64,000 bases of DNA. Source: an uncultured Aquimarina sp. Its GTDB lineage: Bacteria; Bacteroidota; Bacteroidia; Flavobacteriales; Flavobacteriaceae. Below the pieces are notes generated by a model. That model ran no database searches and had not been told where the DNA came from. It worked only from the letters and a program-made list of their open reading frames with translations. The translations under genes were made by a program, and so were the position numbers. Where the stretch lies: positions 372,001 through 436,000 of the forward strand of contig CANMFM010000006.1 in assembly GCA_947497175.1 (NCBI GenBank). The letters run 5' to 3'. Shown here in pieces: positions 1 through 64,000 of the stretch (position 1 is its first letter; each line of letters starts with the position of its first letter).

Positions 1-346
1 CATTAAAAGCTTCTGGATTTCCATCTGCGGCACAAGCACCGGATTGGTATGCATAGCTACAAGGAAACCAACCTCCAACAGCAAGAATGGCTTTAGCGCC
101 TTGGGCATGAGCTATTGTTACCATAGTACTAAGGTAATTACCGTCTATAGCATTTAACTTACCATCCAAATCAGGGTGAATGGTTGCAAACGAATAAATA
201 ACATGTGTTAATTTGGATGCTTGATCCGCAGTGATTTGACTTTTCCAGCTTTGCATATAGCCTACCCTTTTCTGCGCATGCGTTGACAAAGCAACTATCC
301 ATGTTATTAAAAAGATTAATAGATAATTGTAATACGATCTTCTCAT
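1..346 (-). CDS. GH18 chitinase-like secreted protein, N-terminal part
   Basis: The gene starts at 346 and runs off the left edge, so only about 115 residues are visible. Residues 1-24 form a signal peptide (hydrophobic core, then a cut near THAQ). The mature start RVGYMQSW, the strand LTHVIYSFATI (about residue 46) and AKAILAVGGW (about residue 84) are the first conserved strands of a glycoside hydrolase family 18 barrel. The catalytic DxxDxDxE motif lies beyond the edge, so chitinase versus inactive chitin-binding relative cannot be decided. A cysteine pair follows VGGW. Export suggests use of external chitin or a related glycan. Confidence 0.85.
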   Translation of the reverse strand, partial: MRRSYYNYLLIFLITWIVALSTHAQKRVGYMQSWKSQITADQASKLTHVIYSFATIHPDLDGKLNAIDGNYLSTMVTIAHAQGAKAILAVGGWFPCSYAYQSGACAADGNPEAFN

Positions 347-839
347 AATAATAAGGTTTTAGAGTTAGTATAAAATTTTATTTTGGAATAGCGTATTTGA
401 ATAAACGACGACCAGCAGATCTTCTTTAGAATATTAAATAAAAAGAACAAAAAATAACCTAAAACAAATTTGCCGAGTATACCTTCTATTTCGCTATTCT
501 TTAATAGTTAATAATGAGAAACAAATTATTAGATAAGGTAATAGACTAGGTTCGTAATAACTTTTTTTTTAGCTTAATGGTTGGTATTTGTAGCTTAATT
601 ACAAATATTAAGAGGACTCGTTAGAGATTCTTTAAAGAACTATCGTTGTATAGCACCTGCTTTTTGGTTTCTGAATTGCTATTGGTCAAAATAATAGTTG
701 GTGTTTAAGAAGCCGTGCATGATCCCGTAAATAATTCGTTTTTTTCTTAATTGAGACCTTTACCTCAATAAAATGAAAGACCTTCTTTTTAAAAATATGT
801 TCATTTCCACCAACATAATAGTGTTGGGAGTAGGATTAT
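347..839. other. Gene-free AT-rich stretch
   Basis: No credible coding frame, RNA gene or repeat was found in these roughly 490 bases. It separates the start of the GH18 gene from the 3' end of the VOC gene and must hold the GH18 promoter. A 12-base palindrome (TTCTTTAAAGAA, near 631) is present but is not supported as a site. Confidence 0.5.
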
Positions 840-1232
840 TTACGTTTTGGGTTCAATTAAATCCCATTTGTTACCATAAAGATCTTCAAAAACGGCAACT
901 GTACCATAGACTTCTAGTCTGGGTTCCTCTAGAAAAGTAACACCTTTATCTTTCATGAGATTGTAGTCTTTCCAAAAATCGTTGGTGTATAGAAATAGAA
1001 AAACCCTGCCTCCTGTCTGATTGCCAATAGTCTCTTCTTGATTTTTGCCATCTGCTCGAGCCAATAAAATTTGAGTTTCAGAATCTTCTGATGGCGCAAT
1101 GAGTACCCAACGTTTGGTATCGCTGAGCTTTGTGTCTTCGATACGAATAAAACCAAGTTTCTTGACATAAAATGAAATAGCTTCATCATAGTCTTTTACC
1201 ACCAGCGTTAGGGCACCTATTTTTCTAGTCAT
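840..1232 (-). CDS. VOC family protein (glyoxalase/bleomycin-resistance fold)
   Basis: 130 residues, the usual size of a single-module VOC protein. It opens with IGALTLVVKDYDEAISFYVKKLGF, the first beta-alpha unit, and ends FEDLYGNKWDLIEP, the closing strand with a metal-ligand-type glutamate. Members are metal-dependent lyases, isomerases or resistance proteins; the substrate cannot be read from sequence. Its start abuts the stop of the upstream lipoprotein gene (1233) without a gap, so it is probably the last gene of the ddl-coaD-lipoprotein group. Confidence 0.85.
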   Translation of the reverse strand: MTRKIGALTLVVKDYDEAISFYVKKLGFIRIEDTKLSDTKRWVLIAPSEDSETQILLARADGKNQEETIGNQTGGRVFLFLYTNDFWKDYNLMKDKGVTFLEEPRLEVYGTVAVFEDLYGNKWDLIEPKT

Positions 1233-2003
1233 TTAATTGCACGTTATCTTACTTGTCATAGTAGCGCTATCTATGGCATCGGATTGATTTACATTTTCTG
1301 AAAAAAGAACAAATCTATCTAAAGCATGGAAAGAAGATCTTGCAGATACTTCCATAGTATACATACCAGGCGAATCAAAAGTGACAAAGATATTATGAGC
1401 ATCATTATCACTGGTAGATGATTGCCATTTCCATTGGCCGGTCCCGTTCATATAAATCTTGAACCAACCGTCTTTACTAGAACCATTTGGAGTAGGAGAT
1501 TGACCGGTATCTCCTGGATATACAAAACTGTCATTTTTTTGTCCGAAAAAATCATCAGCATCAGCAAATCGAAGCCATGAATCATTATGCTCGGTTCCAG
1601 AATTTCCCATAGCAATTCTTGATCGCCACAAAAAACGATATTTTCCGGGATTTGTTATTTTAATTTTGAACACTAATAGTCCATTTCCTGGATTGTTGTT
1701 AAATGCGTCTCCTTTCCATAGTAAGTAGTGAGAGCCTAGAAATCCTGAGATAGTATTTTCTTTTGACCAATCGTTGCTATTTTTTAAACTTTCGAATTCT
1801 GCTACAACTAAACCATCCTTTTCTTCATAGATTAGATTCTGAGAATTCTCACAATTAGTTTCGTCAGGGTTTCCAGGTAATTCACCTGGTTCATTTTCAT
1901 CGTTATTACAGGAGCATGTGGCTACTACCATAAAAAGAGAGAAAATAATTTTTACGGGGCAAGTTGTTAAGTTCATTTGGGATATTTTTGAAGTGAAAAT
2001 CAT
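1233..2003 (-). CDS. Putative lipoprotein with carbohydrate-binding-like domain
   Basis: 256 residues from the first ATG. A second in-frame ATG at 1976 gives a more typical lipoprotein signal (VKIIFSLFMVVATCSC) and may be the true start. A low-complexity D/E/N/P linker follows the cysteine. The rest resembles a beta-sandwich carbohydrate-binding module: AEFESLKNSNDW, then LLWKG, PGKYRFLWRSRIA, NDSWLRFADAD, and a closing LDRFVLF strand. No catalytic domain is visible. It starts one base after the coaD stop and abuts the VOC gene. Function unknown; binding of a surface glycan is an inference from the fold-like pattern. Confidence 0.7.
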   Translation of the reverse strand: MIFTSKISQMNLTTCPVKIIFSLFMVVATCSCNNDENEPGELPGNPDETNCENSQNLIYEEKDGLVVAEFESLKNSNDWSKENTISGFLGSHYLLWKGDAFNNNPGNGLLVFKIKITNPGKYRFLWRSRIAMGNSGTEHNDSWLRFADADDFFGQKNDSFVYPGDTGQSPTPNGSSKDGWFKIYMNGTGQWKWQSSTSDNDAHNIFVTFDSPGMYTMEVSARSSFHALDRFVLFSENVNQSDAIDSATMTSKITCN

Positions 2004-2004
2004 G

Positions 2005-2460
2005 TTATTTAATGATCACGGTTTCGGGTACCAACCCAGAAACATCACCACCATTACGAATAACATCTCGTACGATAGAAGAAGAAATATAACTTTTGCC
2101 TGAAGAGGTGAGTAAGAATACCGTTTCGATTTCAGACATTTTTCGGTTGGTATGGGCGATCGCTTTTTCAAATTCAAAATCTGCAGGATTTCTAAGACCT
2201 CTAAGAATAAAACTGGCATTTTGTTTTTTGCAGAAATCTACTGTAAGTCCCTTATAGGTCATTACCTTAATCTTCGGTTCGTTTTTAAAAGATTCTTTAA
2301 TAAAATGCTTACGTTCGTCAAGAGAGAACATATATTTTTTATCAGCATTGATCCCGATAGCAATTATAATTTCATCAAAAAGAGTCAATCCTCTTTCTAT
2401 AATGTCGTAATGTCCTAAAGTAATAGGGTCAAATGATCCTGGAAAAACAGCTCTTCTCAT
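2005..2460 (-). CDS. coaD: Pantetheine-phosphate adenylyltransferase
   Basis: 151 residues, full length for CoaD, the penultimate enzyme of coenzyme A synthesis (4'-phosphopantetheine + ATP to dephospho-CoA). The nucleotidyltransferase signature is FPGSFDPITLGH (residues 6-17), with the TxGH variant. ILRGLRN and the C-terminal ISSSIVRD motif, which contacts ATP phosphates, are present. Cytoplasmic. It lies downstream of ddl on the same strand with about 145 bases between, and is followed closely by a lipoprotein gene. Confidence 0.97.
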   Translation of the reverse strand: MRRAVFPGSFDPITLGHYDIIERGLTLFDEIIIAIGINADKKYMFSLDERKHFIKESFKNEPKIKVMTYKGLTVDFCKKQNASFILRGLRNPADFEFEKAIAHTNRKMSEIETVFLLTSSGKSYISSSIVRDVIRNGGDVSGLVPETVIIK

Positions 2461-2605
2461 GAGATATTATTGATTGGTGTGATTACAAAGATATAAATGA
2501 ATATAAGAATTTAGAATTACGGTTTTGGATTTTGATATAAAAAATTTTGGTATTTGAATGAATTATTCTGAAACTTAATCTTCTTTATTTGTAATTCTTT
2601 ATCCA

Positions 2606-3589
2606 TCATTGGTACATATTCAGCGCTTCTTCAATGGTATTGGTTACTAAGTCTTTTAAACTAATGCCAGCGGCTAATGCTTGTTGAGGTAAGATGCTGG
2701 CTTCGCTAAATCCAGGATTGGTATTCATTTCTACAAAATGTGGTTCACCGTCATGAAAGATATACTCACTTCTGGAAAACCCTTTCATTTTGAGGATTTG
2801 ATACACTTTCAAAGCAAGATCTTGTACTTTTTTTGTGTCTTCTTCAGATAATCTGGCAGGCGTTATTTCCTGTGATTTACCCAAATATTTGGCTTCATAA
2901 TCAAAGAATTCATTATCAGATATGATTTCTGTGATCGGGAGCACGGTATCTTTTCCTTTGTACGTAATTACCCCAACAGAGACTTCTGTTCCGCTTAAAA
3001 AAGATTCAATAATAATCTCATCATCTTCTTTATAGGCAACGTTTATAGCTGGTAAAAGCTCATCTTCTGTATGCACTTTAGAAACTCCATAACTGCTCCC
3101 TGCTTTATTTGCTTTTACAAAGCATGGCAATCCTACAGTATCCAAAATGGCTTTTGTATTGATATGATCTCCTTTATTTAAGAAATAATTCGTAGCTGTT
3201 GGTATTGCATAGGGTTTTAACGTGCTAATACAATCCCGTTTATTAAATGTAAGAGCTGCCTGATAAAAATCGCAAGCAGTTTGAGGAATACCAATCAATT
3301 CAAAATACGCCTGAAGCAAGCCATCCTCGCCAGGGGTACCGTGTACAATATTGAATGCTGCGTCAAAGGTAATTTGAGAACTATTGATAGTTAATGAAAA
3401 ATCATTTTTATCAATAGGATGTTTTTGGTTTTCATCAGTAACATAAAACCAGCCATCTTTGCTAATGTGCACTCTATAAGGAGTATATAAATCTCTATCA
3501 ATATGTTTGTAAACTACATTTCCGCTTTGAATAGATATATCAAATTCACTGGAGTATCCTCCCATCAAAATGGCAATGTTTTTCTTCAT
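2606..3589 (-). CDS. ddl: D-alanine--D-alanine ligase
   Basis: 327 residues, normal for Ddl. It makes the D-Ala-D-Ala dipeptide for peptidoglycan in an ATP-dependent reaction. The ATP-grasp pattern is clear: GGYSSEFDISIQSG at the N-terminus, VHGTPGEDG, PCFVKANKAGSSYGVSKV, EVSVGVI, then FSRSEYIF and MNTNPGFSEASI at the C-terminal metal/D-Ala site. It is transcribed away from the PASTA gene at 3672, sharing an 82-base divergent promoter region. Confidence 0.97.
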   Translation of the reverse strand: MKKNIAILMGGYSSEFDISIQSGNVVYKHIDRDLYTPYRVHISKDGWFYVTDENQKHPIDKNDFSLTINSSQITFDAAFNIVHGTPGEDGLLQAYFELIGIPQTACDFYQAALTFNKRDCISTLKPYAIPTATNYFLNKGDHINTKAILDTVGLPCFVKANKAGSSYGVSKVHTEDELLPAINVAYKEDDEIIIESFLSGTEVSVGVITYKGKDTVLPITEIISDNEFFDYEAKYLGKSQEITPARLSEEDTKKVQDLALKVYQILKMKGFSRSEYIFHDGEPHFVEMNTNPGFSEASILPQQALAAGISLKDLVTNTIEEALNMYQ

Positions 3590-3655
3590 TGGATAACTTT
3601 TGAAAACAAAAATATCATTTATCTCATAAGAAAAGGGTAAAACTTTCCGTTTTTA

Positions 3656-3663
3656 TATATTTG
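3656..3663 (+). promoter_or_regulatory. Bacteroidota -7 element for the PASTA gene
   Basis: TATATTTG matches TAnnTTTG exactly. No clear -33 TTG is seen. Transcription would start near 3670, which favours the second in-frame ATG (3684) of the PASTA gene over the first (3672). Confidence 0.6.
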
Positions 3664-3671
3664 TCCAAATT

Positions 3672-4280
3672 ATGCTTGTATTTATGAATGTAGTTATCAA
3701 TTTCTTTAGGGATCTTTTCAAATTTGTGTATAGCAAAATATTCCTTATCCAGCTAGTAATCGCTGTTGCAATGCTTGTTATACTTTCTTATGTTGCCTTG
3801 CAGTGGTTAGAAAGTACAACAAATCATAACCAACGAATTGTAGTACCAAGCTTGAGTAAAAAAACGTTAGATGAAGTACAAAAGATTTTAGAAGAAAAAG
3901 ATTTGCGTTTTGAGGTTCAGGATTCTGCTAATTTTAATCCTGATTTTCCTAGGTATTCTGTTATAGAACAAAACCCGGTTTCTGGAAGTGAAGTTAAAGA
4001 AAATCGGAAGATTTATGTTACACTAAATCCTTCTGGGTATAGAAAAATAGAAGTTCCTGATGTAGTTCAAAATACCAGAAGACAAGCCGAACCCAAATTA
4101 ATAGCATTGGGCTTTAAAATAGGATCGGTTACCTATCAGCCTAATATTGCAAGAGATATGGTTCTCGAATTAAGACATAAAGGTAAAAAGTTAGCACCTG
4201 GAACAAAACTCATGAAAACTTCTACAATAGACTTGGTACTGGGTGACGGAAAAGGAGGAACAATAAATCTTTCTAATTAA
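3672..4280 (+). CDS. PASTA domain membrane protein
   Basis: 202 residues from 3672; ATG 3684 (four codons later, starting MNVVINFF) fits the -7 element better. One transmembrane helix at about residues 24-45 is followed by two PASTA repeats: RIVVPSLSKKTLDEVQKILEEKDLRF to YVTLNPSG, and IEVPDVVQNTRRQAEPKLIALGF to DLVLGDG. PASTA modules bind peptidoglycan-like ligands in kinases and penicillin-binding proteins, but no kinase or transpeptidase domain is attached here. The gap to the next gene (rluD) is only 9 bases, so they form an operon. It faces ddl, another cell-wall gene. Confidence 0.9.
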   Translation: MLVFMNVVINFFRDLFKFVYSKIFLIQLVIAVAMLVILSYVALQWLESTTNHNQRIVVPSLSKKTLDEVQKILEEKDLRFEVQDSANFNPDFPRYSVIEQNPVSGSEVKENRKIYVTLNPSGYRKIEVPDVVQNTRRQAEPKLIALGFKIGSVTYQPNIARDMVLELRHKGKKLAPGTKLMKTSTIDLVLGDGKGGTINLSN

Positions 4281-4289
4281 TATACTATT

Positions 4290-5339
4290 TTGGAAGAAAA
4301 CTTAAATACTGAAGGTTTTGAAAATAACGAAGATGAGCTCTACGAACATTATCGTTTTGTAGCGGGTGCAGGACAAGTTCCTTTACGAGTAGATAAGTTT
4401 TTGATGAACTTTGTAGAGAACGCTACGCGAAATAAAATTCAACAAGCGGCTAAATCCGGTAGTGTTTTTGTAAATGATATAGCAGTAAAATCAAATCATA
4501 AGGTAAAACCCAATGATGTGGTGCGCGTATTGTTTTCGCATCCACCCTACGAAAATCTTCTGACTCCAGAAAACATCCCTTTAGATATCGTATACGAAGA
4601 TGATGTGTTATTAGTAGTAAATAAGCCGGCTGGTATGGTTGTTCATCCCGGTCATGGTAACTATTCAGGCACGTTAATCAATGCTTTGATTTATCATTTT
4701 GATCATCTACCCAACAATAGTAGTAATCGACCTGGATTAGTGCATCGTATAGATAAAGATACTAGTGGTTTGCTGGTTATTGCTAAAACCGAAGAAGCAA
4801 TGACACATCTTGCAAAGCAGTTTTTTGACAAAACCAGTGAGCGAGAATATGTGGCTATTGTTTGGGGAAATCTTGATGAAGATGAAGGTACTATTGAAGG
4901 TAATATAGGTAGACATCCTAAAAACAGATTACAGAATACAGTTTTTGAAGGAGATGAAGCCGAAAAAGGAAAACCAGCGGTTACTCATTATAAAGTGATT
5001 GAACGGTTGGGGTATGTAACTTTAGTTTCGTGCCGACTCGAGACTGGAAGAACGCACCAGATTCGCGTGCATATGAAATATATTGGTCATACTTTATTTA
5101 ATGATGAACGCTATGGAGGTGAAAAAATATTAAAGGGTACCACCTTTACGAAATACAAACAATTCGTCGAAAATTGTTTTAAAATTTTACCAAGACAGGC
5201 ATTACATGCCAGGACCTTAGGTTTTGAACACCCAACTACAGGTGAGAAAATGCATTTTGAGACCCCGATTCCAGAGGATATGCAATTATGTATTGAACGT
5301 TGGAAAAAGTATGCAAAGAATCAGTTGAAAGACGAATAG
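4290..5339 (+). CDS. rluD: 23S rRNA pseudouridine synthase, RluD type
   Basis: 349 residues with an apparent TTG start; the next in-frame ATG is at codon 39, inside the S4 RNA-binding domain, so TTG is preferred. S4 domain about 30-90 (VPLRVDKFLMNF, GSVFVNDI), then the RluA-family catalytic domain with VNKPAGMVVHPG and HRIDKDTSGLLVIAK; catalytic Asp155 lies in HRID. GRTHQIRVHMKYIGH is also present. The enzyme isomerises uridines in helix 69 of 23S rRNA. It has an acidic N-terminal extension. Nine bases after the PASTA gene. Confidence 0.93.
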   Translation: MEENLNTEGFENNEDELYEHYRFVAGAGQVPLRVDKFLMNFVENATRNKIQQAAKSGSVFVNDIAVKSNHKVKPNDVVRVLFSHPPYENLLTPENIPLDIVYEDDVLLVVNKPAGMVVHPGHGNYSGTLINALIYHFDHLPNNSSNRPGLVHRIDKDTSGLLVIAKTEEAMTHLAKQFFDKTSEREYVAIVWGNLDEDEGTIEGNIGRHPKNRLQNTVFEGDEAEKGKPAVTHYKVIERLGYVTLVSCRLETGRTHQIRVHMKYIGHTLFNDERYGGEKILKGTTFTKYKQFVENCFKILPRQALHARTLGFEHPTTGEKMHFETPIPEDMQLCIERWKKYAKNQLKDE

Positions 5340-5367
5340 TATTTGTACCGTTAATCCATGATGATCT

Positions 5368-6471
5368 ATGGAAGTTTCATTTATAGAAATCTTTGTTCTA
5401 ATCGGTATCATTCATGGGTTCATAGTAGGCTTTTTGATTTTGTTTTCAAGATTTTTCAAGAATAGCGATAATGCCTATCTAGGATATACGTTTATTATCC
5501 TATCCATAATAGGATTAAATAATTGGTTTTGGGATTTAAAAATGAACCCGACAATTATTTCTATACTTGATCTTTTGCTCTGGCAGTTTTTGTATCCCGT
5601 TACCCTGTATTTATTTTTTCTAAAAAAAATGAATCATCCTTTTGGTCAAAGTAAGTACGCCAAGGTATTATTTATTCCTTTTCTTTTGTTAAGCAGCGTC
5701 AATATTATTATATCCCTTGATACTATTTTTTCGATATATGAACTCAATTTTCTGAATCAAGAACAGGTTGTATTTTACTTTTATAAGAGTATAAGTTTTA
5801 TTTCAATTTTGTTTCCGATACTATTTATGTTATTGTCTTTTCGCTGTGTATTTTACAACTCACTTCATGTGGATACAAAATGGATAAAATGGATATGGGT
5901 TTTTATTTCTGTTTTAGAGTTTTATGGAGTGATTTTAGAAGGATTTAGATTTATACACGGGAATAAAAAGCCGTTGACCTTTTTATGGATAGCAGTATCA
6001 GTTTTTATGTATTGGCTAATTTATAAAGGGTTGTATCAGTTTAAACTGGCTAATGATCAATATGAAATTAGAAGTTTATTGAAGAGTACCAAACAGATAA
6101 CTAATAAAGATGAGCCAACTAACAACAATCGATATATTCGTCAATTTATCAATTTGATAGAGCAAGAACAAGTTCATCATAATCCTGATTTGAGCAGGGA
6201 TATGATTGCCAGAAAATTAGGGATTAGTAGTGGCTATCTTTCGCAACAACTTAATGCTATTCGCAGAGTAAATTTTTCTGAATTCGTTAATACGTATCGG
6301 GTAGCCGATGTTAAGAAAATGATCTTGGATCCTGATTTTGACAAATACAGTTTATTGGCTATAGGTATGGAGGCTGGGTTTAACTCTAAAACTACGTTTT
6401 ATAATGCCTTCAAAAAAGAAACCGGGCTTTCTCCTAATGAGTTCAAAAAGAAACATAAAATGAGTTCATAA
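5368..6471 (+). CDS. Membrane-bound AraC-family transcriptional regulator
   Basis: 367 residues. Residues about 5-225 hold roughly seven hydrophobic membrane segments. The C-terminal 110 residues form an AraC-type double helix-turn-helix: DMIARKLGISSGYLSQQLN and then YSLLAIGMEAGFNSKTTFYNAFKKETGLSPNEF. The 7TM-AraC layout is frequent in Bacteroidota and suggests direct sensing at the inner membrane. The target is unknown; the secreted amidohydrolase 80 bases downstream on the same strand is the obvious candidate. Confidence 0.9.
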   Translation: MEVSFIEIFVLIGIIHGFIVGFLILFSRFFKNSDNAYLGYTFIILSIIGLNNWFWDLKMNPTIISILDLLLWQFLYPVTLYLFFLKKMNHPFGQSKYAKVLFIPFLLLSSVNIIISLDTIFSIYELNFLNQEQVVFYFYKSISFISILFPILFMLLSFRCVFYNSLHVDTKWIKWIWVFISVLEFYGVILEGFRFIHGNKKPLTFLWIAVSVFMYWLIYKGLYQFKLANDQYEIRSLLKSTKQITNKDEPTNNNRYIRQFINLIEQEQVHHNPDLSRDMIARKLGISSGYLSQQLNAIRRVNFSEFVNTYRVADVKKMILDPDFDKYSLLAIGMEAGFNSKTTFYNAFKKETGLSPNEFKKKHKMSS

Positions 6472-6553
6472 TTGTTAGAATCTTACAATTCTAAACTATA
6501 GAAAAGATAAAGCTATCTAGATTTGACATGGTTTAATCATAAAAAATTACGTC

Positions 6554-7888
6554 ATGTTAAGATTTAGAATATTATATATTATTTGTGGTGTACTCTGCGC
6601 CTGTGGCTACTCGGTTACCTATTCTCAAGTTCAAAGTGTTACATTCGAAAATGTACATGTAATTCCTATGCATGAAGAAATTGTTCTTAAAAATCAACGA
6701 GTAATTATCAAAAACGGAATAATTAGCAAAATAGAATCGGCTTTGATAAAGCCTACAGAACAAACCGACATACTAATTCATGCCAATGGAAAATTTCTCA
6801 TTCCGGGACTAACCGAAATGCATTATCATTTAGAGAATGATGTTAAGGATGAGTTTAAGCTTTTGATAGCTAATGGAGTAACTGCTGTGCGTAATATGGC
6901 AGAATACGAAGGGCAAGATCAAATCATGATTAGAGAACAAGCTAATAATCATGATTTTTTAGCCCCCTATTATGTTACTACAGGTCCTTATTTAAAGGCA
7001 AATGATTTACAAACAGAAGAAGAAGTAGTAGCTGTTGTAAAAAAGCATCATGATAGAGGATATGATTATTTAAAGATAGCTGATGATCTTCCAGAAAATA
7101 TTTATATTAAATTATTAAAGGAAACAAGCAGATACAATATTCCTGTTGTGGGTCATGGTCAGCGTAAACTTTCATTAGAGCACTCATTACGAATGAAATC
7201 AATAGCTCATATCGAAGAGTTTATGTATATATTTAATACTGAACAAAAGACGGATACCACGTATCTAAAACAGGCAGCAAAGATGATCAAAACAAGTGGG
7301 GTTTACGTATCTCCAACTTTGGGTGTTTTTGAGATGATCAGTCGGTATGCTGATAATAAGAAATTTGCTATTTTAAAGAAAAGTGAACAAATAAAGTACA
7401 GACCCAAAGCGTATGCTGCTTATTGCTTATCTGATAGTACACACTATCGATCTAATACCTGGTTTACTGCGCCAGAATCTCTTTTACGATTAGAAAAAGA
7501 GCTGCAATGGCAAAAGGATTATACTAAAATACTGAGCAATGCAAAAGTACCTTTGATTGCAGGTAGTGATACTTATGGGCTTTTTTTACCTGGTTTTTCA
7601 TTACATAGAGAGTTAGAATTGGTAAGTAGCGCAGGGCTTTCTCCATATGAAACTCTGAAAACTACCACCATAAACCCAGCTAGATACCTAAATAGAGCAT
7701 CGGTAAGCGGAACCATAACAACAGGTAAACTAGCAGATTTAGTATTACTTCATAAAAATCCATTACAAAATATTAGTAATGTAAGAACCATTGAAGGTGT
7801 TATGATACGTGGAAAATGGTTAGACAGAGATGCTCTAAATACCATGCTTAAAGAGGTCGAAGAGCATTGCAAGGTAGAGGAAAAATAA
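6554..7888 (+). CDS. Secreted metal-dependent amidohydrolase
   Basis: 444 residues. Signal peptide about 1-24 (hydrophobic stretch ending near YSQ). Amidohydrolase-superfamily layout: small N-terminal beta domain, then metal ligands His90 and His92 in EMHYH, HGQ, HIEEF and the catalytic aspartate in GSDTYG, with C-terminal NPARYLN and GKLADLVLL. These are the marks of imidazolonepropionase/prolidase-like exported hydrolases. Substrate unknown. A paralogue with the same plan lies at 59649-60977. Probably under control of the 7TM-AraC gene just upstream (inference). Confidence 0.88.
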   Translation: MLRFRILYIICGVLCACGYSVTYSQVQSVTFENVHVIPMHEEIVLKNQRVIIKNGIISKIESALIKPTEQTDILIHANGKFLIPGLTEMHYHLENDVKDEFKLLIANGVTAVRNMAEYEGQDQIMIREQANNHDFLAPYYVTTGPYLKANDLQTEEEVVAVVKKHHDRGYDYLKIADDLPENIYIKLLKETSRYNIPVVGHGQRKLSLEHSLRMKSIAHIEEFMYIFNTEQKTDTTYLKQAAKMIKTSGVYVSPTLGVFEMISRYADNKKFAILKKSEQIKYRPKAYAAYCLSDSTHYRSNTWFTAPESLLRLEKELQWQKDYTKILSNAKVPLIAGSDTYGLFLPGFSLHRELELVSSAGLSPYETLKTTTINPARYLNRASVSGTITTGKLADLVLLHKNPLQNISNVRTIEGVMIRGKWLDRDALNTMLKEVEEHCKVEEK

Positions 7889-8019
7889 GAAATACAAATG
7901 CCTCAATTGAACGTAAAAATCAGTTATTTTGTTTATTATCAAAATACGTTTACAATATTAAATAAATGTTATCAAAAACTTTATTTTAAAATAAATAGGG
8001 ATTACTAACGAAATAATAG

Positions 8020-8027
8020 TACCTTCG
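8020..8027 (+). promoter_or_regulatory. Putative -7 element of the cold-shock gene
   Basis: TACCTTCG, a common flavobacterial variant of TAnnTTTG, lies 17 bases before the ATG, implying a very short leader. No clear -33 element is visible. Confidence 0.5.
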
Positions 8028-8044
8028 CACTTTAATATTTTATA

Positions 8045-8236
8045 ATGAATAAAGGAACAGTAAAATTTTTTAATGACTCCAAAGGATTTGGATTCATCAC
8101 AGAAGAAGGATCAAACAAAGATCATTTTGTACACATTTCAGGCTTAATCGACGAGGTTCGTGAAGGTGACGAAGTAGAGTTTGAACTAAAAGAAGGTAAA
8201 AAAGGGCTTAACGCGGTAAACGTGAAAGTATTATAA
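8045..8236 (+). CDS. Cold-shock domain protein
   Basis: 63 residues, the full length of a single CSD. RNP1 is KGFGFIT (residues 13-19) and RNP2 is DHFVHIS (26-32). It binds single-stranded RNA/DNA and keeps mRNA unfolded. Monocistronic: its own promoter element precedes it and a strong terminator follows at 8264-8285. A long CspA-type 5' leader is not evident. Which csp paralogue it is cannot be decided. Confidence 0.95.
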   Translation: MNKGTVKFFNDSKGFGFITEEGSNKDHFVHISGLIDEVREGDEVEFELKEGKKGLNAVNVKVL

Positions 8237-8263
8237 TATACATTTTGACTTTTTTAAAACACA

Positions 8264-8285
8264 AGCCTGTCAATACTGACAGGCT
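8264..8285 (+). terminator. Rho-independent terminator of the cold-shock gene
   Basis: Perfect 9-bp stem AGCCTGTCA / TGACAGGCT with loop ATAC, followed by a T run. Confidence 0.93.
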
Positions 8286-8449
8286 TTTTTCATTTTTGAT
8301 AAAATTACGTATTACTACTGGGGATCGTATACGTTCTTCAAAACAAAAAAAAATTTAAGTAATACCTTATTAGATTTCGATTGTGAGTTTACTATTGTAT
8401 TTTTAATATCACATTTAGCTCGTTGTTTAAAACAACACTGATTGATGAT

Positions 8450-9130
8450 ATGAAAATAAAATCGCTTACAATATATACTGCTCAATTAGACAAACAAACC
8501 ACATTTTATACCGATGTCTTAAATCTTAAACCACGGTATTGATTTGATAATTCGGTGTCTTTTATCATGGGAGAATCTGTTTTGCATATCACGTACAGGG
8601 ATACTGCCACGCCTTATCATTTTGCAATCAATATTCCTTCAAATAAAGAGCAGCAAGCATATGATTGGCTCAAAAATCGAGTTGATATTTTAAAGGATGG
8701 AGATGATAAAATCATAAATTTTGTTCGGTGGAATGCAAAAGCAATATATTTTTACGATGCAGATCATAATATCGTAGAACTAATCGCAAGAAAAAACCTA
8801 AATAATAAATCATCAAAAGATTTTGATGAAAACTCGTTTCTTGAAATTTCAGAAATAGGTATACCCACTACTACTATCAAAAGAGAATTTAATTTCCTAA
8901 ATAAAAACTATGGATTAAATATCTATGATGGAAATTTTGAAAGATTCTGTGCAATAGGAAATGAGAATGGACTTTTTATTTGTATTAATAAGAATACTAA
9001 AGATTGGTTTCCAACTAATGATAAAGCATACCCTTCAGATTTTGAAGTGATTATTCGTATAAAAGGCAAAGAATTTAAAATTAAATATCAAGATGAGCAG
9101 CTGCGACCTTTAATTACTAACGACCAGTAA
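8450..9130 (+). pseudogene. Two-module VOC/dioxygenase-like gene interrupted by an in-frame TGA
   Basis: Reading from ATG 8450 gives KIKSLTIYTAQLDKQTTFY and on to LNLKPRY, a normal first beta-alpha unit of a VOC protein. Codon 31 (8540-8542) is then TGA, and the same frame continues uninterrupted to 9130: FDNSVSFIMGESVLHI, then a second module ending at the TAA. The downstream part could start at GTG 8555 but would lack the first strand and helix that VOC folds need. CGA or TGG could have mutated to TGA in one step. No frameshift is involved. A real nonsense mutation, a sequencing error or readthrough are all possible. Confidence 0.75.
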
Positions 9131-9212
9131 CGTTTAGCATACACATAAATCTTTCTAATACCTAAATAGATAAGAAATACGGTTGTAGATTTTAATTATC
9201 AATACACTATTG

Positions 9213-9220
9213 TATTTTTG
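9213..9220 (+). promoter_or_regulatory. -7 element of yaaA
   Basis: TATTTTTG matches TAnnTTTG, 20 bases before the ATG at 9240. No convincing -33 TTG at the usual spacing. Confidence 0.5.
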
Positions 9221-9239
9221 GAATACAAAATAGGAATAA

Positions 9240-10001
9240 ATGAAAATTGTAGTATCTCCGGCTAAATCATTGGATTTTGAAACCAAATTACCAACAAAAA
9301 AATATACAGCGCCCGCTTTTCTACCTGAAGCTGAAAAGCTGAATACTGTTTTAAAGAAAAAAACACCTAAAAAACTTTCTGATTTGATGGGGATTAGCGA
9401 TAAATTGGCCCAGCTCAATTGGCAGCGTAACCAAGAGTTTAATCTTCCGTTTACTCCAGAAAATGCAAGACCAGCCGTGTATGCTTTTAATGGAGATGTA
9501 TATATTGGATTAGATGCCTATACCATCCCCGAAGATAAATTAGATTCACTACAAGATAAGCTTAGAATACTATCCGGACTCTATGGGGTTTTAAAACCAT
9601 TAGATTTGATACAGCCATATCGATTAGAAATGGGGACAAAGCTAAAAGTTGGGCAAAAAAATAACTTATATGAGTTTTGGAAGAAAAACTTGACACAACA
9701 ACTCAATGAAGAGTTAGAAGATGACGAGTTATTTGTAAATCTGGCCAGTAATGAATATTTCAGTGTAATTGATACTAAAGCATTAAAAGTACCCGTCATT
9801 ACTCCTCAGTTTAAAGATTGGAAAGGAGATAAGCTAAAGGTGATCAGTTTTTTTGCCAAAAAAGCACGCGGAATGATGGTGCGTTATATCATTGATACTG
9901 GTGCAAAAACTATAGAAGATCTAAAAGGCTTTAATTATGAAGGCTATAGTTTTAGTGAAGAATATACAATCAAACCAGGAGAACTTGTTTTTGTGAGGTA
10001 G
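9240..10001 (+). CDS. yaaA: Peroxide stress protein YaaA (DUF328/UPF0246)
   Basis: 253 residues, full length. Hallmarks are the N-terminal [13 protein letters not shown], then [52 protein letters not shown] and [12 protein letters not shown]. In E. coli YaaA lowers free iron and protects DNA during peroxide stress and binds DNA. It stands alone between the broken VOC gene and the TRAP operon. The stop codon overlaps a 12-base palindrome (AGATACGTATCT) at 10000-10011. Confidence 0.95.
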
Positions 10002-10029
10002 ATACGTATCTCAATGTATCTAATTTTAG

Positions 10030-10037
10030 TATCTTCA
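10030..10037 (+). promoter_or_regulatory. Possible -7 element of the TRAP operon
   Basis: TATCTTCA partly matches TAnnTTTG, 30 bases before dctQ. The palindrome AGATACGTATCT (10000-10011) lies just upstream at an operator-like distance, but nothing else supports it. Confidence 0.35.
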
Positions 10038-10067
10038 TCCCAAGTATATACATACACAAATCATTAG

Positions 10068-10571
10068 ATGCAACATATTATAAATGTTCTCGATCGGATT
10101 GGAGAAAAAATAGGGTCTGTCGTTAGTTGGATTGCTGTCTTGCTAGCAATTGTTATTGGTTTGGATGTAATTATTCGTTACGTTTTTCAGTTTACTTATG
10201 TTTGGATCATCGAGATAGAAATATATGCGTTTGGAATGATGTTTCTATTGGCTTCGGGGTATACCTTTAAATATGAAAAACACGTTCGCGTCGATGTTTT
10301 TTACGCAAAACTCTCTAAAAAAAGAAAAGCGTGGATTGATCTTGTTGGCGGAGTTTGTTTGTTAGTGCCGTGGTGTTATGTGGTTATCGTATCCTCGTGG
10401 TATTACGGACTGGCTTCTTTTTTAATAAAAGAAAGTTCGCCGCAACCAGGAGGTTTACCCGCGTTATTTGTACTTAAATTTTGTATCACTTTGGGGTTTG
10501 TTTTTCTTCTGATTCAGGGAGTGTCTCACATGCTCAAATCAATTCAAATTATTTTCAATAAAGATATGTAA
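10068..10571 (+). CDS. dctQ: TRAP transporter small permease (DctQ)
   Basis: 167 residues, four transmembrane helices, matching the DctQ family. The motif VIIRYVFQFTYVWIIEIEIYAFGMMFLLASGYTFKYEKHVRVDVFY is the conserved helix 2-3 core. DctQ is the small integral subunit that pairs with DctM in sodium-driven import of carboxylate-type substrates. Its stop overlaps the dctM start by one base (TAATG), indicating translational coupling. Confidence 0.93.
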   Translation: MQHIINVLDRIGEKIGSVVSWIAVLLAIVIGLDVIIRYVFQFTYVWIIEIEIYAFGMMFLLASGYTFKYEKHVRVDVFYAKLSKKRKAWIDLVGGVCLLVPWCYVVIVSSWYYGLASFLIKESSPQPGGLPALFVLKFCITLGFVFLLIQGVSHMLKSIQIIFNKDM

Positions 10572-11917
10572 TGGAATATTTAGCAATCATACTATTTGTG
10601 ATCATTTTCATTCTTATCCTTAGAGGATACCCGGTCGCATTTACCTTAGGAGGGATTTCAGTAGCTTTTGCATTTGGGGTATCTATTTTTGCTCCAGAAG
10701 CTTTTCAGATGTCAACATTTTATTTACTTCCTTCCAGAATTATGGGAGTAGTTAATAATTATGTGCTCATGGCTGTTACTCTATTTATTTTTATGGGCAT
10801 TATGCTAGAGAAATCTGGATTAGCACAAAGTTTATTAGAAACGATGGCTATGATGTTTGGTCGTGTACGAGGAGGATTGGCTATCTCAGTAGTTATTGTC
10901 GGAGCTTTGTTAGCTGCATCTACTGGTATTGTAGGGGCCACAGTGGTTACCATGGGGCTGATCAGTTTACCTACCATGTTAAAAAGAGGATATAAGACCG
11001 AGCTGGCAACTGGGGTAATTGCTTCTTCAGGAACTTTAGGGCAAATTATTCCCCCTTCAATAGTTTTAGTTTTATTGGCAGATACGATTAACAGTTCATC
11101 ACGAGGATCAGCTTCTGTTGATGTAGGAGCGCTGTTTTCGGCAGCTTTACTTCCTGGAATATTGCTGGTTGGATTGTATATTATCTATATTTTATTAAAA
11201 TCTTTTATTCACAAAGAAGATGCTCCCAGCATTCCGGCAGAAGAAATCAAGCGGTTTAGGGGGGATCATTTTATCTCTAAGATCCTTAAGGTGCTGTTTT
11301 TGCCAATACTATTGATTATTTTGGTTTTAGGGTCAATCTTTACGGGTATTGCTTCTCCTACTGAAGCTTCAGCCATTGGTGCCATAGGTGCTACGGTATT
11401 AACATTAATTCAGAAGAAATTTTCGTTCAAAATACTAAAAGAAGTAGCACAAGAGACAACCAAATTAACCTCGATGGTATTTTTTATCCTTTTAGGAGCT
11501 ACTACATTTACTTTGGTGTTTAGGAGTTTAGGTGGAGATGCTTATCTTCAGGAATTAATCATGTCATCTAACCTGACCCCATTGCTATTTTTGTTATTGG
11601 TGATGGTGGTCGTTTTTATTGCAGGTTTTTTTATTGATTTTATAGAAATTGTATTCATCATAGTTCCGGTAGTAACACCAGTTTTTAATGCTTTTGATAT
11701 GAACATGCTTTGGGTTGGGGTTTTAATAGCACTAAACCTACAGACATCATTTTTAACGCCCCCTTTTGGATTTGCATTATTCTATCTTAAAGGAGTAGCC
11801 CCAGAAAGTGTAAAAACCAGTCAAATTTATAGAGGAATTATTCCTTTTATTATTATTCAGTTATTAATAGTTGGCTTAGTTATGTTTTTTCCTGAAATTA
11901 TTTTTATTTCAGAATAA
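10571..11917 (+). CDS. dctM: TRAP transporter large permease (DctM)
   Basis: 448 residues with about 12 hydrophobic segments. Family marks: PVAFTLGGISVAFAFG, PLFIFMG-type sequence near residue 75, GASTGIVGATVVTMGLISLPTMLKRGY, the substrate loop ASSGTLGQIIPPSIVLVLLAD, and GIASPTEASAIGAIGA. This is the ion-coupled translocating subunit. Middle gene of dctQ-dctM-dctP; 23 bases separate it from dctP. Confidence 0.95.
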   Translation: MEYLAIILFVIIFILILRGYPVAFTLGGISVAFAFGVSIFAPEAFQMSTFYLLPSRIMGVVNNYVLMAVTLFIFMGIMLEKSGLAQSLLETMAMMFGRVRGGLAISVVIVGALLAASTGIVGATVVTMGLISLPTMLKRGYKTELATGVIASSGTLGQIIPPSIVLVLLADTINSSSRGSASVDVGALFSAALLPGILLVGLYIIYILLKSFIHKEDAPSIPAEEIKRFRGDHFISKILKVLFLPILLIILVLGSIFTGIASPTEASAIGAIGATVLTLIQKKFSFKILKEVAQETTKLTSMVFFILLGATTFTLVFRSLGGDAYLQELIMSSNLTPLLFLLLVMVVVFIAGFFIDFIEIVFIIVPVVTPVFNAFDMNMLWVGVLIALNLQTSFLTPPFGFALFYLKGVAPESVKTSQIYRGIIPFIIIQLLIVGLVMFFPEIIFISE

Positions 11918-11940
11918 AAGAGCTACAAAATATATACTAA

Positions 11941-13083
11941 ATGAAGTTTATTAATTTCTTTCAAATCCGAACAAATATTATTTCTAAACCTAGGGTTTTG
12001 ATGGTTGCAGGAGTGTTATTTGTTTCTTGCCTGGGGGATCCTCCGGCGAGCATGATGAATACGAATTCATACGATGTAGCAAAACCTGATAAGATTTTTT
12101 ATTGGAAAATGACAACAACCTGGCCTCCTAATTTTCCAGTAGTAGGAGAAGTTGCAGAAAAATATTCAAAATGGGTAGATGAGTTAACCAACGGTCAGAT
12201 CAAAATCAAAGTATATGGAGGAGGAGAATTAGTACCGCCATTAGAAGCTTTTGATGCAGTTTCTGCAGGTTCCATTGAAATGGGGTGTGGCGCAGCGTAC
12301 TATTGGGCAGGAAAAACCCCAGCCGCACAATTTTTCGCAGCGGTTCCTTTTGGAATGAATAGCCAGCAGATTACCTCTTGGTTAGAGACCGGAGGCGGCT
12401 ATCAGCTTTGGAAGAAAACGTATGCAAAATTTAATCTTGTGCCCTTCATGGGTGGCAACACCGGAGTGCAGATGGGGGGATGGTTTAATAAAGAGATTAC
12501 TACTATAGAAGATTTTAAAGGATTAAAGATGCGATTGCCCGGTATTGGAGGTAAAGTTCTTGAAAAAGCAGGTGGAGCTGCTGTTTTGGTGGCCGGCAGT
12601 GAGGTGTATACAAGCTTAGAACGAGGTGTTATTGACGCTACAGAATGGATAGGGCCATATCATGACTATAAAATGGGATTTCATAAAATTGCAAAGTATT
12701 ACTATACTCCAGGATGGCATGAAACGGGATCGCAGTTAGAATTTTTTATCAATAAAAATTTATATGATGGTTTGCCGACTCACTTGCAAGCAGCACTCGA
12801 AGCAGCCTCTAAACGTGCACAGGTTTGGGTATTAGCAGAGTTTGATAAACAAAATGGTATTTATTTGGATAAATTGGTGAATGAAGAAGGAGTAGAGATT
12901 CGAGAATTTTCTAATGAAACTCTTGAAGCATTACGTGGATACACAGATGAAGCTATACAAGAAATGATTGAAGATGATCCTTTATCCAAAGAAGTATATG
13001 AAAGTTATGCTGATTTTCAGAAACAAATATCAAAATGGTCAGAAGTGACTGAGAAAGCCTACTACAACAAAATACAGAAGTAA
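11941..13083 (+). CDS. dctP: TRAP transporter substrate-binding lipoprotein (DctP)
   Basis: 380 residues. A hydrophobic signal ends VLFVSC, so the protein is probably a lipoprotein rather than a free periplasmic receptor. DctP-family core: WKMTTTWPPNFPVVGEVAEKYSKWVDELTNGQIKIKVYGGGELVPP, GSIEMGCGAAYYWAGKTPA, FKGLKMRLPGIGGKVLEKAG, YTSLERGVIDATEWIGP. The TTWPP start and EWIGP resemble the branch that binds 2-oxoacids in TakP, but the ligand arginine cannot be assigned without a structure. It completes a one-system operon. Confidence 0.93.
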   Translation: MKFINFFQIRTNIISKPRVLMVAGVLFVSCLGDPPASMMNTNSYDVAKPDKIFYWKMTTTWPPNFPVVGEVAEKYSKWVDELTNGQIKIKVYGGGELVPPLEAFDAVSAGSIEMGCGAAYYWAGKTPAAQFFAAVPFGMNSQQITSWLETGGGYQLWKKTYAKFNLVPFMGGNTGVQMGGWFNKEITTIEDFKGLKMRLPGIGGKVLEKAGGAAVLVAGSEVYTSLERGVIDATEWIGPYHDYKMGFHKIAKYYYTPGWHETGSQLEFFINKNLYDGLPTHLQAALEAASKRAQVWVLAEFDKQNGIYLDKLVNEEGVEIREFSNETLEALRGYTDEAIQEMIEDDPLSKEVYESYADFQKQISKWSEVTEKAYYNKIQK

Positions 13084-13163
13084 ATTGAATTGAGCTACTA
13101 TGATCACGTCCTATGTACGAGAATATTTCCGTAGGTATATATTTAAATTAAATTAATAGAGAA

Positions 13164-13634
13164 ATGAATACAAGGATGGTGTATAATTCAAGAATAACTC
13201 AGGGTATTCATTATCTGAGTTTCATCATATTTACTGTTCTTGTAATCGCTATTATTTATTGGGCCGTAAAAATATATAGAGAAGATGATACGCGTTTATC
13301 CCTGGTAGTTTTACTTATACCTCTTACATTTTTTGGCTGCAGGATTTATATGAATTCTTTATTGTTAAAATATCTTCCGGCCAGGTTTACCTATACCGAA
13401 ACAAACTGTATCGTTACTTTGAGAGGTAATTCTACTCAATATCTATGGTCAGAAGTATCAAAGGTTAGCATTATCCGTTCCAGTTTGAGTGAACTTTTAC
13501 TGTTATATAACGCTGAAGGAACATGTATTTATGCCGCTAATCGTAAAACCAATAAAGCCTATAGATATTTAGAGGATTTCATTATGAGCGAAAAGAAAGT
13601 AAGTAATGTGAGTAAGGTTTATCTTATTTTTTAA
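13164..13634 (+). CDS. Two-helix membrane protein, PH-like tail, unknown function
   Basis: 156 residues. Two hydrophobic segments at about 15-35 and 46-62 are followed by a soluble domain with a beta pattern (RFTYTETNCIVTLRG, YLWSEVSKVSIIRSSLSELLLLYN) like a small bacterial PH-like domain. Not recognised by name. It follows the TRAP operon by 80 bases but probably has its own transcript, ending at the terminator 13637-13682. Confidence 0.65.
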   Translation: MNTRMVYNSRITQGIHYLSFIIFTVLVIAIIYWAVKIYREDDTRLSLVVLLIPLTFFGCRIYMNSLLLKYLPARFTYTETNCIVTLRGNSTQYLWSEVSKVSIIRSSLSELLLLYNAEGTCIYAANRKTNKAYRYLEDFIMSEKKVSNVSKVYLIF

Positions 13635-13636
13635 AT

Positions 13637-13682
13637 AAAAAGCAACTTGCTTTAATTCTTGAATTAAAGCAAGTTGCTTTTT
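13637..13682. terminator. Strong bidirectional terminator
   Basis: A perfect 22-bp inverted repeat (arms 13637-13658 and 13661-13682, 2-base loop) with A and T runs at the ends. It sits exactly between two convergent genes and can serve both strands. Confidence 0.95.
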
Positions 13683-13694
13683 AGTTATTCTTAA

Positions 13695-14531
13695 TTAAAG
13701 TTCAATAGTTGTTTCGTTACCTTCACTATCGGTTTGTACCGCAATGTTGTCACAGGTTCCATCACCATAATTTAATGTTATGACTTCACTGTTTTGGGCA
13801 GTTACAATTACCCCACTTACCGTATATGCACATCCTCGTTCGTTGCGCAACGGAGTTGTGATTTCTACACTATATCGATCACCATTATTGAACTGTGTTA
13901 CACTATTTCCTGAGGTGAGTTTGTAATATTCAGAATCTTGAGGATTGTCAGGATTTGGTTCGAAGAATGTTTCTTTTGCAAAATTAGAGTCGCTGGTTGC
14001 AGTAAGTCCATCTGCCCACGCAAAAGAAAAGTTAGTGTTCGTAGAAAACACAATGTTTCCAGTGTCACTTCTAAACGTATACGTTTTAAGTGCGTTTCCA
14101 CTTATGGCGATATCCTTGTATACAATATTTTCAAGAGTAAAGAGAATTTCAACCTTATTTTCAGTGTCTAACGTAATGGCAAAACTCATACGAATACTAC
14201 CCGAAATAGATTCTCCATTAACTTCGCAGCTATCACCAAAATCAATCAAGATCGTACGAATATTATTGACTACTTCTGAAGTAATCGTGGCACAATCAAT
14301 CATTTTGTTTTCAAAATTTCGAGTTGCTCTTAAAAGGCCGGATTCTGTGCTAAAAACATCCTCAACCACAGCGTCGATTTCAGAATTTGCAGTTGAAACG
14401 TCTTCATATTCTTTTGCTGTAGTAACCTGAGCGACTGGTATTTGTACTTCGTTGTCGTCATCTTTACAGCCCGTTAAGAGCGTACTTACCACAAAAAACA
14501 AGCTTAAAAAAGCTCTAACTTTATTTTTCAT
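13695..14531 (-). CDS. Lipoprotein of unknown function
   Basis: 278 residues. Signal peptide with a clear lipobox LLTGC followed by KDDDN, a negatively charged start typical of exported Bacteroidota lipoproteins. The mature part is beta-rich with no recognised domain: repeated strands of the type GNALKTYTFRSDTGNIVFSTNTNFSFAW and a late pair of cysteines (CAYTVSG and GDGTCDN). It ends at the shared terminator. Function unknown. Confidence 0.75.
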   Translation of the reverse strand: MKNKVRAFLSLFFVVSTLLTGCKDDDNEVQIPVAQVTTAKEYEDVSTANSEIDAVVEDVFSTESGLLRATRNFENKMIDCATITSEVVNNIRTILIDFGDSCEVNGESISGSIRMSFAITLDTENKVEILFTLENIVYKDIAISGNALKTYTFRSDTGNIVFSTNTNFSFAWADGLTATSDSNFAKETFFEPNPDNPQDSEYYKLTSGNSVTQFNNGDRYSVEITTPLRNERGCAYTVSGVIVTAQNSEVITLNYGDGTCDNIAVQTDSEGNETTIEL

Positions 14532-14717
14532 ATGTATAAAATTAATAAGTTAATAAAAAATTGAAGGTGGTTACTTTAATACAACAACGGTAAGGATATA
14601 CGTAATCTTGTCTTTGGTTTAGTTAATAAATGTTAAGTTTATGTTAGAATTAAACGATTTGTTAGACAAAAAAATCACAATATAGATCGTTTATGCTTAT
14701 ATATTTTAAGTATTCTA

Positions 14718-14748
14718 TTGCAAAGAAGGTTTCTTATCGATATCTTCG
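14718..14748 (+). promoter_or_regulatory. Promoter of pyruvate carboxylase
   Basis: TTG at 14718-14720 and TATCTTCG at 14741-14748 are separated by 20 bases, close to the Bacteroidota consensus TTG-N19/20-TAnnTTTG. The expected start is near 14755, giving a leader of about 38 bases. Confidence 0.7.
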
Positions 14749-14792
14749 CAGCGAATGTTCGCTAAAAACGATTTAAACTCAAAATTTAAAGT

Positions 14793-17700
14793 ATGCAAAT
14801 AAAAAAGGTTTTAGTCGCCAATCGAGGTGAGATAGCAATTAGGATTTTTAGAGCCTGTACAGAGATTGGTCTGCAAACGGTAGGGATTTATACCTACGAA
14901 GATCGATATTCGTTGCATAGATACAAGGCGGATGAAGCGTATCAGATTGGAGAAAATCACGAGCCGTTAAAACCATACTTGAATATTGAGGCTATTATAA
15001 AAGTTGCTAAAAAAAACAATGTTGATGCCATTCATCCCGGTTATGGTTTTTTATCAGAAAATGCAGAATTTGCGAAACAATGTGAAGAAAATGATATTAT
15101 TTTTATTGGACCCAAAGTTTCTGTTCTCAGGTCATTAGGAGATAAAATTACGGCCAAAAAAGTAGCTATAGACAATGATATCCCTATTATTCAAAGCAAT
15201 AAAGAGGATTTGTTAGATATAAAAATCGCTATAAAGGAAGCTAAGAGAATTGGATTTCCAGTAATGCTTAAAGCAGCATCGGGTGGAGGTGGTCGTGGTA
15301 TGCGTGTCATTCGAAATGAAGAAGAACTCGAAAAAGCATTCCCCGAATCTCGTAGAGAGGCATTAAATGCCTTTGGTGATGATACCGTATTTCTTGAAAA
15401 ATTTGTAGAAAACCCTAAGCATATAGAAATACAAATCGTTGCAGATCATCATGGCAATATGGTACATCTGTTTGAACGGGATTGTTCTGTACAACGACGA
15501 TATCAAAAAGTAATCGAATATGCTCCTTCCTATGGGCTTGCAGAACAAATAAAACAAGATCTGTATACCTATGCACTTACCATTTGCAGGGCAGTAGATT
15601 ATAACAATATTGGAACAGTAGAATTCTTGGTAGATGATGACGGCAGTATTTACTTTATTGAAGTTAATCCAAGGGTGCAAGTAGAACATACCGTTACCGA
15701 AATTGTAACAGGTATAGATCTAATTAAAGCGCAGATATTTATTGCAGGAGGGTATAAATTATCTGATAAACAAATAAAAATAGAACGTCAGGAAAGTTTA
15801 AAAATAAATGGATTTGCAGTACAATGTAGAATTACTACAGAAGATCCTGAGAATGATTTTAAACCTGACTATGGCACTATAACCACGTACCGTAGTGCAT
15901 CTGGATTTGGGATTCGATTAGATGCAGGAAGCGTATATCAGGGAGTAACTATTTCTCCATTCTTTGACTCAATGTTAGTTAAAGTTTCGGCCAATAGTAG
16001 AACATTGGATGGAGCATGTCGAAAAATGCGAAGGGCGTTATCTGAATTTAGAATTAGAGGAGTAAAAACCAATATGCCATTTCTGGATAACATTTTGCAA
16101 CACGAAACATTTAGAACCGGTAAGACTACAGTAAACTTTATCCAGAATACAAAATCTTTATTTACCATAAAAGAATCTCGAAACCGAGCGACAAAATTGG
16201 TCAATTTTTTGGGAGAAGTTATTGTTAATGGTAATCCCGATGTCAAGAAAATAGATCCTAATAAAACATTTGTTGTACCCAAAATTCCAAAATTTGATGA
16301 GAATGGAGCTTTTCCTGAAGGGACCAAAAATCTTCTAACCGAATTAGGACCGGAAAAGTTTTCAGAGTGGTTAAAAAATGAAAAGAAAGTACATTTTACC
16401 GATACCACAATGCGAGATGCTCACCAGAGTTTGTTGGCTACACGCATGCGAACTTACGATATGCTAAAAGTGGCCGAAGGATTTGCCAAAAACCATCCAG
16501 AGGTATTTAGTATGGAAGTATGGGGAGGAGCAACCTTCGATGTGTGCCTGAGATTCCTTAATGAAAATCCGTGGGAGCGATTGCGATCATTGCGTAAAGC
16601 TATGCCTAATCTTTTATTGCAAATGCTCATTCGTGGATCTAACGGAGTAGGGTATACAGCATATCCTGATAATCTGGTGGGTAAATTTGTTGAACAATCC
16701 TGGGAGAATGGTGTGGATGTTTTTAGGATTTTTGATTCGCTTAATTGGATGAAATCTATCGCGCCTTGTATCGAACATGTACGTACAAGAACCCAGGGGC
16801 TTGCCGAAGGGTCACTATGCTACACCGGAGATATTTTAGATCCGAAACGAACAAAATATACGCTTGATTATTATATTCAGTTAGCAAAAGATATTGAAAA
16901 TGCAGGGGCCCATATCTTAGGAATAAAAGATATGGCAGGTTTATTAAAACCCTATGCAGCTTTTGAATTGGTATCAGCTTTAAAATCCGAAATTAATATT
17001 CCGATTCATCTGCACACCCATGATACGTCATCAGTACAACCAGCTACCTATCTTAAGGCTATCGAGGCTGGAGTAGATGTAGTAGATGTGGCTTTGGGGG
17101 GGCTGTCAGGACTAACCTCACAACCTAACTTTAATGCAATAATAGAAATGTTGCGATTTCATGAGCGAGAAAATAAAATGGATATCTCGAGTCTGAATCA
17201 ATACTCAAACTATTGGGAAGCTGTTCGGGAATATTACTATGTTTTTGAATCTGGACTAAAAGCAGGAACAGGAGAAGTATACCAGCACGAAATCCCCGGA
17301 GGGCAATATTCTAATCTAAAACCACAAGCACAAGCATTGGGCTTATCTGATCGTTTTCATGAGATCACCAGGATGTATGGAGAAGTAAACAAACTCTTTG
17401 GTGATATTGTAAAAGTAACCCCTAGTTCTAAAGTAGTTGGGGATATGGCACAATATCTGGTTAGTAATAATCTTACGATTGAAGATGTAAAAGAAAGAGG
17501 AGAAACGATTTCTTTTCCGCAATCTGTAATGAGTTTTTTCAAAGGAGAATTAGGGCAGCCTGTTGGTGGATTCCCAAAAGCAGTACAAAAATCGGTTTTA
17601 AAGGATCAAAAACCTTTTACTAATCGTCCAAATGCTCATTTAGAACCTGTTGATTTTGAAACCGAATTTCAAGATTTTGTAAAAGTATATAAAAAAGGAA

Positions 17701-18245
17701 TGGGGCGCGAATTGGATATTACCGATTTCTTATCGTATAAATTGTACCCAAAAGTATTTACAGGAGCTTATAACCATCATTTGAAATATGGTAATGTAAT
17801 GAATATCCCAACCAAAAACTTTTTTTACGGGATGTCTCCCGAAGAAGAAATCATTGTCAAGCTTGATCAGGGAAAAACATTATTGGTACAATTAATTTCA
17901 ATAGGAGAACCAAATGAAGAAGGTAAAGTAACCGTGTTCTTTAAAGTCAATGGTCAGACTCGTAATGTAGTTGTTCAGGATAGCGCTGTCAAAGTAGATA
18001 AAGTTTTACATGCAAAAGTAGATAAAGGAGATGCCAAACAAATAGGAGCTCCTTTACAAGGTTCATTATCTTCGGTATTAGTAAAAACAGGGCAAGAAAT
18101 CAAAAAGAATGAGCCTTTGTTTATCATCGAAGCAATGAAAATGGAAACTACCATTACAGCCAATAATGATGCGGTAGTTAAGAAAATAGTACTGAAACCA
18201 GGTACTATGGTAGAGGCTGATGACTTGATTATTACATTAAAATAA
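14793..18245 (+). CDS. pyc: Pyruvate carboxylase
   Basis: 1150 residues, full-length single-chain enzyme. Order: biotin carboxylase with ATP-grasp (VLVANRGEIAIRIFRAC at the start, KAASGGGGRGMRV, IEVNPRVQVEHTVTE); HMG-lyase-like carboxyltransferase from about 530 (FTDTTMRDAHQSLLATRMRTYDML, GVDVFRIFDSLNW, HLHTHDT); C-terminal biotinyl domain with EAMKMET, biotin on Lys1116. It converts pyruvate, bicarbonate and ATP to oxaloacetate, refilling the TCA cycle. Own promoter and terminator. Confidence 0.98.
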   Translation: MQIKKVLVANRGEIAIRIFRACTEIGLQTVGIYTYEDRYSLHRYKADEAYQIGENHEPLKPYLNIEAIIKVAKKNNVDAIHPGYGFLSENAEFAKQCEENDIIFIGPKVSVLRSLGDKITAKKVAIDNDIPIIQSNKEDLLDIKIAIKEAKRIGFPVMLKAASGGGGRGMRVIRNEEELEKAFPESRREALNAFGDDTVFLEKFVENPKHIEIQIVADHHGNMVHLFERDCSVQRRYQKVIEYAPSYGLAEQIKQDLYTYALTICRAVDYNNIGTVEFLVDDDGSIYFIEVNPRVQVEHTVTEIVTGIDLIKAQIFIAGGYKLSDKQIKIERQESLKINGFAVQCRITTEDPENDFKPDYGTITTYRSASGFGIRLDAGSVYQGVTISPFFDSMLVKVSANSRTLDGACRKMRRALSEFRIRGVKTNMPFLDNILQHETFRTGKTTVNFIQNTKSLFTIKESRNRATKLVNFLGEVIVNGNPDVKKIDPNKTFVVPKIPKFDENGAFPEGTKNLLTELGPEKFSEWLKNEKKVHFTDTTMRDAHQSLLATRMRTYDMLKVAEGFAKNHPEVFSMEVWGGATFDVCLRFLNENPWERLRSLRKAMPNLLLQMLIRGSNGVGYTAYPDNLVGKFVEQSWENGVDVFRIFDSLNWMKSIAPCIEHVRTRTQGLAEGSLCYTGDILDPKRTKYTLDYYIQLAKDIENAGAHILGIKDMAGLLKPYAAFELVSALKSEINIPIHLHTHDTSSVQPATYLKAIEAGVDVVDVALGGLSGLTSQPNFNAIIEMLRFHERENKMDISSLNQYSNYWEAVREYYYVFESGLKAGTGEVYQHEIPGGQYSNLKPQAQALGLSDRFHEITRMYGEVNKLFGDIVKVTPSSKVVGDMAQYLVSNNLTIEDVKERGETISFPQSVMSFFKGELGQPVGGFPKAVQKSVLKDQKPFTNRPNAHLEPVDFETEFQDFVKVYKKGMGRELDITDFLSYKLYPKVFTGAYNHHLKYGNVMNIPTKNFFYGMSPEEEIIVKLDQGKTLLVQLISIGEPNEEGKVTVFFKVNGQTRNVVVQDSAVKVDKVLHAKVDKGDAKQIGAPLQGSLSSVLVKTGQEIKKNEPLFIIEAMKMETTITANNDAVVKKIVLKPGTMVEADDLIITLK

Positions 18246-18254
18246 TTTTATAAT

Positions 18255-18281
18255 CCTCACAGGTTTTTGAAACTTGTGAGG
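18255..18281 (+). terminator. Terminator of pyc
   Basis: CCTCACAGGTTT pairs with GAAACTTGTGAGG-type sequence (12-bp stem with one G-T pair), followed by TCTTTTT. Confidence 0.88.
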
Positions 18282-18379
18282 TCTTTTTACCTCGCTCAGC
18301 CTCTATACTGCTTATCGTTCCCCTTTGTAGTTTAGAAAATCTTTCTATTTTTACAATATATTAACATCCCCGGGAAACA

Positions 18380-19897
18380 TTGAGAGTCAGACCAATTCAA
18401 ATATCAATATTTATCCTTTTCGTACTAGGAGCATTATTTGGATTAATGTTTTTAAGTCAAAAAGGAGGAGTGCAAAAAAAACAAACTCAAGACGATGGGT
18501 TCTCATATGAAGGGATATCGATAAAATATCCTACCTACAGAACATTTTTAAGACTTGAAAAAGATTCAGCACTCACTCGAGAAGATATTATTAAAGTTAC
18601 ACAAGTGGTAACACCTCTTGAGATCGAAACCGAAGAAAATCAGGTAACCCTGGTAAGTGATACTATGGAAGAAAAAATAAAGGAATTACCAGATTTTTCT
18701 AAAATAGACACCACACAATTGGTAAGAATTAGATACCCAGATAGTAATCCTGATTTTGTTAATGAGCTTAGAAAAAAATTATCTTCACGAAATTGTCGTA
18801 TCATTCATTATGGAGATTCGCAAATAGAAGGAGATAGAATCACGGCGTATTTGCGTAATAGACTTCAGCGTATGTATAGGGGTAGCGGCCCTGGTTTTTT
18901 GCCAATAAAGCCGGTGTATCGACAGATCAGTGCTGTGGTCGAACCTAGCGAAAATTGGGAACGTTACGCATTTTTTGATCCAACAAAAGAGAAATTCTCG
19001 CATCGAAAATATGGAACTTATCTTTCGGTTTCAAGGTTTACAGCATATCAAAAAACACTTCCTGATAGTATAACTTTAGATTCATTACCAATACAAACAG
19101 CGTCAGTAATCGTTGGTAAGTCAGATGATACCTATCTCAAGTTTAGAAGATTTACAAATATAGGATTACACTACGGTAATTGTAATTTCCCTATCAAAAT
19201 ATCAGTGTATAATGATGGTACTTTGATTCAACAAGATAGTTTGATTACCGATGGCAGATATCATCAGTATAAGATAAGAACATCAACAACTCCATCAAAT
19301 CTCAAAATAGAATTCGAAGGAAAGGTAAGTGCAGATTTTTATGGACTAACCCTTGACAGTAACGCAGGAGTGCAGATAGATAATGTGGCTATGCGAGGTG
19401 CTTCGGGTACCATTTTTGCTAATGCTAATGCAACAACATATAACAGAATGGTAAGACAATTAAACCCAAAAATTGTTATTATGCAATATGGGGGTAATAC
19501 CATGCCATATCTAAAAGATTCTACAGATGTGGATAAATATGCTAAACGTATTGCAAGACAAGTAAACTGGATTAGAAAACGTACAAAAAGTACAAGTTTT
19601 ATATTTATTGGTCCTACAGATATGTGTCTTCCGGTAAACGGTAAGATGGAAACCTACCCACTATTACCTTATCTCAATGCAAAACTTATGGAAACCTGTC
19701 TTGATACTAATGTTGCCTATTGGAGTATGTATGATGCCATGGGTGGAAAAGGATCAATGACCTTGTGGGTAGACGAAAAACTCACCGCAAAAGACTATAT
19801 GCATTTTACCTGGAAAGGAACCAAAATAATTTCGGAACTATTTTTTACAGCCCTATACCTTGACCTTAAAGAACCTGATAACGATGAAGATGCGTAA
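18380..19897 (+). CDS. Membrane-anchored SGNH hydrolase-like protein (O-acylation cluster)
   Basis: 505 residues from a TTG start; no in-frame ATG precedes the membrane helix (about 8-25), so TTG is kept. After a linker, SGNH blocks appear: HYGDSQIEGDR with Ser147, MQYGGNTMPY (block III) and DYMHFTWKG with the Asp/His pair near the end. The layout, one helix and an outside SGNH domain next to an MBOAT protein, matches polysaccharide O-acetyltransferase partners such as AlgJ/AlgX or PatB. First gene of a three-gene operon. Confidence 0.85.
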   Translation: MRVRPIQISIFILFVLGALFGLMFLSQKGGVQKKQTQDDGFSYEGISIKYPTYRTFLRLEKDSALTREDIIKVTQVVTPLEIETEENQVTLVSDTMEEKIKELPDFSKIDTTQLVRIRYPDSNPDFVNELRKKLSSRNCRIIHYGDSQIEGDRITAYLRNRLQRMYRGSGPGFLPIKPVYRQISAVVEPSENWERYAFFDPTKEKFSHRKYGTYLSVSRFTAYQKTLPDSITLDSLPIQTASVIVGKSDDTYLKFRRFTNIGLHYGNCNFPIKISVYNDGTLIQQDSLITDGRYHQYKIRTSTTPSNLKIEFEGKVSADFYGLTLDSNAGVQIDNVAMRGASGTIFANANATTYNRMVRQLNPKIVIMQYGGNTMPYLKDSTDVDKYAKRIARQVNWIRKRTKSTSFIFIGPTDMCLPVNGKMETYPLLPYLNAKLMETCLDTNVAYWSMYDAMGGKGSMTLWVDEKLTAKDYMHFTWKGTKIISELFFTALYLDLKEPDNDEDA

Positions 19898-21164
19898 CAA
19901 ATTACTTTTTTGTGCCTGGCTTTTTGCCTTGCCCATGATGGCACAGACATATGTCTTAGATACTATACAAGATAAATACAGCTTTATAAACTGGAAAGCC
20001 AATGGTATTAAAATGGCAGAAAACTCTCCAGCTTTCAAAATACTATTCAGAAAATTAGATACCATTGCCAAAGGAGGAGAAGATGATCTTCATATTTTTC
20101 ATATTGGAGGATCTCATATTCAAGCAGATATTTATTCCAATCGCCTTAGATCGTACTTGCAGATGATGAGTCCCACAGCAAAGGGACAACGTGGGTTTAT
20201 TTATCCGTTTAGCATTGCCAAAACTAATAATCCGGGAAACTATAAGGTAGCGTTTGATGGTGAATGGACAGGATATCGATGCTCGGTAAGAAAAGATAGT
20301 GTGGCTTGGGGATTGTCTGGAGTTACTGCGGTTTTTAAAGACTCAATTTCTAATGTAAAACTAAAAGTAAATGGTAATAATTATCACGAAAAGATGTATG
20401 ATTTTAATAAAATCAGGGTTTTTTATGATAATTGGAGTACAGATTATGAGATATCGTTTAAACAAGATTCTTTGGTTACCGATATTGTGTCTAATAAAGA
20501 AGCGCATTTTACAGAGTTTACACTTCAAAAAAGTGTAGAAGAAATAGAATTTTGTATTCGAAAGATAGAAGATACCGAAAACGCAGAGTTCTTGATGATG
20601 GGTATAGAGCTAATGAACGAAAATAAAGGGATCCAATATACATCAATCGGAGTAAACGGCGGCAGTTTTTCGTATTATGATCGATGTGCGTATTTTGATG
20701 ATCAATTATTGCTTTACAAACCTGATCTTTTTATCGTTTCTGTAGGGACCAATGATGCATATCATCCGGACTTTAACCCGCAAGAATATAAAGCATACTA
20801 TACCGGTTTAATTAAGCTTATTCAAAAAGCCAATCCAGATTGTGCGGTTTTACTTACCGTGCCTAATGATTCGTATTATAAAAAGAAATTTCCCAATCCC
20901 AGAACCCGAATCGCAAGAAAAATGATCTACGAAGTTGCCAAAGAACAGCAAATGGCAGTATGGGATTTTTATGAAATTATGGGTGGTTTTAACTCTTCGC
21001 AAAGCTGGTATAAAAACAAACTAATGCCCAGAGACAGGATTCATTTTACAGTGATGGGATATCGCATCAAGGCTGATCTTTTGTTGCAGGCCCTTGCACA
21101 CTCCTGGGAAAAAGAATTACAGCTAGAACCTAATACTATTTTGAATCAGATTATTAATGAATAG
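19884..21164 (+). CDS. Secreted SGNH hydrolase-like protein (O-acylation cluster)
   Basis: 426 residues from ATG 19884, which overlaps the previous gene by 14 bases. The next ATG, 19890, is equally possible. A signal peptide of about 20 residues ends LPMMAQ. SGNH blocks: HIGGSHIQADIYSNRLRSYL (Ser in GGSH), VSVGTNDAYHPDFN (block III, Asn) and DRIHFTVMGYR (Asp/His). It is a paralogue of its neighbour. With the MBOAT protein it probably moves or removes acyl groups on a secreted polysaccharide. Three of the blocks needed for catalysis are intact. Confidence 0.85.
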   Translation: MKMRNKLLFCAWLFALPMMAQTYVLDTIQDKYSFINWKANGIKMAENSPAFKILFRKLDTIAKGGEDDLHIFHIGGSHIQADIYSNRLRSYLQMMSPTAKGQRGFIYPFSIAKTNNPGNYKVAFDGEWTGYRCSVRKDSVAWGLSGVTAVFKDSISNVKLKVNGNNYHEKMYDFNKIRVFYDNWSTDYEISFKQDSLVTDIVSNKEAHFTEFTLQKSVEEIEFCIRKIEDTENAEFLMMGIELMNENKGIQYTSIGVNGGSFSYYDRCAYFDDQLLLYKPDLFIVSVGTNDAYHPDFNPQEYKAYYTGLIKLIQKANPDCAVLLTVPNDSYYKKKFPNPRTRIARKMIYEVAKEQQMAVWDFYEIMGGFNSSQSWYKNKLMPRDRIHFTVMGYRIKADLLLQALAHSWEKELQLEPNTILNQIINE

Positions 21165-22815
21165 ACTACTAGACATATTTTCTTTTTCAGAAGATTCTCC
21201 ATTAATCTTTACGCAAGCAGATTTTTGGATATTCTTTGCAGTATTATATTTTATCTATGCCATAGTCTATAGCAAAAAGGATTTACGTAGCGCTTATCTT
21301 TTTGCAATTAGCCTTCTGTTTTATTATAAAACCAGTGGGCTTTTTATTGGGATTCTATTATTTAGTACCATTAACGATTTCTTTTTGGGTAAAGCAATCT
21401 ATAAAAGTAAATCGGTTATACTACAGAAAACACTGGTTGCAATTAGTGTAATTATTAATTTAGGAACCTTATGTTATTTTAAATACGCTTATTTCTTCAC
21501 AGAATCCTATAATTACCTTTTTCAGACCAACTACGAGGTGATTAACTATCTTGCTCAATGGACAAACACTTGGAGTGGTGTCGATTATTTTACCGTAGAT
21601 AAAATTATTCTTCCTGTAGGGATTTCGTTCTATACTTTTCAGACCATAAGTTATAGCGTAGATATTTATCGTAAGCAAATTAAACCGCTCAAATCAATCA
21701 TAGATTTTGGTTTCTTTGTTAGTTTTTTTCCTCAATTGGTTGCAGGGCCTATTGTTCGTGCCTCGGACTTTGTGCCGCAGATTCGCAAAGAAATTAATAT
21801 TACCAAAGAAGAGTTTGGCAGAGCTACCTTTATGATCCTAAAAGGGCTGATCAAAAAGATGTTATTTGCCGATTATATTGCTGCCAATTTTATGGATCGT
21901 GTCTTTGATGTACCCGAAATGTTCTCGGGATTTACCAACATTATGGCTATGTTTGGATATTCATTACAGATTTACGGTGATTTTTCAGGGTATACGGATA
22001 TTGCAATAGGGCTGGCATTACTTATGGGGTATACACTTCCGGTAAACTTCAATTCACCCTATAAGGCGATTCATTGTGGTGATTTCTGGAGGCGTTGGCA
22101 CATTTCATTATCAAGTTGGTTAAAAGATTATCTATACATACCTATTGGAGGTAACCGTAACGGAAGCATTTTCTCATATACATTTATCCTGGTATTCACA
22201 TTTTTAGGTGTTTTTGCTGTATCTGATTATGGCATTGCTTTGATTGCTGCTGCTTCCGTAGGATTTATGTTGATTATTACCTTGTTTTCCTCTAAGTTGG
22301 CGTGGCATTTTAATCGAAATGTTAACATTATGATTACGATGCTGGTGGGTGGATTATGGCATGGCGCCTCATGGAAATTTGTTATCTGGGGCGGTCTTAA
22401 TGGCATTGGGATTGTAACCTACAAATACTGGCGTTTGATCAGTCCGTATGAAAACTCAAAAGCGTGGTATGCCATACTTTGGCGTATTGCCTTGACCTTT
22501 GTGTTTATTACCTTTACTCGTATTTATTTTAGAGGTAACAGCATGGATCATATCGATCGTTTTTATCAACAAGTTATGACCAACATGGATTGGCAAAACG
22601 CTCTGGCTGTCCTCTGGGAGTACCGCATCGTGTTTATCGTTATGCTTATTGGGTATAGTACACATTGGTTACCCTACAAGACTAAAGATTGGGCTTTAGA
22701 TCAGTTTATAAAGAGTAATATGGTGATCAAAGCAATGGTAGTGATCGTTGTGGCAATTCTATGTTATCAAACCTATGCTGCCGATTTTCAGCCGTTTATT
22801 TATTTTCAGTTTTAG
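21157..22815 (+). CDS. MBOAT family O-acyltransferase (AlgI/DltB-like)
   Basis: 552 residues, about 11-12 membrane segments. MBOAT marks: LPVGISFYTFQTISYSVDIYR, FFPQLVAGPIVRASDFVPQ, YGDFSGYTDIAIGLALLMGY, DFWRRWHISLSSWLKDYLYIPIGGNR, and GGLWHGASWKFVIWGGLNG holding the catalytic histidine. Such proteins pass an acyl group from the cytoplasm to an extracytoplasmic glycan. The start overlaps the preceding gene by 8 bases. No polysaccharide synthase lies in the cluster, so the acceptor is unknown. Confidence 0.95.
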   Translation: MNRLLDIFSFSEDSPLIFTQADFWIFFAVLYFIYAIVYSKKDLRSAYLFAISLLFYYKTSGLFIGILLFSTINDFFLGKAIYKSKSVILQKTLVAISVIINLGTLCYFKYAYFFTESYNYLFQTNYEVINYLAQWTNTWSGVDYFTVDKIILPVGISFYTFQTISYSVDIYRKQIKPLKSIIDFGFFVSFFPQLVAGPIVRASDFVPQIRKEINITKEEFGRATFMILKGLIKKMLFADYIAANFMDRVFDVPEMFSGFTNIMAMFGYSLQIYGDFSGYTDIAIGLALLMGYTLPVNFNSPYKAIHCGDFWRRWHISLSSWLKDYLYIPIGGNRNGSIFSYTFILVFTFLGVFAVSDYGIALIAAASVGFMLIITLFSSKLAWHFNRNVNIMITMLVGGLWHGASWKFVIWGGLNGIGIVTYKYWRLISPYENSKAWYAILWRIALTFVFITFTRIYFRGNSMDHIDRFYQQVMTNMDWQNALAVLWEYRIVFIVMLIGYSTHWLPYKTKDWALDQFIKSNMVIKAMVVIVVAILCYQTYAADFQPFIYFQF

Positions 22816-22837
22816 TGCTTAAGTGTCTGACTTTTGT

Positions 22838-22957
22838 GGCGTGCCCCTATGGGTCGGGCTATTCGCTATATCTTTTTATTGGTACTTCTCAATACGCCGC
22901 ACTTAGGTGCGGCATGCGAAGTACCAATAAAAAGGATGCCGCTACTATCCCTCACGC
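22838..22957 (+). repeat. Dispersed structured repeat, copy A
   Basis: A 120-base element opening GGCGTGCCCC, then GGGTCGGGCTATTCGCTATATC-type sequence, a central long hairpin and a closing ATCCCTCACGC. The hairpin has 17-bp perfect outer arms (22872-22888 and 22918-22934) around an inner 7-bp stem (GCCGCAC / GTGCGGC, loop TTAG). Copy B, shorter and on the other strand, lies at 29921-29982 with the same order of parts. It is GC-richer than its surroundings and does not code. Confidence 0.8.
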
Positions 22958-23026
22958 AAAACAATTACATTTAAAAAGAAGCTAACATTATCTGTGCATA
23001 ACTTATAGCGTATACAAAGATCAAAT

Positions 23027-23241
23027 ACACCTCTGTAAATGATATTTTTATACTATACAACGATAAATTACACCCCTGCAAATGATATTCCTATACTATA
23101 TAATGATTATATACACCCTTACAAATGATATTTTTATACAATATAATGATTGTATACACTCTTGTAAATAATATTCACATATAATGTAGTGATCGTATTT
23201 ACCCTAACAAACGATATTTTTTATAGTAATAATTATCATCA
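23027..23241. repeat. 43-bp tandem repeat, five copies
   Basis: Consecutive units start at 23027, 23070, 23113, 23156 and 23199, each 43 bases. The recurring core is ACACCCnTnCAAATGATATT followed by TATACTATATAATGAT-like sequence. The middle copies are closest and the fifth is most diverged; a partial unit precedes the first (about 23003-23026). AT-rich, no open frame, no spacer variation. Confidence 0.88.
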
Positions 23242-23412
23242 CAAGTTTATTCACGTTCAATATACACCATGTAGAAGCTTTTTATACCCCAGTAAAATTA
23301 ATCTCTAAAAAAAATAATGAGGTTTTGCACCACATGCTCAAATTAACTGCTATACTGTAGTTAACTTTTGTAAACTTTTAATTCAAAATATAAGATAAGA
23401 AAACCTTGCCCA

Positions 23413-23443
23413 TTTGAGTTTTTAAATAATAAAACTACCTTCG
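23413..23443 (+). promoter_or_regulatory. Promoter of the UDG-family gene
   Basis: TTTG (23413-23416), 19-base spacer, TACCTTCG (23436-23443): a near-consensus Bacteroidota promoter. Leader of roughly 27 bases to the ATG. Confidence 0.75.
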
Positions 23444-23476
23444 TGTATCATAAAGCATAAATCGTAAATCAAAACT

Positions 23477-24130
23477 ATGTTTCTACATACGCATCCGTAC
23501 GAACCTTTCTTTCCAGAAGGCGCTACAAAGCTTATTGTTGGAACATTGCCACCACCAAGGTTTACTACTAGAGAACTTAATGATAAAGATGTAGATTTTT
23601 GTTACGGCAGTAGTAACGGATTACTGTGGCCGGTATTAGATCGAATTTTTGGGCTTCATCTAAAATTTGAAACAACACAAGAAGCAGCTAATCAACGTAG
23701 AGATTTTTTAACCTCTCGCGGGATTGGTGTTTGTGATATCGTACAAAGTTGTGAGCGTGATAAGATTGATGCCTCAGATCTTGGGATGCAAAATATTAAA
23801 CTGAGAGACCTTGTTGGCTACCTGAAACACTATCCAAAAATTGACACATTGATTTTTACAGGCGGCAATAGCAAAAATGGCCCGGAGTATTTCTTTAGAA
23901 AGCACCTTAAATCGTATACTTTACAATTAGAGGTAGTATCTGATAAAGTTCCTCGTATTCATAGGTTTACGTTAGGACAAAGAACCATACAAACAGTTTC
24001 GCTCACAGCTCCCTCAGGGTCTGCAAATCGAGCTATTGGTAGCATGCAGCTATATAAAGATCTGAAAAATGAAAACCCTAAATTCAATACAATTGATTTT
24101 AGGGTGATGCAGTATCAAGAGTTTTTTTAG
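23477..24130 (+). CDS. Uracil-DNA glycosylase superfamily protein
   Basis: 217 residues. LIVGTLPPPRF (residues 20-30) corresponds to the GxxPG-type motif I of the superfamily, with the water-activating residue replaced by its own P-rich version. SLTAPSGSANRAIG (near 174) occupies the place of the HPSP-type motif II. Between them lie CDIVQSCERDKIDASD and LIFTGGNSKNG. It is not a canonical UNG or MUG and its activity cannot be read from motifs alone; a mispaired-base glycosylase role is the best guess. Own promoter; convergent with trpA. Confidence 0.7.
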   Translation: MFLHTHPYEPFFPEGATKLIVGTLPPPRFTTRELNDKDVDFCYGSSNGLLWPVLDRIFGLHLKFETTQEAANQRRDFLTSRGIGVCDIVQSCERDKIDASDLGMQNIKLRDLVGYLKHYPKIDTLIFTGGNSKNGPEYFFRKHLKSYTLQLEVVSDKVPRIHRFTLGQRTIQTVSLTAPSGSANRAIGSMQLYKDLKNENPKFNTIDFRVMQYQEFF

Positions 24131-24157
24131 GTTGCTATTATATTTGGAATGTATAAA

Positions 24158-24922
24158 CTATCTAATTTCTTTTACAAAACCTTCAATCGAATCTACCCCA
24201 TTTTGAGTTAAGTGTTTGATAAAAGCTGATCCAATAATGGCACCTTTTGCTGTTTTGGTGGCTTGCGTAAAAGTTTCTTCATTACTGATTCCAAAGCCTA
24301 CAATTTGTGGATTTTTGAGCCCTAAAGCTTCAATACGTTCAAAATAATGCTGCTGGGTATCTCCAAACGTATTTTTTGCGCCGGTAGTGCTTGCAGAACT
24401 TACCATATAAATAAAACCATTAGAAACACTATCGATAAACCGAATACGCTCGTCAGAGGTTTGAGGGGTAATTAAAAATACATTAATCAGTCCATATTTC
24501 TCAAACGTTTGTTGGTAATGTTCATGATATTCGGCTACCGGAAGATCCGGTATAATGAGTCCGTCAATACCAATTTCCTGACATTTTGCACAAAAAGCTT
24601 CGATCCCATATTGCATCATAGGATTAAAATACCCCATAATGATTAGAGGAATAGTAACCGTTTTTCGTATATCTTTTAATTGTTCAAACAGTAATTTTGT
24701 GGTCATCCCGTTATGCAAAGCAACGGTAGAGCTCTCTTGTATGGTTGGCCCATCTGCCAAAGGATCGCTAAACGGTAATCCGATCTCGATCATATCCACA
24801 CCGCTTTTTTCAAGGTCTTGTATCACTTTTACAGTATCATTAAGTGCAGGATAACCAGCAGTGAAGTATATGGATAGCAGTTTTTTGTCTTCTGTGAGTT
24901 TTTGGTTGATTCTATTTTTCAT
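24158..24922 (-). CDS. trpA: Tryptophan synthase alpha chain
   Basis: 254 residues. TIM barrel with YFTAGYPALNDTVKVIQDLEKSGVDMIEIGLPFSDPLADGP (catalytic Glu in MIEIG, Asp in FSDPLADG) and GLIIPDLPVAEY, YMVSSASTTGAKN, VGFGIS. It cleaves indole-3-glycerol phosphate and hands indole to TrpB. Last gene of the trp operon; separated from trpB by about 520 bases that hold a repetitive GIY-YIG element. Confidence 0.97.
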   Translation of the reverse strand: MKNRINQKLTEDKKLLSIYFTAGYPALNDTVKVIQDLEKSGVDMIEIGLPFSDPLADGPTIQESSTVALHNGMTTKLLFEQLKDIRKTVTIPLIIMGYFNPMMQYGIEAFCAKCQEIGIDGLIIPDLPVAEYHEHYQQTFEKYGLINVFLITPQTSDERIRFIDSVSNGFIYMVSSASTTGAKNTFGDTQQHYFERIEALGLKNPQIVGFGISNEETFTQATKTAKGAIIGSAFIKHLTQNGVDSIEGFVKEIR

Positions 24923-24973
24923 TTGTAGTTGTCATTTTTTTATGCACTGTATTCTTTAATCTTGTAGTTTTGT

Positions 24974-25002
24974 TTGTCACCCCAGCGTGGGCTGGGATCC
25001 AT
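24974..25002 (+). repeat. Left palindromic end of the GIY-YIG element
   Basis: TTGTCACCCCAGCGTGGGCT and nine further bases: an imperfect palindrome built on CCCAGC / GCTGGG. It matches the inverted right copy (25320-25348) at 24 of 29 positions and ends two bases from the stop of the GIY-YIG reading frame. Confidence 0.8.
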
Positions 25003-25003
25003 T

Positions 25004-25305
25004 TTAGTCATACCAATTAAAAGCCAAGTCTTTCCATTCTGGATTGTCTTCGTGTATCAAATTAATTTTCCATTGTCTTTTCCAGGATTTTAGTCTTTTT
25101 CTCTGATTATTGCATCATTAATGTATTGATGTATTTCAAAATATACGAGGGTATCTAGATCATACTTTTGGGAAAAACCTTTCATCAACTTCTTTTTATG
25201 TTCAAAAACTCTTCTTTCTAAATTATTAGTCATACCTATATACAGTGTACCATTCTTTTTATTAATTAGGGTATACACGGCATATTGATGTTCTGGTTTT
25301 AGCAT
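25004..25305 (-). pseudogene. GIY-YIG nuclease gene with a frameshift
   Basis: The first 71 residues are a good GIY-YIG domain: YAVYTLINKKNGTLYIGMTNNLERRVFEHKKKLMKGF, with the YTL/YIG pair, the arginine and the YF-EIH region. The frame stops after IIREKD at 25090. Shifting by one base, the expected tail LKSWKRQWKINLIHEDNPEW and KDLAFNWYD follows at once, ending at TAA 25004-25006. Loss of one A in the A run (25093-25099 region) restores REKRLKSW. The family is normally about 80-100 residues. It lies between trpB and trpA, tightly flanked by inverted palindromes. Confidence 0.82.
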
Positions 25306-25319
25306 TTTCGTTTTTAATT

Positions 25320-25348
25320 GTGGATTCCAGCCTACGCTGGAATGACAA
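25320..25348 (-). repeat. Right palindromic end of the GIY-YIG element
   Basis: Read on the minus strand it begins TTGTCATTCCAGCGTAGGCT, a TTCCAGC / GCTGGAA palindrome. It mirrors 24974-25002 and starts 15 bases upstream of the GIY-YIG start codon. Confidence 0.8.
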
Positions 25349-25440
25349 GATTTAGCATCATTTAATTTTTAAAAATTAAATAGTTAGTCCTAGTTATTAA
25401 ATAGATCTCAATATTCAATTCTAGTTACTCACTACTAATT

Positions 25441-26622
25441 TTATAATTTAAAATAATCGATATATGTATTTAAGTCTTTATCACCACGACCCGAGAGACT
25501 AATCACTACGATATCATCTGGTGTAAATTTTTTGTCGTTAAAAATGGCTAACGCATGGGATGTTTCTATTGCGGGAATAATACCCTCTAGTTGTGATAGT
25601 TCTAATCCGGCTGCCATAGCATCATCATCGGTAACTGAGTAAAATTCTCCGCGACCTGTCTTGTACAAATGCGAATGTAGTGGTCCAACTCCCGGATAAT
25701 CCAACCCTGCCGAGATAGAGTAGGGTTCTGTAATTTGACCATCTTGCGTTTGCATCAATAAAGTCTTACAACCATGAATGATTCCTTCTTTTCCAAGTTG
25801 AGATGTGGCAGCACTTTCTCCCGAGTGTACACCTTTCCCAGCGGCTTCTACTGCTATAATGCCAACGTCAGGTTCATCCAAAAAATGGTAGTACGTACCT
25901 GCGGCATTACTACCACCGCCAATACAAGCTACTACATAATCAGGATTTTCTCGCCCTTCTTTTTCTTTGAGTTGCCATTTGATCTCTTCAGAAATAATTG
26001 ATTGAAAACGTGTTACCATATCAGGATATGGGTGTGGTCCAATTGCCGAACCAATAATATAATGGGTGTCGACAGGGTTGTTGATCCAATCACGTATGGC
26101 TTCGTTAGTTGCATCTTTAAGGGTTTTACTACCTGATTTAGCAGGTCTTACTTCGGCTCCCAACATTTTCATTCTTGCCACATTAGGCGCCTGGCGTTTG
26201 ATATCAATTTCACCCATATACACTACACATTGTATCCCCATCAAGGCGCATACTGTGGCTGTAGCCACACCATGTTGTCCGGCACCTGTTTCTGCAATAA
26301 TTCTATTCTTGCCTAATCGTTTGGCAACAAGTATTTGTCCTATAGTATTGTTTACTTTGTGTGCACCGGTATGATTAAGATCCTCACGTTTTAAATATAC
26401 CTTGGTGTTATGTTTTTCAGAAAGGCGTTTGGCATAATACAAAGGAGAAGGTCGGCCAACATAATCTCTGAGTAACTGATTAAATTCTTCTTTAAAAGAA
26501 GATTCGTTCATAATGTCGAGATAGGTTGTGCGTAATTCTTCTACATTGGGATATAGCATTTCGGGAATGTAAGCCCCTCCGAAATCTCCATAATATCCTT
26601 TTTCATTTACTTGATAGCTCAT
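25441..26622 (-). CDS. trpB: Tryptophan synthase beta chain
   Basis: 393 residues. PLP-dependent; Lys89 in HTGAHKVNN binds the cofactor. Also GDFGGAYIPEMLYP, GRPSPLYYAKRLSE, AETGAGQHGVATAT, CIGGGSNAAGTYYHF (phosphate loop) and VGPLHSHLYKTGRGEFYSV. Condenses indole with serine to tryptophan. Begins 54 bases after trpF. A standard TrpB1, not the TrpB2 form. Confidence 0.98.
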   Translation of the reverse strand: MSYQVNEKGYYGDFGGAYIPEMLYPNVEELRTTYLDIMNESSFKEEFNQLLRDYVGRPSPLYYAKRLSEKHNTKVYLKREDLNHTGAHKVNNTIGQILVAKRLGKNRIIAETGAGQHGVATATVCALMGIQCVVYMGEIDIKRQAPNVARMKMLGAEVRPAKSGSKTLKDATNEAIRDWINNPVDTHYIIGSAIGPHPYPDMVTRFQSIISEEIKWQLKEKEGRENPDYVVACIGGGSNAAGTYYHFLDEPDVGIIAVEAAGKGVHSGESAATSQLGKEGIIHGCKTLLMQTQDGQITEPYSISAGLDYPGVGPLHSHLYKTGRGEFYSVTDDDAMAAGLELSQLEGIIPAIETSHALAIFNDKKFTPDDIVVISLSGRGDKDLNTYIDYFKL

Positions 26623-26676
26623 TTTAGCTTATAGTTTTTTGGTTAATTGTTGATAGTTGTTTTAGTCGAGAAACAA

Positions 26677-27315
26677 TCAATTATCAACGGACAACAGTTT
26701 TTTAAATTCTTTTAATTCTTCAATGTTTTTTAATCCTGGTTGGATCTCAAATTTACTATTTACATCAATACCATAAATGGGTAAATTGGTGTCTAGTATA
26801 GCTTTTACGTTGTTAATTTCATCGATACCAATACCACCACTTAGAATAAACGGAGTGGCAGAGGTGTATTCTTTAAGAACATTCCAGTTAAATGTATATC
26901 CATTACCTCCTTTTTCTTTTCCTTTGGTATCAAAAAGAAAATAATCTACAACATTTTCATAGGGGGATAACCGATTAAAATCAAAGGTATCTTTAATTGA
27001 GAATACTTTCCATACCTCTACAGGTTCTATGTAATGTTCTAAACGTGATTTTAAATCTTTACAATACTCAGCGGTTTCATTTCCATGTAATTGCACTGCC
27101 TTAAATTTATGTTGACCTACTTTTTCAATAATAAAGTCAATCGAAGCATCAACAAACACACCTGTTTTTTTTATGCTTTCTGGTAACTCTGGAATTTCGG
27201 TATTAAAATTTCTGGGAGATTTATCATAGAAAATAAAACCCAGATAATCGGGCAGTAGACTCGCTACATTCTTCATGTTTTCTTGATATTTCATTCCGCA
27301 GACTTTCAGCTTCAT
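26677..27315 (-). CDS. trpF: Phosphoribosylanthranilate isomerase
   Basis: 212 residues. KVCGMKYQENM at the N-terminus holds the catalytic Cys; LGFIFYDKSPRNF, VGVFVD-type GVFVDAS, VQLHGNE, FDTKGKEKGGNGYTFNW and LSGGIGIDEI follow. The enzyme makes CdRP, the third step of the pathway. ATGA overlap with trpC indicates translational coupling. A monofunctional TrpF, not fused to TrpC as in enteric bacteria. Confidence 0.96.
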   Translation of the reverse strand: MKLKVCGMKYQENMKNVASLLPDYLGFIFYDKSPRNFNTEIPELPESIKKTGVFVDASIDFIIEKVGQHKFKAVQLHGNETAEYCKDLKSRLEHYIEPVEVWKVFSIKDTFDFNRLSPYENVVDYFLFDTKGKEKGGNGYTFNWNVLKEYTSATPFILSGGIGIDEINNVKAILDTNLPIYGIDVNSKFEIQPGLKNIEELKEFKKLLSVDN

Positions 27316-28097
27316 GACTTTAGTTTTTTTATAAATTCAACGGCGCTTGCTCCGGGGTTTTCTGTTTTCATAAAGTTTTCACCAATAAGGAAGCCTTTAT
27401 ATCCATATTTTTTTAAATCTTGTATAGCTTCAATACTGCTAATCCCGCTTTCTGAAACTTTTACAAATTCATCCGGAATTTCTGCGCTTAACGATTTACT
27501 AATCTCTGTGCTTACTTCAAAAGTTTTTAGATTTCGGTTATTCACCCCTAGCATATCCAAAGAAGGCATAATTGATTTTTCTAACTCTTTATGGTTATGT
27601 ACTTCAAGTAAAACATCCAGAGATAGACTCTTTGCGAATTCTGATAAGGATTTGATTTGATCTCGACTTAGAACCGCTGCAATCAGAAGGATAACATCTG
27701 CTCCATAGGCTTTGGCTTCTAATACCTGGTATTCATCAATAATAAACTCTTTTCGTAGTAATGGCATTTGCACTGTTGCTCTGGCTAATACAAGATCATC
27801 TAAAGATCCTCCAAAATATTTACCATCGGTTAGTACAGACATGCCACAAGCTCCTGCCGTTTCATAGTCTAAAGCAACATCTTGTATGCTTACTTTTTGG
27901 TTAATTACGGCTTTTGAAGGAGATCTGCGTTTGTGCTCTGCAATGATACCGGTATTGCTACTGCGTAAAGCCTTGGCCAATGAGGTTGTCTTGCGATCAA
28001 ATAATACAGACTCTTCTAATTGTTTAACCGGGATCAACCCTTTTTTGAGGTCTACTTCTTTATGCTTATCGGCTATTATTTTATCTAATATGTTCAT
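27312..28097 (-). CDS. trpC: Indole-3-glycerol phosphate synthase
   Basis: 261 residues from ATG 28097 (MNILDKIIADKHKEV), which fits family length; an ATG at 28121 would add eight residues. Motifs: IIAEHKRRSPSKAVI (catalytic Lys), SVLTDGKYFGGSLDDL, PLLRKEFIIDEYQVLEAKAYGADVILLI, LEVHNHKEL, GVNNRNLKTFEV, SESGI. It closes CdRP to indole glycerol phosphate. Overlaps trpF by four bases. Confidence 0.96.
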   Translation of the reverse strand: MNILDKIIADKHKEVDLKKGLIPVKQLEESVLFDRKTTSLAKALRSSNTGIIAEHKRRSPSKAVINQKVSIQDVALDYETAGACGMSVLTDGKYFGGSLDDLVLARATVQMPLLRKEFIIDEYQVLEAKAYGADVILLIAAVLSRDQIKSLSEFAKSLSLDVLLEVHNHKELEKSIMPSLDMLGVNNRNLKTFEVSTEISKSLSAEIPDEFVKVSESGISSIEAIQDLKKYGYKGFLIGENFMKTENPGASAVEFIKKLKS

Positions 28098-28185
28098 ATT
28101 TTTAATTTGTTTACTCTTCATGAATTAGAGGAGTAATACGCGGTTTTTTTTCTCATTCTAACCTTCTCTTCAGGTAAAGGGATTT

Positions 28186-29181
28186 TTAATTTTTACTAAG
28201 CTCCTGTACTTTTTTCAAAGCTTCTAATCCTTTTCCGGATAATAGCGATTCTTTTGCTTTTTCGAATCCTTGTTTTGGTGTTACTCCTTCTACAGTAGCG
28301 ATTGCCATACCTGCATTGGCACAAATTACATTATTTTGTGCCTGGGAACCTCTGCCGCTAAGGATATTCATAAAAATATGTGCTGATTCTGAAATAGAGC
28401 TACCGCCTTTGATTTCTTCTTGTTTCAGAGTAGAAACGCCAAAATCTCCAGGGCTTAGCATACCTTCTGTGTTATTCGAAATAGTTTTGGTGTTCCCGGT
28501 AAGCGAAATCTCATCGTATCCATCCAGAGCATGAATGATGGTAAAGTTCTTATCTGTATTTTGATATAAATAGCCATACATTCTGGCGAGTTCGAGGTTA
28601 AACACTCCTACAATTTGGTTTTTAGGAAAAGCCGGATTTACCATCGGCCCCAGCATATTAAAAAAGGTTTTAACTCCCAGTTCTCTTCGAATTGGTGCTA
28701 CATTCTTCATAGCCGGATGAAATAGGGGGGCGTGTAAGACACAAATACCGGCTTTATCAATACTTCGTTTTAAAAAATCTTTATCGTTGCTAAATTTGAT
28801 GCCAAGATGTTCCATCACATTAGAACTACCACATGTTGATGAAACCCCATAATTACCATGCTTGGTAACTTTGATCCCGGCTCCTGCAGATACAAAAGAG
28901 GATAATGTCGAAATATTAAAAGTGTCTTTTCCGTCTCCGCCGGTTCCGCAAAGGTCAATAGGGTTGTATTCGCTTAGATCTATAGCAACGCAAAGTTCTA
29001 GCAGTGCATCTCTAAATCCTTCGAGTTCTTCGACAGTGATGCTGCGCATCATATATACGGTAAGAAAAGATGCGATTTGACTTTGGTTATATGCTCCTTT
29101 AGAAATATTCACCAAAACATTTTTGGCCTCTTCCTTAGAGATGGTTTCATGATTGATTAATCGATTGAGTAAGTTTTTCAT
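28186..29181 (-). CDS. trpD: Anthranilate phosphoribosyltransferase
   Basis: 331 residues. DLCGTGGDGKDTFNISTLSSFVSAGAGIKVTKHGNYGVSSTCGSSNVMEHLG is the PRPP and anthranilate site. In the last part GNYGVSS replaces the more usual GNRAVSS, a conservative family variant. FFNMLGPMVNPAFPKNQIVGVF and HALDGYDEISLTG follow. Second step of the pathway. Free-standing, not fused to TrpG. Confidence 0.96.
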   Translation of the reverse strand: MKNLLNRLINHETISKEEAKNVLVNISKGAYNQSQIASFLTVYMMRSITVEELEGFRDALLELCVAIDLSEYNPIDLCGTGGDGKDTFNISTLSSFVSAGAGIKVTKHGNYGVSSTCGSSNVMEHLGIKFSNDKDFLKRSIDKAGICVLHAPLFHPAMKNVAPIRRELGVKTFFNMLGPMVNPAFPKNQIVGVFNLELARMYGYLYQNTDKNFTIIHALDGYDEISLTGNTKTISNNTEGMLSPGDFGVSTLKQEEIKGGSSISESAHIFMNILSGRGSQAQNNVICANAGMAIATVEGVTPKQGFEKAKESLLSGKGLEALKKVQELSKN

Positions 29182-29269
29182 AGGTTCTTTATCCTAATCT
29201 TCTCGTTAAAAATGGAAAGAAGAGGTGTGGATTTTTTTAATTATTACTTAATATCATTTTCTTATAGAG

Positions 29270-29845
29270 TCAATTGTTGATCCAATTTTGTAACATTTTC
29301 TTTCCGTCTGGAGTCAATACTGATTCGGGATGAAATTGTACTCCGCGTACATCTAATTCTTTATGTCTCAAAGACATAATTTGTCCGTTTTTATCATACG
29401 ATGTTACTTCTAGGCACTCTGGAAGATCTTTCTCTGCAACGACCCAAGAGTGATATCTCCCTACATCAAAGGTATTATTAAGACCATCAAAAAGAGGTTC
29501 GTTGTTTACACAAAGGCTTACGTTTGTTGCTACACCGTGGTATACTTCGTCAAGATTGATTAGACTTCCTCCAAAAACTTCTCCTATGGCTTGCTGGCCC
29601 AAACACACTCCAAAAATACTTTTGGTAGCAGCATACGATTTAATAATATCTTTTAAAAGTCCAGCTTCATCGGGGATTCCTGGTCCTGGCGAGAGTAATA
29701 TTTTTTGGTATTGTTCGATATCCTCTAATCGTAGTTGATCATTTCGTTTTACGACAACTTCACAGCCCAAATCTTCTAAATAATGGACTAGATTATACAC
29801 AAATGAGTCGTAGTTATCTATTACTAATACTTTTTTGTTCATCAT
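29270..29845 (-). CDS. trpG: Anthranilate synthase component II (glutamine amidotransferase)
   Basis: 191 residues from ATG 29845; the ATG at 29842 is equally likely, while the upstream TTG (29857) looks spurious. Class I amidotransferase triad: nucleophile Cys in FGVCLGQQAIGEVFGG, and His/Glu in GVQFHPES. SPGPGIPDEAG is the oxyanion region. It supplies ammonia to TrpE. The 140 bases between it and trpE hold a dispersed repeat copy. Confidence 0.96.
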   Translation of the reverse strand: MMNKKVLVIDNYDSFVYNLVHYLEDLGCEVVVKRNDQLRLEDIEQYQKILLSPGPGIPDEAGLLKDIIKSYAATKSIFGVCLGQQAIGEVFGGSLINLDEVYHGVATNVSLCVNNEPLFDGLNNTFDVGRYHSWVVAEKDLPECLEVTSYDKNGQIMSLRHKELDVRGVQFHPESVLTPDGKKMLQNWINN

Positions 29846-29920
29846 TTTTAGTTTCAAGGTCCCAGATTTTCTAAATTTCTGAGTATTATTTTGCTTTGCT
29901 GCTTCTTGACATTATGTATT

Positions 29921-29982
29921 GTGTTAGGGATTGAGGCTGGCTACCGCGTAGCGCCGAAAGCCCGACCCAAAGGGTAACACCC
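29921..29982 (-). repeat. Dispersed structured repeat, copy B, inside the trp operon
   Basis: On the minus strand it reads GGGTGTTACCCTTTGGGTCG, continues GGCTTTCGGC, a small hairpin (GCTAC / GTAGC) and ends AATCCCTAACAC. GTGTTA and TAACAC form terminal inverted repeats. It shares the GGGTCGGGCT core and the ATCCCTnAC ending with copy A (22838-22957) but has a much shorter central hairpin. It lies between trpE and trpG and would be transcribed with them. Confidence 0.78.
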
Positions 29983-29988
29983 TATTAT

Positions 29989-31386
29989 TCATATTTCTTC
30001 TGCCAATTTTAATGCTTTGGTTAATGCGCCTAATTTATTATATACTTCTTGTAATTCATTTTCTTCATTTGATTCGTTTACTAACCCGGCCCCGGCTTGC
30101 CAATGTAATTGATGATTTTTGCTCAGAAATGTGCGAATCATAATGGCATGATTAAAGTTACCCGAGAAATCCATAAAACCGATGGCTCCACCATAAAAAT
30201 CACGATTTATGGTTTCATATTTTTCAATAAGTTGCATGGCCATATGTTTTGGTGCACCGCTTAAGGTTCCTGCCGGAAAGGTATCTGCGACAACCTGCAT
30301 CGTGCTGGTGTTCTTATGTTTTTTACCAGTTACTTTACTAACCAGATGAATAACATGAGAGTAAAACTGAATCTCGCGATACGTCTCTACATTTACATTA
30401 CTGCCATTTCGGCTCAGGTCATTGCGAGCTAAATCAACTAACATTACATGTTCTGCATTTTCTTTTTCGTCTATAGCCAATTTTTTAGCAAGTTCTGCAT
30501 CTTGTTCATCATTACCAGTGCGTTTAAATGTACCTGCAATAGGATGAATTTCGGCAATATCATCTTTGACCACTAATTGCGCTTCTGGAGAGCTGCCAAA
30601 AATTTTAAAATCCCCATAATCAAAATAAAACAAATAAGGTGAAGGATTAATACTTCGTAAGGCTCTATAGACATTAAACTCATCTCCCTTAAATTTTTGG
30701 GAGAATCTTTTGGATAGCACAAGTTGAAAAACATCCCCTCGTTGGCAATGCTTTTTTGCTAGCGAAACATGTTTTTTATATTGCTCGTCATCAAGGTTTG
30801 AGGTTGTATCTCCAATCGTAGAGAAATTATAAGAAGCAAAATTCTTAACATTAAGTAAAGATTCGATTTCGGCAATATTACTATCAGATTCAAAGCAATG
30901 TGCAAATATATAGGCTTCGTTATTAAAATGATTGATAGCGATAATATTTTGATATACTGCATATTGCATATCAGGAATATCTAAAGCGCCTTCTTTTTTG
31001 GTGATCGAAATGTCTTCAAAATAACGAACGGCATCATAAGAAATATACCCAAAAAGCCCGTTGTTAATAAATTTAAAATCACTTTTTGAGGTTTCAAACT
31101 GCTCACCGAAATGTTCAATAACCTCTGGGATCTTGGTTTCTGGGGTAATTGAGATTTTGGTATTGCTTTTGTCAGGAAAGGATTGATAAATAGTCTCGTT
31201 CTCAATTTTGATATGAGCAATGGGGTTAAAACAAATATAAGAGAAACTATTCTCGGTCCCCCTATAATCACTACTTTCTAACAGAAGACTGTTAGGGTAG
31301 CGATCTCTTATTTTTAGATAAACACTCACAGGGGTAATTGTATCTGCTAGTATTTGTTTATGATGTGTGGTCAGTGTGTAACTCAT
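29989..31386 (-). CDS. trpE: Anthranilate synthase component I
   Basis: 465 residues from ATG 31386 (MSYTLTTHHKQ). A longer frame to 31455 begins at a TTG inside the terminator stem and is rejected. The N-terminal LLLESSDY is the tryptophan feedback site (LLES type). The C-terminal chorismate domain has DVFQLVLSKRFSQKF, IHPIAGTFKRTG, DEKENAEHVMLVDLARNDLSR, DTFPAGTLSGAPKHMAMQLIE and GGAIGFMDFSGN. It converts chorismate with ammonia to anthranilate. First structural gene of the operon, behind an attenuator. Confidence 0.97.
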   Translation of the reverse strand: MSYTLTTHHKQILADTITPVSVYLKIRDRYPNSLLLESSDYRGTENSFSYICFNPIAHIKIENETIYQSFPDKSNTKISITPETKIPEVIEHFGEQFETSKSDFKFINNGLFGYISYDAVRYFEDISITKKEGALDIPDMQYAVYQNIIAINHFNNEAYIFAHCFESDSNIAEIESLLNVKNFASYNFSTIGDTTSNLDDEQYKKHVSLAKKHCQRGDVFQLVLSKRFSQKFKGDEFNVYRALRSINPSPYLFYFDYGDFKIFGSSPEAQLVVKDDIAEIHPIAGTFKRTGNDEQDAELAKKLAIDEKENAEHVMLVDLARNDLSRNGSNVNVETYREIQFYSHVIHLVSKVTGKKHKNTSTMQVVADTFPAGTLSGAPKHMAMQLIEKYETINRDFYGGAIGFMDFSGNFNHAIMIRTFLSKNHQLHWQAGAGLVNESNEENELQEVYNKLGALTKALKLAEEI

Positions 31387-31433
31387 ATTTATATTTTTAA
31401 TTCTTTCTCTTTTTTTTAATAGATAACAAAAAA

Positions 31434-31461
31434 AAGGCTTGTCGTGATTTGACAAGCCTTT
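31434..31461 (-). terminator. trp operon attenuator terminator
   Basis: On the minus strand: AAGGCTTGTC, 7-base loop, GACAAGCCTT, then T8. It lies after the leader peptide stop and about 40 bases before trpE, the position of an attenuator. A second small hairpin (TCTCA...TGAGA around ACGA/TCGT) covers the end of the leader peptide and could be the pause structure. A competing antiterminator stem was not clearly found. Confidence 0.88.
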
Positions 31462-31488
31462 GTATGTTTATTTAACACAATATAGGAT

Positions 31489-31551
31489 CTATCTCACGAA
31501 ACTTTCGTTTTGAGAAGACCACCACCAAATATTTGTTAAGATAATATTCAT
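31489..31551 (-). CDS. trpL: Tryptophan operon leader peptide with three adjacent Trp codons
   Basis: 20 residues, starting MNIILTNI, then WWW at codons 9-11 (TGGTGGTGG at 31527-31519), then SSQNESFVR and TAG. It lies between a -7 element and a rho-independent terminator upstream of trpE, the classical layout of ribosome-mediated attenuation: when charged Trp-tRNA is scarce the ribosome stalls on WWW and the terminator is prevented. Too short for usual gene calling. Confidence 0.9.
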   Translation of the reverse strand: MNIILTNIWWWSSQNESFVR

Positions 31552-31568
31552 AATTTCAATACTTGATT

Positions 31569-31576
31569 CAAATATA
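31569..31576 (-). promoter_or_regulatory. -7 element of the trp operon
   Basis: TATATTTG on the minus strand, exact TAnnTTTG, with TTG 21 bases upstream. The predicted start leaves about 10 bases before the leader peptide ATG. Confidence 0.7.
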
Positions 31577-31607
31577 TAAATTAATTATAATTCTAAACAA
31601 CAAAAAA

Positions 31608-32168
31608 TTACATTTTTAAATTTACAGCTAATTCGAATTCGTCGCTTATTGCTTTATCTCCTAAATTATCAAAGAAACTACCCGATCCATATTTAATATC
31701 GTACTTTGTTCTGTCTACCATTAATGTAGTAGAAGCGGCATCTCCATTCATCATTAAATCGAACTGGATTGGATTTGTTTTTCCTTTAATCGTAAGGTCA
31801 CCAGCCATTTTATAGCCTTTATCTGTTTTTTTAGCTTTTGTGACTACAAGTTTAGCGGTTTTATGTTTTTCTATACCAAAGAAATCATCAGAGCTAAGGT
31901 GTCCTTCTAACTTTTCTTTTCCTTTTCCGGCTTCTAAGTCGGTTACTTTTAAAGAAGTCATATCGACAATAAACTCTCCTCCGGTAATGTTTTCTCCTTC
32001 AAAGACAAGAAATCCTTCTGATAGTTTTAGTGTTCCAGTATGTTGTCCTGTAACTTTTTTTCCTGTCCAATTAATTGTTCCCTCTTTAACTTCTTTTTTT
32101 TGAGCTAAAACAGAAGTTGAAGCGATAACGGCAATTGCCAGGATTAATGATTTAAGTTTAGTTTTCAT
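31608..32168 (-). CDS. YceI family exported protein
   Basis: 186 residues. Signal peptide 1-22 (ends SVLAQ). YceI lipocalin-like pattern: EGTINWTGKKVTGQHTGTLKLSEG, GGEFIVDMTSLKVTDL, HLSSDDFFGIEKHKTAKLVVTKA, GDLTIKGKTNPIQFDL. The fold binds isoprenoid-type hydrophobic ligands in a periplasmic barrel. Precise role unknown. It follows the MarR gene by 26 bases and is probably co-transcribed with it. Confidence 0.93.
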   Translation of the reverse strand: MKTKLKSLILAIAVIASTSVLAQKKEVKEGTINWTGKKVTGQHTGTLKLSEGFLVFEGENITGGEFIVDMTSLKVTDLEAGKGKEKLEGHLSSDDFFGIEKHKTAKLVVTKAKKTDKGYKMAGDLTIKGKTNPIQFDLMMNGDAASTTLMVDRTKYDIKYGSGSFFDNLGDKAISDEFELAVNLKM

Positions 32169-32194
32169 GATTTTATAATTAAATAGTTAATGAT

Positions 32195-32647
32195 TTACGT
32201 TCTTAGTTTATTCAATAATTCATTCAAAAGGTTCAAATCTTCTCTAGATAGATTCCTGGTTATTCTATTTTCAAAATCAGTCATAACCGGACTAACTTTT
32301 TTAAGAAAATCTTTACCTTCTTCTGTAATAGAAATTTCCACTTTTCTTCTATTAGACTTACAAATAATTCTTTTTACATACCCCTTACGTATTAGTTTGT
32401 CAACGAGTCGTGTGGTATTGCTCATTTTGCTAACCATTCTTTCTTGTATAGTAGAAAGATTTGCCGGTTTATCTTTTTGACCTTGTAAAATTCGAAGTAC
32501 ATTAAACTGTGGTAAGGATATATCATATGCTTTAAGTTCAATATTAATTTTATCCATTACCCAGTTTTCTGTATATAACAGATTTACTATAGCCCTTCTG
32601 GATAGAGGAAGTTCGACTTCGGTTTTTATGATATCTTCTATTTTCAA
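32195..32647 (-). CDS. MarR family transcriptional regulator
   Basis: 150 residues. Winged helix: LPQFNVLRILQGQKDKPANLSTIQERMVSKMSNTTRLVDKLIRKGYVKRIICKSNRRKVEISITEEGK, with recognition helix around SNTTRLVDKL and the wing KSNRRKVEIS. MarR proteins usually repress their own operon and release DNA on binding a small ligand or oxidation. YceI directly downstream is the likely target. Confidence 0.92.
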   Translation of the reverse strand: MKIEDIIKTEVELPLSRRAIVNLLYTENWVMDKINIELKAYDISLPQFNVLRILQGQKDKPANLSTIQERMVSKMSNTTRLVDKLIRKGYVKRIICKSNRRKVEISITEEGKDFLKKVSPVMTDFENRITRNLSREDLNLLNELLNKLRT

Positions 32648-32884
32648 TTGTAACTACAATATTTGTATATACAAATGTATTCGATTTTGTTTTTTTAAAA
32701 TTATAAATTGATATTAATTCTTTGTTAAAGTTAGTTTTTGGGTAAGGTTAAATAGTAATATTGTCAATAAATATCATGTGGCTTGCTGTGATATTTGTAA
32801 AAAAAATCTAAAATATTAAAGTAATGCCTATAAAGCTTGTTAATTTTCTTTTTCTTATTTATCAGTTTTAATAAATTAGTGAGT

Positions 32885-33406
32885 ATGTCAAAATGGATGA
32901 TTTATATTGTTTTAGTGTTACTTTTTGTAAATTGTAAAGGGGAACAAAAAATTGCACTCGACGCTACCGATGTTTTTAAAAGTGAAGGTGTAGAAATACC
33001 TATATATGATTTTAAAAGCTTTGAACCGATATTAAAAATTAACGACGGAAAGACTAGAATAATTAATTTCTGGGCAACATGGTGTAAGCCCTGCGTTGCA
33101 GAGTTGCCTTATTTTGAATTGATCAATAACAGATATCCTGATAGTGAAGTAGAGGTTATCTTGGTTAGTTTAGATTTGCCTCGTCATATAGAAGGTAAGC
33201 TGATTCCATTTGTGAAAAAACAAAAAATTGAAAGCAAAGTTATTTTATTGGATGATCCAGATGCCAATAGCTGGATTCCTAAAGTGAGTAAAGAATGGTC
33301 TGGTTCTATACCGGCAACTATAATATATAAAGGAAGTACGAGTAAATTTTACGAACGGTCTTTCACTTATAATGAGTTGGAAAAAGAGTTAAAAAAAATA
33401 CTTTAG
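32885..33406 (+). CDS. TlpA-like thioredoxin-fold lipoprotein
   Basis: 173 residues from ATG 32885 (MSKWMIYIVLVLLFVNC). A longer frame from 32837 begins at TTG and would put a second hydrophobic run before the signal, so it is rejected. Lipobox FVNC. Redox motif WATWCKPC, followed by VAELPYFELI; the cis-proline is in SGSIPATIIY. Predicted periplasmic thiol-disulphide reductase/oxidase held in a membrane. Followed by another thioredoxin-fold gene after 29 bases. Confidence 0.92.
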   Translation: MSKWMIYIVLVLLFVNCKGEQKIALDATDVFKSEGVEIPIYDFKSFEPILKINDGKTRIINFWATWCKPCVAELPYFELINNRYPDSEVEVILVSLDLPRHIEGKLIPFVKKQKIESKVILLDDPDANSWIPKVSKEWSGSIPATIIYKGSTSKFYERSFTYNELEKELKKIL

Positions 33407-33435
33407 CATTAGATAAGAATACAATAATCAAGTAT

Positions 33436-34062
33436 ATGAAAACATTAAAAATATTAGTAGGATTGGCTTTTATAATCGCGATAAGCGCTTTTGCTATAGA
33501 TAAAGTTTCAGTTTCTAAAACTGATAAGGGTTATGCTATAGGTGATTTGGCTACAGATTTTGAGCTGAAAAATGTAGACAATACCATGGTGTCGCTAGCA
33601 GATTATACAGAAGCTAAGGGGTTTATAGTAATTTTTACTTGTAATCACTGCCCATACTCAGTTGCATATGAGGATAGGATTATTGAGTTGGATAATATGT
33701 TTAAACCCAAAGGATATCCGGTAATAGCCATAAATCCAAACAATCCAAAAGCATACCCAGATGATAGTTTTGAAAACATGAAAGTAAGAGCAAAAGAAAA
33801 AGGATTTACTTTTCCTTACTTGTTCGATGATGGGCAACTTATCTACCCCCAATATGGAGCTACCAAAACACCACATGTGTATGTGTTAGAAAAGACTCAA
33901 AATGGAAATGTTGTGAAATATATAGGAGCAATAGATAATAATTATAAAGATGCTTCTGCCGCAAATAAGAAGTATGTGCAAGATGCAGTGCATGCCTTAT
34001 TGAAAGGAGAAAAAGTTCCTGTAGAAATAACCAAAGCTATTGGTTGCAGCATAAAAGCATAA
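33436..34062 (+). CDS. Exported thioredoxin-fold protein with CNHC motif
   Basis: 208 residues. Signal sequence 1-20. Redoxin/AhpC-TSA pattern: GDLATDFELKNVDNTMVSLADY, then FTCNHCPYSVAYEDRI, whose CxxC (Cys-Asn-His-Cys) is unlike the WCGPC of thioredoxin, and TKTPHVYVL (cis-Pro). One further cysteine sits in the C-terminal IGCSIKA. The family occurs widely in Bacteroidota next to TlpA genes; substrate unknown. Probably co-transcribed with the upstream lipoprotein. Confidence 0.88.
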   Translation: MKTLKILVGLAFIIAISAFAIDKVSVSKTDKGYAIGDLATDFELKNVDNTMVSLADYTEAKGFIVIFTCNHCPYSVAYEDRIIELDNMFKPKGYPVIAINPNNPKAYPDDSFENMKVRAKEKGFTFPYLFDDGQLIYPQYGATKTPHVYVLEKTQNGNVVKYIGAIDNNYKDASAANKKYVQDAVHALLKGEKVPVEITKAIGCSIKA

Positions 34063-34125
34063 TTTTTTCAAAATTTTATATAAAATAAATGAAGGTATAA
34101 TTTTATACTATTCAGGAAGGACTCT

Positions 34126-34133
34126 TATATTTG
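34126..34133 (+). promoter_or_regulatory. -7 element of the rhodanese pair
   Basis: TATATTTG, exact TAnnTTTG, 50 bases before ATG 34183. The 120-base gap from the previous gene supports a separate transcript for the two rhodanese genes. Confidence 0.6.
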
Positions 34134-34182
34134 TGATAGAAATAATAATAGCAGTCCAATTTTAATATAAAATGTTTTATAA

Positions 34183-34497
34183 ATGGCAGAAGATATAACA
34201 CAAGAAGAATGGCAAGAGCGTATCGCTAATGACGATAAAGCAGTAATACTGGATGTGAGAACAGAAGAAGAGGTAGATGATGGATTTATACCTAATATGC
34301 TTAATATAGATATCAGAAAAGGGCAAGGGTTTCTGGATGAAGTTGAGAAATTAGATAAAAGTAAAAATTACTATGTATATTGTCGTTCTGGAGCGCGTAG
34401 TGCACAGGCGTGTACTCTAATGAGCCAGATGGGATTTGAGACTACCTACAATTTGATAGGCGGTTTTATGGATTGGGATGGCGAAACAGCAGAATAA
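34183..34497 (+). CDS. Cytoplasmic rhodanese-like protein
   Basis: 104 residues, one rhodanese domain: VILDVRTEEEVDDGFIPNMLNIDI and the active loop CRSGARSAQAC with catalytic Cys. Single-domain sulfurtransferases carry persulfide sulfur. No signal peptide. The next gene, an exported paralogue, begins 12 bases after this stop. Confidence 0.92.
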   Translation: MAEDITQEEWQERIANDDKAVILDVRTEEEVDDGFIPNMLNIDIRKGQGFLDEVEKLDKSKNYYVYCRSGARSAQACTLMSQMGFETTYNLIGGFMDWDGETAE

Positions 34498-34508
34498 TTC
34501 AGTGTCAT

Positions 34509-34904
34509 ATGAAATTAACATCTTTTTTATTACTATCCTTTCTTTTTTTAACAACATATAGTTGTAAAGAAACAAACAATAATGCAACAATTGAGCTTAT
34601 CACTGTTGAAGAGATGGATTCTCTATTAGATATAAGTAAAGTGCAATTGATCGATGTGAGAACACCCGAAGAATATGCAGAGGGGCATATAGATGGCGCG
34701 GTTAATATTGATTTTAGAGATAAAAACTTTGAGGCTCTTGTTGCCAAAGTTGATAAGTCAAAGCCAGTAGCGGTGTATTGTGGTCGCGGAGGCAGAAGTG
34801 GTAAATGTTCTTCATATATGAAAAAAGCAGGTTTTACCAAGATTTACGACCTTGATGGAGGGTTGACCGAATGGAAATTTAAAGGCAAGAAAGTCGTTAA
34901 ATAG
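34509..34904 (+). CDS. Rhodanese-like lipoprotein
   Basis: 131 residues from ATG 34509 (MKLTSFLLLSFLFLTTYSC). The frame can be read further back to 34473 but that would overlap the previous gene and mask the signal. Lipobox TYSC. Rhodanese domain: VQLIDVRTPEEYAEGHIDGAVNIDF and active loop CGRGGRSGKC. Predicted periplasm-facing sulfurtransferase. Together with the cytoplasmic one it gives a pair on both sides of the membrane. Confidence 0.9.
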   Translation: MKLTSFLLLSFLFLTTYSCKETNNNATIELITVEEMDSLLDISKVQLIDVRTPEEYAEGHIDGAVNIDFRDKNFEALVAKVDKSKPVAVYCGRGGRSGKCSSYMKKAGFTKIYDLDGGLTEWKFKGKKVVK

Positions 34905-34928
34905 CGAACGGTAATACATATATAAAAA

Positions 34929-34950
34929 AAGCTTCTCATTAGAGAGGCTT
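34929..34950 (+). terminator. Terminator after the rhodanese pair
   Basis: AAGCTTCTC / GAGAGGCTT with loop ATTA (one G-T pair), then a seven-T run. Confidence 0.9.
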
Positions 34951-35010
34951 TTTTTATTTTTTATACCCAGAGTTTATATAGTTTTGTTAATATTGTTTAA
35001 CTAATAAGTG

Positions 35011-35027
35011 AAATTGTTAAACAATTT
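35011..35027. promoter_or_regulatory. Putative operator upstream of folE
   Basis: AAATTGTTAAACAATTT is a perfect 17-base palindrome (8+1+8) just before the -7 element. Related half-sites lie upstream: TTGTTAA at 34984-34990 and TGTTTAAC ending at 35001. The same core TTGTTAAACAA occurs at 43098-43108 before the photolyase operon. Confidence 0.7.
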
Positions 35028-35029
35028 TG

Positions 35030-35037
35030 TAGATTTG
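35030..35037 (+). promoter_or_regulatory. -7 element of folE
   Basis: TAGATTTG matches TAnnTTTG exactly, 24 bases before the ATG. No TTG at the expected -33 place; the palindrome occupies the spacer, which suggests activator- or repressor-dependent use. Confidence 0.6.
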
Positions 35038-35060
35038 GATAATAAGAAATATTAAGAACT

Positions 35061-35765
35061 ATGGAATTTGAAAATGGAACTCAAATAAAAATTAATGGTC
35101 ATAATTCTAATCCAAAGAGATTTACAGATGATGAGATAGGAGATGATCATTTTTATACTGGTATTGATACACCTTTAAAACCAAATGCTTTTGAAATATC
35201 AGATGAGGATAAAAAGATTAGAATCGCTGAGTTGTTTGCAGAGATTATGGATGTTATGGGGCTAGATTTATCAGATGATTCTTTGAGGGGAACGCCAAAC
35301 CGTGTGGCTAAAATGTATATAGACGAAATTTTTTCTGGATTACACCCCAAAAATAAACCTAAAGTAGCATTGTTTGATAATAAGTATCGCTATCAGCAAA
35401 TGTTAGTAGAAAAAAATATTACTTTTTATTCTAATTGCGAGCATCATTTCGTTCCTATTGTAGGTAAAGCTCATGTGGCATATATTTCTTCTGGAAAAGT
35501 AATTGGTTTATCAAAACTGAATAGAATAGTGCAATATTTTGCCAAACGACCACAAGTTCAGGAGCGGTTGACAAATCAGATTGCTATAGAATTGAAACAA
35601 ATACTGAACACCGAAGATGTTGCTGTTATTATTGATGCCAAGCATTTGTGTGTGTCCTCTAGAGGAATAAAAGATGATACTTCTGCAACAGTAACTTCAT
35701 ATTATGGTGGTGTTTTTAATACTCCAGATAAAATTACTGAGTTACAAAATTATATAAAGGATTAA
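35061..35765 (+). CDS. folE: GTP cyclohydrolase I
   Basis: 234 residues, zinc-type (FolE1). SNCEHHFVPIVGKAHVAYI supplies the Cys and His ligands; VIGLSKLNRIVQYFAKRPQVQERL and KHLCVSSRGIKD complete the site with the second Cys. It converts GTP to dihydroneopterin triphosphate, the entry to folate and other pterins, including the antenna cofactor of photolyases. There are about 60 residues before the core. It shares an upstream palindrome with the photolyase operon 8 kb away. Confidence 0.97.
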   Translation: MEFENGTQIKINGHNSNPKRFTDDEIGDDHFYTGIDTPLKPNAFEISDEDKKIRIAELFAEIMDVMGLDLSDDSLRGTPNRVAKMYIDEIFSGLHPKNKPKVALFDNKYRYQQMLVEKNITFYSNCEHHFVPIVGKAHVAYISSGKVIGLSKLNRIVQYFAKRPQVQERLTNQIAIELKQILNTEDVAVIIDAKHLCVSSRGIKDDTSATVTSYYGGVFNTPDKITELQNYIKD

Positions 35766-35786
35766 TTAATTTTAAAGTGTACAACT

Positions 35787-35957
35787 ATGTTTGGGTTATT
35801 CAAGAAAAAGACAGAAGAAGAAGTACTTCAGAAGAAATATGAAAAATTGATGGGACAATGGCATCAATTGTCTAGCATTAATCGAGCAGAAAGTGATAAA
35901 AAATATGCTGAAGCCGAAGAAATTCTAAAGCAGATCGAATCTCTCAAACAAAATTAA
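35787..35957 (+). CDS. Small Lacal_2735-type protein
   Basis: 56 residues: MFGLFKKKTEEEVLQKKYEK, then a helical stretch and EAEEILKQIESLKQN, highly charged and predicted coiled coil. This resembles the Lacal_2735 family found in Flavobacteriia. It starts 22 bases after folE. A paralogue is at 52962-53144 on the other strand. Function unknown. Confidence 0.85.
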   Translation: MFGLFKKKTEEEVLQKKYEKLMGQWHQLSSINRAESDKKYAEAEEILKQIESLKQN

Positions 35958-35977
35958 TCTTAAAAATTTTAAACCCT

Positions 35978-36775
35978 GTGTCTGTGAATATCAAATATCT
36001 ACTAGGGGCTATTGTTACGATTCCGCTACTACCATTGATGTATATTCAGGGAAAACAGATTAGAAAAAAAATTCCATCTCTGCCTGAAGCAGAAGGACGT
36101 GAAGGGGTAAGTAGTATAAGTTCAAAAAAGAGACTTAGCTTGATTACCATAGGCGAGAGTACCATGGCAGGTGTAGGAGTTGATACCCATAAAGAAGGAT
36201 TTACAGGTATGCTGGCTGAAGATTTATCTACTAAATTGAATATTCAAATATGCTGGAAAGTCTATGCTAAGAGTGGATATACGGCAAAAGATGTACTACA
36301 AAAAATCATACCTAAAATAGATGAAAATAAAGTAGATATTCTTATTGTTGGCCTCGGGGGGAATGATGCATTTAGATTAAATACTCCAAAAAAATGGAAA
36401 AGTCATATTCTTAACATAATCAATGCATTGAAAAACAAATTCGAAAATGCAATCATCGTTTTTATCAACATGCCTCCGATAAAAGAGTTTACGGCGTTTA
36501 CCCCCTTGATGAAATTTACTCTAGGTAATTTGGTAACCTTGTTTGGAGAAGAACTCGAAAAGGTTATTGATGATCATAAAGAAGTTTATTTTCATTCTCA
36601 ATGTATCACCTTAGAAGATTGGATAAATAAAATGGACAGTAATGCTAAGCCTTCAGATTTTTTTAGTGACGGTGTTCATCCATCAAAATTGACCTACCAA
36701 ACATGGGCAAAAGATATTTCAGACTTTATATCAAATGATCAAAATATAGTAAAGAATCTAAAGCTAAGGGTATAA
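35978..36775 (+). CDS. SGNH/GDSL hydrolase with N-terminal membrane segment
   Basis: 265 residues with a GTG start (MSVNIKYLLGAIVTIPLLPLMYI). One N-terminal hydrophobic segment. SGNH blocks: TIGESTMAGVGVDTHKEG (Ser nucleophile), GLGGNDAFRLN (block III), and SDGVHPSKLTYQ (Asp/His). An esterase or lipase-like enzyme; substrate unknown. Twenty bases after the Lacal_2735-type gene and five before the next membrane protein, so probably one transcript. Confidence 0.85.
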   Translation: MSVNIKYLLGAIVTIPLLPLMYIQGKQIRKKIPSLPEAEGREGVSSISSKKRLSLITIGESTMAGVGVDTHKEGFTGMLAEDLSTKLNIQICWKVYAKSGYTAKDVLQKIIPKIDENKVDILIVGLGGNDAFRLNTPKKWKSHILNIINALKNKFENAIIVFINMPPIKEFTAFTPLMKFTLGNLVTLFGEELEKVIDDHKEVYFHSQCITLEDWINKMDSNAKPSDFFSDGVHPSKLTYQTWAKDISDFISNDQNIVKNLKLRV

Positions 36776-36779
36776 AAAA

Positions 36780-37202
36780 ATGAATATAGACATAATTCGA
36801 CTACTTTTTGATTTTGGTTTGTTTGTATTAATTTGGTTAGTTCAGCTTGTAATTTATCCAAGTTTTTGTGAGTTCGCAAAAGAAGATTTAGAGAGATGGC
36901 ATAAAAAATATACCCGAAGAATGACGATAATAGTACTTCCATTAATGCTAGGACAACTGAGTTTGGCTATAATTCAAGTAATAAATGATCACTCATGGTA
37001 CATCGTATTCGGTTTGATTATGATTTGCTTGGCTTGGGTATCCACTTTTTTTCAGTTTATACCGACTCATAATAAAATTTCATTTGGCAATGCAAATAAA
37101 ACTGTGCTGAATATGATGATCCGTAAAAATTGGTTACGTACTATATTATGGACTGTTATTTTTCTTCTCAGTTTTTATAAATGCTTATTTTATTTCGTAT
37201 AG
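36780..37202 (+). CDS. Four-helix membrane protein, unknown
   Basis: 140 residues, four predicted membrane helices, short polar loops (YPSFCEFAKEDLERWHKKYTRRM between helices 1 and 2, FIPTHNKISFGN between 3 and 4). The placing of W-H-K-K-Y-T-R-R and PTHN looks like a conserved cytoplasmic face, but I do not recognise a named family with certainty. Follows the SGNH gene by four bases. Confidence 0.7.
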   Translation: MNIDIIRLLFDFGLFVLIWLVQLVIYPSFCEFAKEDLERWHKKYTRRMTIIVLPLMLGQLSLAIIQVINDHSWYIVFGLIMICLAWVSTFFQFIPTHNKISFGNANKTVLNMMIRKNWLRTILWTVIFLLSFYKCLFYFV

Positions 37203-37244
37203 AGCACAGAATAAGATGACAAAACGATTAACTTTAAATTAAAA

Positions 37245-38270
37245 ATGAAAGTACCACTGCTCGTATTTAACGAAAACGGAATTTACTGTGAAGCAGCAGA
37301 TGTTTATCTGGATCCATGGCGACCAGTGGATAAAGCAATTATTACCCATGGTCATGCCGATCATACTCGTTGGGGGCATAAAAAGTACATTACTCATATA
37401 ACTAATGTTCCTATTATTAAACATAGGTTAGGCGATATCAATGTAAGTGGAAAAACATTTGGAGAGACTTTTATAATTAATAACGTAAAATTCTCTCTGC
37501 ATCCCGCAGGTCATATTTTAGGAAGTTCACAAGTTAGGGTTGAGCATAATGGAGAAGTCTGGGTGTTTACTGGAGATTATAAGATTGAAGATGATGGTAT
37601 TTCTGTTCCTTTTGAGCCTGTTAGATGTCACACGTTTATAACAGAATGCACCTTCGGTTTACCGGCGTTTAAATGGATTCCGCAAGAGGAAGTATTTTTG
37701 GATATAAATTCATGGTGGGCCTCTAATAAAGGCGAGGGAAAAACCTCGGTGCTTTTTGGGTACTCTTTAGGAAAAGCACAACGGCTATTAAAATATTTAG
37801 ATACATCTATTGGTTCCATATATACTCATGGTGCCATCGAAAACATGACCAATGTTCTTCGTCCTTTGGTTAAGTTTCCTAAAACTACATTAATTACAAG
37901 AGAAACTTCAAAAGAAGATATAAAAGGAAACATTGTGCTTGCACCTCCCAGTGCACATGGAAGCACATGGATCCGAAAGATGGTTCCCTATGAAACAGCT
38001 TCGGCCAGTGGTTGGATGGCTTTTAGAGGAGCTAGACGACGACGCGCTATAGATAAAGGTTTTGTACTTTCTGATCATTGCGACTGGCAAGGTTTGTTAA
38101 AAGCAGTAGAAGCCACTGGTGCACGTAAAATCATTAGTACGCATGGGTATACAGATATTTTTTCGCGATACCTAAGAGAGTTGGGGTATGATGCACGAAC
38201 CGAACAAACACAATATGAAGGAGAGCTATCAGAAATGGAAACCAAGAAAGAAAGTGAGGATGCTTCATGA
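37245..38270 (+). CDS. Ligase-associated DNA exonuclease (MBL fold)
   Basis: 341 residues. Metallo-beta-lactamase/beta-CASP-like: ITHGHADHTRWG (HxHxDH metal motif), HPAGHILGSSQV, FTGDYKIEDDG, TECTFGLP, and C-terminal SDHCDWQGLL and STHGYT. The family is named for its constant linkage to ATP-dependent ligase. The stop overlaps the ligase start by four bases (ATGA). First gene of the four-gene repair operon; it probably processes DNA ends before sealing. Confidence 0.95.
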   Translation: MKVPLLVFNENGIYCEAADVYLDPWRPVDKAIITHGHADHTRWGHKKYITHITNVPIIKHRLGDINVSGKTFGETFIINNVKFSLHPAGHILGSSQVRVEHNGEVWVFTGDYKIEDDGISVPFEPVRCHTFITECTFGLPAFKWIPQEEVFLDINSWWASNKGEGKTSVLFGYSLGKAQRLLKYLDTSIGSIYTHGAIENMTNVLRPLVKFPKTTLITRETSKEDIKGNIVLAPPSAHGSTWIRKMVPYETASASGWMAFRGARRRRAIDKGFVLSDHCDWQGLLKAVEATGARKIISTHGYTDIFSRYLRELGYDARTEQTQYEGELSEMETKKESEDAS

Positions 38271-39910
38271 AACATTTTGCCGAACTAATTAAAAAACTGG
38301 ACAGTACCAACAAAACAAATGTTAAGGTAAATGCTTTAGCCTCATATTTTGAAAGTGCTTCTGATCCTGATAAAGTTTGGACCATAGCCATTCTTTCTCA
38401 TCGTCGACCTCCACGGCCGGTCAATACAACTTTATTGCGCACTTGGGCTTCAGAATTAGCAAATATTCCACTATGGTTATTTGAAGAATCGTATCACATT
38501 GTTGGTGATCTGGCAGAAACCATCGCATTGGTGGTCCCCGCTTCAAAACAGAGTACAGAAAAAACACTAACGCAGTTTTTGACAGAAATGCTTCTTTTAA
38601 AGAAAAAAGATGAAATCGATAAAAAAGAATATGTACTAGAAAATTGGAAAGCACTCAATTATTACGAACGATTTGTGTTTACCAAATTGATAACAGGTGG
38701 ATTTAGAATAGGGGTAAGTCAAAAGTTAATGACAAGAGCATTGGCCAAAGCAACACAGATTGATGAAGATATTTTGGCGTATAAGTTGATGGGAAATTGG
38801 GACCCGAATACAATTTCATTCCAGGATTTAATTATCGAAGAGAACCCCGCAGATTTTTTGTCCAAACCTTACCCTTTCTATCTTGCTTATGCCATAGAAG
38901 ATAAGGTTTCTGATCTGGGAAAAGCCGAAGAGTGGAGTGTAGAGCATAAGTGGGATGGGATACGTTCACAAGTAATTATTAGAGATCGAGAACTTTTCGT
39001 TTGGAGTAGAGGCGAAGAATTGGTAACCGATAAATACCCAGAGTTTTACCAATTAGTTGGCCAAATTCCTGATGGAACCGTAATTGATGGTGAAATACTG
39101 CCGTTTCCTGATGGAAAAATAGGGACATTTAACGATCTACAAACGCGTATAGGTAGGAAGACCGTTTCCAAAGCGTTGTTAGCAAAAACTCCGGTAATCT
39201 TAAAAGCCTATGATTTGTTAGAATGGGAAGGAAATGATATACGTAATGAACCTTTTTATAAACGAAGAGAACTACTGGAAGCTTTGTATAAAAACTATCA
39301 TTCAGATAGAAAACTTGAAACAGATACCGACAAACCCGATTTGAGGTGGGATACCTTGCAACTATCAGAAAAAATGTACTTTGATTCTTGGGAAGACGTA
39401 GAAGAAGAAAGAAATCAAGCTCGCAAAAAACAGAGTGAGGGCCTCATGCTGAAACGAAAGGATTCTATTTATCAAGTTGGAAGAAAAAAAGGAGATTGGT
39501 GGAAATGGAAAGTTGATCCTTTAACCATAGACGCAGTGCTTACTTATGCGATGAGAGGTCATGGGCGTAGATCTAATCTATTTACAGATTATACCTTTGC
39601 ATTGTGGGATACACAAAAAGAAGAATTGGTCACTTTTGCTAAAGCGTACTCTGGTTTAACCGATGCAGAATTTAGACAAGTTGATTCTTGGATTAAGAAA
39701 AACACGATAGACCGATTTGGTCCGGTTCGTAGTGTTACACCTAAGCTTGTTTTTGAAATAGCCTTCGAAGGAATTGCACTATCCAAAAGACATAAAAGTG
39801 GTATCGCTACACGTTTTCCTCGTATTTTGAGATGGAGACAAGATAAAAAAATACAGGAAGCTAATACCTTAGATGATTTAAAAGCTATGATTCCTTCAAC
39901 AGACAAATAA
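38267..39910 (+). CDS. ATP-dependent DNA ligase
   Basis: 547 residues. Nucleotidyltransferase motif I EHKWDGIRS with the AMP-accepting Lys228; SRGEELVTDKYPEF (motif Ia/III region), DGEILPF, YDLLEWEGND, EGLMLKRKDSIYQ and WWKWKVDPLTIDAVL (motifs IV-V). N-terminal DNA-binding domain about 1-200, C-terminal OB domain. Most bacteria rely on NAD-dependent LigA, so this is an accessory repair ligase. Abuts the helicase gene with no gap. Confidence 0.96.
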   Translation: MKHFAELIKKLDSTNKTNVKVNALASYFESASDPDKVWTIAILSHRRPPRPVNTTLLRTWASELANIPLWLFEESYHIVGDLAETIALVVPASKQSTEKTLTQFLTEMLLLKKKDEIDKKEYVLENWKALNYYERFVFTKLITGGFRIGVSQKLMTRALAKATQIDEDILAYKLMGNWDPNTISFQDLIIEENPADFLSKPYPFYLAYAIEDKVSDLGKAEEWSVEHKWDGIRSQVIIRDRELFVWSRGEELVTDKYPEFYQLVGQIPDGTVIDGEILPFPDGKIGTFNDLQTRIGRKTVSKALLAKTPVILKAYDLLEWEGNDIRNEPFYKRRELLEALYKNYHSDRKLETDTDKPDLRWDTLQLSEKMYFDSWEDVEEERNQARKKQSEGLMLKRKDSIYQVGRKKGDWWKWKVDPLTIDAVLTYAMRGHGRRSNLFTDYTFALWDTQKEELVTFAKAYSGLTDAEFRQVDSWIKKNTIDRFGPVRSVTPKLVFEIAFEGIALSKRHKSGIATRFPRILRWRQDKKIQEANTLDDLKAMIPSTDK

Positions 39911-42370
39911 ATGAATAGAAATGAGCTTCAACAAATAGCGGTTGATTGGTTTGAGCAGCAAGAATGGACTCCATTTGCCTTTCAAAAACAGGCATGGGTA
40001 GCTTTTTTGAAAGGTAAAAATGGATTGTTGAATGCTCCTACTGGTAGTGGAAAAACATACGCACTTTGGGTTGCCATAGTTCTGGAGTATATTAAGAAAA
40101 ATCCCCAATATAGCTCAACACATAAAAAAGGTTTAAAAGCAATCTGGATTACTCCGCTTAAAGCCCTTTCAGTAGAGATTAAACAAGCAGCAGAGCGATT
40201 TGTAGAGGGGGTTGGTGTGCCTCTAACCGTAGGGATACGTACAGGTGATACTGATCAAAAAGAGCGTGCTGCACAGAAAAGAAAGATGCCAGATTTGTTG
40301 ATAACAACGCCAGAAAGTTTACATCTTCTGTTAGCTTCAAAAGGCTACGACCAAACCTTCAAAGATGTTTCTGCTATAGTAGTCGACGAGTGGCACGAAC
40401 TTTTAGGAAGTAAAAGAGGAGTGCAAATAGAGTTGGCCTTATCCCGATTAAAAACGATTTCATCTCAACTTCGAATTTGGGGTATTTCGGCAACAATAGG
40501 AAATCTTGATCAGGCCCGAGAAGTGCTTCTTGGTACAGGTTCTGAAGCACTGAATAATTCATTGCTAATCAAAGCAAACATTAATAAAAAAATAAAGGTA
40601 AAGTCAATCATCCCTAAAAAAATGGAAACTTTTCCATGGCGTGGGCATTTGGGCCTACATTTGTTAGATGAGGTTATTCCAATTATAAATCAAAGCAAAA
40701 CAACATTACTTTTTACCAATACAAGAGCACAATGTGAAATCTGGTTTCAAAAAATTTTAGAAAAATATCCAGAATTTGCAGGAGAAATTGCCATGCACCA
40801 CGGTAGTATTAATAAAGAAACCAGAGTCTGGGTAGAACATGCGATAAGAAACGAAGAACTCAAAGCGGTAGTATGTACTTCAAGTCTTGATTTAGGAGTT
40901 GATTTTGCCCCTGTAGAAACGATCATTCAGATTGGAGGCCCAAAAGGAGTAGCTCGTTTTTTGCAACGTGCTGGTCGTAGTGGGCATCAGCCGGGAAAAG
41001 AGAGTGTGATTTATTTTTTGCCAACTCATGCTATAGAGCTTATTGAGGCTTCTGCTTTGCAGAAAGCAGTAAAAAATAAGATCGTAGAAGATAGAGTGCC
41101 CTATTTGAATAGTTTTGATGTATTAGTACAATATTTAACTACGTTAGCGGTTTCAAATGGATTTTTCCCTGAAGAGATTTTTCCTGAAATTAAAAGTACG
41201 TTTTGTTTTCAATCAATTACCAGAGAACAGTATCAATGGATGTTAAATTTTATAACCATCGGAGCGCAAAGCTTACAATCCTATGATGAGTATAAAAAAG
41301 TAGAAATACAGGCTGATGGAAAGTTTAAGGTAAACAGTAGAGGAGTTGCCATGAGACATCGATTGCAAATTGGAACCATAGTAAGCGATGCTGTTTTGAC
41401 TGTAAAGTATATGAAGGGTGGGTATTTGGGTTCGATAGAAGAATGGTTCATATCGAAACTAAAACCAGGTGATGTATTTACTTTTGCTGGCCGCAATCTT
41501 GAGTTGTTTAAGGTTAAGAATATGCAAGTACTTGTTAGGAAATCTAATCAAAAGACTTCAAAAGTACCCAGCTGGATGGGCGGGCGTATGAGTTTTTCTT
41601 CAGAAATGAGTGAATTGCTTAGAGAAGAAATGTATCTGGCGAATGCTGTGTCAGGAAAATCAAGAGAGCTAAAAGCGCTAACTCATATTTTTAATAAACA
41701 AAAACAAGAAAGCATAGTTCCCGGTCCAAATGAATTTTTAATTGAAACTTTTAAAACCAGAGAAGGATACCATGCTGTTTTTTATCCATTCGAGGGGCGA
41801 TTTGTACATGAAGCTCTAGGTAGCTTATTGGCATACCGAATTAGTTTACTTTTTCCCATTACGTTTTCAATTGCTTTTAATGATTATGGATTTGAGTTAT
41901 TATCTGATCAGGAGATTGACATGCAACAGGTGTTGGATAATGATTTGTTCACTACAGAATTCTTAAGTAGTGATTTACGAAAGAGCTTAAATGCTACAGA
42001 AATGGCCAGGAGAAAATTTAGAGATGTGGCCGTAATTTCTGGATTGGTATTTACAGGATATCCCGATAAATTATTGAAAAGCAAACATCTTCAATCCAGT
42101 TCTCAATTGATATTTAATGTTTTTAAAGAGTATGAGCCTGATAATTTATTGTTTCAACAATCTTATACAGAAACGTTCGAACATCAATTAGAAGAAGGAA
42201 GATTGCAATTAGCGATGCAACGGATTACTGAACAGAACATTATCTGGAAACAATGCAAAAAACCAACTCCATTTTCGTTCCCAATCATTACAGACCGATT
42301 GCGCGAAAAGCTTTCTTCAGAAAAATTAGCAGATCGGATTAGAAAAATGACAATGCAATTAGAAAAATAG
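39911..42370 (+). CDS. Ligase-associated DEXH-box helicase (Lhr-like)
   Basis: 819 residues. Superfamily 2: NAPTGSGKTYALW (Walker A), ITPLKALSVEI, TTPESLHLLL, VVDEWHEL (DEWH in place of DEAH), GISATIG, TSSLDLGVDFAPVE and QRAGRSGHQPG (motif VI). The Lhr-type C-terminal region follows. Probably a 3'-5' translocase that opens damaged or branched DNA for its partner nuclease and ligase. Starts one base after the ligase stop. Confidence 0.96.
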   Translation: MNRNELQQIAVDWFEQQEWTPFAFQKQAWVAFLKGKNGLLNAPTGSGKTYALWVAIVLEYIKKNPQYSSTHKKGLKAIWITPLKALSVEIKQAAERFVEGVGVPLTVGIRTGDTDQKERAAQKRKMPDLLITTPESLHLLLASKGYDQTFKDVSAIVVDEWHELLGSKRGVQIELALSRLKTISSQLRIWGISATIGNLDQAREVLLGTGSEALNNSLLIKANINKKIKVKSIIPKKMETFPWRGHLGLHLLDEVIPIINQSKTTLLFTNTRAQCEIWFQKILEKYPEFAGEIAMHHGSINKETRVWVEHAIRNEELKAVVCTSSLDLGVDFAPVETIIQIGGPKGVARFLQRAGRSGHQPGKESVIYFLPTHAIELIEASALQKAVKNKIVEDRVPYLNSFDVLVQYLTTLAVSNGFFPEEIFPEIKSTFCFQSITREQYQWMLNFITIGAQSLQSYDEYKKVEIQADGKFKVNSRGVAMRHRLQIGTIVSDAVLTVKYMKGGYLGSIEEWFISKLKPGDVFTFAGRNLELFKVKNMQVLVRKSNQKTSKVPSWMGGRMSFSSEMSELLREEMYLANAVSGKSRELKALTHIFNKQKQESIVPGPNEFLIETFKTREGYHAVFYPFEGRFVHEALGSLLAYRISLLFPITFSIAFNDYGFELLSDQEIDMQQVLDNDLFTTEFLSSDLRKSLNATEMARRKFRDVAVISGLVFTGYPDKLLKSKHLQSSSQLIFNVFKEYEPDNLLFQQSYTETFEHQLEEGRLQLAMQRITEQNIIWKQCKKPTPFSFPIITDRLREKLSSEKLADRIRKMTMQLEK

Positions 42371-42386
42371 TAGATTTTATCCAGTA

Positions 42387-43025
42387 ATGCGAACAGAAAC
42401 GATAACATATCATCAGCAAACCTTTACGCTACATCACAGTGGCGCATTATATTGGCATGAGATCGAAATGCTTCTAATTGCCGATGTTCATTTTGGTAAA
42501 GTTACTCACTTTAGAAAACATGGAAGCGCTATTCCTCAGCATGCGATACAACGCAATTTTGAAAAATTGGATTTGGTACTTTCTCACTTTCGACCAAAAA
42601 CTCTATGCTTTTTAGGAGATCTGTTTCATAGTTATATCAACTCAGAATGGTTTTTGTTTGAAGAATGGGTAAAAAAAAAATCGTCTAAGATAATCCTGAT
42701 CTCTGGTAATCACGATGTAATTTCTCCATTGAGGTATGAAGAAATAAATGTTCTGGTTGCAAATGAATGGCAAGAAGAATCAGTCTTACTCACTCATATT
42801 CCAGAGAACAGAGCGGGTGTTTTTAATATTTCAGGACATATTCATCCCGGAATTCGATTGCAAGGAGCTGGTAAACAGTCAATATCAGTTCCTTGTTTTT
42901 TCAAAACACAACATCAATTGATTCTACCTGCTTTTGGAGCATTCACAGGAAAACATATTCTTAATCCTGGTAAGGACGATTTGATCTTTGCTATTGCCGA
43001 AGAAGAAGTAATTAGAGTGATTTAG
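42387..43025 (+). CDS. pdeM: Ligase-associated endonuclease PdeM
   Basis: 212 residues. Metallophosphatase motifs in order: DVHFGKVTHFRKHG (I), GDLFHS (II), GNHD (III), LTHIPEN (IV), GHIHPG (V). Usual length for PdeM. It completes the exonuclease-ligase-helicase-PdeM set. No terminator is evident before the photolyase operon, 91 bases on, but a new promoter region lies there. Confidence 0.95.
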   Translation: MRTETITYHQQTFTLHHSGALYWHEIEMLLIADVHFGKVTHFRKHGSAIPQHAIQRNFEKLDLVLSHFRPKTLCFLGDLFHSYINSEWFLFEEWVKKKSSKIILISGNHDVISPLRYEEINVLVANEWQEESVLLTHIPENRAGVFNISGHIHPGIRLQGAGKQSISVPCFFKTQHQLILPAFGAFTGKHILNPGKDDLIFAIAEEEVIRVI

Positions 43026-43092
43026 CCTAAGAATCATTCAGTATAATCTGTTAAACCTTTCTTAGTTACTTCTTTTTTGTTTAATGATTTAA

Positions 43093-43100
43093 TAAATTTG
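43093..43100 (+). promoter_or_regulatory. Putative -7 element of the photolyase operon
   Basis: TAAATTTG matches TAnnTTTG, and would start RNA near 43107, ten bases before the DUF2256 ATG. It overlaps the palindrome at 43094-43111. A TTTG at 43076 is too close for a standard -33, so basal activity may be low. Confidence 0.45.
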
Positions 43101-43111
43101 TTAAACAATTT
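43094..43111. promoter_or_regulatory. Putative operator of the photolyase operon
   Basis: Contains TTGTTAAACAATTT, identical over 14 bases to the palindrome before folE (35011-35027); one arm has a single mismatch. Extra half-sites: TGTTAAAC at 43049-43056 and TTGTTTAAT at 43077-43085. Repeated TGTTtAA units suggest a multimeric regulator such as the MerR/LitR (CarH) class; this is inference. Confidence 0.7.
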
Positions 43112-43116
43112 AGATA

Positions 43117-43260
43117 ATGAAAAAATCTTTACTTCCTAAAAAGACATGCGTTGTATGCCAAAAACCATTTACCTGGAGAAAGAAATGGCAAAAAGTTTGG
43201 GATGAAGTGAAGTATTGTAGCGAGCGTTGTAGAAGAAATAAGAAGAAGTTGTATGAGTAA
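43117..43260 (+). CDS. DUF2256 small zinc-ribbon-like protein
   Basis: 47 residues: [20 protein letters not shown], then [16 protein letters not shown]. Two CxxC-type pairs (CVVC, CSERC) indicate zinc binding. DUF2256 genes are regularly found beside cryptochrome/photolyase genes. Its stop overlaps the next gene by eight bases. Below usual gene-calling size. Function unknown. Confidence 0.92.
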
Positions 43261-44554
43261 AACAGGTTTGGTTTGGTTTAGGAATGATTTACGATGTCAG
43301 GATAATACATCTTTGCATAAAGCAATTGCTGAAAATGATAAAGTAATAGGTATATATTTTTTTGATCCTAGACATTTTGAGACAACCGCCTTCGGATTTA
43401 AAAAAACAGATAAGTATCGAGCCCGTTTTTTGCTGGAATCGGTTACTCAGCTCAAACAAAACCTGGAAGCACTTAATATCTCTTTATTTATTTACCAACA
43501 GTACCCGGAAGATGTAATGCCTCAATTTTTTGAAGGCCGAAACGTATCGAATGTTTATATACAAAAAGAATGGACAACGGAAGAATCCGGTATATCTGAA
43601 GCGGTTAAAAATTCAATCGATAGATATGGTGTAACCTGGCATGAGGATTTTGATCAGTTTTTGTTTCATCCAGATGATATTCCTTTCGATATTCAAAATA
43701 TTCCTCAGGTATTTACCAATTTCAGGAAGAAATGTGAAAAGTATGCCTCAGTAAGGCAGCCAATCAGAATTCAAAAGCTTTCTGAAGAAAACCGCATAGA
43801 GAATACCACAGTGATACCCTTATTGAAGGATTTGGGTTTTGAAAGGTTTGGAGATGATCATAGATCTGCATTCTCTTTTTCTGGCGGAGAAGATGAGGCG
43901 CTAAAGCGCATAACGTCCTATTTCTGGGAAACTAAGAAACTTTCTTTTTACAAAAAAACTCGGAATGGCTTATTGGGTATCGATTATAGTTCAAAGCTTT
44001 CTGCCTGGTTAGCTAACGGAAGCATATCGGCTAGAACCGTGTATCACGAAGTGAAAAAATATGAAGAACAAATTATAAAAAATGATTCTACGTATTGGCT
44101 GATTTTTGAGCTGATTTGGAGAGATTTTTTTAAATATATCTCTATGAAACACGGTAATGATCTTTTTAAAATAGGTGGTATTTTGAATAGGAATTATGAT
44201 TGGAAGGACGATCCAAAATTAGTAAATCAATGGATCCATGGCGAAACCTCAGAACCATTCGTAAATGCCAATATGCTTGAAATTAAATACACAGGCTGGA
44301 TGAGTAATAGAGGCAGGCAAAATGTAGCTTCTTATTTTGCAAAAGAACTACAATTAGATTGGAGAATCGGGGCGAGTTATTTTGAGTCTCTGCTAATAGA
44401 TTATGACGTGCATAGTAACTATGGTAATTGGCAATATGTCGCTGGGGTGGGCAACGATCCAAGAGACCGAAAATTTAATATCAGATTACAGGCAGAACGA
44501 TATGATTCGCAGTATAAATATCAAAATCTCTGGTTACAATCAAAATTATTTTAA
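43253..44554 (+). CDS. DASH-family cryptochrome/photolyase
   Basis: 433 residues. N-terminal antenna domain [21 protein letters not shown], then [22 protein letters not shown]-binding C-terminal domain with [51 protein letters not shown] and [43 protein letters not shown]. The last block, with [24 protein letters not shown], is typical of Cry-DASH. These repair CPDs in single-stranded DNA and may act as light sensors. Second gene of the operon. Confidence 0.95.
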
Positions 44555-44557
44555 ATC

Positions 44558-46090
44558 ATGATTATACGACTTATTCTTGGTGATCAGCTAAATCAACAAC
44601 ACTCGTGGTTCAAAAATACCAATGATAAAGTCTGCTATTTTATGGCAGAAATGAGACAAGAGACTGATTATACCCGTCATCATATTCAAAAAGTAGTTGC
44701 TTTTTTTGAAAGTATGCGCAATTTTAGAGATTGGCTACGCCAAAGAGGTCATCAAGTACTCTATTTTGAACTTGACCATAAAGACAATAAGCAAAATTTG
44801 GTTAAGAATCTTCAAAAGATTTTAAGCGATAAGAAAGCCGAAAAGTTCGAATACCAATTACCCGATGAATACCGACTTGATCAACAACTAAAAGAATTCT
44901 GTGATGATCTTAATGTGGATACAGAAACTTATGATACAGAGCATTTTTTAACCTCACGAAATGACCTGGAGCGATTTTTTGAAGGAAAGAAAACCTATAC
45001 CATGGAATATTTTTATCGACACATGCGCAAACGATACAATGTTATGATGGTAAACGAAAAGGATCCCGAAGGCGGAAAATGGAATTTTGATCAAAGTAAT
45101 CGCAAAAAATGGAATGGTAAAGACGATATTCCACACGAGAGAGGGTTTAGAAAAGATGTATCAGGCAGTCTTACTATGATTAAAGAGCAAGGCATAGAAA
45201 CCTTAGGTTCTATTGACCCTTTTCAATTCAATTGGCCTACTTCCAGAGAGGATTGCTTATCTGTATTGCGTTATTTTTGTAAATATCTTTTAGTGCACTT
45301 TGGAGATTATCAAGATGCCATGCATACAAACGAGAGATATCTGTTTCATAGCCGTATTTCTTTTGCAATGAATAGTAAAATGATACATCCGCAAGAAGTA
45401 ATACAAACTGTTATTGATTACTGGAGAGCACATCAAGATGAGATTGATATTTCTCAGGTTGAAGGTTTTGTAAGACAAATTATTGGTTGGCGAGAGTATA
45501 TGAGAGGAATATACTGGATGAAAATGCCTGACTACCAAAAAACAAACCACCTCAATAACAAAAATAAGCTACCTGATTTTTATTGGACGGCTGATACCAA
45601 AATGAATTGTCTACACCATTCAATCAAACAAAGTTTAGAAGATGCTTACGCTCATCATATACAACGATTAATGATAACGGGCAATTATGCTCTACTTACA
45701 CAAACGCATCCCGATGAGGTAGATCAATGGTATCTTGGTATATACATTGATGCTATCGAATGGGTAGAAATTACAAACACAAGAGGTATGAGTCAGTTTG
45801 CAGATGGAGGTATTGTAGCTACCAAACCTTATGTATCTAGTGGTAGTTATATCAATAAAATGAGTAATTATTGTAAAAGTTGTCATTATAAGGTGTCTAA
45901 AAAGACTGAAGATGATTCATGTCCATTTAATTCTTTGTACTGGAATTTTTTGGATGATAAAAGAGAATATTTCGAAGATAACCAGCGTATGAGTATGATG
46001 TTGAGCATGCTTGATAAAATGGATAAAGGAAAGCTGGAAGCGTTAAAAAAACGGGCACATGCCATTATAAATAACCCTAATGAATATTAA
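44558..46090 (+). CDS. Iron-sulfur bacterial photolyase (6-4 type, PhrB/FeS-BCP)
   Basis: 510 residues. Starts [16 protein letters not shown], the mark of the FeS bacterial cryptochrome/photolyase clade. Cluster cysteines are visible in [31 protein letters not shown] (C-x2-C and a later C), making four. [21 protein letters not shown] and [15 protein letters not shown] form the flavin pocket. Known members repair 6-4 photoproducts and use a lumazine antenna. Three bases after the Cry-DASH gene. Confidence 0.95.
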
Positions 46091-47570
46091 TAAAAAGGAA
46101 CATATCAATATTGTCTGGTTTAAGCGAGACTTACGATTACAAGATAATGAAGCCATTTATAACGCAATAGCATCTGGTAAACGTACTTTATTGTTATACG
46201 TTTTTGAAGATTCATTAAAGCAAGATCGACATTATAGCGAGCGACATTGGAATTTTATAAAGCAATCCTTATCTGATATGAACAAGAGTCTCATTGCTCA
46301 TAACACCAAAGTTCTTTGCGTTTCATCAGAAGTGATAAAAACTTTCGCGACATTACAACAGTTTTGGAAAATCGATACTGTTTTTTCTCATCAGGAAACG
46401 GGTATTAAGAAAACATACGATAGAGATAAAACCTTTAAAGCTTTTTGTAAAAATAATCTGATCACATGGATAGAAAATGGGAACAACGGGATTTTGAGGG
46501 GTTTAAAAAACAGAAACACGTGGCGAGAAGATTGTGAGCGTTACATGGCTACTCCCCTTCTTAAATTTGAACCCGGCGATAACAGTTTTGTTTCTCTAGA
46601 AATGATTTCAGAAGTGGAACGTGTTTTTGAAATTGAAAGTCTGAAAACTCCAGAGAACTCAAATTTTCAAAGAGGAGGGACTTCAACGGCTATCAAGTAT
46701 TTAAAGTCTTTTTTTTATGAGGGGCGATACAAAAACTATAGCTTTCATATTTCAAAACCAGAATTATCCCGGAAAGGCTGTAGCCGTCTATCACCTTATA
46801 TTGCTTGGGGTAATCTCTCTATAAGACAAATATGGCAGTATGCTGTAGAATTTAGGCAATTGTCGAGTAATAAAAAGCAAATTGATGCATTTATATCCAG
46901 GCTGCACTGGCAAGTTCACTTTATTCAAAAATTTGAAATGGAAGATGTTATGGAGTTTGAAAGCATTAATAAAGGATATCACAAACTCAAAAAAAATATT
47001 TCGGAGACCTATCAGGTTGCCTGGCAAGAAGGGAAAACAGGGTATCCATTAGTAGATGCCTGCATGCGTTGTCTTAAAGAAACAGGATATCTTAATTTTA
47101 GAATGCGAGCCATGGTGGTTTCTTTTTTTACACATAATTTATGGCAACCTTGGCAAGAAGCTAGTGCGTATTTATCCAGCCTGTTTTTAGATTTTGAACC
47201 TGGAATACATTTTCCGCAACTACAAATGCAGGCTGGCGAAACAGGAATTAACATCTTAAGAATTTATAATCCTATTAAAAATAGTGTCTCTCATGACCCT
47301 GAAGGTGTTTTTATTAGAAAATGGGTCCCAGAATTGCGTAATGTTCCTGTTGAATTTATTCATGAACCTTATAGGATGACTATATTAGATCAAAAGTTCA
47401 ATAATATTACTTTAGGAGAAGATTATCCCTTTCCGATAGTAAACATTGATACCAGTCGTAAAAGAGCAAGTGATACGCTCTGGCAAATCAAAGATGATCT
47501 TTTGGTTAAAAAAGAGAGTCAGCGTATTTTAAAAAAACATACATTACCGAATCGAAAAAAACTAAAGTAA
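46080..47570 (+). CDS. Cryptochrome/photolyase family protein, third copy
   Basis: 496 residues; start overlaps the previous gene by 11 bases. Antenna domain [22 protein letters not shown], then [19 protein letters not shown] domain: [89 protein letters not shown] and [26 protein letters not shown] differs from Cry-DASH, so this is another subfamily (class I/CPD-like or the plant-like branch). Substrate unproven. Confidence 0.93.
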
Positions 47571-47571
47571 A

Positions 47572-47850
47572 ATGCAAAAAGACTTATCTACAAGAGATAT
47601 TGATAGAATTATAGAAATGGCCTGGGAAGACAGAACTCCTTTTGATGCGATTTTGATACAATTTGCTTTAAAAGAACAAGATGTTATTGATCTTATGCGA
47701 CGAGAGATGAAAGCGTCAAGTTTTAAAATGTGGAGAAAACGGGTACAAGGAAGAAAAACAAAACATCTTAAGAAGAGAACTTTTGAGGATGGAAGATTTA
47801 AATGCTCACGACAACGACAAATCACCCATAACAAAATATCAAAACGTTAA
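47572..47850 (+). CDS. TIGR03643 family protein
   Basis: 92 residues: LSTRDIDRIIEMAWEDRTPFDAILIQFALKEQDVIDLMRREMKASSFKMWRKRVQGRKTKHLKK, the signature of TIGR03643 (DUF2805). Strongly basic at the C-terminus. The helical first half (DIDRIIEMAWEDRTPFDAI...EQDVIDLMRREM) looks like a helix-turn-helix, so DNA binding is possible. It begins one base after the photolyase stop. Families of this type recur beside photolyases in Bacteroidota; role unknown. Confidence 0.9.
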   Translation: MQKDLSTRDIDRIIEMAWEDRTPFDAILIQFALKEQDVIDLMRREMKASSFKMWRKRVQGRKTKHLKKRTFEDGRFKCSRQRQITHNKISKR

Positions 47851-47853
47851 ATA

Positions 47854-48252
47854 ATGCAAAAGAAAAAACCTGATAATGTTGTTTATGATGAGCAGCAAGA
47901 ACGCTATGATGCTGCCTTAAAGCCTTATGCAACAGATATGGGAGCACCTGTGATTACTACAGATGATACAGTGGCCTGGAAAAATGCAAATATTCATAAA
48001 GTAAATAAACAGGTTAAAGCAAAATATGATGAACTCAAAGCAGAATATGATGCTTTAATGGAGCGATTTGAATATAATAATTTGATTTATAGTGCCAAGT
48101 TTAATTTTGAACCTGTAGTAGGTGAGTTGTATCATTTATATAAAAATAAAAAAGAAGTATCATTTCTATCTATTATAGCTCCTGCAGAATGTAATTTTGA
48201 ACATTTGGGGAGTTTTCGATTAAATGCAGATAAGATGTGGGAGAGCATCTAG
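47854..48252 (+). CDS. DUF2452 protein
   Basis: 132 residues: KPDNVVYDEQQERYDAALKPYATDMGAPVITTDDTVAWKNANIHKVNKQ, then NLIYSAKFNFEPVVGELYHLY and FLSIIAPAECNFEHLGSFRLNADKMW. Matches the DUF2452 pattern. Three bases after the TIGR03643 gene; last of the six-gene photolyase operon. Function unknown. Confidence 0.88.
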   Translation: MQKKKPDNVVYDEQQERYDAALKPYATDMGAPVITTDDTVAWKNANIHKVNKQVKAKYDELKAEYDALMERFEYNNLIYSAKFNFEPVVGELYHLYKNKKEVSFLSIIAPAECNFEHLGSFRLNADKMWESI

Positions 48253-48391
48253 ATAGACACAACGATCAAAAGCCATAACTTGGATAGCACAAGGAGTTAG
48301 TAATACTCTTTTGATAAAGTATATTTTCAACGTTCATCATTTAAGAAATACTATTATAATTTTAATATTGAACGAGTTTCTAGTACTAAAA

Positions 48392-48413
48392 AATCCTGCC
48401 ATTTGGCAGGATT
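48392..48413 (-). terminator. Terminator of tmRNA
   Basis: AATCCTGCC / GGCAGGATT with loop ATTT; on the minus strand a T run follows. It lies directly beyond the tmRNA 3' end. Confidence 0.92.
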
Positions 48414-48417
48414 TTAG

Positions 48418-48813
48418 TGGAGTCGGAGGGATTCGAACCCTCGTCCAAACAAGTAATACAACAGCTTTCTACACGCTTAGTTCTTGTTTAATTTTCGACG
48501 ATATGAAAGACCAAAAACTGCCAACGTATCGCTTATTCTCATTTAAGATTCGAAAATGTATCGAGACACTACAATTTCTAGGTTTACTTTTACGAAGTCT
48601 CAAAATCAATCGCCATAAACCAAGGCTATTGGGAGACTTCCTGCTTGCCCACCTGGTGGGCCGAGGCATTATCCTACTGTAATTCGGATTATGCAGCTAG
48701 GGCGTAGTTATTCTCGCCGTTTAAAAAAGTGAAACATGATATTTACGAGCTATATCCCAGCGCTCGGCGTGCTTACTATCCTATTAATCTCGCTGTCAAA
48801 ACCAGTCGACCCC
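48418..48813 (-). ncRNA. ssrA: tmRNA
   Basis: About 396 bases. The 5' end GGGGTCGACTGGTTTTGACA pairs with the 3' end CGACTCC as a tRNA-like acceptor (7 bp), and GGGTTCGAATCCC gives the T arm. The tag frame is 48718-48689: GGC GAG AAT AAC TAC GCC CTA GCT GCA TAA, GENNYALAA, ending in the usual LAA degradation signal. CCA is not encoded. It rescues stalled ribosomes with SmpB. Plus-strand open frames here are shadows. Confidence 0.96.
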
Positions 48814-48928
48814 AGTTTTTCATTAGAAATTAAGAATTCTGAATTCAGAATTACGGTTGGCAAATATAACTATAATTGTCATATCTTTAGCGCCAATTTT
48901 AAATCAACAAAATACATACCAAAATCAT

Positions 48929-50137
48929 ATGATCAAGTTTGGCATCATTAAAGAGCGTAAAAACCCGCCAGATCGTCGGGTTGTTTTTTCTCCTAATGGC
49001 TTAAAAAAAGTAAAATCTAAGTTTCCTGACGCTATATTTACAGTTGAAAGTTCTGATATCCGAGTATTTAAAGATTCAGCTTATGAAGAAATGGGATTCA
49101 ACGTTAGTAATGATCTTTCTGATTGTGATGTATTATTAGGAGTAAAAGAAGTACCAATAACAGCTTTGCTATCAAACAAGAAATATTTTTTCTTTTCCCA
49201 TACCATTAAAAAACAACCTTATAATAGAGATTTACTTAATGCAATTTTGGACAAAAATATTGAATTATATGACCACGAAGTTATTGTGGGTCAAAACGGG
49301 TTTCGATTAATTGGTTTTGGCCGATATGCGGGAATCGTAGGTACCTATAACGGGTTTAGAGCTTGGGGACTTAAGTTTGATACGTTTGTGCTTCCAAAAG
49401 CCGAAACCTTAACAGATCAGAAGGAGTTGGAAACAAAATTATCGGAGATCAAATTGCCTAATATCAAGATTGTACTTACGGGTAGAGGTAAAGTAGGCGG
49501 TGGGGCTAAAGCAATTCTTGATGCCATGAAAATTAAGGAGGTATCTGTAGATGAATACCTTAATGCAGTGTTTGATGAGCCAGTTTATGTACAAATTGAT
49601 GTATTAGATTATAACAAGCGTAAAGATGGTCGTGTACTGGATAAGAACGATTTTTATGCCAATCCCAAAGAATACGAGGGCGACTTTATGCGATTTGCTC
49701 AAGTAAGTGATATGTATATCGCAGGACACTTTTTTGGAAGTGGAGCACCATTTATTTTTACCAGAGAAGATGCTAAATCCAAAGATTTTAATATTAAAGT
49801 CGTAGCAGACATTTCTTGTGATGTCGATGGCCCGGTAGCTTCAACATTAAGAGCTTCTACAATAGCAGACCCGATTTATGGATATGATCCATTAAAAGAG
49901 GCTGAGGTCGATTTTAAAGATCCCAATGCTATAGTCGTAATGGCTGTCGATAATCTGCCATGTGAGCTTCCAAAAGATGCAAGTGAAGGTTTTGGAGAAA
50001 TGTTTTTAGAACATGTTATTCCTGCTTTTTTTAATGGAGATAAAGATGGGGTCTTATTAAGAGCAAGGATGACACGAAATGGCGCCTTAACTGATAAGTA
50101 TAGCTATCTTCAGGATTATGTAGACGGTAAAGAATAA
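48929..50137 (+). CDS. NAD(P)-dependent oxidoreductase, alanine/saccharopine dehydrogenase type
   Basis: 402 residues from ATG 48929 (MIKFGIIKERKNPPDRRVVF). The longer frame from 48857 overlaps the region before tmRNA and lacks support. The N-terminus is AlaDH/PNT-like (FGIIKERKNPPDRRV, DVLLGVKEVP, FFFSHTIKKQPYN); TGRGKVGGGAKAIL is a nucleotide-binding loop with GRGxVG; VVADISCDVDGPVASTLRASTIADPIYGYDP resembles lysine-forming saccharopine dehydrogenases. Substrate undecided. pyrF follows after 20 bases. Confidence 0.8.
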   Translation: MIKFGIIKERKNPPDRRVVFSPNGLKKVKSKFPDAIFTVESSDIRVFKDSAYEEMGFNVSNDLSDCDVLLGVKEVPITALLSNKKYFFFSHTIKKQPYNRDLLNAILDKNIELYDHEVIVGQNGFRLIGFGRYAGIVGTYNGFRAWGLKFDTFVLPKAETLTDQKELETKLSEIKLPNIKIVLTGRGKVGGGAKAILDAMKIKEVSVDEYLNAVFDEPVYVQIDVLDYNKRKDGRVLDKNDFYANPKEYEGDFMRFAQVSDMYIAGHFFGSGAPFIFTREDAKSKDFNIKVVADISCDVDGPVASTLRASTIADPIYGYDPLKEAEVDFKDPNAIVVMAVDNLPCELPKDASEGFGEMFLEHVIPAFFNGDKDGVLLRARMTRNGALTDKYSYLQDYVDGKE

Positions 50138-50157
50138 TTTTATAAAAATAGCAAAGT

Positions 50158-50970
50158 ATGACTACTCAGGCATTAGTAGAGCAGATCTATAAAAAGAAAT
50201 CATTTTTATGTATTGGTTTAGATGTAGATCTTACTAAAATACCAAAACATTTATTAGAAACAGAAGATCCAATTTTTGAATTTAATAAAGCTATTATTGA
50301 TGCGACACACCATTTGGCCGTGGGATACAAGCCGAATACTGCTTTTTATGAAGCCTATGGTATAAAAGGATGGAGATCTCTTGAGAAAACTATCAATTAT
50401 TTAAACTCGAATCACCCAGAGATTTTTACTATTGCCGATGCTAAAAGAGGAGATATTGGTAATACCAGTACTATGTATGCAAAAGCTTTTTTTGAAGATT
50501 TGAAATTTGATTCGGTTACTGTGGCTCCATACATGGGAAAAGACTCTGTAGAACCCTTCTTGGCTTTTAGAGATAAACATACAATTCTGTTAGCACTCAC
50601 TTCTAATCTTGGAGCTTTTGATTTTCAAACTAAGAATACCAATGGTAAGAAACTCTATGAACAGGTTTTAGAGCTTTCCAAATCTTATCAGAATTCAGAA
50701 AATTTAATGTATGTTGTTGGTGCAACAAAAGCAGAATACCTATTGGGTATTAGAAAAATAATACCTGATAATTTTTTATTAGTACCAGGAGTAGGAGCAC
50801 AGGGAGGAAGTTTGAAAGAGGTTTGTAAATACGGACTTAATGATCAGGTGGGTTTGCTTGTGAATTCTTCTAGAGGTATTATTTATGCTTCAGACTCAAT
50901 TCATTTTGCCGAAATTGCTGCGAATAAAGCATTAGAACTTCAAAAAGAAATGAGCCAAATTATAGGCTAA
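50158..50970 (+). CDS. pyrF: Orotidine 5'-phosphate decarboxylase
   Basis: 270 residues, the long (type 2) PyrF. Active-site [11 protein letters not shown] (Lys of the Asp-Lys-Asp charge network), [44 protein letters not shown] and [10 protein letters not shown]. Last step of UMP synthesis. Convergent with the small membrane protein gene; a hairpin separates them. Confidence 0.97.
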
Positions 50971-50980
50971 AAAAAGAAAA

Positions 50981-51016
50981 GGAATGAGAATCACCCTTAT
51001 TAAAGATTCTCATTCC
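50981..51016. terminator. Hairpin between pyrF and the small protein gene
   Basis: 12-bp perfect stem GGAATGAGAATC / GATTCTCATTCC. On the minus strand it is followed by TTTTCTTTTTTT, so it mainly ends the small minus-strand gene; the plus strand lacks a T run. Confidence 0.85.
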
Positions 51017-51032
51017 TCACAAAGAATAAAAT

Positions 51033-51149
51033 TTAACGTCTGTTTGCGTTAAATACTTGTCTTGCATATCCATAAAGTCCATACGCAATGAACACTACGA
51101 AAAATGCCATTATACCATAAATGATAATGTTAAGTAATACTGAATTCAT
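51033..51149 (-). CDS. 38-residue single-helix membrane protein
   Basis: MNSVLLNIIIYGIMAFFVVF, then IAYGLYGYARQVFNANRR and TAA. One hydrophobic helix with aromatic and glycine residues at its end and a short basic tail (positive-inside). A strong T-rich terminator follows 17 bases later on the same strand and it sits alone between pyrF and the binding protein, which supports a real transcript. Function unknown; small membrane peptides of this size often modulate a larger complex. Confidence 0.65.
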   Translation of the reverse strand: MNSVLLNIIIYGIMAFFVVFIAYGLYGYARQVFNANRR

Positions 51150-51278
51150 AGCCCCGTGTTTTAATTAGTAACTACCCCTAATATAAATATTTTTCATGAA
51201 AAATCCTATATTAAAATGTTAGTTATTAGTGGTTTATGTGTTTTTTAATAGTTGTTGAAGATTTTAGATTCCCAAAAC

Positions 51279-52085
51279 ATGAGTAGTATAAAGTACGTAG
51301 ATCAAATAGAAAGAGTAGTAACGCTAGCCAATACTCCTGAACGTATTATTTCATTGGTTCCTTCACAAACCGAACTTTTGGTGGCTTTAGGATTAGAAAA
51401 ATCTATTGTAGGGGTCACAAAATTTTGTGTGCATCCTAATAGAATCAGAAAAGAACAAATTGTAGTTGGTGGTACTAAAAAAGTAGATTTTGAAAAAATA
51501 AGAAAGTTAAAACCAGATATAGTTTTATGCAATAAAGAGGAAAATACTAAAGAGATAGTTGAAACCTTAGAAAAAGATCATATTGTTCATGTTAGTGATA
51601 TTTTTTCGGTAGAAGATGCACTTAACATGATTGAGCAATATGGTAGAATTTTTAAAAAAGAAAATGTTGCAGCCAGACTTATAACCTCAATACAAGCAGA
51701 ACAGAATTCTTTTGTAAAGCGCATAACAAATACCCCCACAAGAAGAGTAGCTTATTTTATCTGGAAAGATCCATGGATAGCGGTTGGAAGCGACACATTT
51801 ATAGATCATCTATTACAACTAAATAATTTTGAGAATGTTTTTAAACATAAAAGCCGCTATCCAGAAATTTCTAAAGAAGAAATAGAATTAATTAAACAAC
51901 AGGAGTTGATTTTGTTATCGTCAGAGCCATTTCCGTTTTCAGAGAAGCATATTGCGGAAATGAAGAAGATTAATGCTACTGCAAAAATAATTCTGGTTGA
52001 CGGAGAGTATTTTTCATGGTATGGATCTCGATTAAAAGATGCTTTTTCTTATTTTAGAGAGCTTCAAGCGTCAATAAATGAATAA
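51279..52085 (+). CDS. BtuF/FhuD-like metal-ligand binding protein without signal peptide
   Basis: 268 residues from ATG 51279. Pattern of class III binding proteins: ERIISLVPSQTELLVALGLEKSIVGVTKFC, KPDIVLCNKEENTKEIVETLEKDHIVHV, then DPWIAVGSDTFIDHLLQLNNFENVF. No signal peptide or lipobox is visible, so it would be cytoplasmic unless the start is wrong. No permease or ATPase gene is adjacent. Cobalamin or siderophore-like ligand is a guess from the family; IcmF, a B12 enzyme, is encoded 5 kb downstream. Confidence 0.75.
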   Translation: MSSIKYVDQIERVVTLANTPERIISLVPSQTELLVALGLEKSIVGVTKFCVHPNRIRKEQIVVGGTKKVDFEKIRKLKPDIVLCNKEENTKEIVETLEKDHIVHVSDIFSVEDALNMIEQYGRIFKKENVAARLITSIQAEQNSFVKRITNTPTRRVAYFIWKDPWIAVGSDTFIDHLLQLNNFENVFKHKSRYPEISKEEIELIKQQELILLSSEPFPFSEKHIAEMKKINATAKIILVDGEYFSWYGSRLKDAFSYFRELQASINE

Positions 52086-52134
52086 ACATTTCTATAAATA
52101 CTGTTAACCTTATCTTTTATATTAAATAAGTTTG

Positions 52135-52142
52135 TAGTTTTG
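52135..52142 (+). promoter_or_regulatory. -7 element of the alpha/beta hydrolase gene
   Basis: TAGTTTTG matches TAnnTTTG exactly, 20 bases before the TTG start. No clear -33. Confidence 0.5.
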
Positions 52143-52161
52143 AATAATCAAATAAAAATCA

Positions 52162-52944
52162 TTGCTAAACTATTCCGTATATAATCATCCCGAAAGTAAA
52201 GAATGGGTAACTTTTGTTCATGGAGCCGGGGGCAGTTCTTCAATATGGTTTAAACAGGTTCGAGAGTTTAGAAAACACTTTAATATACTTTTGTTAGATC
52301 TTAGAGGTCACGGGAATTCCAAACCTGTATTAAAGGATGCTTTTAATTCTAAGTACACATTTGATTCGATAACAGAGGATATTGTAGAAGTTATAGATAA
52401 AGAAAATATCAAAAAATCTCATTTCATTGGGATATCCTTGGGCACTATACTTATTAGAAATCTTGCTGAGAAGTATCCAGATCGGGTAAGAAGTATGATT
52501 ATGGGAGGGGCTATTATGAAGTTAAATTTCAGATCGCAGGTGTTAATGCGATTAGGAGTTATTTTTAAGTCGGTAATACCATACATGTTTTTATATAAAT
52601 TTTTTGCATTTATTATCATGCCAAAAAGAAATCATAAACAATCAAGATTACTTTTTGTTAATGAAGCCAAGAAGTTATATCAAAAAGAATTTGTAAGATG
52701 GTTCAGGCTTACTTCAGAAATTAATCCGTTATTACGGTTTTTTCGAGCAAAAGATATACGAATCCCCACTTTATATGTCATGGGCGAAGAGGATTATCTT
52801 TTTTTACCCTCTGTAGAAAAAGTTGTTGCATCTCATCAGTTATCCAAACTTTTCGTAGTTAAAAATTCTGGGCATGTCGTTAACGTAGAATACCCTGAAG
52901 TTTTTAATAGAGAATCAATTGCATTTATAGGAGAATCAATATAG
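52162..52944 (+). CDS. Alpha/beta hydrolase
   Basis: 260 residues with a TTG start, supported by the promoter just upstream. Oxyanion FVHGAGGSSSIWFKQ, nucleophile elbow GISLGT (Ser), acid in GEEDYLFLP, and His in NSGHVVNVEYP. The catalytic triad is complete. Cap region is basic and hydrophobic (LRFFRAKD). Esterase- or haloperoxidase-like; substrate unknown. Confidence 0.88.
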   Translation: MLNYSVYNHPESKEWVTFVHGAGGSSSIWFKQVREFRKHFNILLLDLRGHGNSKPVLKDAFNSKYTFDSITEDIVEVIDKENIKKSHFIGISLGTILIRNLAEKYPDRVRSMIMGGAIMKLNFRSQVLMRLGVIFKSVIPYMFLYKFFAFIIMPKRNHKQSRLLFVNEAKKLYQKEFVRWFRLTSEINPLLRFFRAKDIRIPTLYVMGEEDYLFLPSVEKVVASHQLSKLFVVKNSGHVVNVEYPEVFNRESIAFIGESI

Positions 52945-52961
52945 ATAAGATTATTTTCTTT

Positions 52962-53144
52962 TTACAGCATTGACTGGCGGCCTTCAATTTTCTTTATCTG
53001 TATAAGTATTTCGTTGGCTTTTTTATGCAGCATGTCGCTTTTGCTTTTATCTTTAATAGCAGTTTTATAAGCACTCTTCATTAATTTACAATAAGTATAT
53101 TGTAGCTTTTGTAGTTCACTTTTGTTTCTTAACCAGCTAAACAT
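52962..53144 (-). CDS. Small Lacal_2735-type protein, second copy
   Basis: 60 residues: MFSWLRNKSELQKLQYTYCK, then charged helix ending KKANEILIQIKKIEG. It shares the MF.x.x.K.LQ.xY.KLM plan with the 56-residue protein at 35787. Both are alpha-helical and basic. It is probably monocistronic, convergent with the hydrolase gene. Unknown function. Confidence 0.8.
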   Translation of the reverse strand: MFSWLRNKSELQKLQYTYCKLMKSAYKTAIKDKSKSDMLHKKANEILIQIKKIEGRQSML

Positions 53145-53280
53145 CAGTTTTTCCTTCTTACAATTATAAGTACAAAATTAAACGATAATTTGCCGAAGGT
53201 TTCTTAATAATGAGTTAACATAACATAAAATTGTGGTAAATGTATCGTTCGAGTTTAACGATTGTTTACCAGTGGCATTC

Positions 53281-53997
53281 TTAATTATCTTGTAAGGCAA
53301 AAACCCTTCTCAGTAGATCTGTGGTTCTAGAGCTAAGTTTAGTTCTAATATCTTTTTCTTCTATAGCAATCATCTTATAAACACCCTTTAGAGCTTCTTG
53401 AGTAACATAATCAGTTAAATCGGGATTTACATTACTGGTGAGTGGTAGAGCATTATATTTTGTGATAATACTAGACCAAATTTTATCTGCACCAACTTTT
53501 GAAAAAGAACGATTTATTACGGGGTTAAATTTAGCATATAAGGCATTGTTAGTTTTATCTTGTAAATAGGTGGTAGCGGCACGATCATTTCCTAATAGAA
53601 TCTGTCTTGCATCAGTAAACGTAATTTGTTTTACGGCACTCACAAATATAGGAGTGGCTTCTTTTACAGCATCTTCTGCAGCTCGATTAATAGCTTTCAA
53701 TCCTTCGTCAGCTAATTTGCTTAATCCTACATCTCTTAAAGTTTTATCAACTTTTTGTAATTCCTGAGGCAGAAGTATTTTTACCAATTGATTTCTATAG
53801 AACCCATCTTTTTGTGTCAGCTTAGTTACTTGCTTATCAATACCGTTATCCAATGCTTGCCGTAAACCATTAGCAATATCAATATTACTTATTCCAAAAC
53901 CTCCGCCCGTAGATTGAGGAAGACTATTGACTACTTGTTGCAATTCTGCGCAACTTGAAAGTAAAGTAAGCATAAATACGAAGACGATTTTTTTCAT
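53281..53997 (-). CDS. DUF4197 lipoprotein
   Basis: 238 residues. Lipobox LLSSC, then DUF4197 pattern: DIANGLRQALDNGIDKQVTKLTQKDGFYRNQLVKILLPQELQKV, DAVKEATPIFVSAVKQITFTDARQILLGNDRAATTYL, and VTQEALKGVYKMIAIEEKDIR. Helical, probably periplasmic. Function unknown. The divergent PqqB-like gene starts 34 bases away. Confidence 0.92.
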   Translation of the reverse strand: MKKIVFVFMLTLLSSCAELQQVVNSLPQSTGGGFGISNIDIANGLRQALDNGIDKQVTKLTQKDGFYRNQLVKILLPQELQKVDKTLRDVGLSKLADEGLKAINRAAEDAVKEATPIFVSAVKQITFTDARQILLGNDRAATTYLQDKTNNALYAKFNPVINRSFSKVGADKIWSSIITKYNALPLTSNVNPDLTDYVTQEALKGVYKMIAIEEKDIRTKLSSRTTDLLRRVFALQDN

Positions 53998-54030
53998 AAT
54001 TTCTTATTAGATTTGAGGTTATAAACTTCT

Positions 54031-54996
54031 ATGATGAATGTCAATTCAAATTTAATTTTTTTAATAGTATCTCTGTTGATTATTTCGTGTAAAAATGAAA
54101 AAGATTCAGATGAGGTCTCTAAAAATTCATCAATGTTATCGCCTCAATATATTACAATTTTGGGTACAGTGCAAGATGGTGGTTTTCCACATATCAACAA
54201 CACTAACGAGTTTTTATCAGTAAAAAGCAGAAAAACTAAGAAAGAACTAGTGGTTTCTTTAGGGGTAATAGACCGTCAGGAAAATAAGAAGTTTTTATTT
54301 GAAGCCACTCCAGATATGCCCGAACAATTGGCTGTTTTAGATAGTGAACATCTTTATAATAAAACCATCATCAATGGTGTTTTTCTGACTCATGCGCATA
54401 TGGGGCACTACACGGGTTTAATGTATTTTGGCAGAGAGGCCATGGGTGCTAAGAATATAGAAGTATATGTAATGCCAAAAATGAAAACATTTTTAGAAAC
54501 TAATGGCCCATGGTCTCAATTAGTCAGTTTAAAAAATGTAAACCTTTATCCCTTACGTGCTGATTCTCTTATAAAAATAACCAATAGTATAGGAGTGATT
54601 CCATTTTTAGTGCCACACAGAGATGAGTATTCAGAAACGGTAGGCTATAAAATCGTAGGTAAAAATAAATCGGCATTATTTATTCCTGATATTAATAAAT
54701 GGACACTATGGAAAAAAAACATAGTCGAAGAAGTAAAAAAAGTGGATTATGCCCTTATTGATGCTACTTTTTTCAAAAATGGCGAGATTCCCAGACCCAT
54801 GTCTGAAGTGCCACATCCTTTTATAGAAGAAACCATAGCTTTATTCAACAAAGAATCAGAAATGCTCAAATCCAAGATCATTTTTATTCATTTTAATCAT
54901 TCAAACCCAATGATTGACAAGACCAATGCTGAACGCCTTTTTCTCGAAAAACAAGGATATCGTTTTGCTAATTTTGGTGATATCTTACCACTATGA
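54031..54996 (+). CDS. PqqB-like metallo-beta-lactamase-fold lipoprotein
   Basis: 321 residues. A signal ends SLLIISC, a good lipobox. MBL domain: QYITILGTVQDGGFPHINNTNEFLS resembles PqqB's N-terminus, and THAHMGHYTGLMYFGREAMG holds the HxHxxH variant. FIPDINKW and IHFNHSNP follow. Free of other PQQ genes here and carrying a lipoprotein signal, it probably does not make PQQ. Its last 6 bases overlap purU. Confidence 0.82.
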   Translation: MMNVNSNLIFLIVSLLIISCKNEKDSDEVSKNSSMLSPQYITILGTVQDGGFPHINNTNEFLSVKSRKTKKELVVSLGVIDRQENKKFLFEATPDMPEQLAVLDSEHLYNKTIINGVFLTHAHMGHYTGLMYFGREAMGAKNIEVYVMPKMKTFLETNGPWSQLVSLKNVNLYPLRADSLIKITNSIGVIPFLVPHRDEYSETVGYKIVGKNKSALFIPDINKWTLWKKNIVEEVKKVDYALIDATFFKNGEIPRPMSEVPHPFIEETIALFNKESEMLKSKIIFIHFNHSNPMIDKTNAERLFLEKQGYRFANFGDILPL

Positions 54997-55845
54997 AAAA
55001 ATTACAGTTTTATTATTGTATACCAAGACTTTTCGTTCAATATGGTGTTTAATAGCTCTAGAGAGTACAATTTTTTCTAAATCCCGACCTTTTAGAATAA
55101 AATCCTGTACATTATGGATATGAGAAACTCGTACAACTTCTTGTTCGATAATAGGTCCTTCATCAAGATCAGAAGTAACATAATGACTGGTAGCTCCTAT
55201 AATTTTTACACCGCGTTCATAAGCAGAATGATATGGCTTAGCGCCAGGAAACGCTGGTAAGAAAGAATGATGAATATTGATTATCTTGTTTTGAAAATGA
55301 CCTACAAAATCAGAAGATAGTATTTGCATGTATCTTGCTAATACTACAAAATCAATTTTATGTTCTTCGAGGGTTCTCAACTGATCTAATTCTGCTTCTT
55401 TTTTGTTCTCTTTAGTAACAGGGCTGTATTTAAACGGAATGCCAAATGCTTTTGCAATAGGTTTTAAATCATTGTGATTACTTATAATAATTGGAATTTC
55501 AACATGTAGTTCTCCTGAAGCATAACGACTTAAAATATCATAAAGGCAATGGTCATATTTTGATACAAAAAGGGCCATTTTGGGTTTTTTATCGGTATCA
55601 TACATTTCCCAATGCATGTTGTTAAGCTCTGCCACATCTTTGGTAAATGCACCTTTAAACTTGGCTAATTTCTCTTCATCTCTATCAAATTCACACTCCA
55701 GTCTCATAAAAAACTCCCCAAGCTCACGATCCACATGTTGTTCTATATATACAGTATTTCCCTTTTTGGCTAAAATAAAATTAGTTACGGTTGCAATGAT
55801 GCCTTTCTTGTCAGGGCAGTTGATTAACAGGGTGATCTTTTTCAT
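54991..55845 (-). CDS. purU: Formyltetrahydrofolate deformylase
   Basis: 284 residues. N-terminal ACT domain (LLINCPDKKGIIATVTNFILAKKGNTVYIEQHVDRE) then the formyltransferase-like domain: MALFVSKYDHCLYDIL, IIISNHNDLKPIAKAFGIPF, LARYMQILSSDF, NIHHSFLPAFPGAKPYHSAYERGVKIIGATSHYV. It releases formate from 10-formyl-THF and balances one-carbon pools. The 3' end overlaps the convergent gene by six bases. Confidence 0.97.
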   Translation of the reverse strand: MKKITLLINCPDKKGIIATVTNFILAKKGNTVYIEQHVDRELGEFFMRLECEFDRDEEKLAKFKGAFTKDVAELNNMHWEMYDTDKKPKMALFVSKYDHCLYDILSRYASGELHVEIPIIISNHNDLKPIAKAFGIPFKYSPVTKENKKEAELDQLRTLEEHKIDFVVLARYMQILSSDFVGHFQNKIINIHHSFLPAFPGAKPYHSAYERGVKIIGATSHYVTSDLDEGPIIEQEVVRVSHIHNVQDFILKGRDLEKIVLSRAIKHHIERKVLVYNNKTVIFS

Positions 55846-56125
55846 TAAAAGGGTGTTTTCTAATTATAAACATACTATTAATGAAATGATTTTTCCAATA
55901 ATTCTTTGTAAAGATAGGGTGCGTTCAGGCGTTTTTAATTGATTAGAAATGGATGTGTTGTTTTGCTACATAATTTTCAAAAAAGCCAGTATAAACGCTA
56001 CAAAATTTGAACTATATACAATGAAGAGTTTAACTAGGTTAAATAAATTATATAATTCTAAAAAAATAATCCTTTTTGGTGCATATTTCGTAAATTAGCA
56101 ACGTTAAAATCACTATTTATTGTCA

Positions 56126-59100
56126 ATGGAACAAATTGCACCGTATACCCCCAAGAATAAAGTAAGAATAGTAACTGCAGCCTCATTATTTGATGGTCAT
56201 GATGCAGCGATTAATATTATGCGTCGAATTATACAATCTACAGGAGTAGAGGTGATCCATCTTGGTCATGATCGAAGTGTAGAAGAGGTAGTAAACTGCG
56301 CAATACAAGAAGACGCTAATGCTATCGCTATGACCTCTTATCAGGGAGGACATAATGAATATTTCAAATATATGTATGATTTGCTAAAGGAAAAAGGGGC
56401 AGAACATATTAAGATATTTGGCGGCGGCGGCGGCGTAATCCTGCCCGAAGAGATTAAGGATCTAATGGATTATGGGATTACACGTATTTATTCTCCAGAT
56501 GATGGTAGAGAACTTGGGCTTCAGGGTATGATTAATGATTTAGTAGAAAAGTCTGATTTTCCGATTGGGGATGGGCTTAACGGTGAAGCAGATCATTTAG
56601 CGAAAAAGGAAATAGGTGCCATAGCAAGAGTAATTTCGGCCGCAGAAAATTTTCCTGAAATAGCTAAAGATACTTTAGATAAAATTCATGATAAAAACAA
56701 AACTTCCAGAACGCCGGTTTTAGGAATTACAGGAACCGGAGGAGCAGGTAAATCGTCTTTGGTAGATGAATTAGTACGTAGATTTTTAATCGATTTTCCA
56801 GAAAAAACACTCGGAATTATTTCTGTAGATCCATCCAAACGTAAAACGGGTGGGGCATTACTAGGAGATAGAATTAGAATGAATGCAATAAATTCTCCAA
56901 GAGTCTATATGCGATCATTAGCGACCAGACAATCCAATCTGGCATTGTCAAAATACGTTGCAGAAGCCATTGAAGTGCTAAAAGCAGCAGAGTTTGATCT
57001 TATTATTCTTGAGACTTCAGGTATCGGGCAATCAGACACCGAAATACTAGAACATAGTGATACTTCATTATATGTAATGACCCCAGAGTTTGGTGCCGCA
57101 ACACAATTAGAAAAGATCGACATGCTCGATTTTGCAGATTTGGTAGCCATCAACAAATTTGATAAACGAGGTTCTCTGGATGCTCTACGTGATGTGAAAA
57201 AACAATACATGCGAAACCATAATTTGTGGGATACACATCAAGATGACCTGCCGGTATATGGTACTATTGCTTCTCAATTTAATGATCCCGGAATGAATAC
57301 GCTGTATAAAGCGATTATGGATAAAGTTGTAGAGAAAACAGGGGCAGACCTTCAATCAGATTTTCATATTTCTAAAGAAATGTCTGAAAAAATATTTGTG
57401 ATTCCGCCGAGTAGAACTCGCTATTTATCTGAAATTGCCGAAAATAACAGAGCATACGACAAAACGGCGATCACTCAGGTAGAGGTGGCTCAAAAATTAT
57501 ATGGAATTTATAAAACCATTTGTAGCGTTACTGATACGAGTTCTTTACGTCTGTCTAAAAATGGTATTGATGAAGAAATCCTTCAAAACGCTAAGAACGA
57601 TGATAATTCAGAGTTTTTAAAGTTACTTTTAGCAGAGTTTGATCGGGTTAAGCTTAATCTGGATCCTTATAATTGGGAAATTATTACGGGTTGGGCTGGC
57701 AAAGTTAAAAAGTATAAAGATCCGGTGTATTCTTTCAAAGTAAGAGAGAAAGAAATTAAAATCGAAACTCATACAGAATCCCTTTCTCACACGCAAATTC
57801 CGAAGGTCGCTTTGCCAAAATATGAGGCATGGGGCGATATTCTAAAATGGTGTTTACAAGAAAATGTTCCTGGCGAGTTTCCATATGCTTCAGGATTATA
57901 TCCTTTTAAACGTACCGGAGAAGACCCCACGCGAATGTTTGCCGGAGAAGGTGGGCCAGAGAGAACCAATCGACGTTTTCACTATGTTAGTTTAGGAATG
58001 CCTGCCAAACGACTTTCTACAGCCTTTGATTCGGTAACACTTTATGGTAATGATCCTGATCATCGACCAGATATTTATGGTAAAATTGGTAATGCAGGAG
58101 TATCGATCTGCTGTCTTGATGATGCTAAAAAACTATATTCTGGGTTTGATCTTTCGCATGCCATGACGTCGGTAAGTATGACCATAAATGGTCCTGCACC
58201 TATGCTTCTCGGATTCTTTATGAATGCCGCCATAGATCAAAATTGTGAAAAATATATCAAAGAAAATGGTCTGGAAGCAGCGGTTGATGCTAAAATTAAA
58301 AAAATGTATAAAGGGGTCGAACGCCCAAAATATCAAGGAGAATTACCAGAAGGAAATGATGGACTTGGTTTAATGCTACTTGGAGTTACGGGAGATCAGG
58401 TGCTGCCTGCCGATGTCTATGCAAAAATTAAAACGGAAACTTTAAATACCGTTAGAGGTACCGTACAAGCAGATATTCTTAAAGAAGACCAGGCACAGAA
58501 TACATGTATTTTTTCAACAGAGTTTGCTTTGCGATTGATGGGAGATGTGCAAGAGTATTTTATAGAAAAACAGGTGCGTAATTTTTACTCGGTTTCAATT
58601 TCTGGATATCATATAGCCGAAGCCGGAGCGAACCCAATCACTCAATTGGCATTAACCTTGGCAAATGGATTTACATATGTTGAGTATTACCTTAGTCGTG
58701 GAATGGATATCAACAAATTTGGTCCAAACCTATCGTTCTTTTTCTCTAATGGTATTGATCCAGAATATGCAGTAATTGGTCGGGTAGCTCGTAAAATATG
58801 GGCAAAAGCCTTGAAGCATAAATACGGAGCAAACCCCAGAGCACAAATGCTAAAATATCATATTCAAACTTCTGGTCGTTCATTACATGCTCAGGAGATA
58901 GACTTCAATGATATACGAACTACTTTACAGGCCCTATATGCTATCTATGATAATTGCAATTCTTTGCATACGAATGCCTATGATGAAGCAATTACTACGC
59001 CTACAGAAGAGTCGGTGCGCAGGGCCATGGCCATTCAGTTAATTATTAATAAAGAACTAGGTTTAGCTAAGAATGAAAACCCAATTCAAGGATCTTTTAT

Positions 59101-59554
59101 AATCGAAGAATTAACAGACCTTGTTGAAGAAGCGGTATTAACCGAGTTTGATCGAATCACAGAACGTGGAGGGGTATTGGGAGCTATGGAAACTATGTAC
59201 CAACGTAGTAAAATACAAGAAGAAAGCTTGTATTATGAAACTTTAAAACATACCGGTGAGTTTCCAATTATTGGCGTAAATACATTTTTAAGTTCAAAAG
59301 GATCGCCAACGGTTACTCCAGGCGAAGTAATTCGGGCTACCGAAGAAGAAAAGCAATACCAAATTACAACGTTAAACAATCTTCATAAAGCAAAAGAAGA
59401 TGTGGCCTCAGAAATTTTAACCAAAGTACAGGAAGCGGCTATCAATAATAAGAATATTTTTGAAGTATTAATGGAAGCTACCAAAGTCTGTTCTTTAGGA
59501 CAGATTACCGCAGCGTTATTTGAAGTAGGAGGACAATATCGCAGAAATATGTAG
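56126..59554 (+). CDS. icmF: Isobutyryl-CoA mutase fused (IcmF)
   Basis: 1142 residues from ATG 56126. Order: B12 domain ([19 protein letters not shown], DxH-type ligand, 10-150), MeaB-like GTPase ([18 protein letters not shown] Walker [25 protein letters not shown]), then the large mutase barrel ([47 protein letters not shown]). The position occupied by the CoA-binding Arg207 in methylmalonyl-CoA mutase (MVRNTY type) reads QAQNTC, the Gln seen in IcmF. It interconverts isobutyryl- and n-butyryl-CoA with adenosylcobalamin. Confidence 0.95.
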
Positions 59555-59576
59555 ATATTTGATAAATGTTTATTAT

Positions 59577-59607
59577 GTAAAACCTCGTTTTTAAAACGAG
59601 GTTTTAC
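59577..59607 (+). terminator. Terminator of icmF
   Basis: Perfect palindrome with 15-base arms (GTAAAACCTCGTTTT and its complement) and a one-base centre; the paired core CCTCG / CGAGG is followed by TTTTAC. It can work on both strands. Confidence 0.85.
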
Positions 59608-59648
59608 ATGTGTAAGAGTTTCTTTATCTTTAAAGAAACACGAACATC

Positions 59649-60977
59649 ATGCAAAAATTACTCTTTGGATTACTGATCACTACTTTTTCATTTGCGCAAC
59701 AAAATCAAATAAAGGCCTTGGTTGGAGGTACTTTGATTGATGGTTATGGGGGTGCACCTATACATAACAGCGTAATTCTTATCGAAGGCGATAAAATTAA
59801 AGCAGTAGGCACAACCCAAACCCTTGAGGTTCCTAAAAATGCAAAAATAATTTCTACTGAAGGAATGTCAGTATTGCCAGGACTATGGGATATGCATGTG
59901 CATACTATGATTAACGGGCACGCTGATTATTCATATTGGGATAAAACATATCTGCCACTTCTTGAGGATGTAATTATGCCGGCTTCTGCAGAGCAACTAT
60001 TAATGGCAGGAGTAACCAGTGCACGAGATTTAGGAGCACCGCTAAAAGAAAGTATTTCAGTTAGAGATCGAATCAATAAAGGAGAAATTCCAGGAGCAAC
60101 TTTATATGTTTCAGGACCTTTTATTCAAAAGAAACCTTATCCGGGTACCGAAGCTTTTCGTTGGGGAATAAATGGAGTAGAAGATGCAAAAAGAAAAATT
60201 AAAAAACTTGCAGATGCCGGTGTAGATTGCGTAAAATTGATTGATCAGGATCAAATGACAAAAGATGAATTACAAACTATCGTAGATACGGCACACAAGT
60301 ACAAGTTGAAAGTTGTGGCGCACGGTCATCGTCCTCAAGAAATACGAATGGGCCTCAAAGCAGGAGCAGATTGTTTTGAACATACAGGACTTTCATCGGC
60401 TCCAAAATACCCCGATGATGTTATGCAGGCAATACGAGAAAGAACAGCTCAAATGAATCTGGGACCCCTCTTTTGGTGCCCTACTGTTGAAGGATTATAT
60501 AATTATGAGTATGTCAGAGATCATGGAGAACATTTAGATAATGATTCATGGCACCGCGGCTTACATGATACGATAATAGCCGATATTAGAAATAGTTTTA
60601 AGCATAAAGATCGTCTGCCTTACTTTCAGTTAACTCCGCTAAGAAAACCAACGTTAGAGACCAAAATAAAACAGTTGATGGATGCTGGTGTGGTATTGAT
60701 GATCGGTACAGATAGTGGTATTCCCATGAAGTTTCACAGTCAATCTACTTGGAATGAATTAGATGTTTGGGTTAACGAGTTCGGAATCGATCCAATGTAC
60801 GCTATTCGTGCGGCAACCTATTGGCCTTCTTTATGGACAGGTGTAGCCAACGAAGTAGGTACAGTTACCGAAGGTAAATATGCTGATATCATTGCAGTAA
60901 AAGGAGATGTTTTACGGCATATTAGTCTTTTGCAAAATGTAGATGTCATTATTAAACACGGAAAGCAATATAAATAA
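59649..60977 (+). CDS. Secreted metal-dependent amidohydrolase, second copy
   Basis: 442 residues. Short signal peptide (MQKLLFGLLITTFSFAQ). Amidohydrolase motifs: GLWDMHVHT (His83, His85), AHGHRPQEI, FEHTGLSS, and GTDSGIPMKFH with the catalytic Asp; C-terminal VTEGKYADIIAVKGD. Imidazolonepropionase-like branch of exported hydrolases. Same plan as 6554-7888 but different metal-loop residues, so a different substrate is likely. Confidence 0.88.
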   Translation: MQKLLFGLLITTFSFAQQNQIKALVGGTLIDGYGGAPIHNSVILIEGDKIKAVGTTQTLEVPKNAKIISTEGMSVLPGLWDMHVHTMINGHADYSYWDKTYLPLLEDVIMPASAEQLLMAGVTSARDLGAPLKESISVRDRINKGEIPGATLYVSGPFIQKKPYPGTEAFRWGINGVEDAKRKIKKLADAGVDCVKLIDQDQMTKDELQTIVDTAHKYKLKVVAHGHRPQEIRMGLKAGADCFEHTGLSSAPKYPDDVMQAIRERTAQMNLGPLFWCPTVEGLYNYEYVRDHGEHLDNDSWHRGLHDTIIADIRNSFKHKDRLPYFQLTPLRKPTLETKIKQLMDAGVVLMIGTDSGIPMKFHSQSTWNELDVWVNEFGIDPMYAIRAATYWPSLWTGVANEVGTVTEGKYADIIAVKGDVLRHISLLQNVDVIIKHGKQYK

Positions 60978-60991
60978 AACCTGAATAATAG

Positions 60992-61375
60992 TTATAGTGT
61001 CATCATCCAGTTACGTTGCAAATGTTTGAATTTGCGAAGTTCTTTGCGTAAAATGGGTATAAATTCTTTACCGTTACTTTCGGTCTGCTCAAGACGTTCA
61101 CAATTCTTATAAAGCCGGTTAGTAATATGTATCAAAGAGTTTGCAAGCTTTATACGATCATCCTGAAAAACTTGATTTTCAGCATTGATTATTTGAGGTG
61201 CGAGTGCGTCAGATTGCCTAACAATATCTCCGGTAAAATAAATATGAGGATCTTCACTGCCATGGTCTTGCAATGAAGCCATATCATATATCATGTAGTT
61301 TGAAATACTTCGCGAAAGCTTAAATATTTCAAGAGCTTTTTTATATAATCTTTTATTTCGTGGCTGCAATCTCAT
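60992..61375 (-). CDS. Helical protein of unknown function
   Basis: 127 residues, alpha-helical throughout, no signal or membrane segment. It begins with a basic stretch (MRLQPRNKRLYKKALEIFKL) and contains an acidic middle (DHGSEDPHIYFTGDIVRQSD). The pattern is like a four-helix bundle but no named family was recognised. Convergent with the amidohydrolase, divergent from the Lrp gene. Confidence 0.65.
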   Translation of the reverse strand: MRLQPRNKRLYKKALEIFKLSRSISNYMIYDMASLQDHGSEDPHIYFTGDIVRQSDALAPQIINAENQVFQDDRIKLANSLIHITNRLYKNCERLEQTESNGKEFIPILRKELRKFKHLQRNWMMTL

Positions 61376-61487
61376 AACAATTTCTTTCTCAAAAATACTG
61401 CTATTTTTATTATTTTTTACTTTGATTTTAAGGTTAATTGGTTAATTTGCTTTAAATTTTAATAATAATTATTGTTTTTTATTTAAA

Positions 61488-61937
61488 ATGAAAGTAGACT
61501 TAACAAATCAGGAAATATTACAATGCCTGCAACAAAACGCAAGATTATCTAATGCCGAAATAGGAAGAAAAGTAGGATTAAGTTCTCCTGCTGTAGCCGA
61601 AAGAATAAAAAAAATGGAAGACTTTGGTATCTTAAAAGGATATCGGGCAGAAGTGTCTTATGCTAAAATAGGCTATCAGTTAAAAGCAATTGTTACCCTT
61701 CGTGCATTTATGGGTCGCTTAAAACCATTCCTTTTAAAAGTATCCGAATTTAGAGAAGTATTAAATTGTTACCGTATTACAGGTAATGAAAACATAATAA
61801 TGGAAGTTGTATTGAAAGACCAAATACATCTGCAAGAATTTATAGATAGATTAATACCCTATGGAGAAGTTAAAACACATATAATTCTCTCTAACCTTAT
61901 AAAGAGTAATCCTATTACCGCTTCGTCTGATATATAG
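61488..61937 (+). CDS. Lrp/AsnC family transcriptional regulator
   Basis: 149 residues. HTH: LTNQEILQCLQQNARLSNAEIGRKVGLSSPAVAERIKKMEDFGILKGYRAEV, then the RAM/effector domain with RAFMGRLKPFLLKVSEFREVLNCYRITGNENIIMEVVLKD. Lrp proteins sense amino acids. No amino acid gene adjoins it. A divergent helical protein shares the promoter region. Confidence 0.95.
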   Translation: MKVDLTNQEILQCLQQNARLSNAEIGRKVGLSSPAVAERIKKMEDFGILKGYRAEVSYAKIGYQLKAIVTLRAFMGRLKPFLLKVSEFREVLNCYRITGNENIIMEVVLKDQIHLQEFIDRLIPYGEVKTHIILSNLIKSNPITASSDI

Positions 61938-61959
61938 AACTATTATAAATTTTTGGCAT

Positions 61960-62091
61960 GAGATTTGTTTATATTACAATAGATGAAATAAGGAATCATC
62001 TACAACTTGTGTGAGGACATTGGTAAGGGAAACTATACTAAAGAGAGTGCAAGGAATAGATAAAAAAGCCCATAGAAATATGGGCTTTTTT
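61960..62091 (+). ncRNA. Candidate small RNA ending at an orphan terminator
   Basis: No open frame ends before the terminator at 62063-62091 other than the Lrp gene over 120 bases upstream. The region between contains a compact non-coding segment (about 61980-62060). It could be a long 3' UTR of the Lrp gene or an independent sRNA; the 5' end is a guess. Confidence 0.35.
62063..62091 (+). terminator. Orphan rho-independent terminator
   Basis: AAAAAGCCCATA, loop GAAA (a GNRA tetraloop), TATGGGCTTTTTT. Strong by stem and T run. Confidence 0.92.
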
Positions 62092-62480
62092 ATGGATTAT
62101 CGTTAAGGTTATTAAACAAACGCACAAAAAAATTTAATTTCTTAATGTTACAATTTTTAAGAACTGTTTTCCTACATCAAGCGGGGTTGATTTCGGGTAT
62201 TTATTGTCTCGCAAGAGGATGCTTATGATATGTTTTTGCATCCAAACGCTTCAGTTTTCGTGGAATTTGAAGTTTCACTCTAAATCATGAGGTGTAAATT
62301 CTTTAGTACTATATTTTATAAGTTTTAAAGAAAAACATTTATTTAATTAATAATCAAGTGTTTTGTGATTAAATTAAGCTAAAAACCACTTGCAGAAACG
62401 GGTACATAATAATTTTAATGTTTTTTTTAAGAGTATATTCTTTACTTTTTTAGTACTTTTTGTAAGTTATATAACATAGC
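62092..62480. other. Gene-free stretch before the last gene
   Basis: About 390 bases without a credible frame. It holds scattered palindromic bits and must contain the promoter of the gene at 62481. No repeat or known RNA was recognised. Confidence 0.5.
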
Positions 62481-63908
62481 ATGACTTTAAATTTTCTTAA
62501 AAAGGGCATTACCATAATTTGGTTACTATGTAGTACAATTTCATTGTGCAGCGCGCAGCATTCTTTTAATTTTAAGACAGGGATAGTTATAGACTCGCTA
62601 GCTATTCCATCATCAAATACTACTTTTAGCATCTATTTACCGACGACTTTTGATCCAAATAAAAACTGGCCAATATTGTTGGGTTTTGATTCTTCTGGTA
62701 AAGCGAGTACTATCACTCATTTGTATAAAGCGGCTGCCGAAGAACAAGGCTATATAGTAGCAATTAGTAACTTCTCTGAAGATTTACAAGAGAAGAAAAA
62801 AAACAACTATGTTACTACATTTATACATCATATTTTCTCTCTTTTACCAATTCAAAAGAACAGAGTTTATGCGACAGCGATATATGAAAGTGCAAAATTA
62901 GTGAGTTTATTACCTGTTTTTTACGCTAATGATATTTTTGGTGTACATGTAATAGGAGACAGTTACTTTTATGATTCCAGTATAAAAATTAGAAAAACAT
63001 TTTCATATTTGGGTACTGTTCATATTCATAATTTTAGATATAAAGATTTTTTAAAGAATAAAGATTATTTGAAAAGAAAAGCAGTACGAGCAGATATTTT
63101 TTCTTATGAAGGAACATCTGAATTGCCCGACACAAACCTCCTCTCAAAAGCACTTTCAACGTTTACACTACATGCAATGGCTGCAGGAAGAATGGCCAAG
63201 GATTCCTTATGGATTCAAAATTTGTACCAGCAAAATCTAAAACAGATAGAGACTAATCTTGCTAATAGCGGTTTTTTAGAGGCTTTTGACGAAGTAAAGC
63301 GTATACGCGAAAACTTTAAATCGTTTTTTAATACAGATCATCTAAAAACGAAGCAAAAAGAAATTAAAAAACGTAAAGAGTATAAGAAACAGAAACGGTT
63401 ACAAAATAAATATCTCTATAGAGAAAACTTTCTTAGGCTTACTTATTTATTTTCGCTGGACGAGGATGTAGAGTTAAATAGCTACGAAAACCTTGACTGG
63501 TGGCAATATCAGGTATCAGAATTAGACAGTTTAGTGACTAAAAAAGAAAAATATGCAAGTGCTATGGGATATAGAATGAAGGGATACTTAACGCATCTTG
63601 TTCATGAATACAAAATGACACACGTAGAAGAGCGTAAAAACTTTGAGAAGATACTGTTCCTTAATATCTTAAGTACTATAGTCGACAAAAAAGATTTTGA
63701 CTCATATAGAACCATAATTTCGATGAGCGCAGTTGATCAAGACTATGAAACTGCATTATTCTATTTAGAAAAATTACTTCAAAATGGTTATCAAGATTTT
63801 GAAAAGTTATATGACATAGAAGGTACATTAGCCTTAAAAATGTCCAAAGAATATAACAAATTAATAAAAAAACACCTTGGGAAGTCTAAGTTCTTCTTTT
63901 CAGAATAA
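62481..63908 (+). CDS. Secreted alpha/beta-hydrolase-like protein, probably degenerate
   Basis: 475 residues. Signal peptide 1-25 (ends CSAQ). About 40-200 reads like an esterase-type start: FSIYLPTTFDPNKNWPILLGFDSSGKAS, then YKAAAEEQGYIVAIS, and VYATAIYESAKLVSLLPVFY, where a nucleophile elbow (GxSxG) would be expected but is absent (YESAK). The C-terminal 230 residues are helical and charged, with many K and E and TPR-like spacing (YETALFYLEKLLQNGYQDFEKLYD). Probably a non-catalytic relative; function unknown. Confidence 0.6.
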   Translation: MTLNFLKKGITIIWLLCSTISLCSAQHSFNFKTGIVIDSLAIPSSNTTFSIYLPTTFDPNKNWPILLGFDSSGKASTITHLYKAAAEEQGYIVAISNFSEDLQEKKKNNYVTTFIHHIFSLLPIQKNRVYATAIYESAKLVSLLPVFYANDIFGVHVIGDSYFYDSSIKIRKTFSYLGTVHIHNFRYKDFLKNKDYLKRKAVRADIFSYEGTSELPDTNLLSKALSTFTLHAMAAGRMAKDSLWIQNLYQQNLKQIETNLANSGFLEAFDEVKRIRENFKSFFNTDHLKTKQKEIKKRKEYKKQKRLQNKYLYRENFLRLTYLFSLDEDVELNSYENLDWWQYQVSELDSLVTKKEKYASAMGYRMKGYLTHLVHEYKMTHVEERKNFEKILFLNILSTIVDKKDFDSYRTIISMSAVDQDYETALFYLEKLLQNGYQDFEKLYDIEGTLALKMSKEYNKLIKKHLGKSKFFFSE

Positions 63909-64000
63909 GTTGAAACTTCGATTTTTTGTGTACTTAATCGATTTTTTTATGTTTTTTATCGTAATTTTTTTTGACTTTACATTTTTTTTACATTACATTT
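63909..64000. other. Right edge, AT-rich, no feature
   Basis: Ninety bases of very T-rich sequence. No gene start or terminator could be supported. Confidence 0.5.

Follow-up and report, generated by a model that had tools for sequence, protein, structure and literature searches.

CarH, the class I LitR protein of Thermus, Bacillus and Myxococcus, is an adenosylcobalamin-dependent photoreceptor that acts as a repressor of carotenoid genes. PMC9304148 describes a W-x9-EH motif that contacts the adenosyl group and an ExHxxG motif that gives the lower ligand, and the known CarH operators are presented there, and in PMC8156234, as tandem 11-bp direct repeats. The class II LitR proteins keep only the four-helix part, are thought not to bind B12 and have a LOV protein as partner; in Pseudomonas such proteins (PplR, PmlR) control light-inducible phrB, cryB and folE (PMC9758184). 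These Pseudomonas regulators have folE and photolyase-type targets in common with the locus described here, although they belong to a different phylum. Something similar is said of Halomonas, also of another phylum, where Romine et al. (2017) reportedly proposed that a B12-binding LitR controls folate and photolyase genes. In some marine flavobacteria light raises proteorhodopsin expression by an unknown route, and a search of titles and abstract openings of open-licence papers found no link of CarH or LitR to proteorhodopsin. We propose here that two sites in the window (the whole stretch of 64,000 nucleotides that was analysed), one before folE and one before a photolyase operon, are likely to be operators of a light regulon that spans the family and is run by a CarH/LitR-like adenosylcobalamin repressor.

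The initial annotation had noticed that AAATTGTTAAACAATTT (35011-35027) and AAATTTGTTAAACAATTT (43094-43111) share 14 bases. Both are present at these positions, and so are half-sites further upstream (TGTTTAA at 34994 and 43078, TGTTAAT at 34985, TGTTAAA at 43049). The 11-bp palindrome common to them did not stand out in the genome-wide search that had been suggested as a check: the genome (4.59 Mb in 21 contigs) contains 12 exact copies, and also 12 of a control pattern, and some of the palindrome sites fall inside genes. Within the window 11 matches with at most one mismatch compare with 5.9 expected, a number that 4 of 100 shuffles reach. Since its copies equal those of the control, the palindrome alone is uninformative and was rejected as a genome-wide marker. 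Such background counts would fit a reading in which the 14 shared bases are a chance match between AT-rich promoters. When the promoters of relatives were placed side by side, however, a longer element became recognisable. It is a 30-bp inverted repeat, TGTTTAA-N16-TTAAACA, located at 34994-35023 before folE and at 43078-43107 before the photolyase operon. The palindromes (35014-35024 and 43098-43108) overlie the right arms of these repeats. The two operons thus do share an operator-like element, but its size had been misjudged, the palindrome being only the right-arm part.

The arms of the repeat are inverted, their starts are 23 bp apart and each contains a TnnACA core. In the window the two 7-bp arms are paired twice at a gap of exactly 16 and never at other gaps from 4 to 40. 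An exact search that allowed W once per arm found 9 copies in the genome versus 0 for the control, which was the same pattern read backwards; in ten relatives, selected as rich in sites or as carrying a rhodopsin or folE cluster, the counts were 64 versus 1. Repeats with one mismatch are noise in the source genome itself (28 versus 37 for the control). With these copy numbers, a near-specificity for one gap and functionally coherent genes at the copies, we regard a chance match as refuted for the 30-bp repeat, and as extremely improbable for the shared 14 bases.

All features of the window described here lie on the forward strand. The arms of the folE operator occupy 34994-35000 and 35017-35023, and the extra half-site TGTTAAT (34985-34991) stands 9 bp before the left arm; in relatives, a GTTAA some 9-10 bp upstream of the left arm occurs in 10 of 16 promoters of the orf142-DUF2805-folE operon and in 4 of 16 TetR-ABC1 promoters. 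Downstream of the site follows a probable -7 box, TAGATTTG (35030-35037), which corresponds to the consensus TAnnTTTG as quoted in PMC3587595. The folE gene itself (35061-35765) encodes a GTP cyclohydrolase I of a photolyase-linked paralog group (NF006824, 279 bits, cut-off 202). In the photolyase operon the operator arms lie at 43078-43084 and 43101-43107, an extra half-site TGTTAAA (43049-43055) stands 29 bp before the left arm, and the probable -7 box TAAATTTG (43093-43100) takes up the last 8 spacer bases and abuts the right arm. The placement of the two sites relative to the -7 box therefore differs, as had been remarked. The first gene of this operon encodes a DUF2256 protein (43117-43260; PF10013, 79.5 bits, cut-off 25) and overlaps the start of the next, a DASH-family cryptochrome (43253-44554; TIGR02765, 512.8 bits, cut-off 317). 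A deoxyribodipyrimidine photolyase-related protein (DPRP; 44558-46090; PF04244, 257.5 bits) and a photolyase/cryptochrome family protein (46080-47570; PF03441 and PF00875) come next. DUF2805 (47572-47850; PF10985), a family that in relatives is encoded between orf142 and folE of the photolyase cluster, is followed by DUF2452 (47854-48252; PF10504, 37.4 bits, cut-off 25), possibly the last gene of the operon, whose homologs come after folE in loci L092, L093 and L371. Upstream, a run of genes in the same direction (37245-43025) leads into the photolyase operon; from reading the sequence we take these to be MBL-exonuclease-, ATP-dependent ligase-, Lhr-helicase- and phosphoesterase-like.

Regulation of folE and the photolyase operon by a common element is well supported, but the set is not limited to these two, and the regulon appears much wider. 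Two tandem copies of the repeat lie between the divergent genes for blh (PF15461, beta-carotene dioxygenase) and rhodopsin (PF01036). Single copies are found before a 6-pyruvoyl-tetrahydropterin synthase gene (PTPS, PF01242) with a glutathione-peroxidase-like gene, before a fasciclin-domain protein (PF02469), between a DUF427 protein (PF04248) and a 74-aa gene that precedes an orf142 homolog, next to a small gene and DUF2237 (PF09996), and between a TetR gene (PF17931) with its ABC1-kinase gene and an htpG-like gene. On contig C8 a MerR gene carries the palindrome at its own start, and crtI, crtB and a crtZ-like gene then follow. The names glutathione peroxidase, htpG, ABC1 and crt are presumed from reading the sequence in this genome; the ABC1 gene of one relative was identified by a profile scan (PF03109).

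In relatives, at a gap of 16 and with at most one mismatch, the repeat is present before the TetR-ABC1 operon in 16/18, before the orf142-DUF2805-folE operon in 16/20, in rhodopsin promoters in 16/29 and before crtI, in the region after carH, in 11/29. The first two sets stem from 20 cluster regions chosen for a folE near DUF2256, the rhodopsin set comprises all 29 relatives found, and the carH/crtI set the 29 best-scoring relatives. Other gaps from 10 to 23 gave at most 2 occurrences each in the four sets, first-order shuffles averaged at most 0.03, and equal stretches inside folE and carH, used as gene-internal controls, had the repeat in 0/29 and 0/29. Thirteen of the 29 rhodopsin promoters have no repeat at one mismatch; some of their genomes have carH (for example G043 and G092), and three are carH-less (G004, G081 and G095, with 3-4 mismatches). 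A fasciclin-like gene adjoins the repeat in 11 of 40 regions around exact copies in the ten relatives (L348, L350, L353, L356, L360, L361, L367, L369, L370, L381 and L385). Other genes next to the repeat in these 40 regions are those for PTPS, TetR, htpG, DUF2805, cryptochrome, folE, glutathione peroxidase, SDR-DUF2867, a GHMP kinase (mevalonate-kinase-like) and CIA30. Some exact copies lie near seemingly unrelated genes or within a reading frame (L376, L383), and hence not every copy need work.

We also scanned the family with the pattern TTTGTTTAAC-N14-GTTAAACA at up to one mismatch, using 149 genomes, one per genus and the source genome included. The repeat was present in 100 of them, with 188 forward and 178 reverse matches in sum and 9 and 5 for the controls; this pattern undercounts, since genome G056 scores 0 there and 3 in the exact search of the ten relatives. 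That folE and the photolyase operon are regulated together, the central claim of the initial annotation, is strongly supported by this common and conserved element.

The window folE belongs to a paralog group with 76-83% identity and at least 41 relatives, which is separate from the matches at about 56-66%. This genome has four FolE matches at E <= 0.001, one of them among the matches listed. Among the matches listed for the relatives, the paralog folE lies within 15 kb of a DUF2256 or TetR marker in 34 of 41, and the repeat is found within 1.5 kb upstream of it in 24 of 29 (L076, L077, L092, L099 and L101 are without). The paralog folE of the relatives is therefore mostly a member of the photolyase cluster. 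At closer range, up to about 260 bp from folE, the repeat occurs in only 2 of 29, because the gene is mostly third in its operon in relatives. In the genome studied here folE is 8 kb away from the photolyase operon, yet it has the same operator. A PTPS gene directly precedes folE in L076, L092, L093 and L095 of the 29 and also in L371, and TetR-ABC1 and PTPS-folE flank the repeat in L095. Since DASH cryptochromes have a folate antenna, a supply of pterin for photolyases or cryptochromes is plausible; the proposed regulon suggests this as a role for a second folE and a PTPS gene.

A light-sensing regulator of the CarH/LitR type had been suggested on general grounds, and this idea is now well supported by a gene located elsewhere in the genome before crtI and by the co-occurrence of operator and gene throughout the family. 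A profile search of this genome found two MerR_1 genes. The CarH/LitR-like one lies outside the window at C8:263.6 kb, where it heads the carotenoid genes. Its product has an N-terminal MerR helix-turn-helix (PF13411, 54.9 bits, cut-off 21.6) and a four-helix B12-binding subdomain (B12-binding_2 domain). A search with PF02310 gave three matches in the genome and none in the MerR gene, so that this profile was rejected as a marker of the regulator; PF02607 matches the MerR gene. By sequence the closest solved relatives are LitR/CarH of Thermus thermophilus, and the best named matches are Aquimarina proteins with 82-88% identity. W-x9-EH is intact in 29/29 homologs and also in 14/14, and ExHxxG (D/ExHx2G with the His ligand) is present in 29/29. 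The rest of the B12 motif (x41-SxT/V-x22-27-GG) is degenerate: the S is found in 28/29 at a spacing of 40, the third residue is F in 22/29, and the first sequence has a single G271 and no GG. The homologs have Trp then Gln, not His. We name the protein CarH/LitR-like because its score with the NCBIfam CarH equivalog NF052513, 68.7 bits, is below the cut-off of 400. A predicted model of one Aquimarina homolog (pLDDT 83.8, pTM 0.71) has CarH structures as best fold matches; it includes a C-terminal alpha/beta domain, which aligns with CarH as far as residue 298, and the His ligand. These two features do not fit class II LitR, which has the four-helix part only. The window itself encodes IcmF, a fused isobutyryl-CoA mutase (56120-59554; NF045497, 1750.9 bits, cut-off 1500), and a methylmalonyl-CoA mutase is encoded elsewhere in the genome; both are enzymes that use adenosylcobalamin, so this compound, the proposed light-sensor cofactor, is probably in the cell.

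The regulator here thus resembles CarH in its MerR domain, its four-helix and B12-type domain and the two cofactor motifs, in a gene next to crt genes, and in an operator that lies over the promoter with a TnnACA core in each arm. In contrast to CarH, the operator is an inverted repeat with a 16-bp gap and not a set of tandem 11-bp direct repeats, the SxT/V and GG elements are degenerate, there is a start-codon operator, and the regulon includes rhodopsin and blh, photolyases, folE and PTPS.

Across the 149 genera the repeat goes with a close carH, defined as a match above 200 bits: of 111 genomes that have the gene 95 also have the repeat, versus 5 of the 38 others (Fisher 6e-16; this and the following p-values are guides only, because the genomes are related by descent). 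In the remaining 16 carH genomes this undercounting pattern did not detect the repeat. Of the five genomes with the repeat and without a close carH, completeness is 81% for G079 and 73% for G147, while G025, G066 and G098 each encode a distant relative of 36-37% identity. The repeat could alternatively be the operator of the TetR protein (TetR_C_23), which would run the photoprotection genes and perhaps sense a membrane or redox product, not light. Proteins of the TetR family bind inverted repeats and often control their own genes, and the repeat is placed directly before TetR-ABC1 in this genome and in 16/18 clusters. Furthermore, carH-less genomes show a weak trend, with the repeat in 3/8 that have TetR versus 2/30 that do not (p 0.05). 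Among carH genomes, however, TetR has no added effect (74/86 with TetR versus 21/25 without, p 0.75), whereas in TetR-less genomes carH matters strongly (21/25 with carH versus 2/30 without, p 4e-9), and carH bears a site in its own start that is kept at the DNA level. We therefore do not favour TetR as the main regulator and consider this explanation quite unlikely.

The site at carH has the form TGTTTAA-N16-nTGAACA and occurs in 65 of 80 named loci, with the TG of the right arm being that of the start codon. In L248-L327 it lies roughly 5 to 29 bp upstream of the carH match (in L248 at 4972-5001). Because the right arm takes this degenerate start-codon form, only 6/69 carH promoters are found at gap 16 with up to one mismatch. 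Among 75 loci with the start codon in place, codon 2 of carH reads AAC 71 times and AAT once, whereas the other Asn codons of the same genes are AAC in 559 and AAT in 1080 cases, so that AAT makes up about two thirds (Fisher 5e-31). Codon 2 is hence held at AAC against the preference for AAT, which argues that the right arm is kept as a DNA sequence. The source genome has the same form in a degenerate copy, with GTGAACA as right arm. The best reading of this arrangement is that carH regulates itself and that its coding start supplies the right arm. A regulator that is neither the MerR nor the TetR protein might also bind the repeat, with carH merely one of its targets, and this would yield the same co-occurrence of repeat and carH. 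But the repeat is nearly absent without carH, including in the rhodopsin promoters of G004, G081 and G095, although other targets remain, and autoregulation is the simpler reading; we judge another regulator to be unlikely.

The CarH/LitR-like repressor is therefore the reading that we follow, and we infer protein binding to the repeat, repression, and B12 and light as the signal. The MerR-type protein encoded at C8:263.6 kb most likely holds adenosylcobalamin. In the dark it would sit on TGTTTAA-N16-TTAAACA, over the -7 box or just upstream of it, and block RNA polymerase; by analogy with CarH, light would break the cofactor bond and the repressor would leave. Carotenoids, retinal and rhodopsin, photolyases and the pterin branch (the window folE and PTPS) would then be induced together. 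As judged from the promoter sequences, all placements of the operator relative to the -7 box would fit a repressor. At carH the -7 box overlaps the left arm (TAnnTTTGTTTAA in 66/80); at crtI of relatives, as in the window photolyase operon, the box (TAnnTTTG) fills the last 8 spacer bases and abuts the right arm; and in the folE, TetR and orf142 operons it comes a few bases after the right arm. For the Flavobacteriaceae as a whole we find it reasonably probable that one B12-type photoreceptor repressor controls a whole sunlight programme, a dedicated FolE-PTPS pterin branch included, through a new inverted-repeat operator, and its own gene through the start-codon operator.

As far as our literature searches go, what is new is the geometry of the operator, its reach across the family, rhodopsin/blh and PTPS as targets, and an operator that includes the start codon. 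If the proposal is true, the light induction of proteorhodopsin would be accounted for by a B12-type sensor that acts on the rhodopsin, retinal, carotenoid and repair genes, and the use of light would be tied to the supply of vitamin B12. The operator is short and exact, and the regulon can thus be read from other genomes of the family. Tandem copies between blh and rhodopsin lie at L211:7712-7776 with starts 35 bp apart, and further pairs are found before rhodopsin in L224 and before a fasciclin gene in L367.
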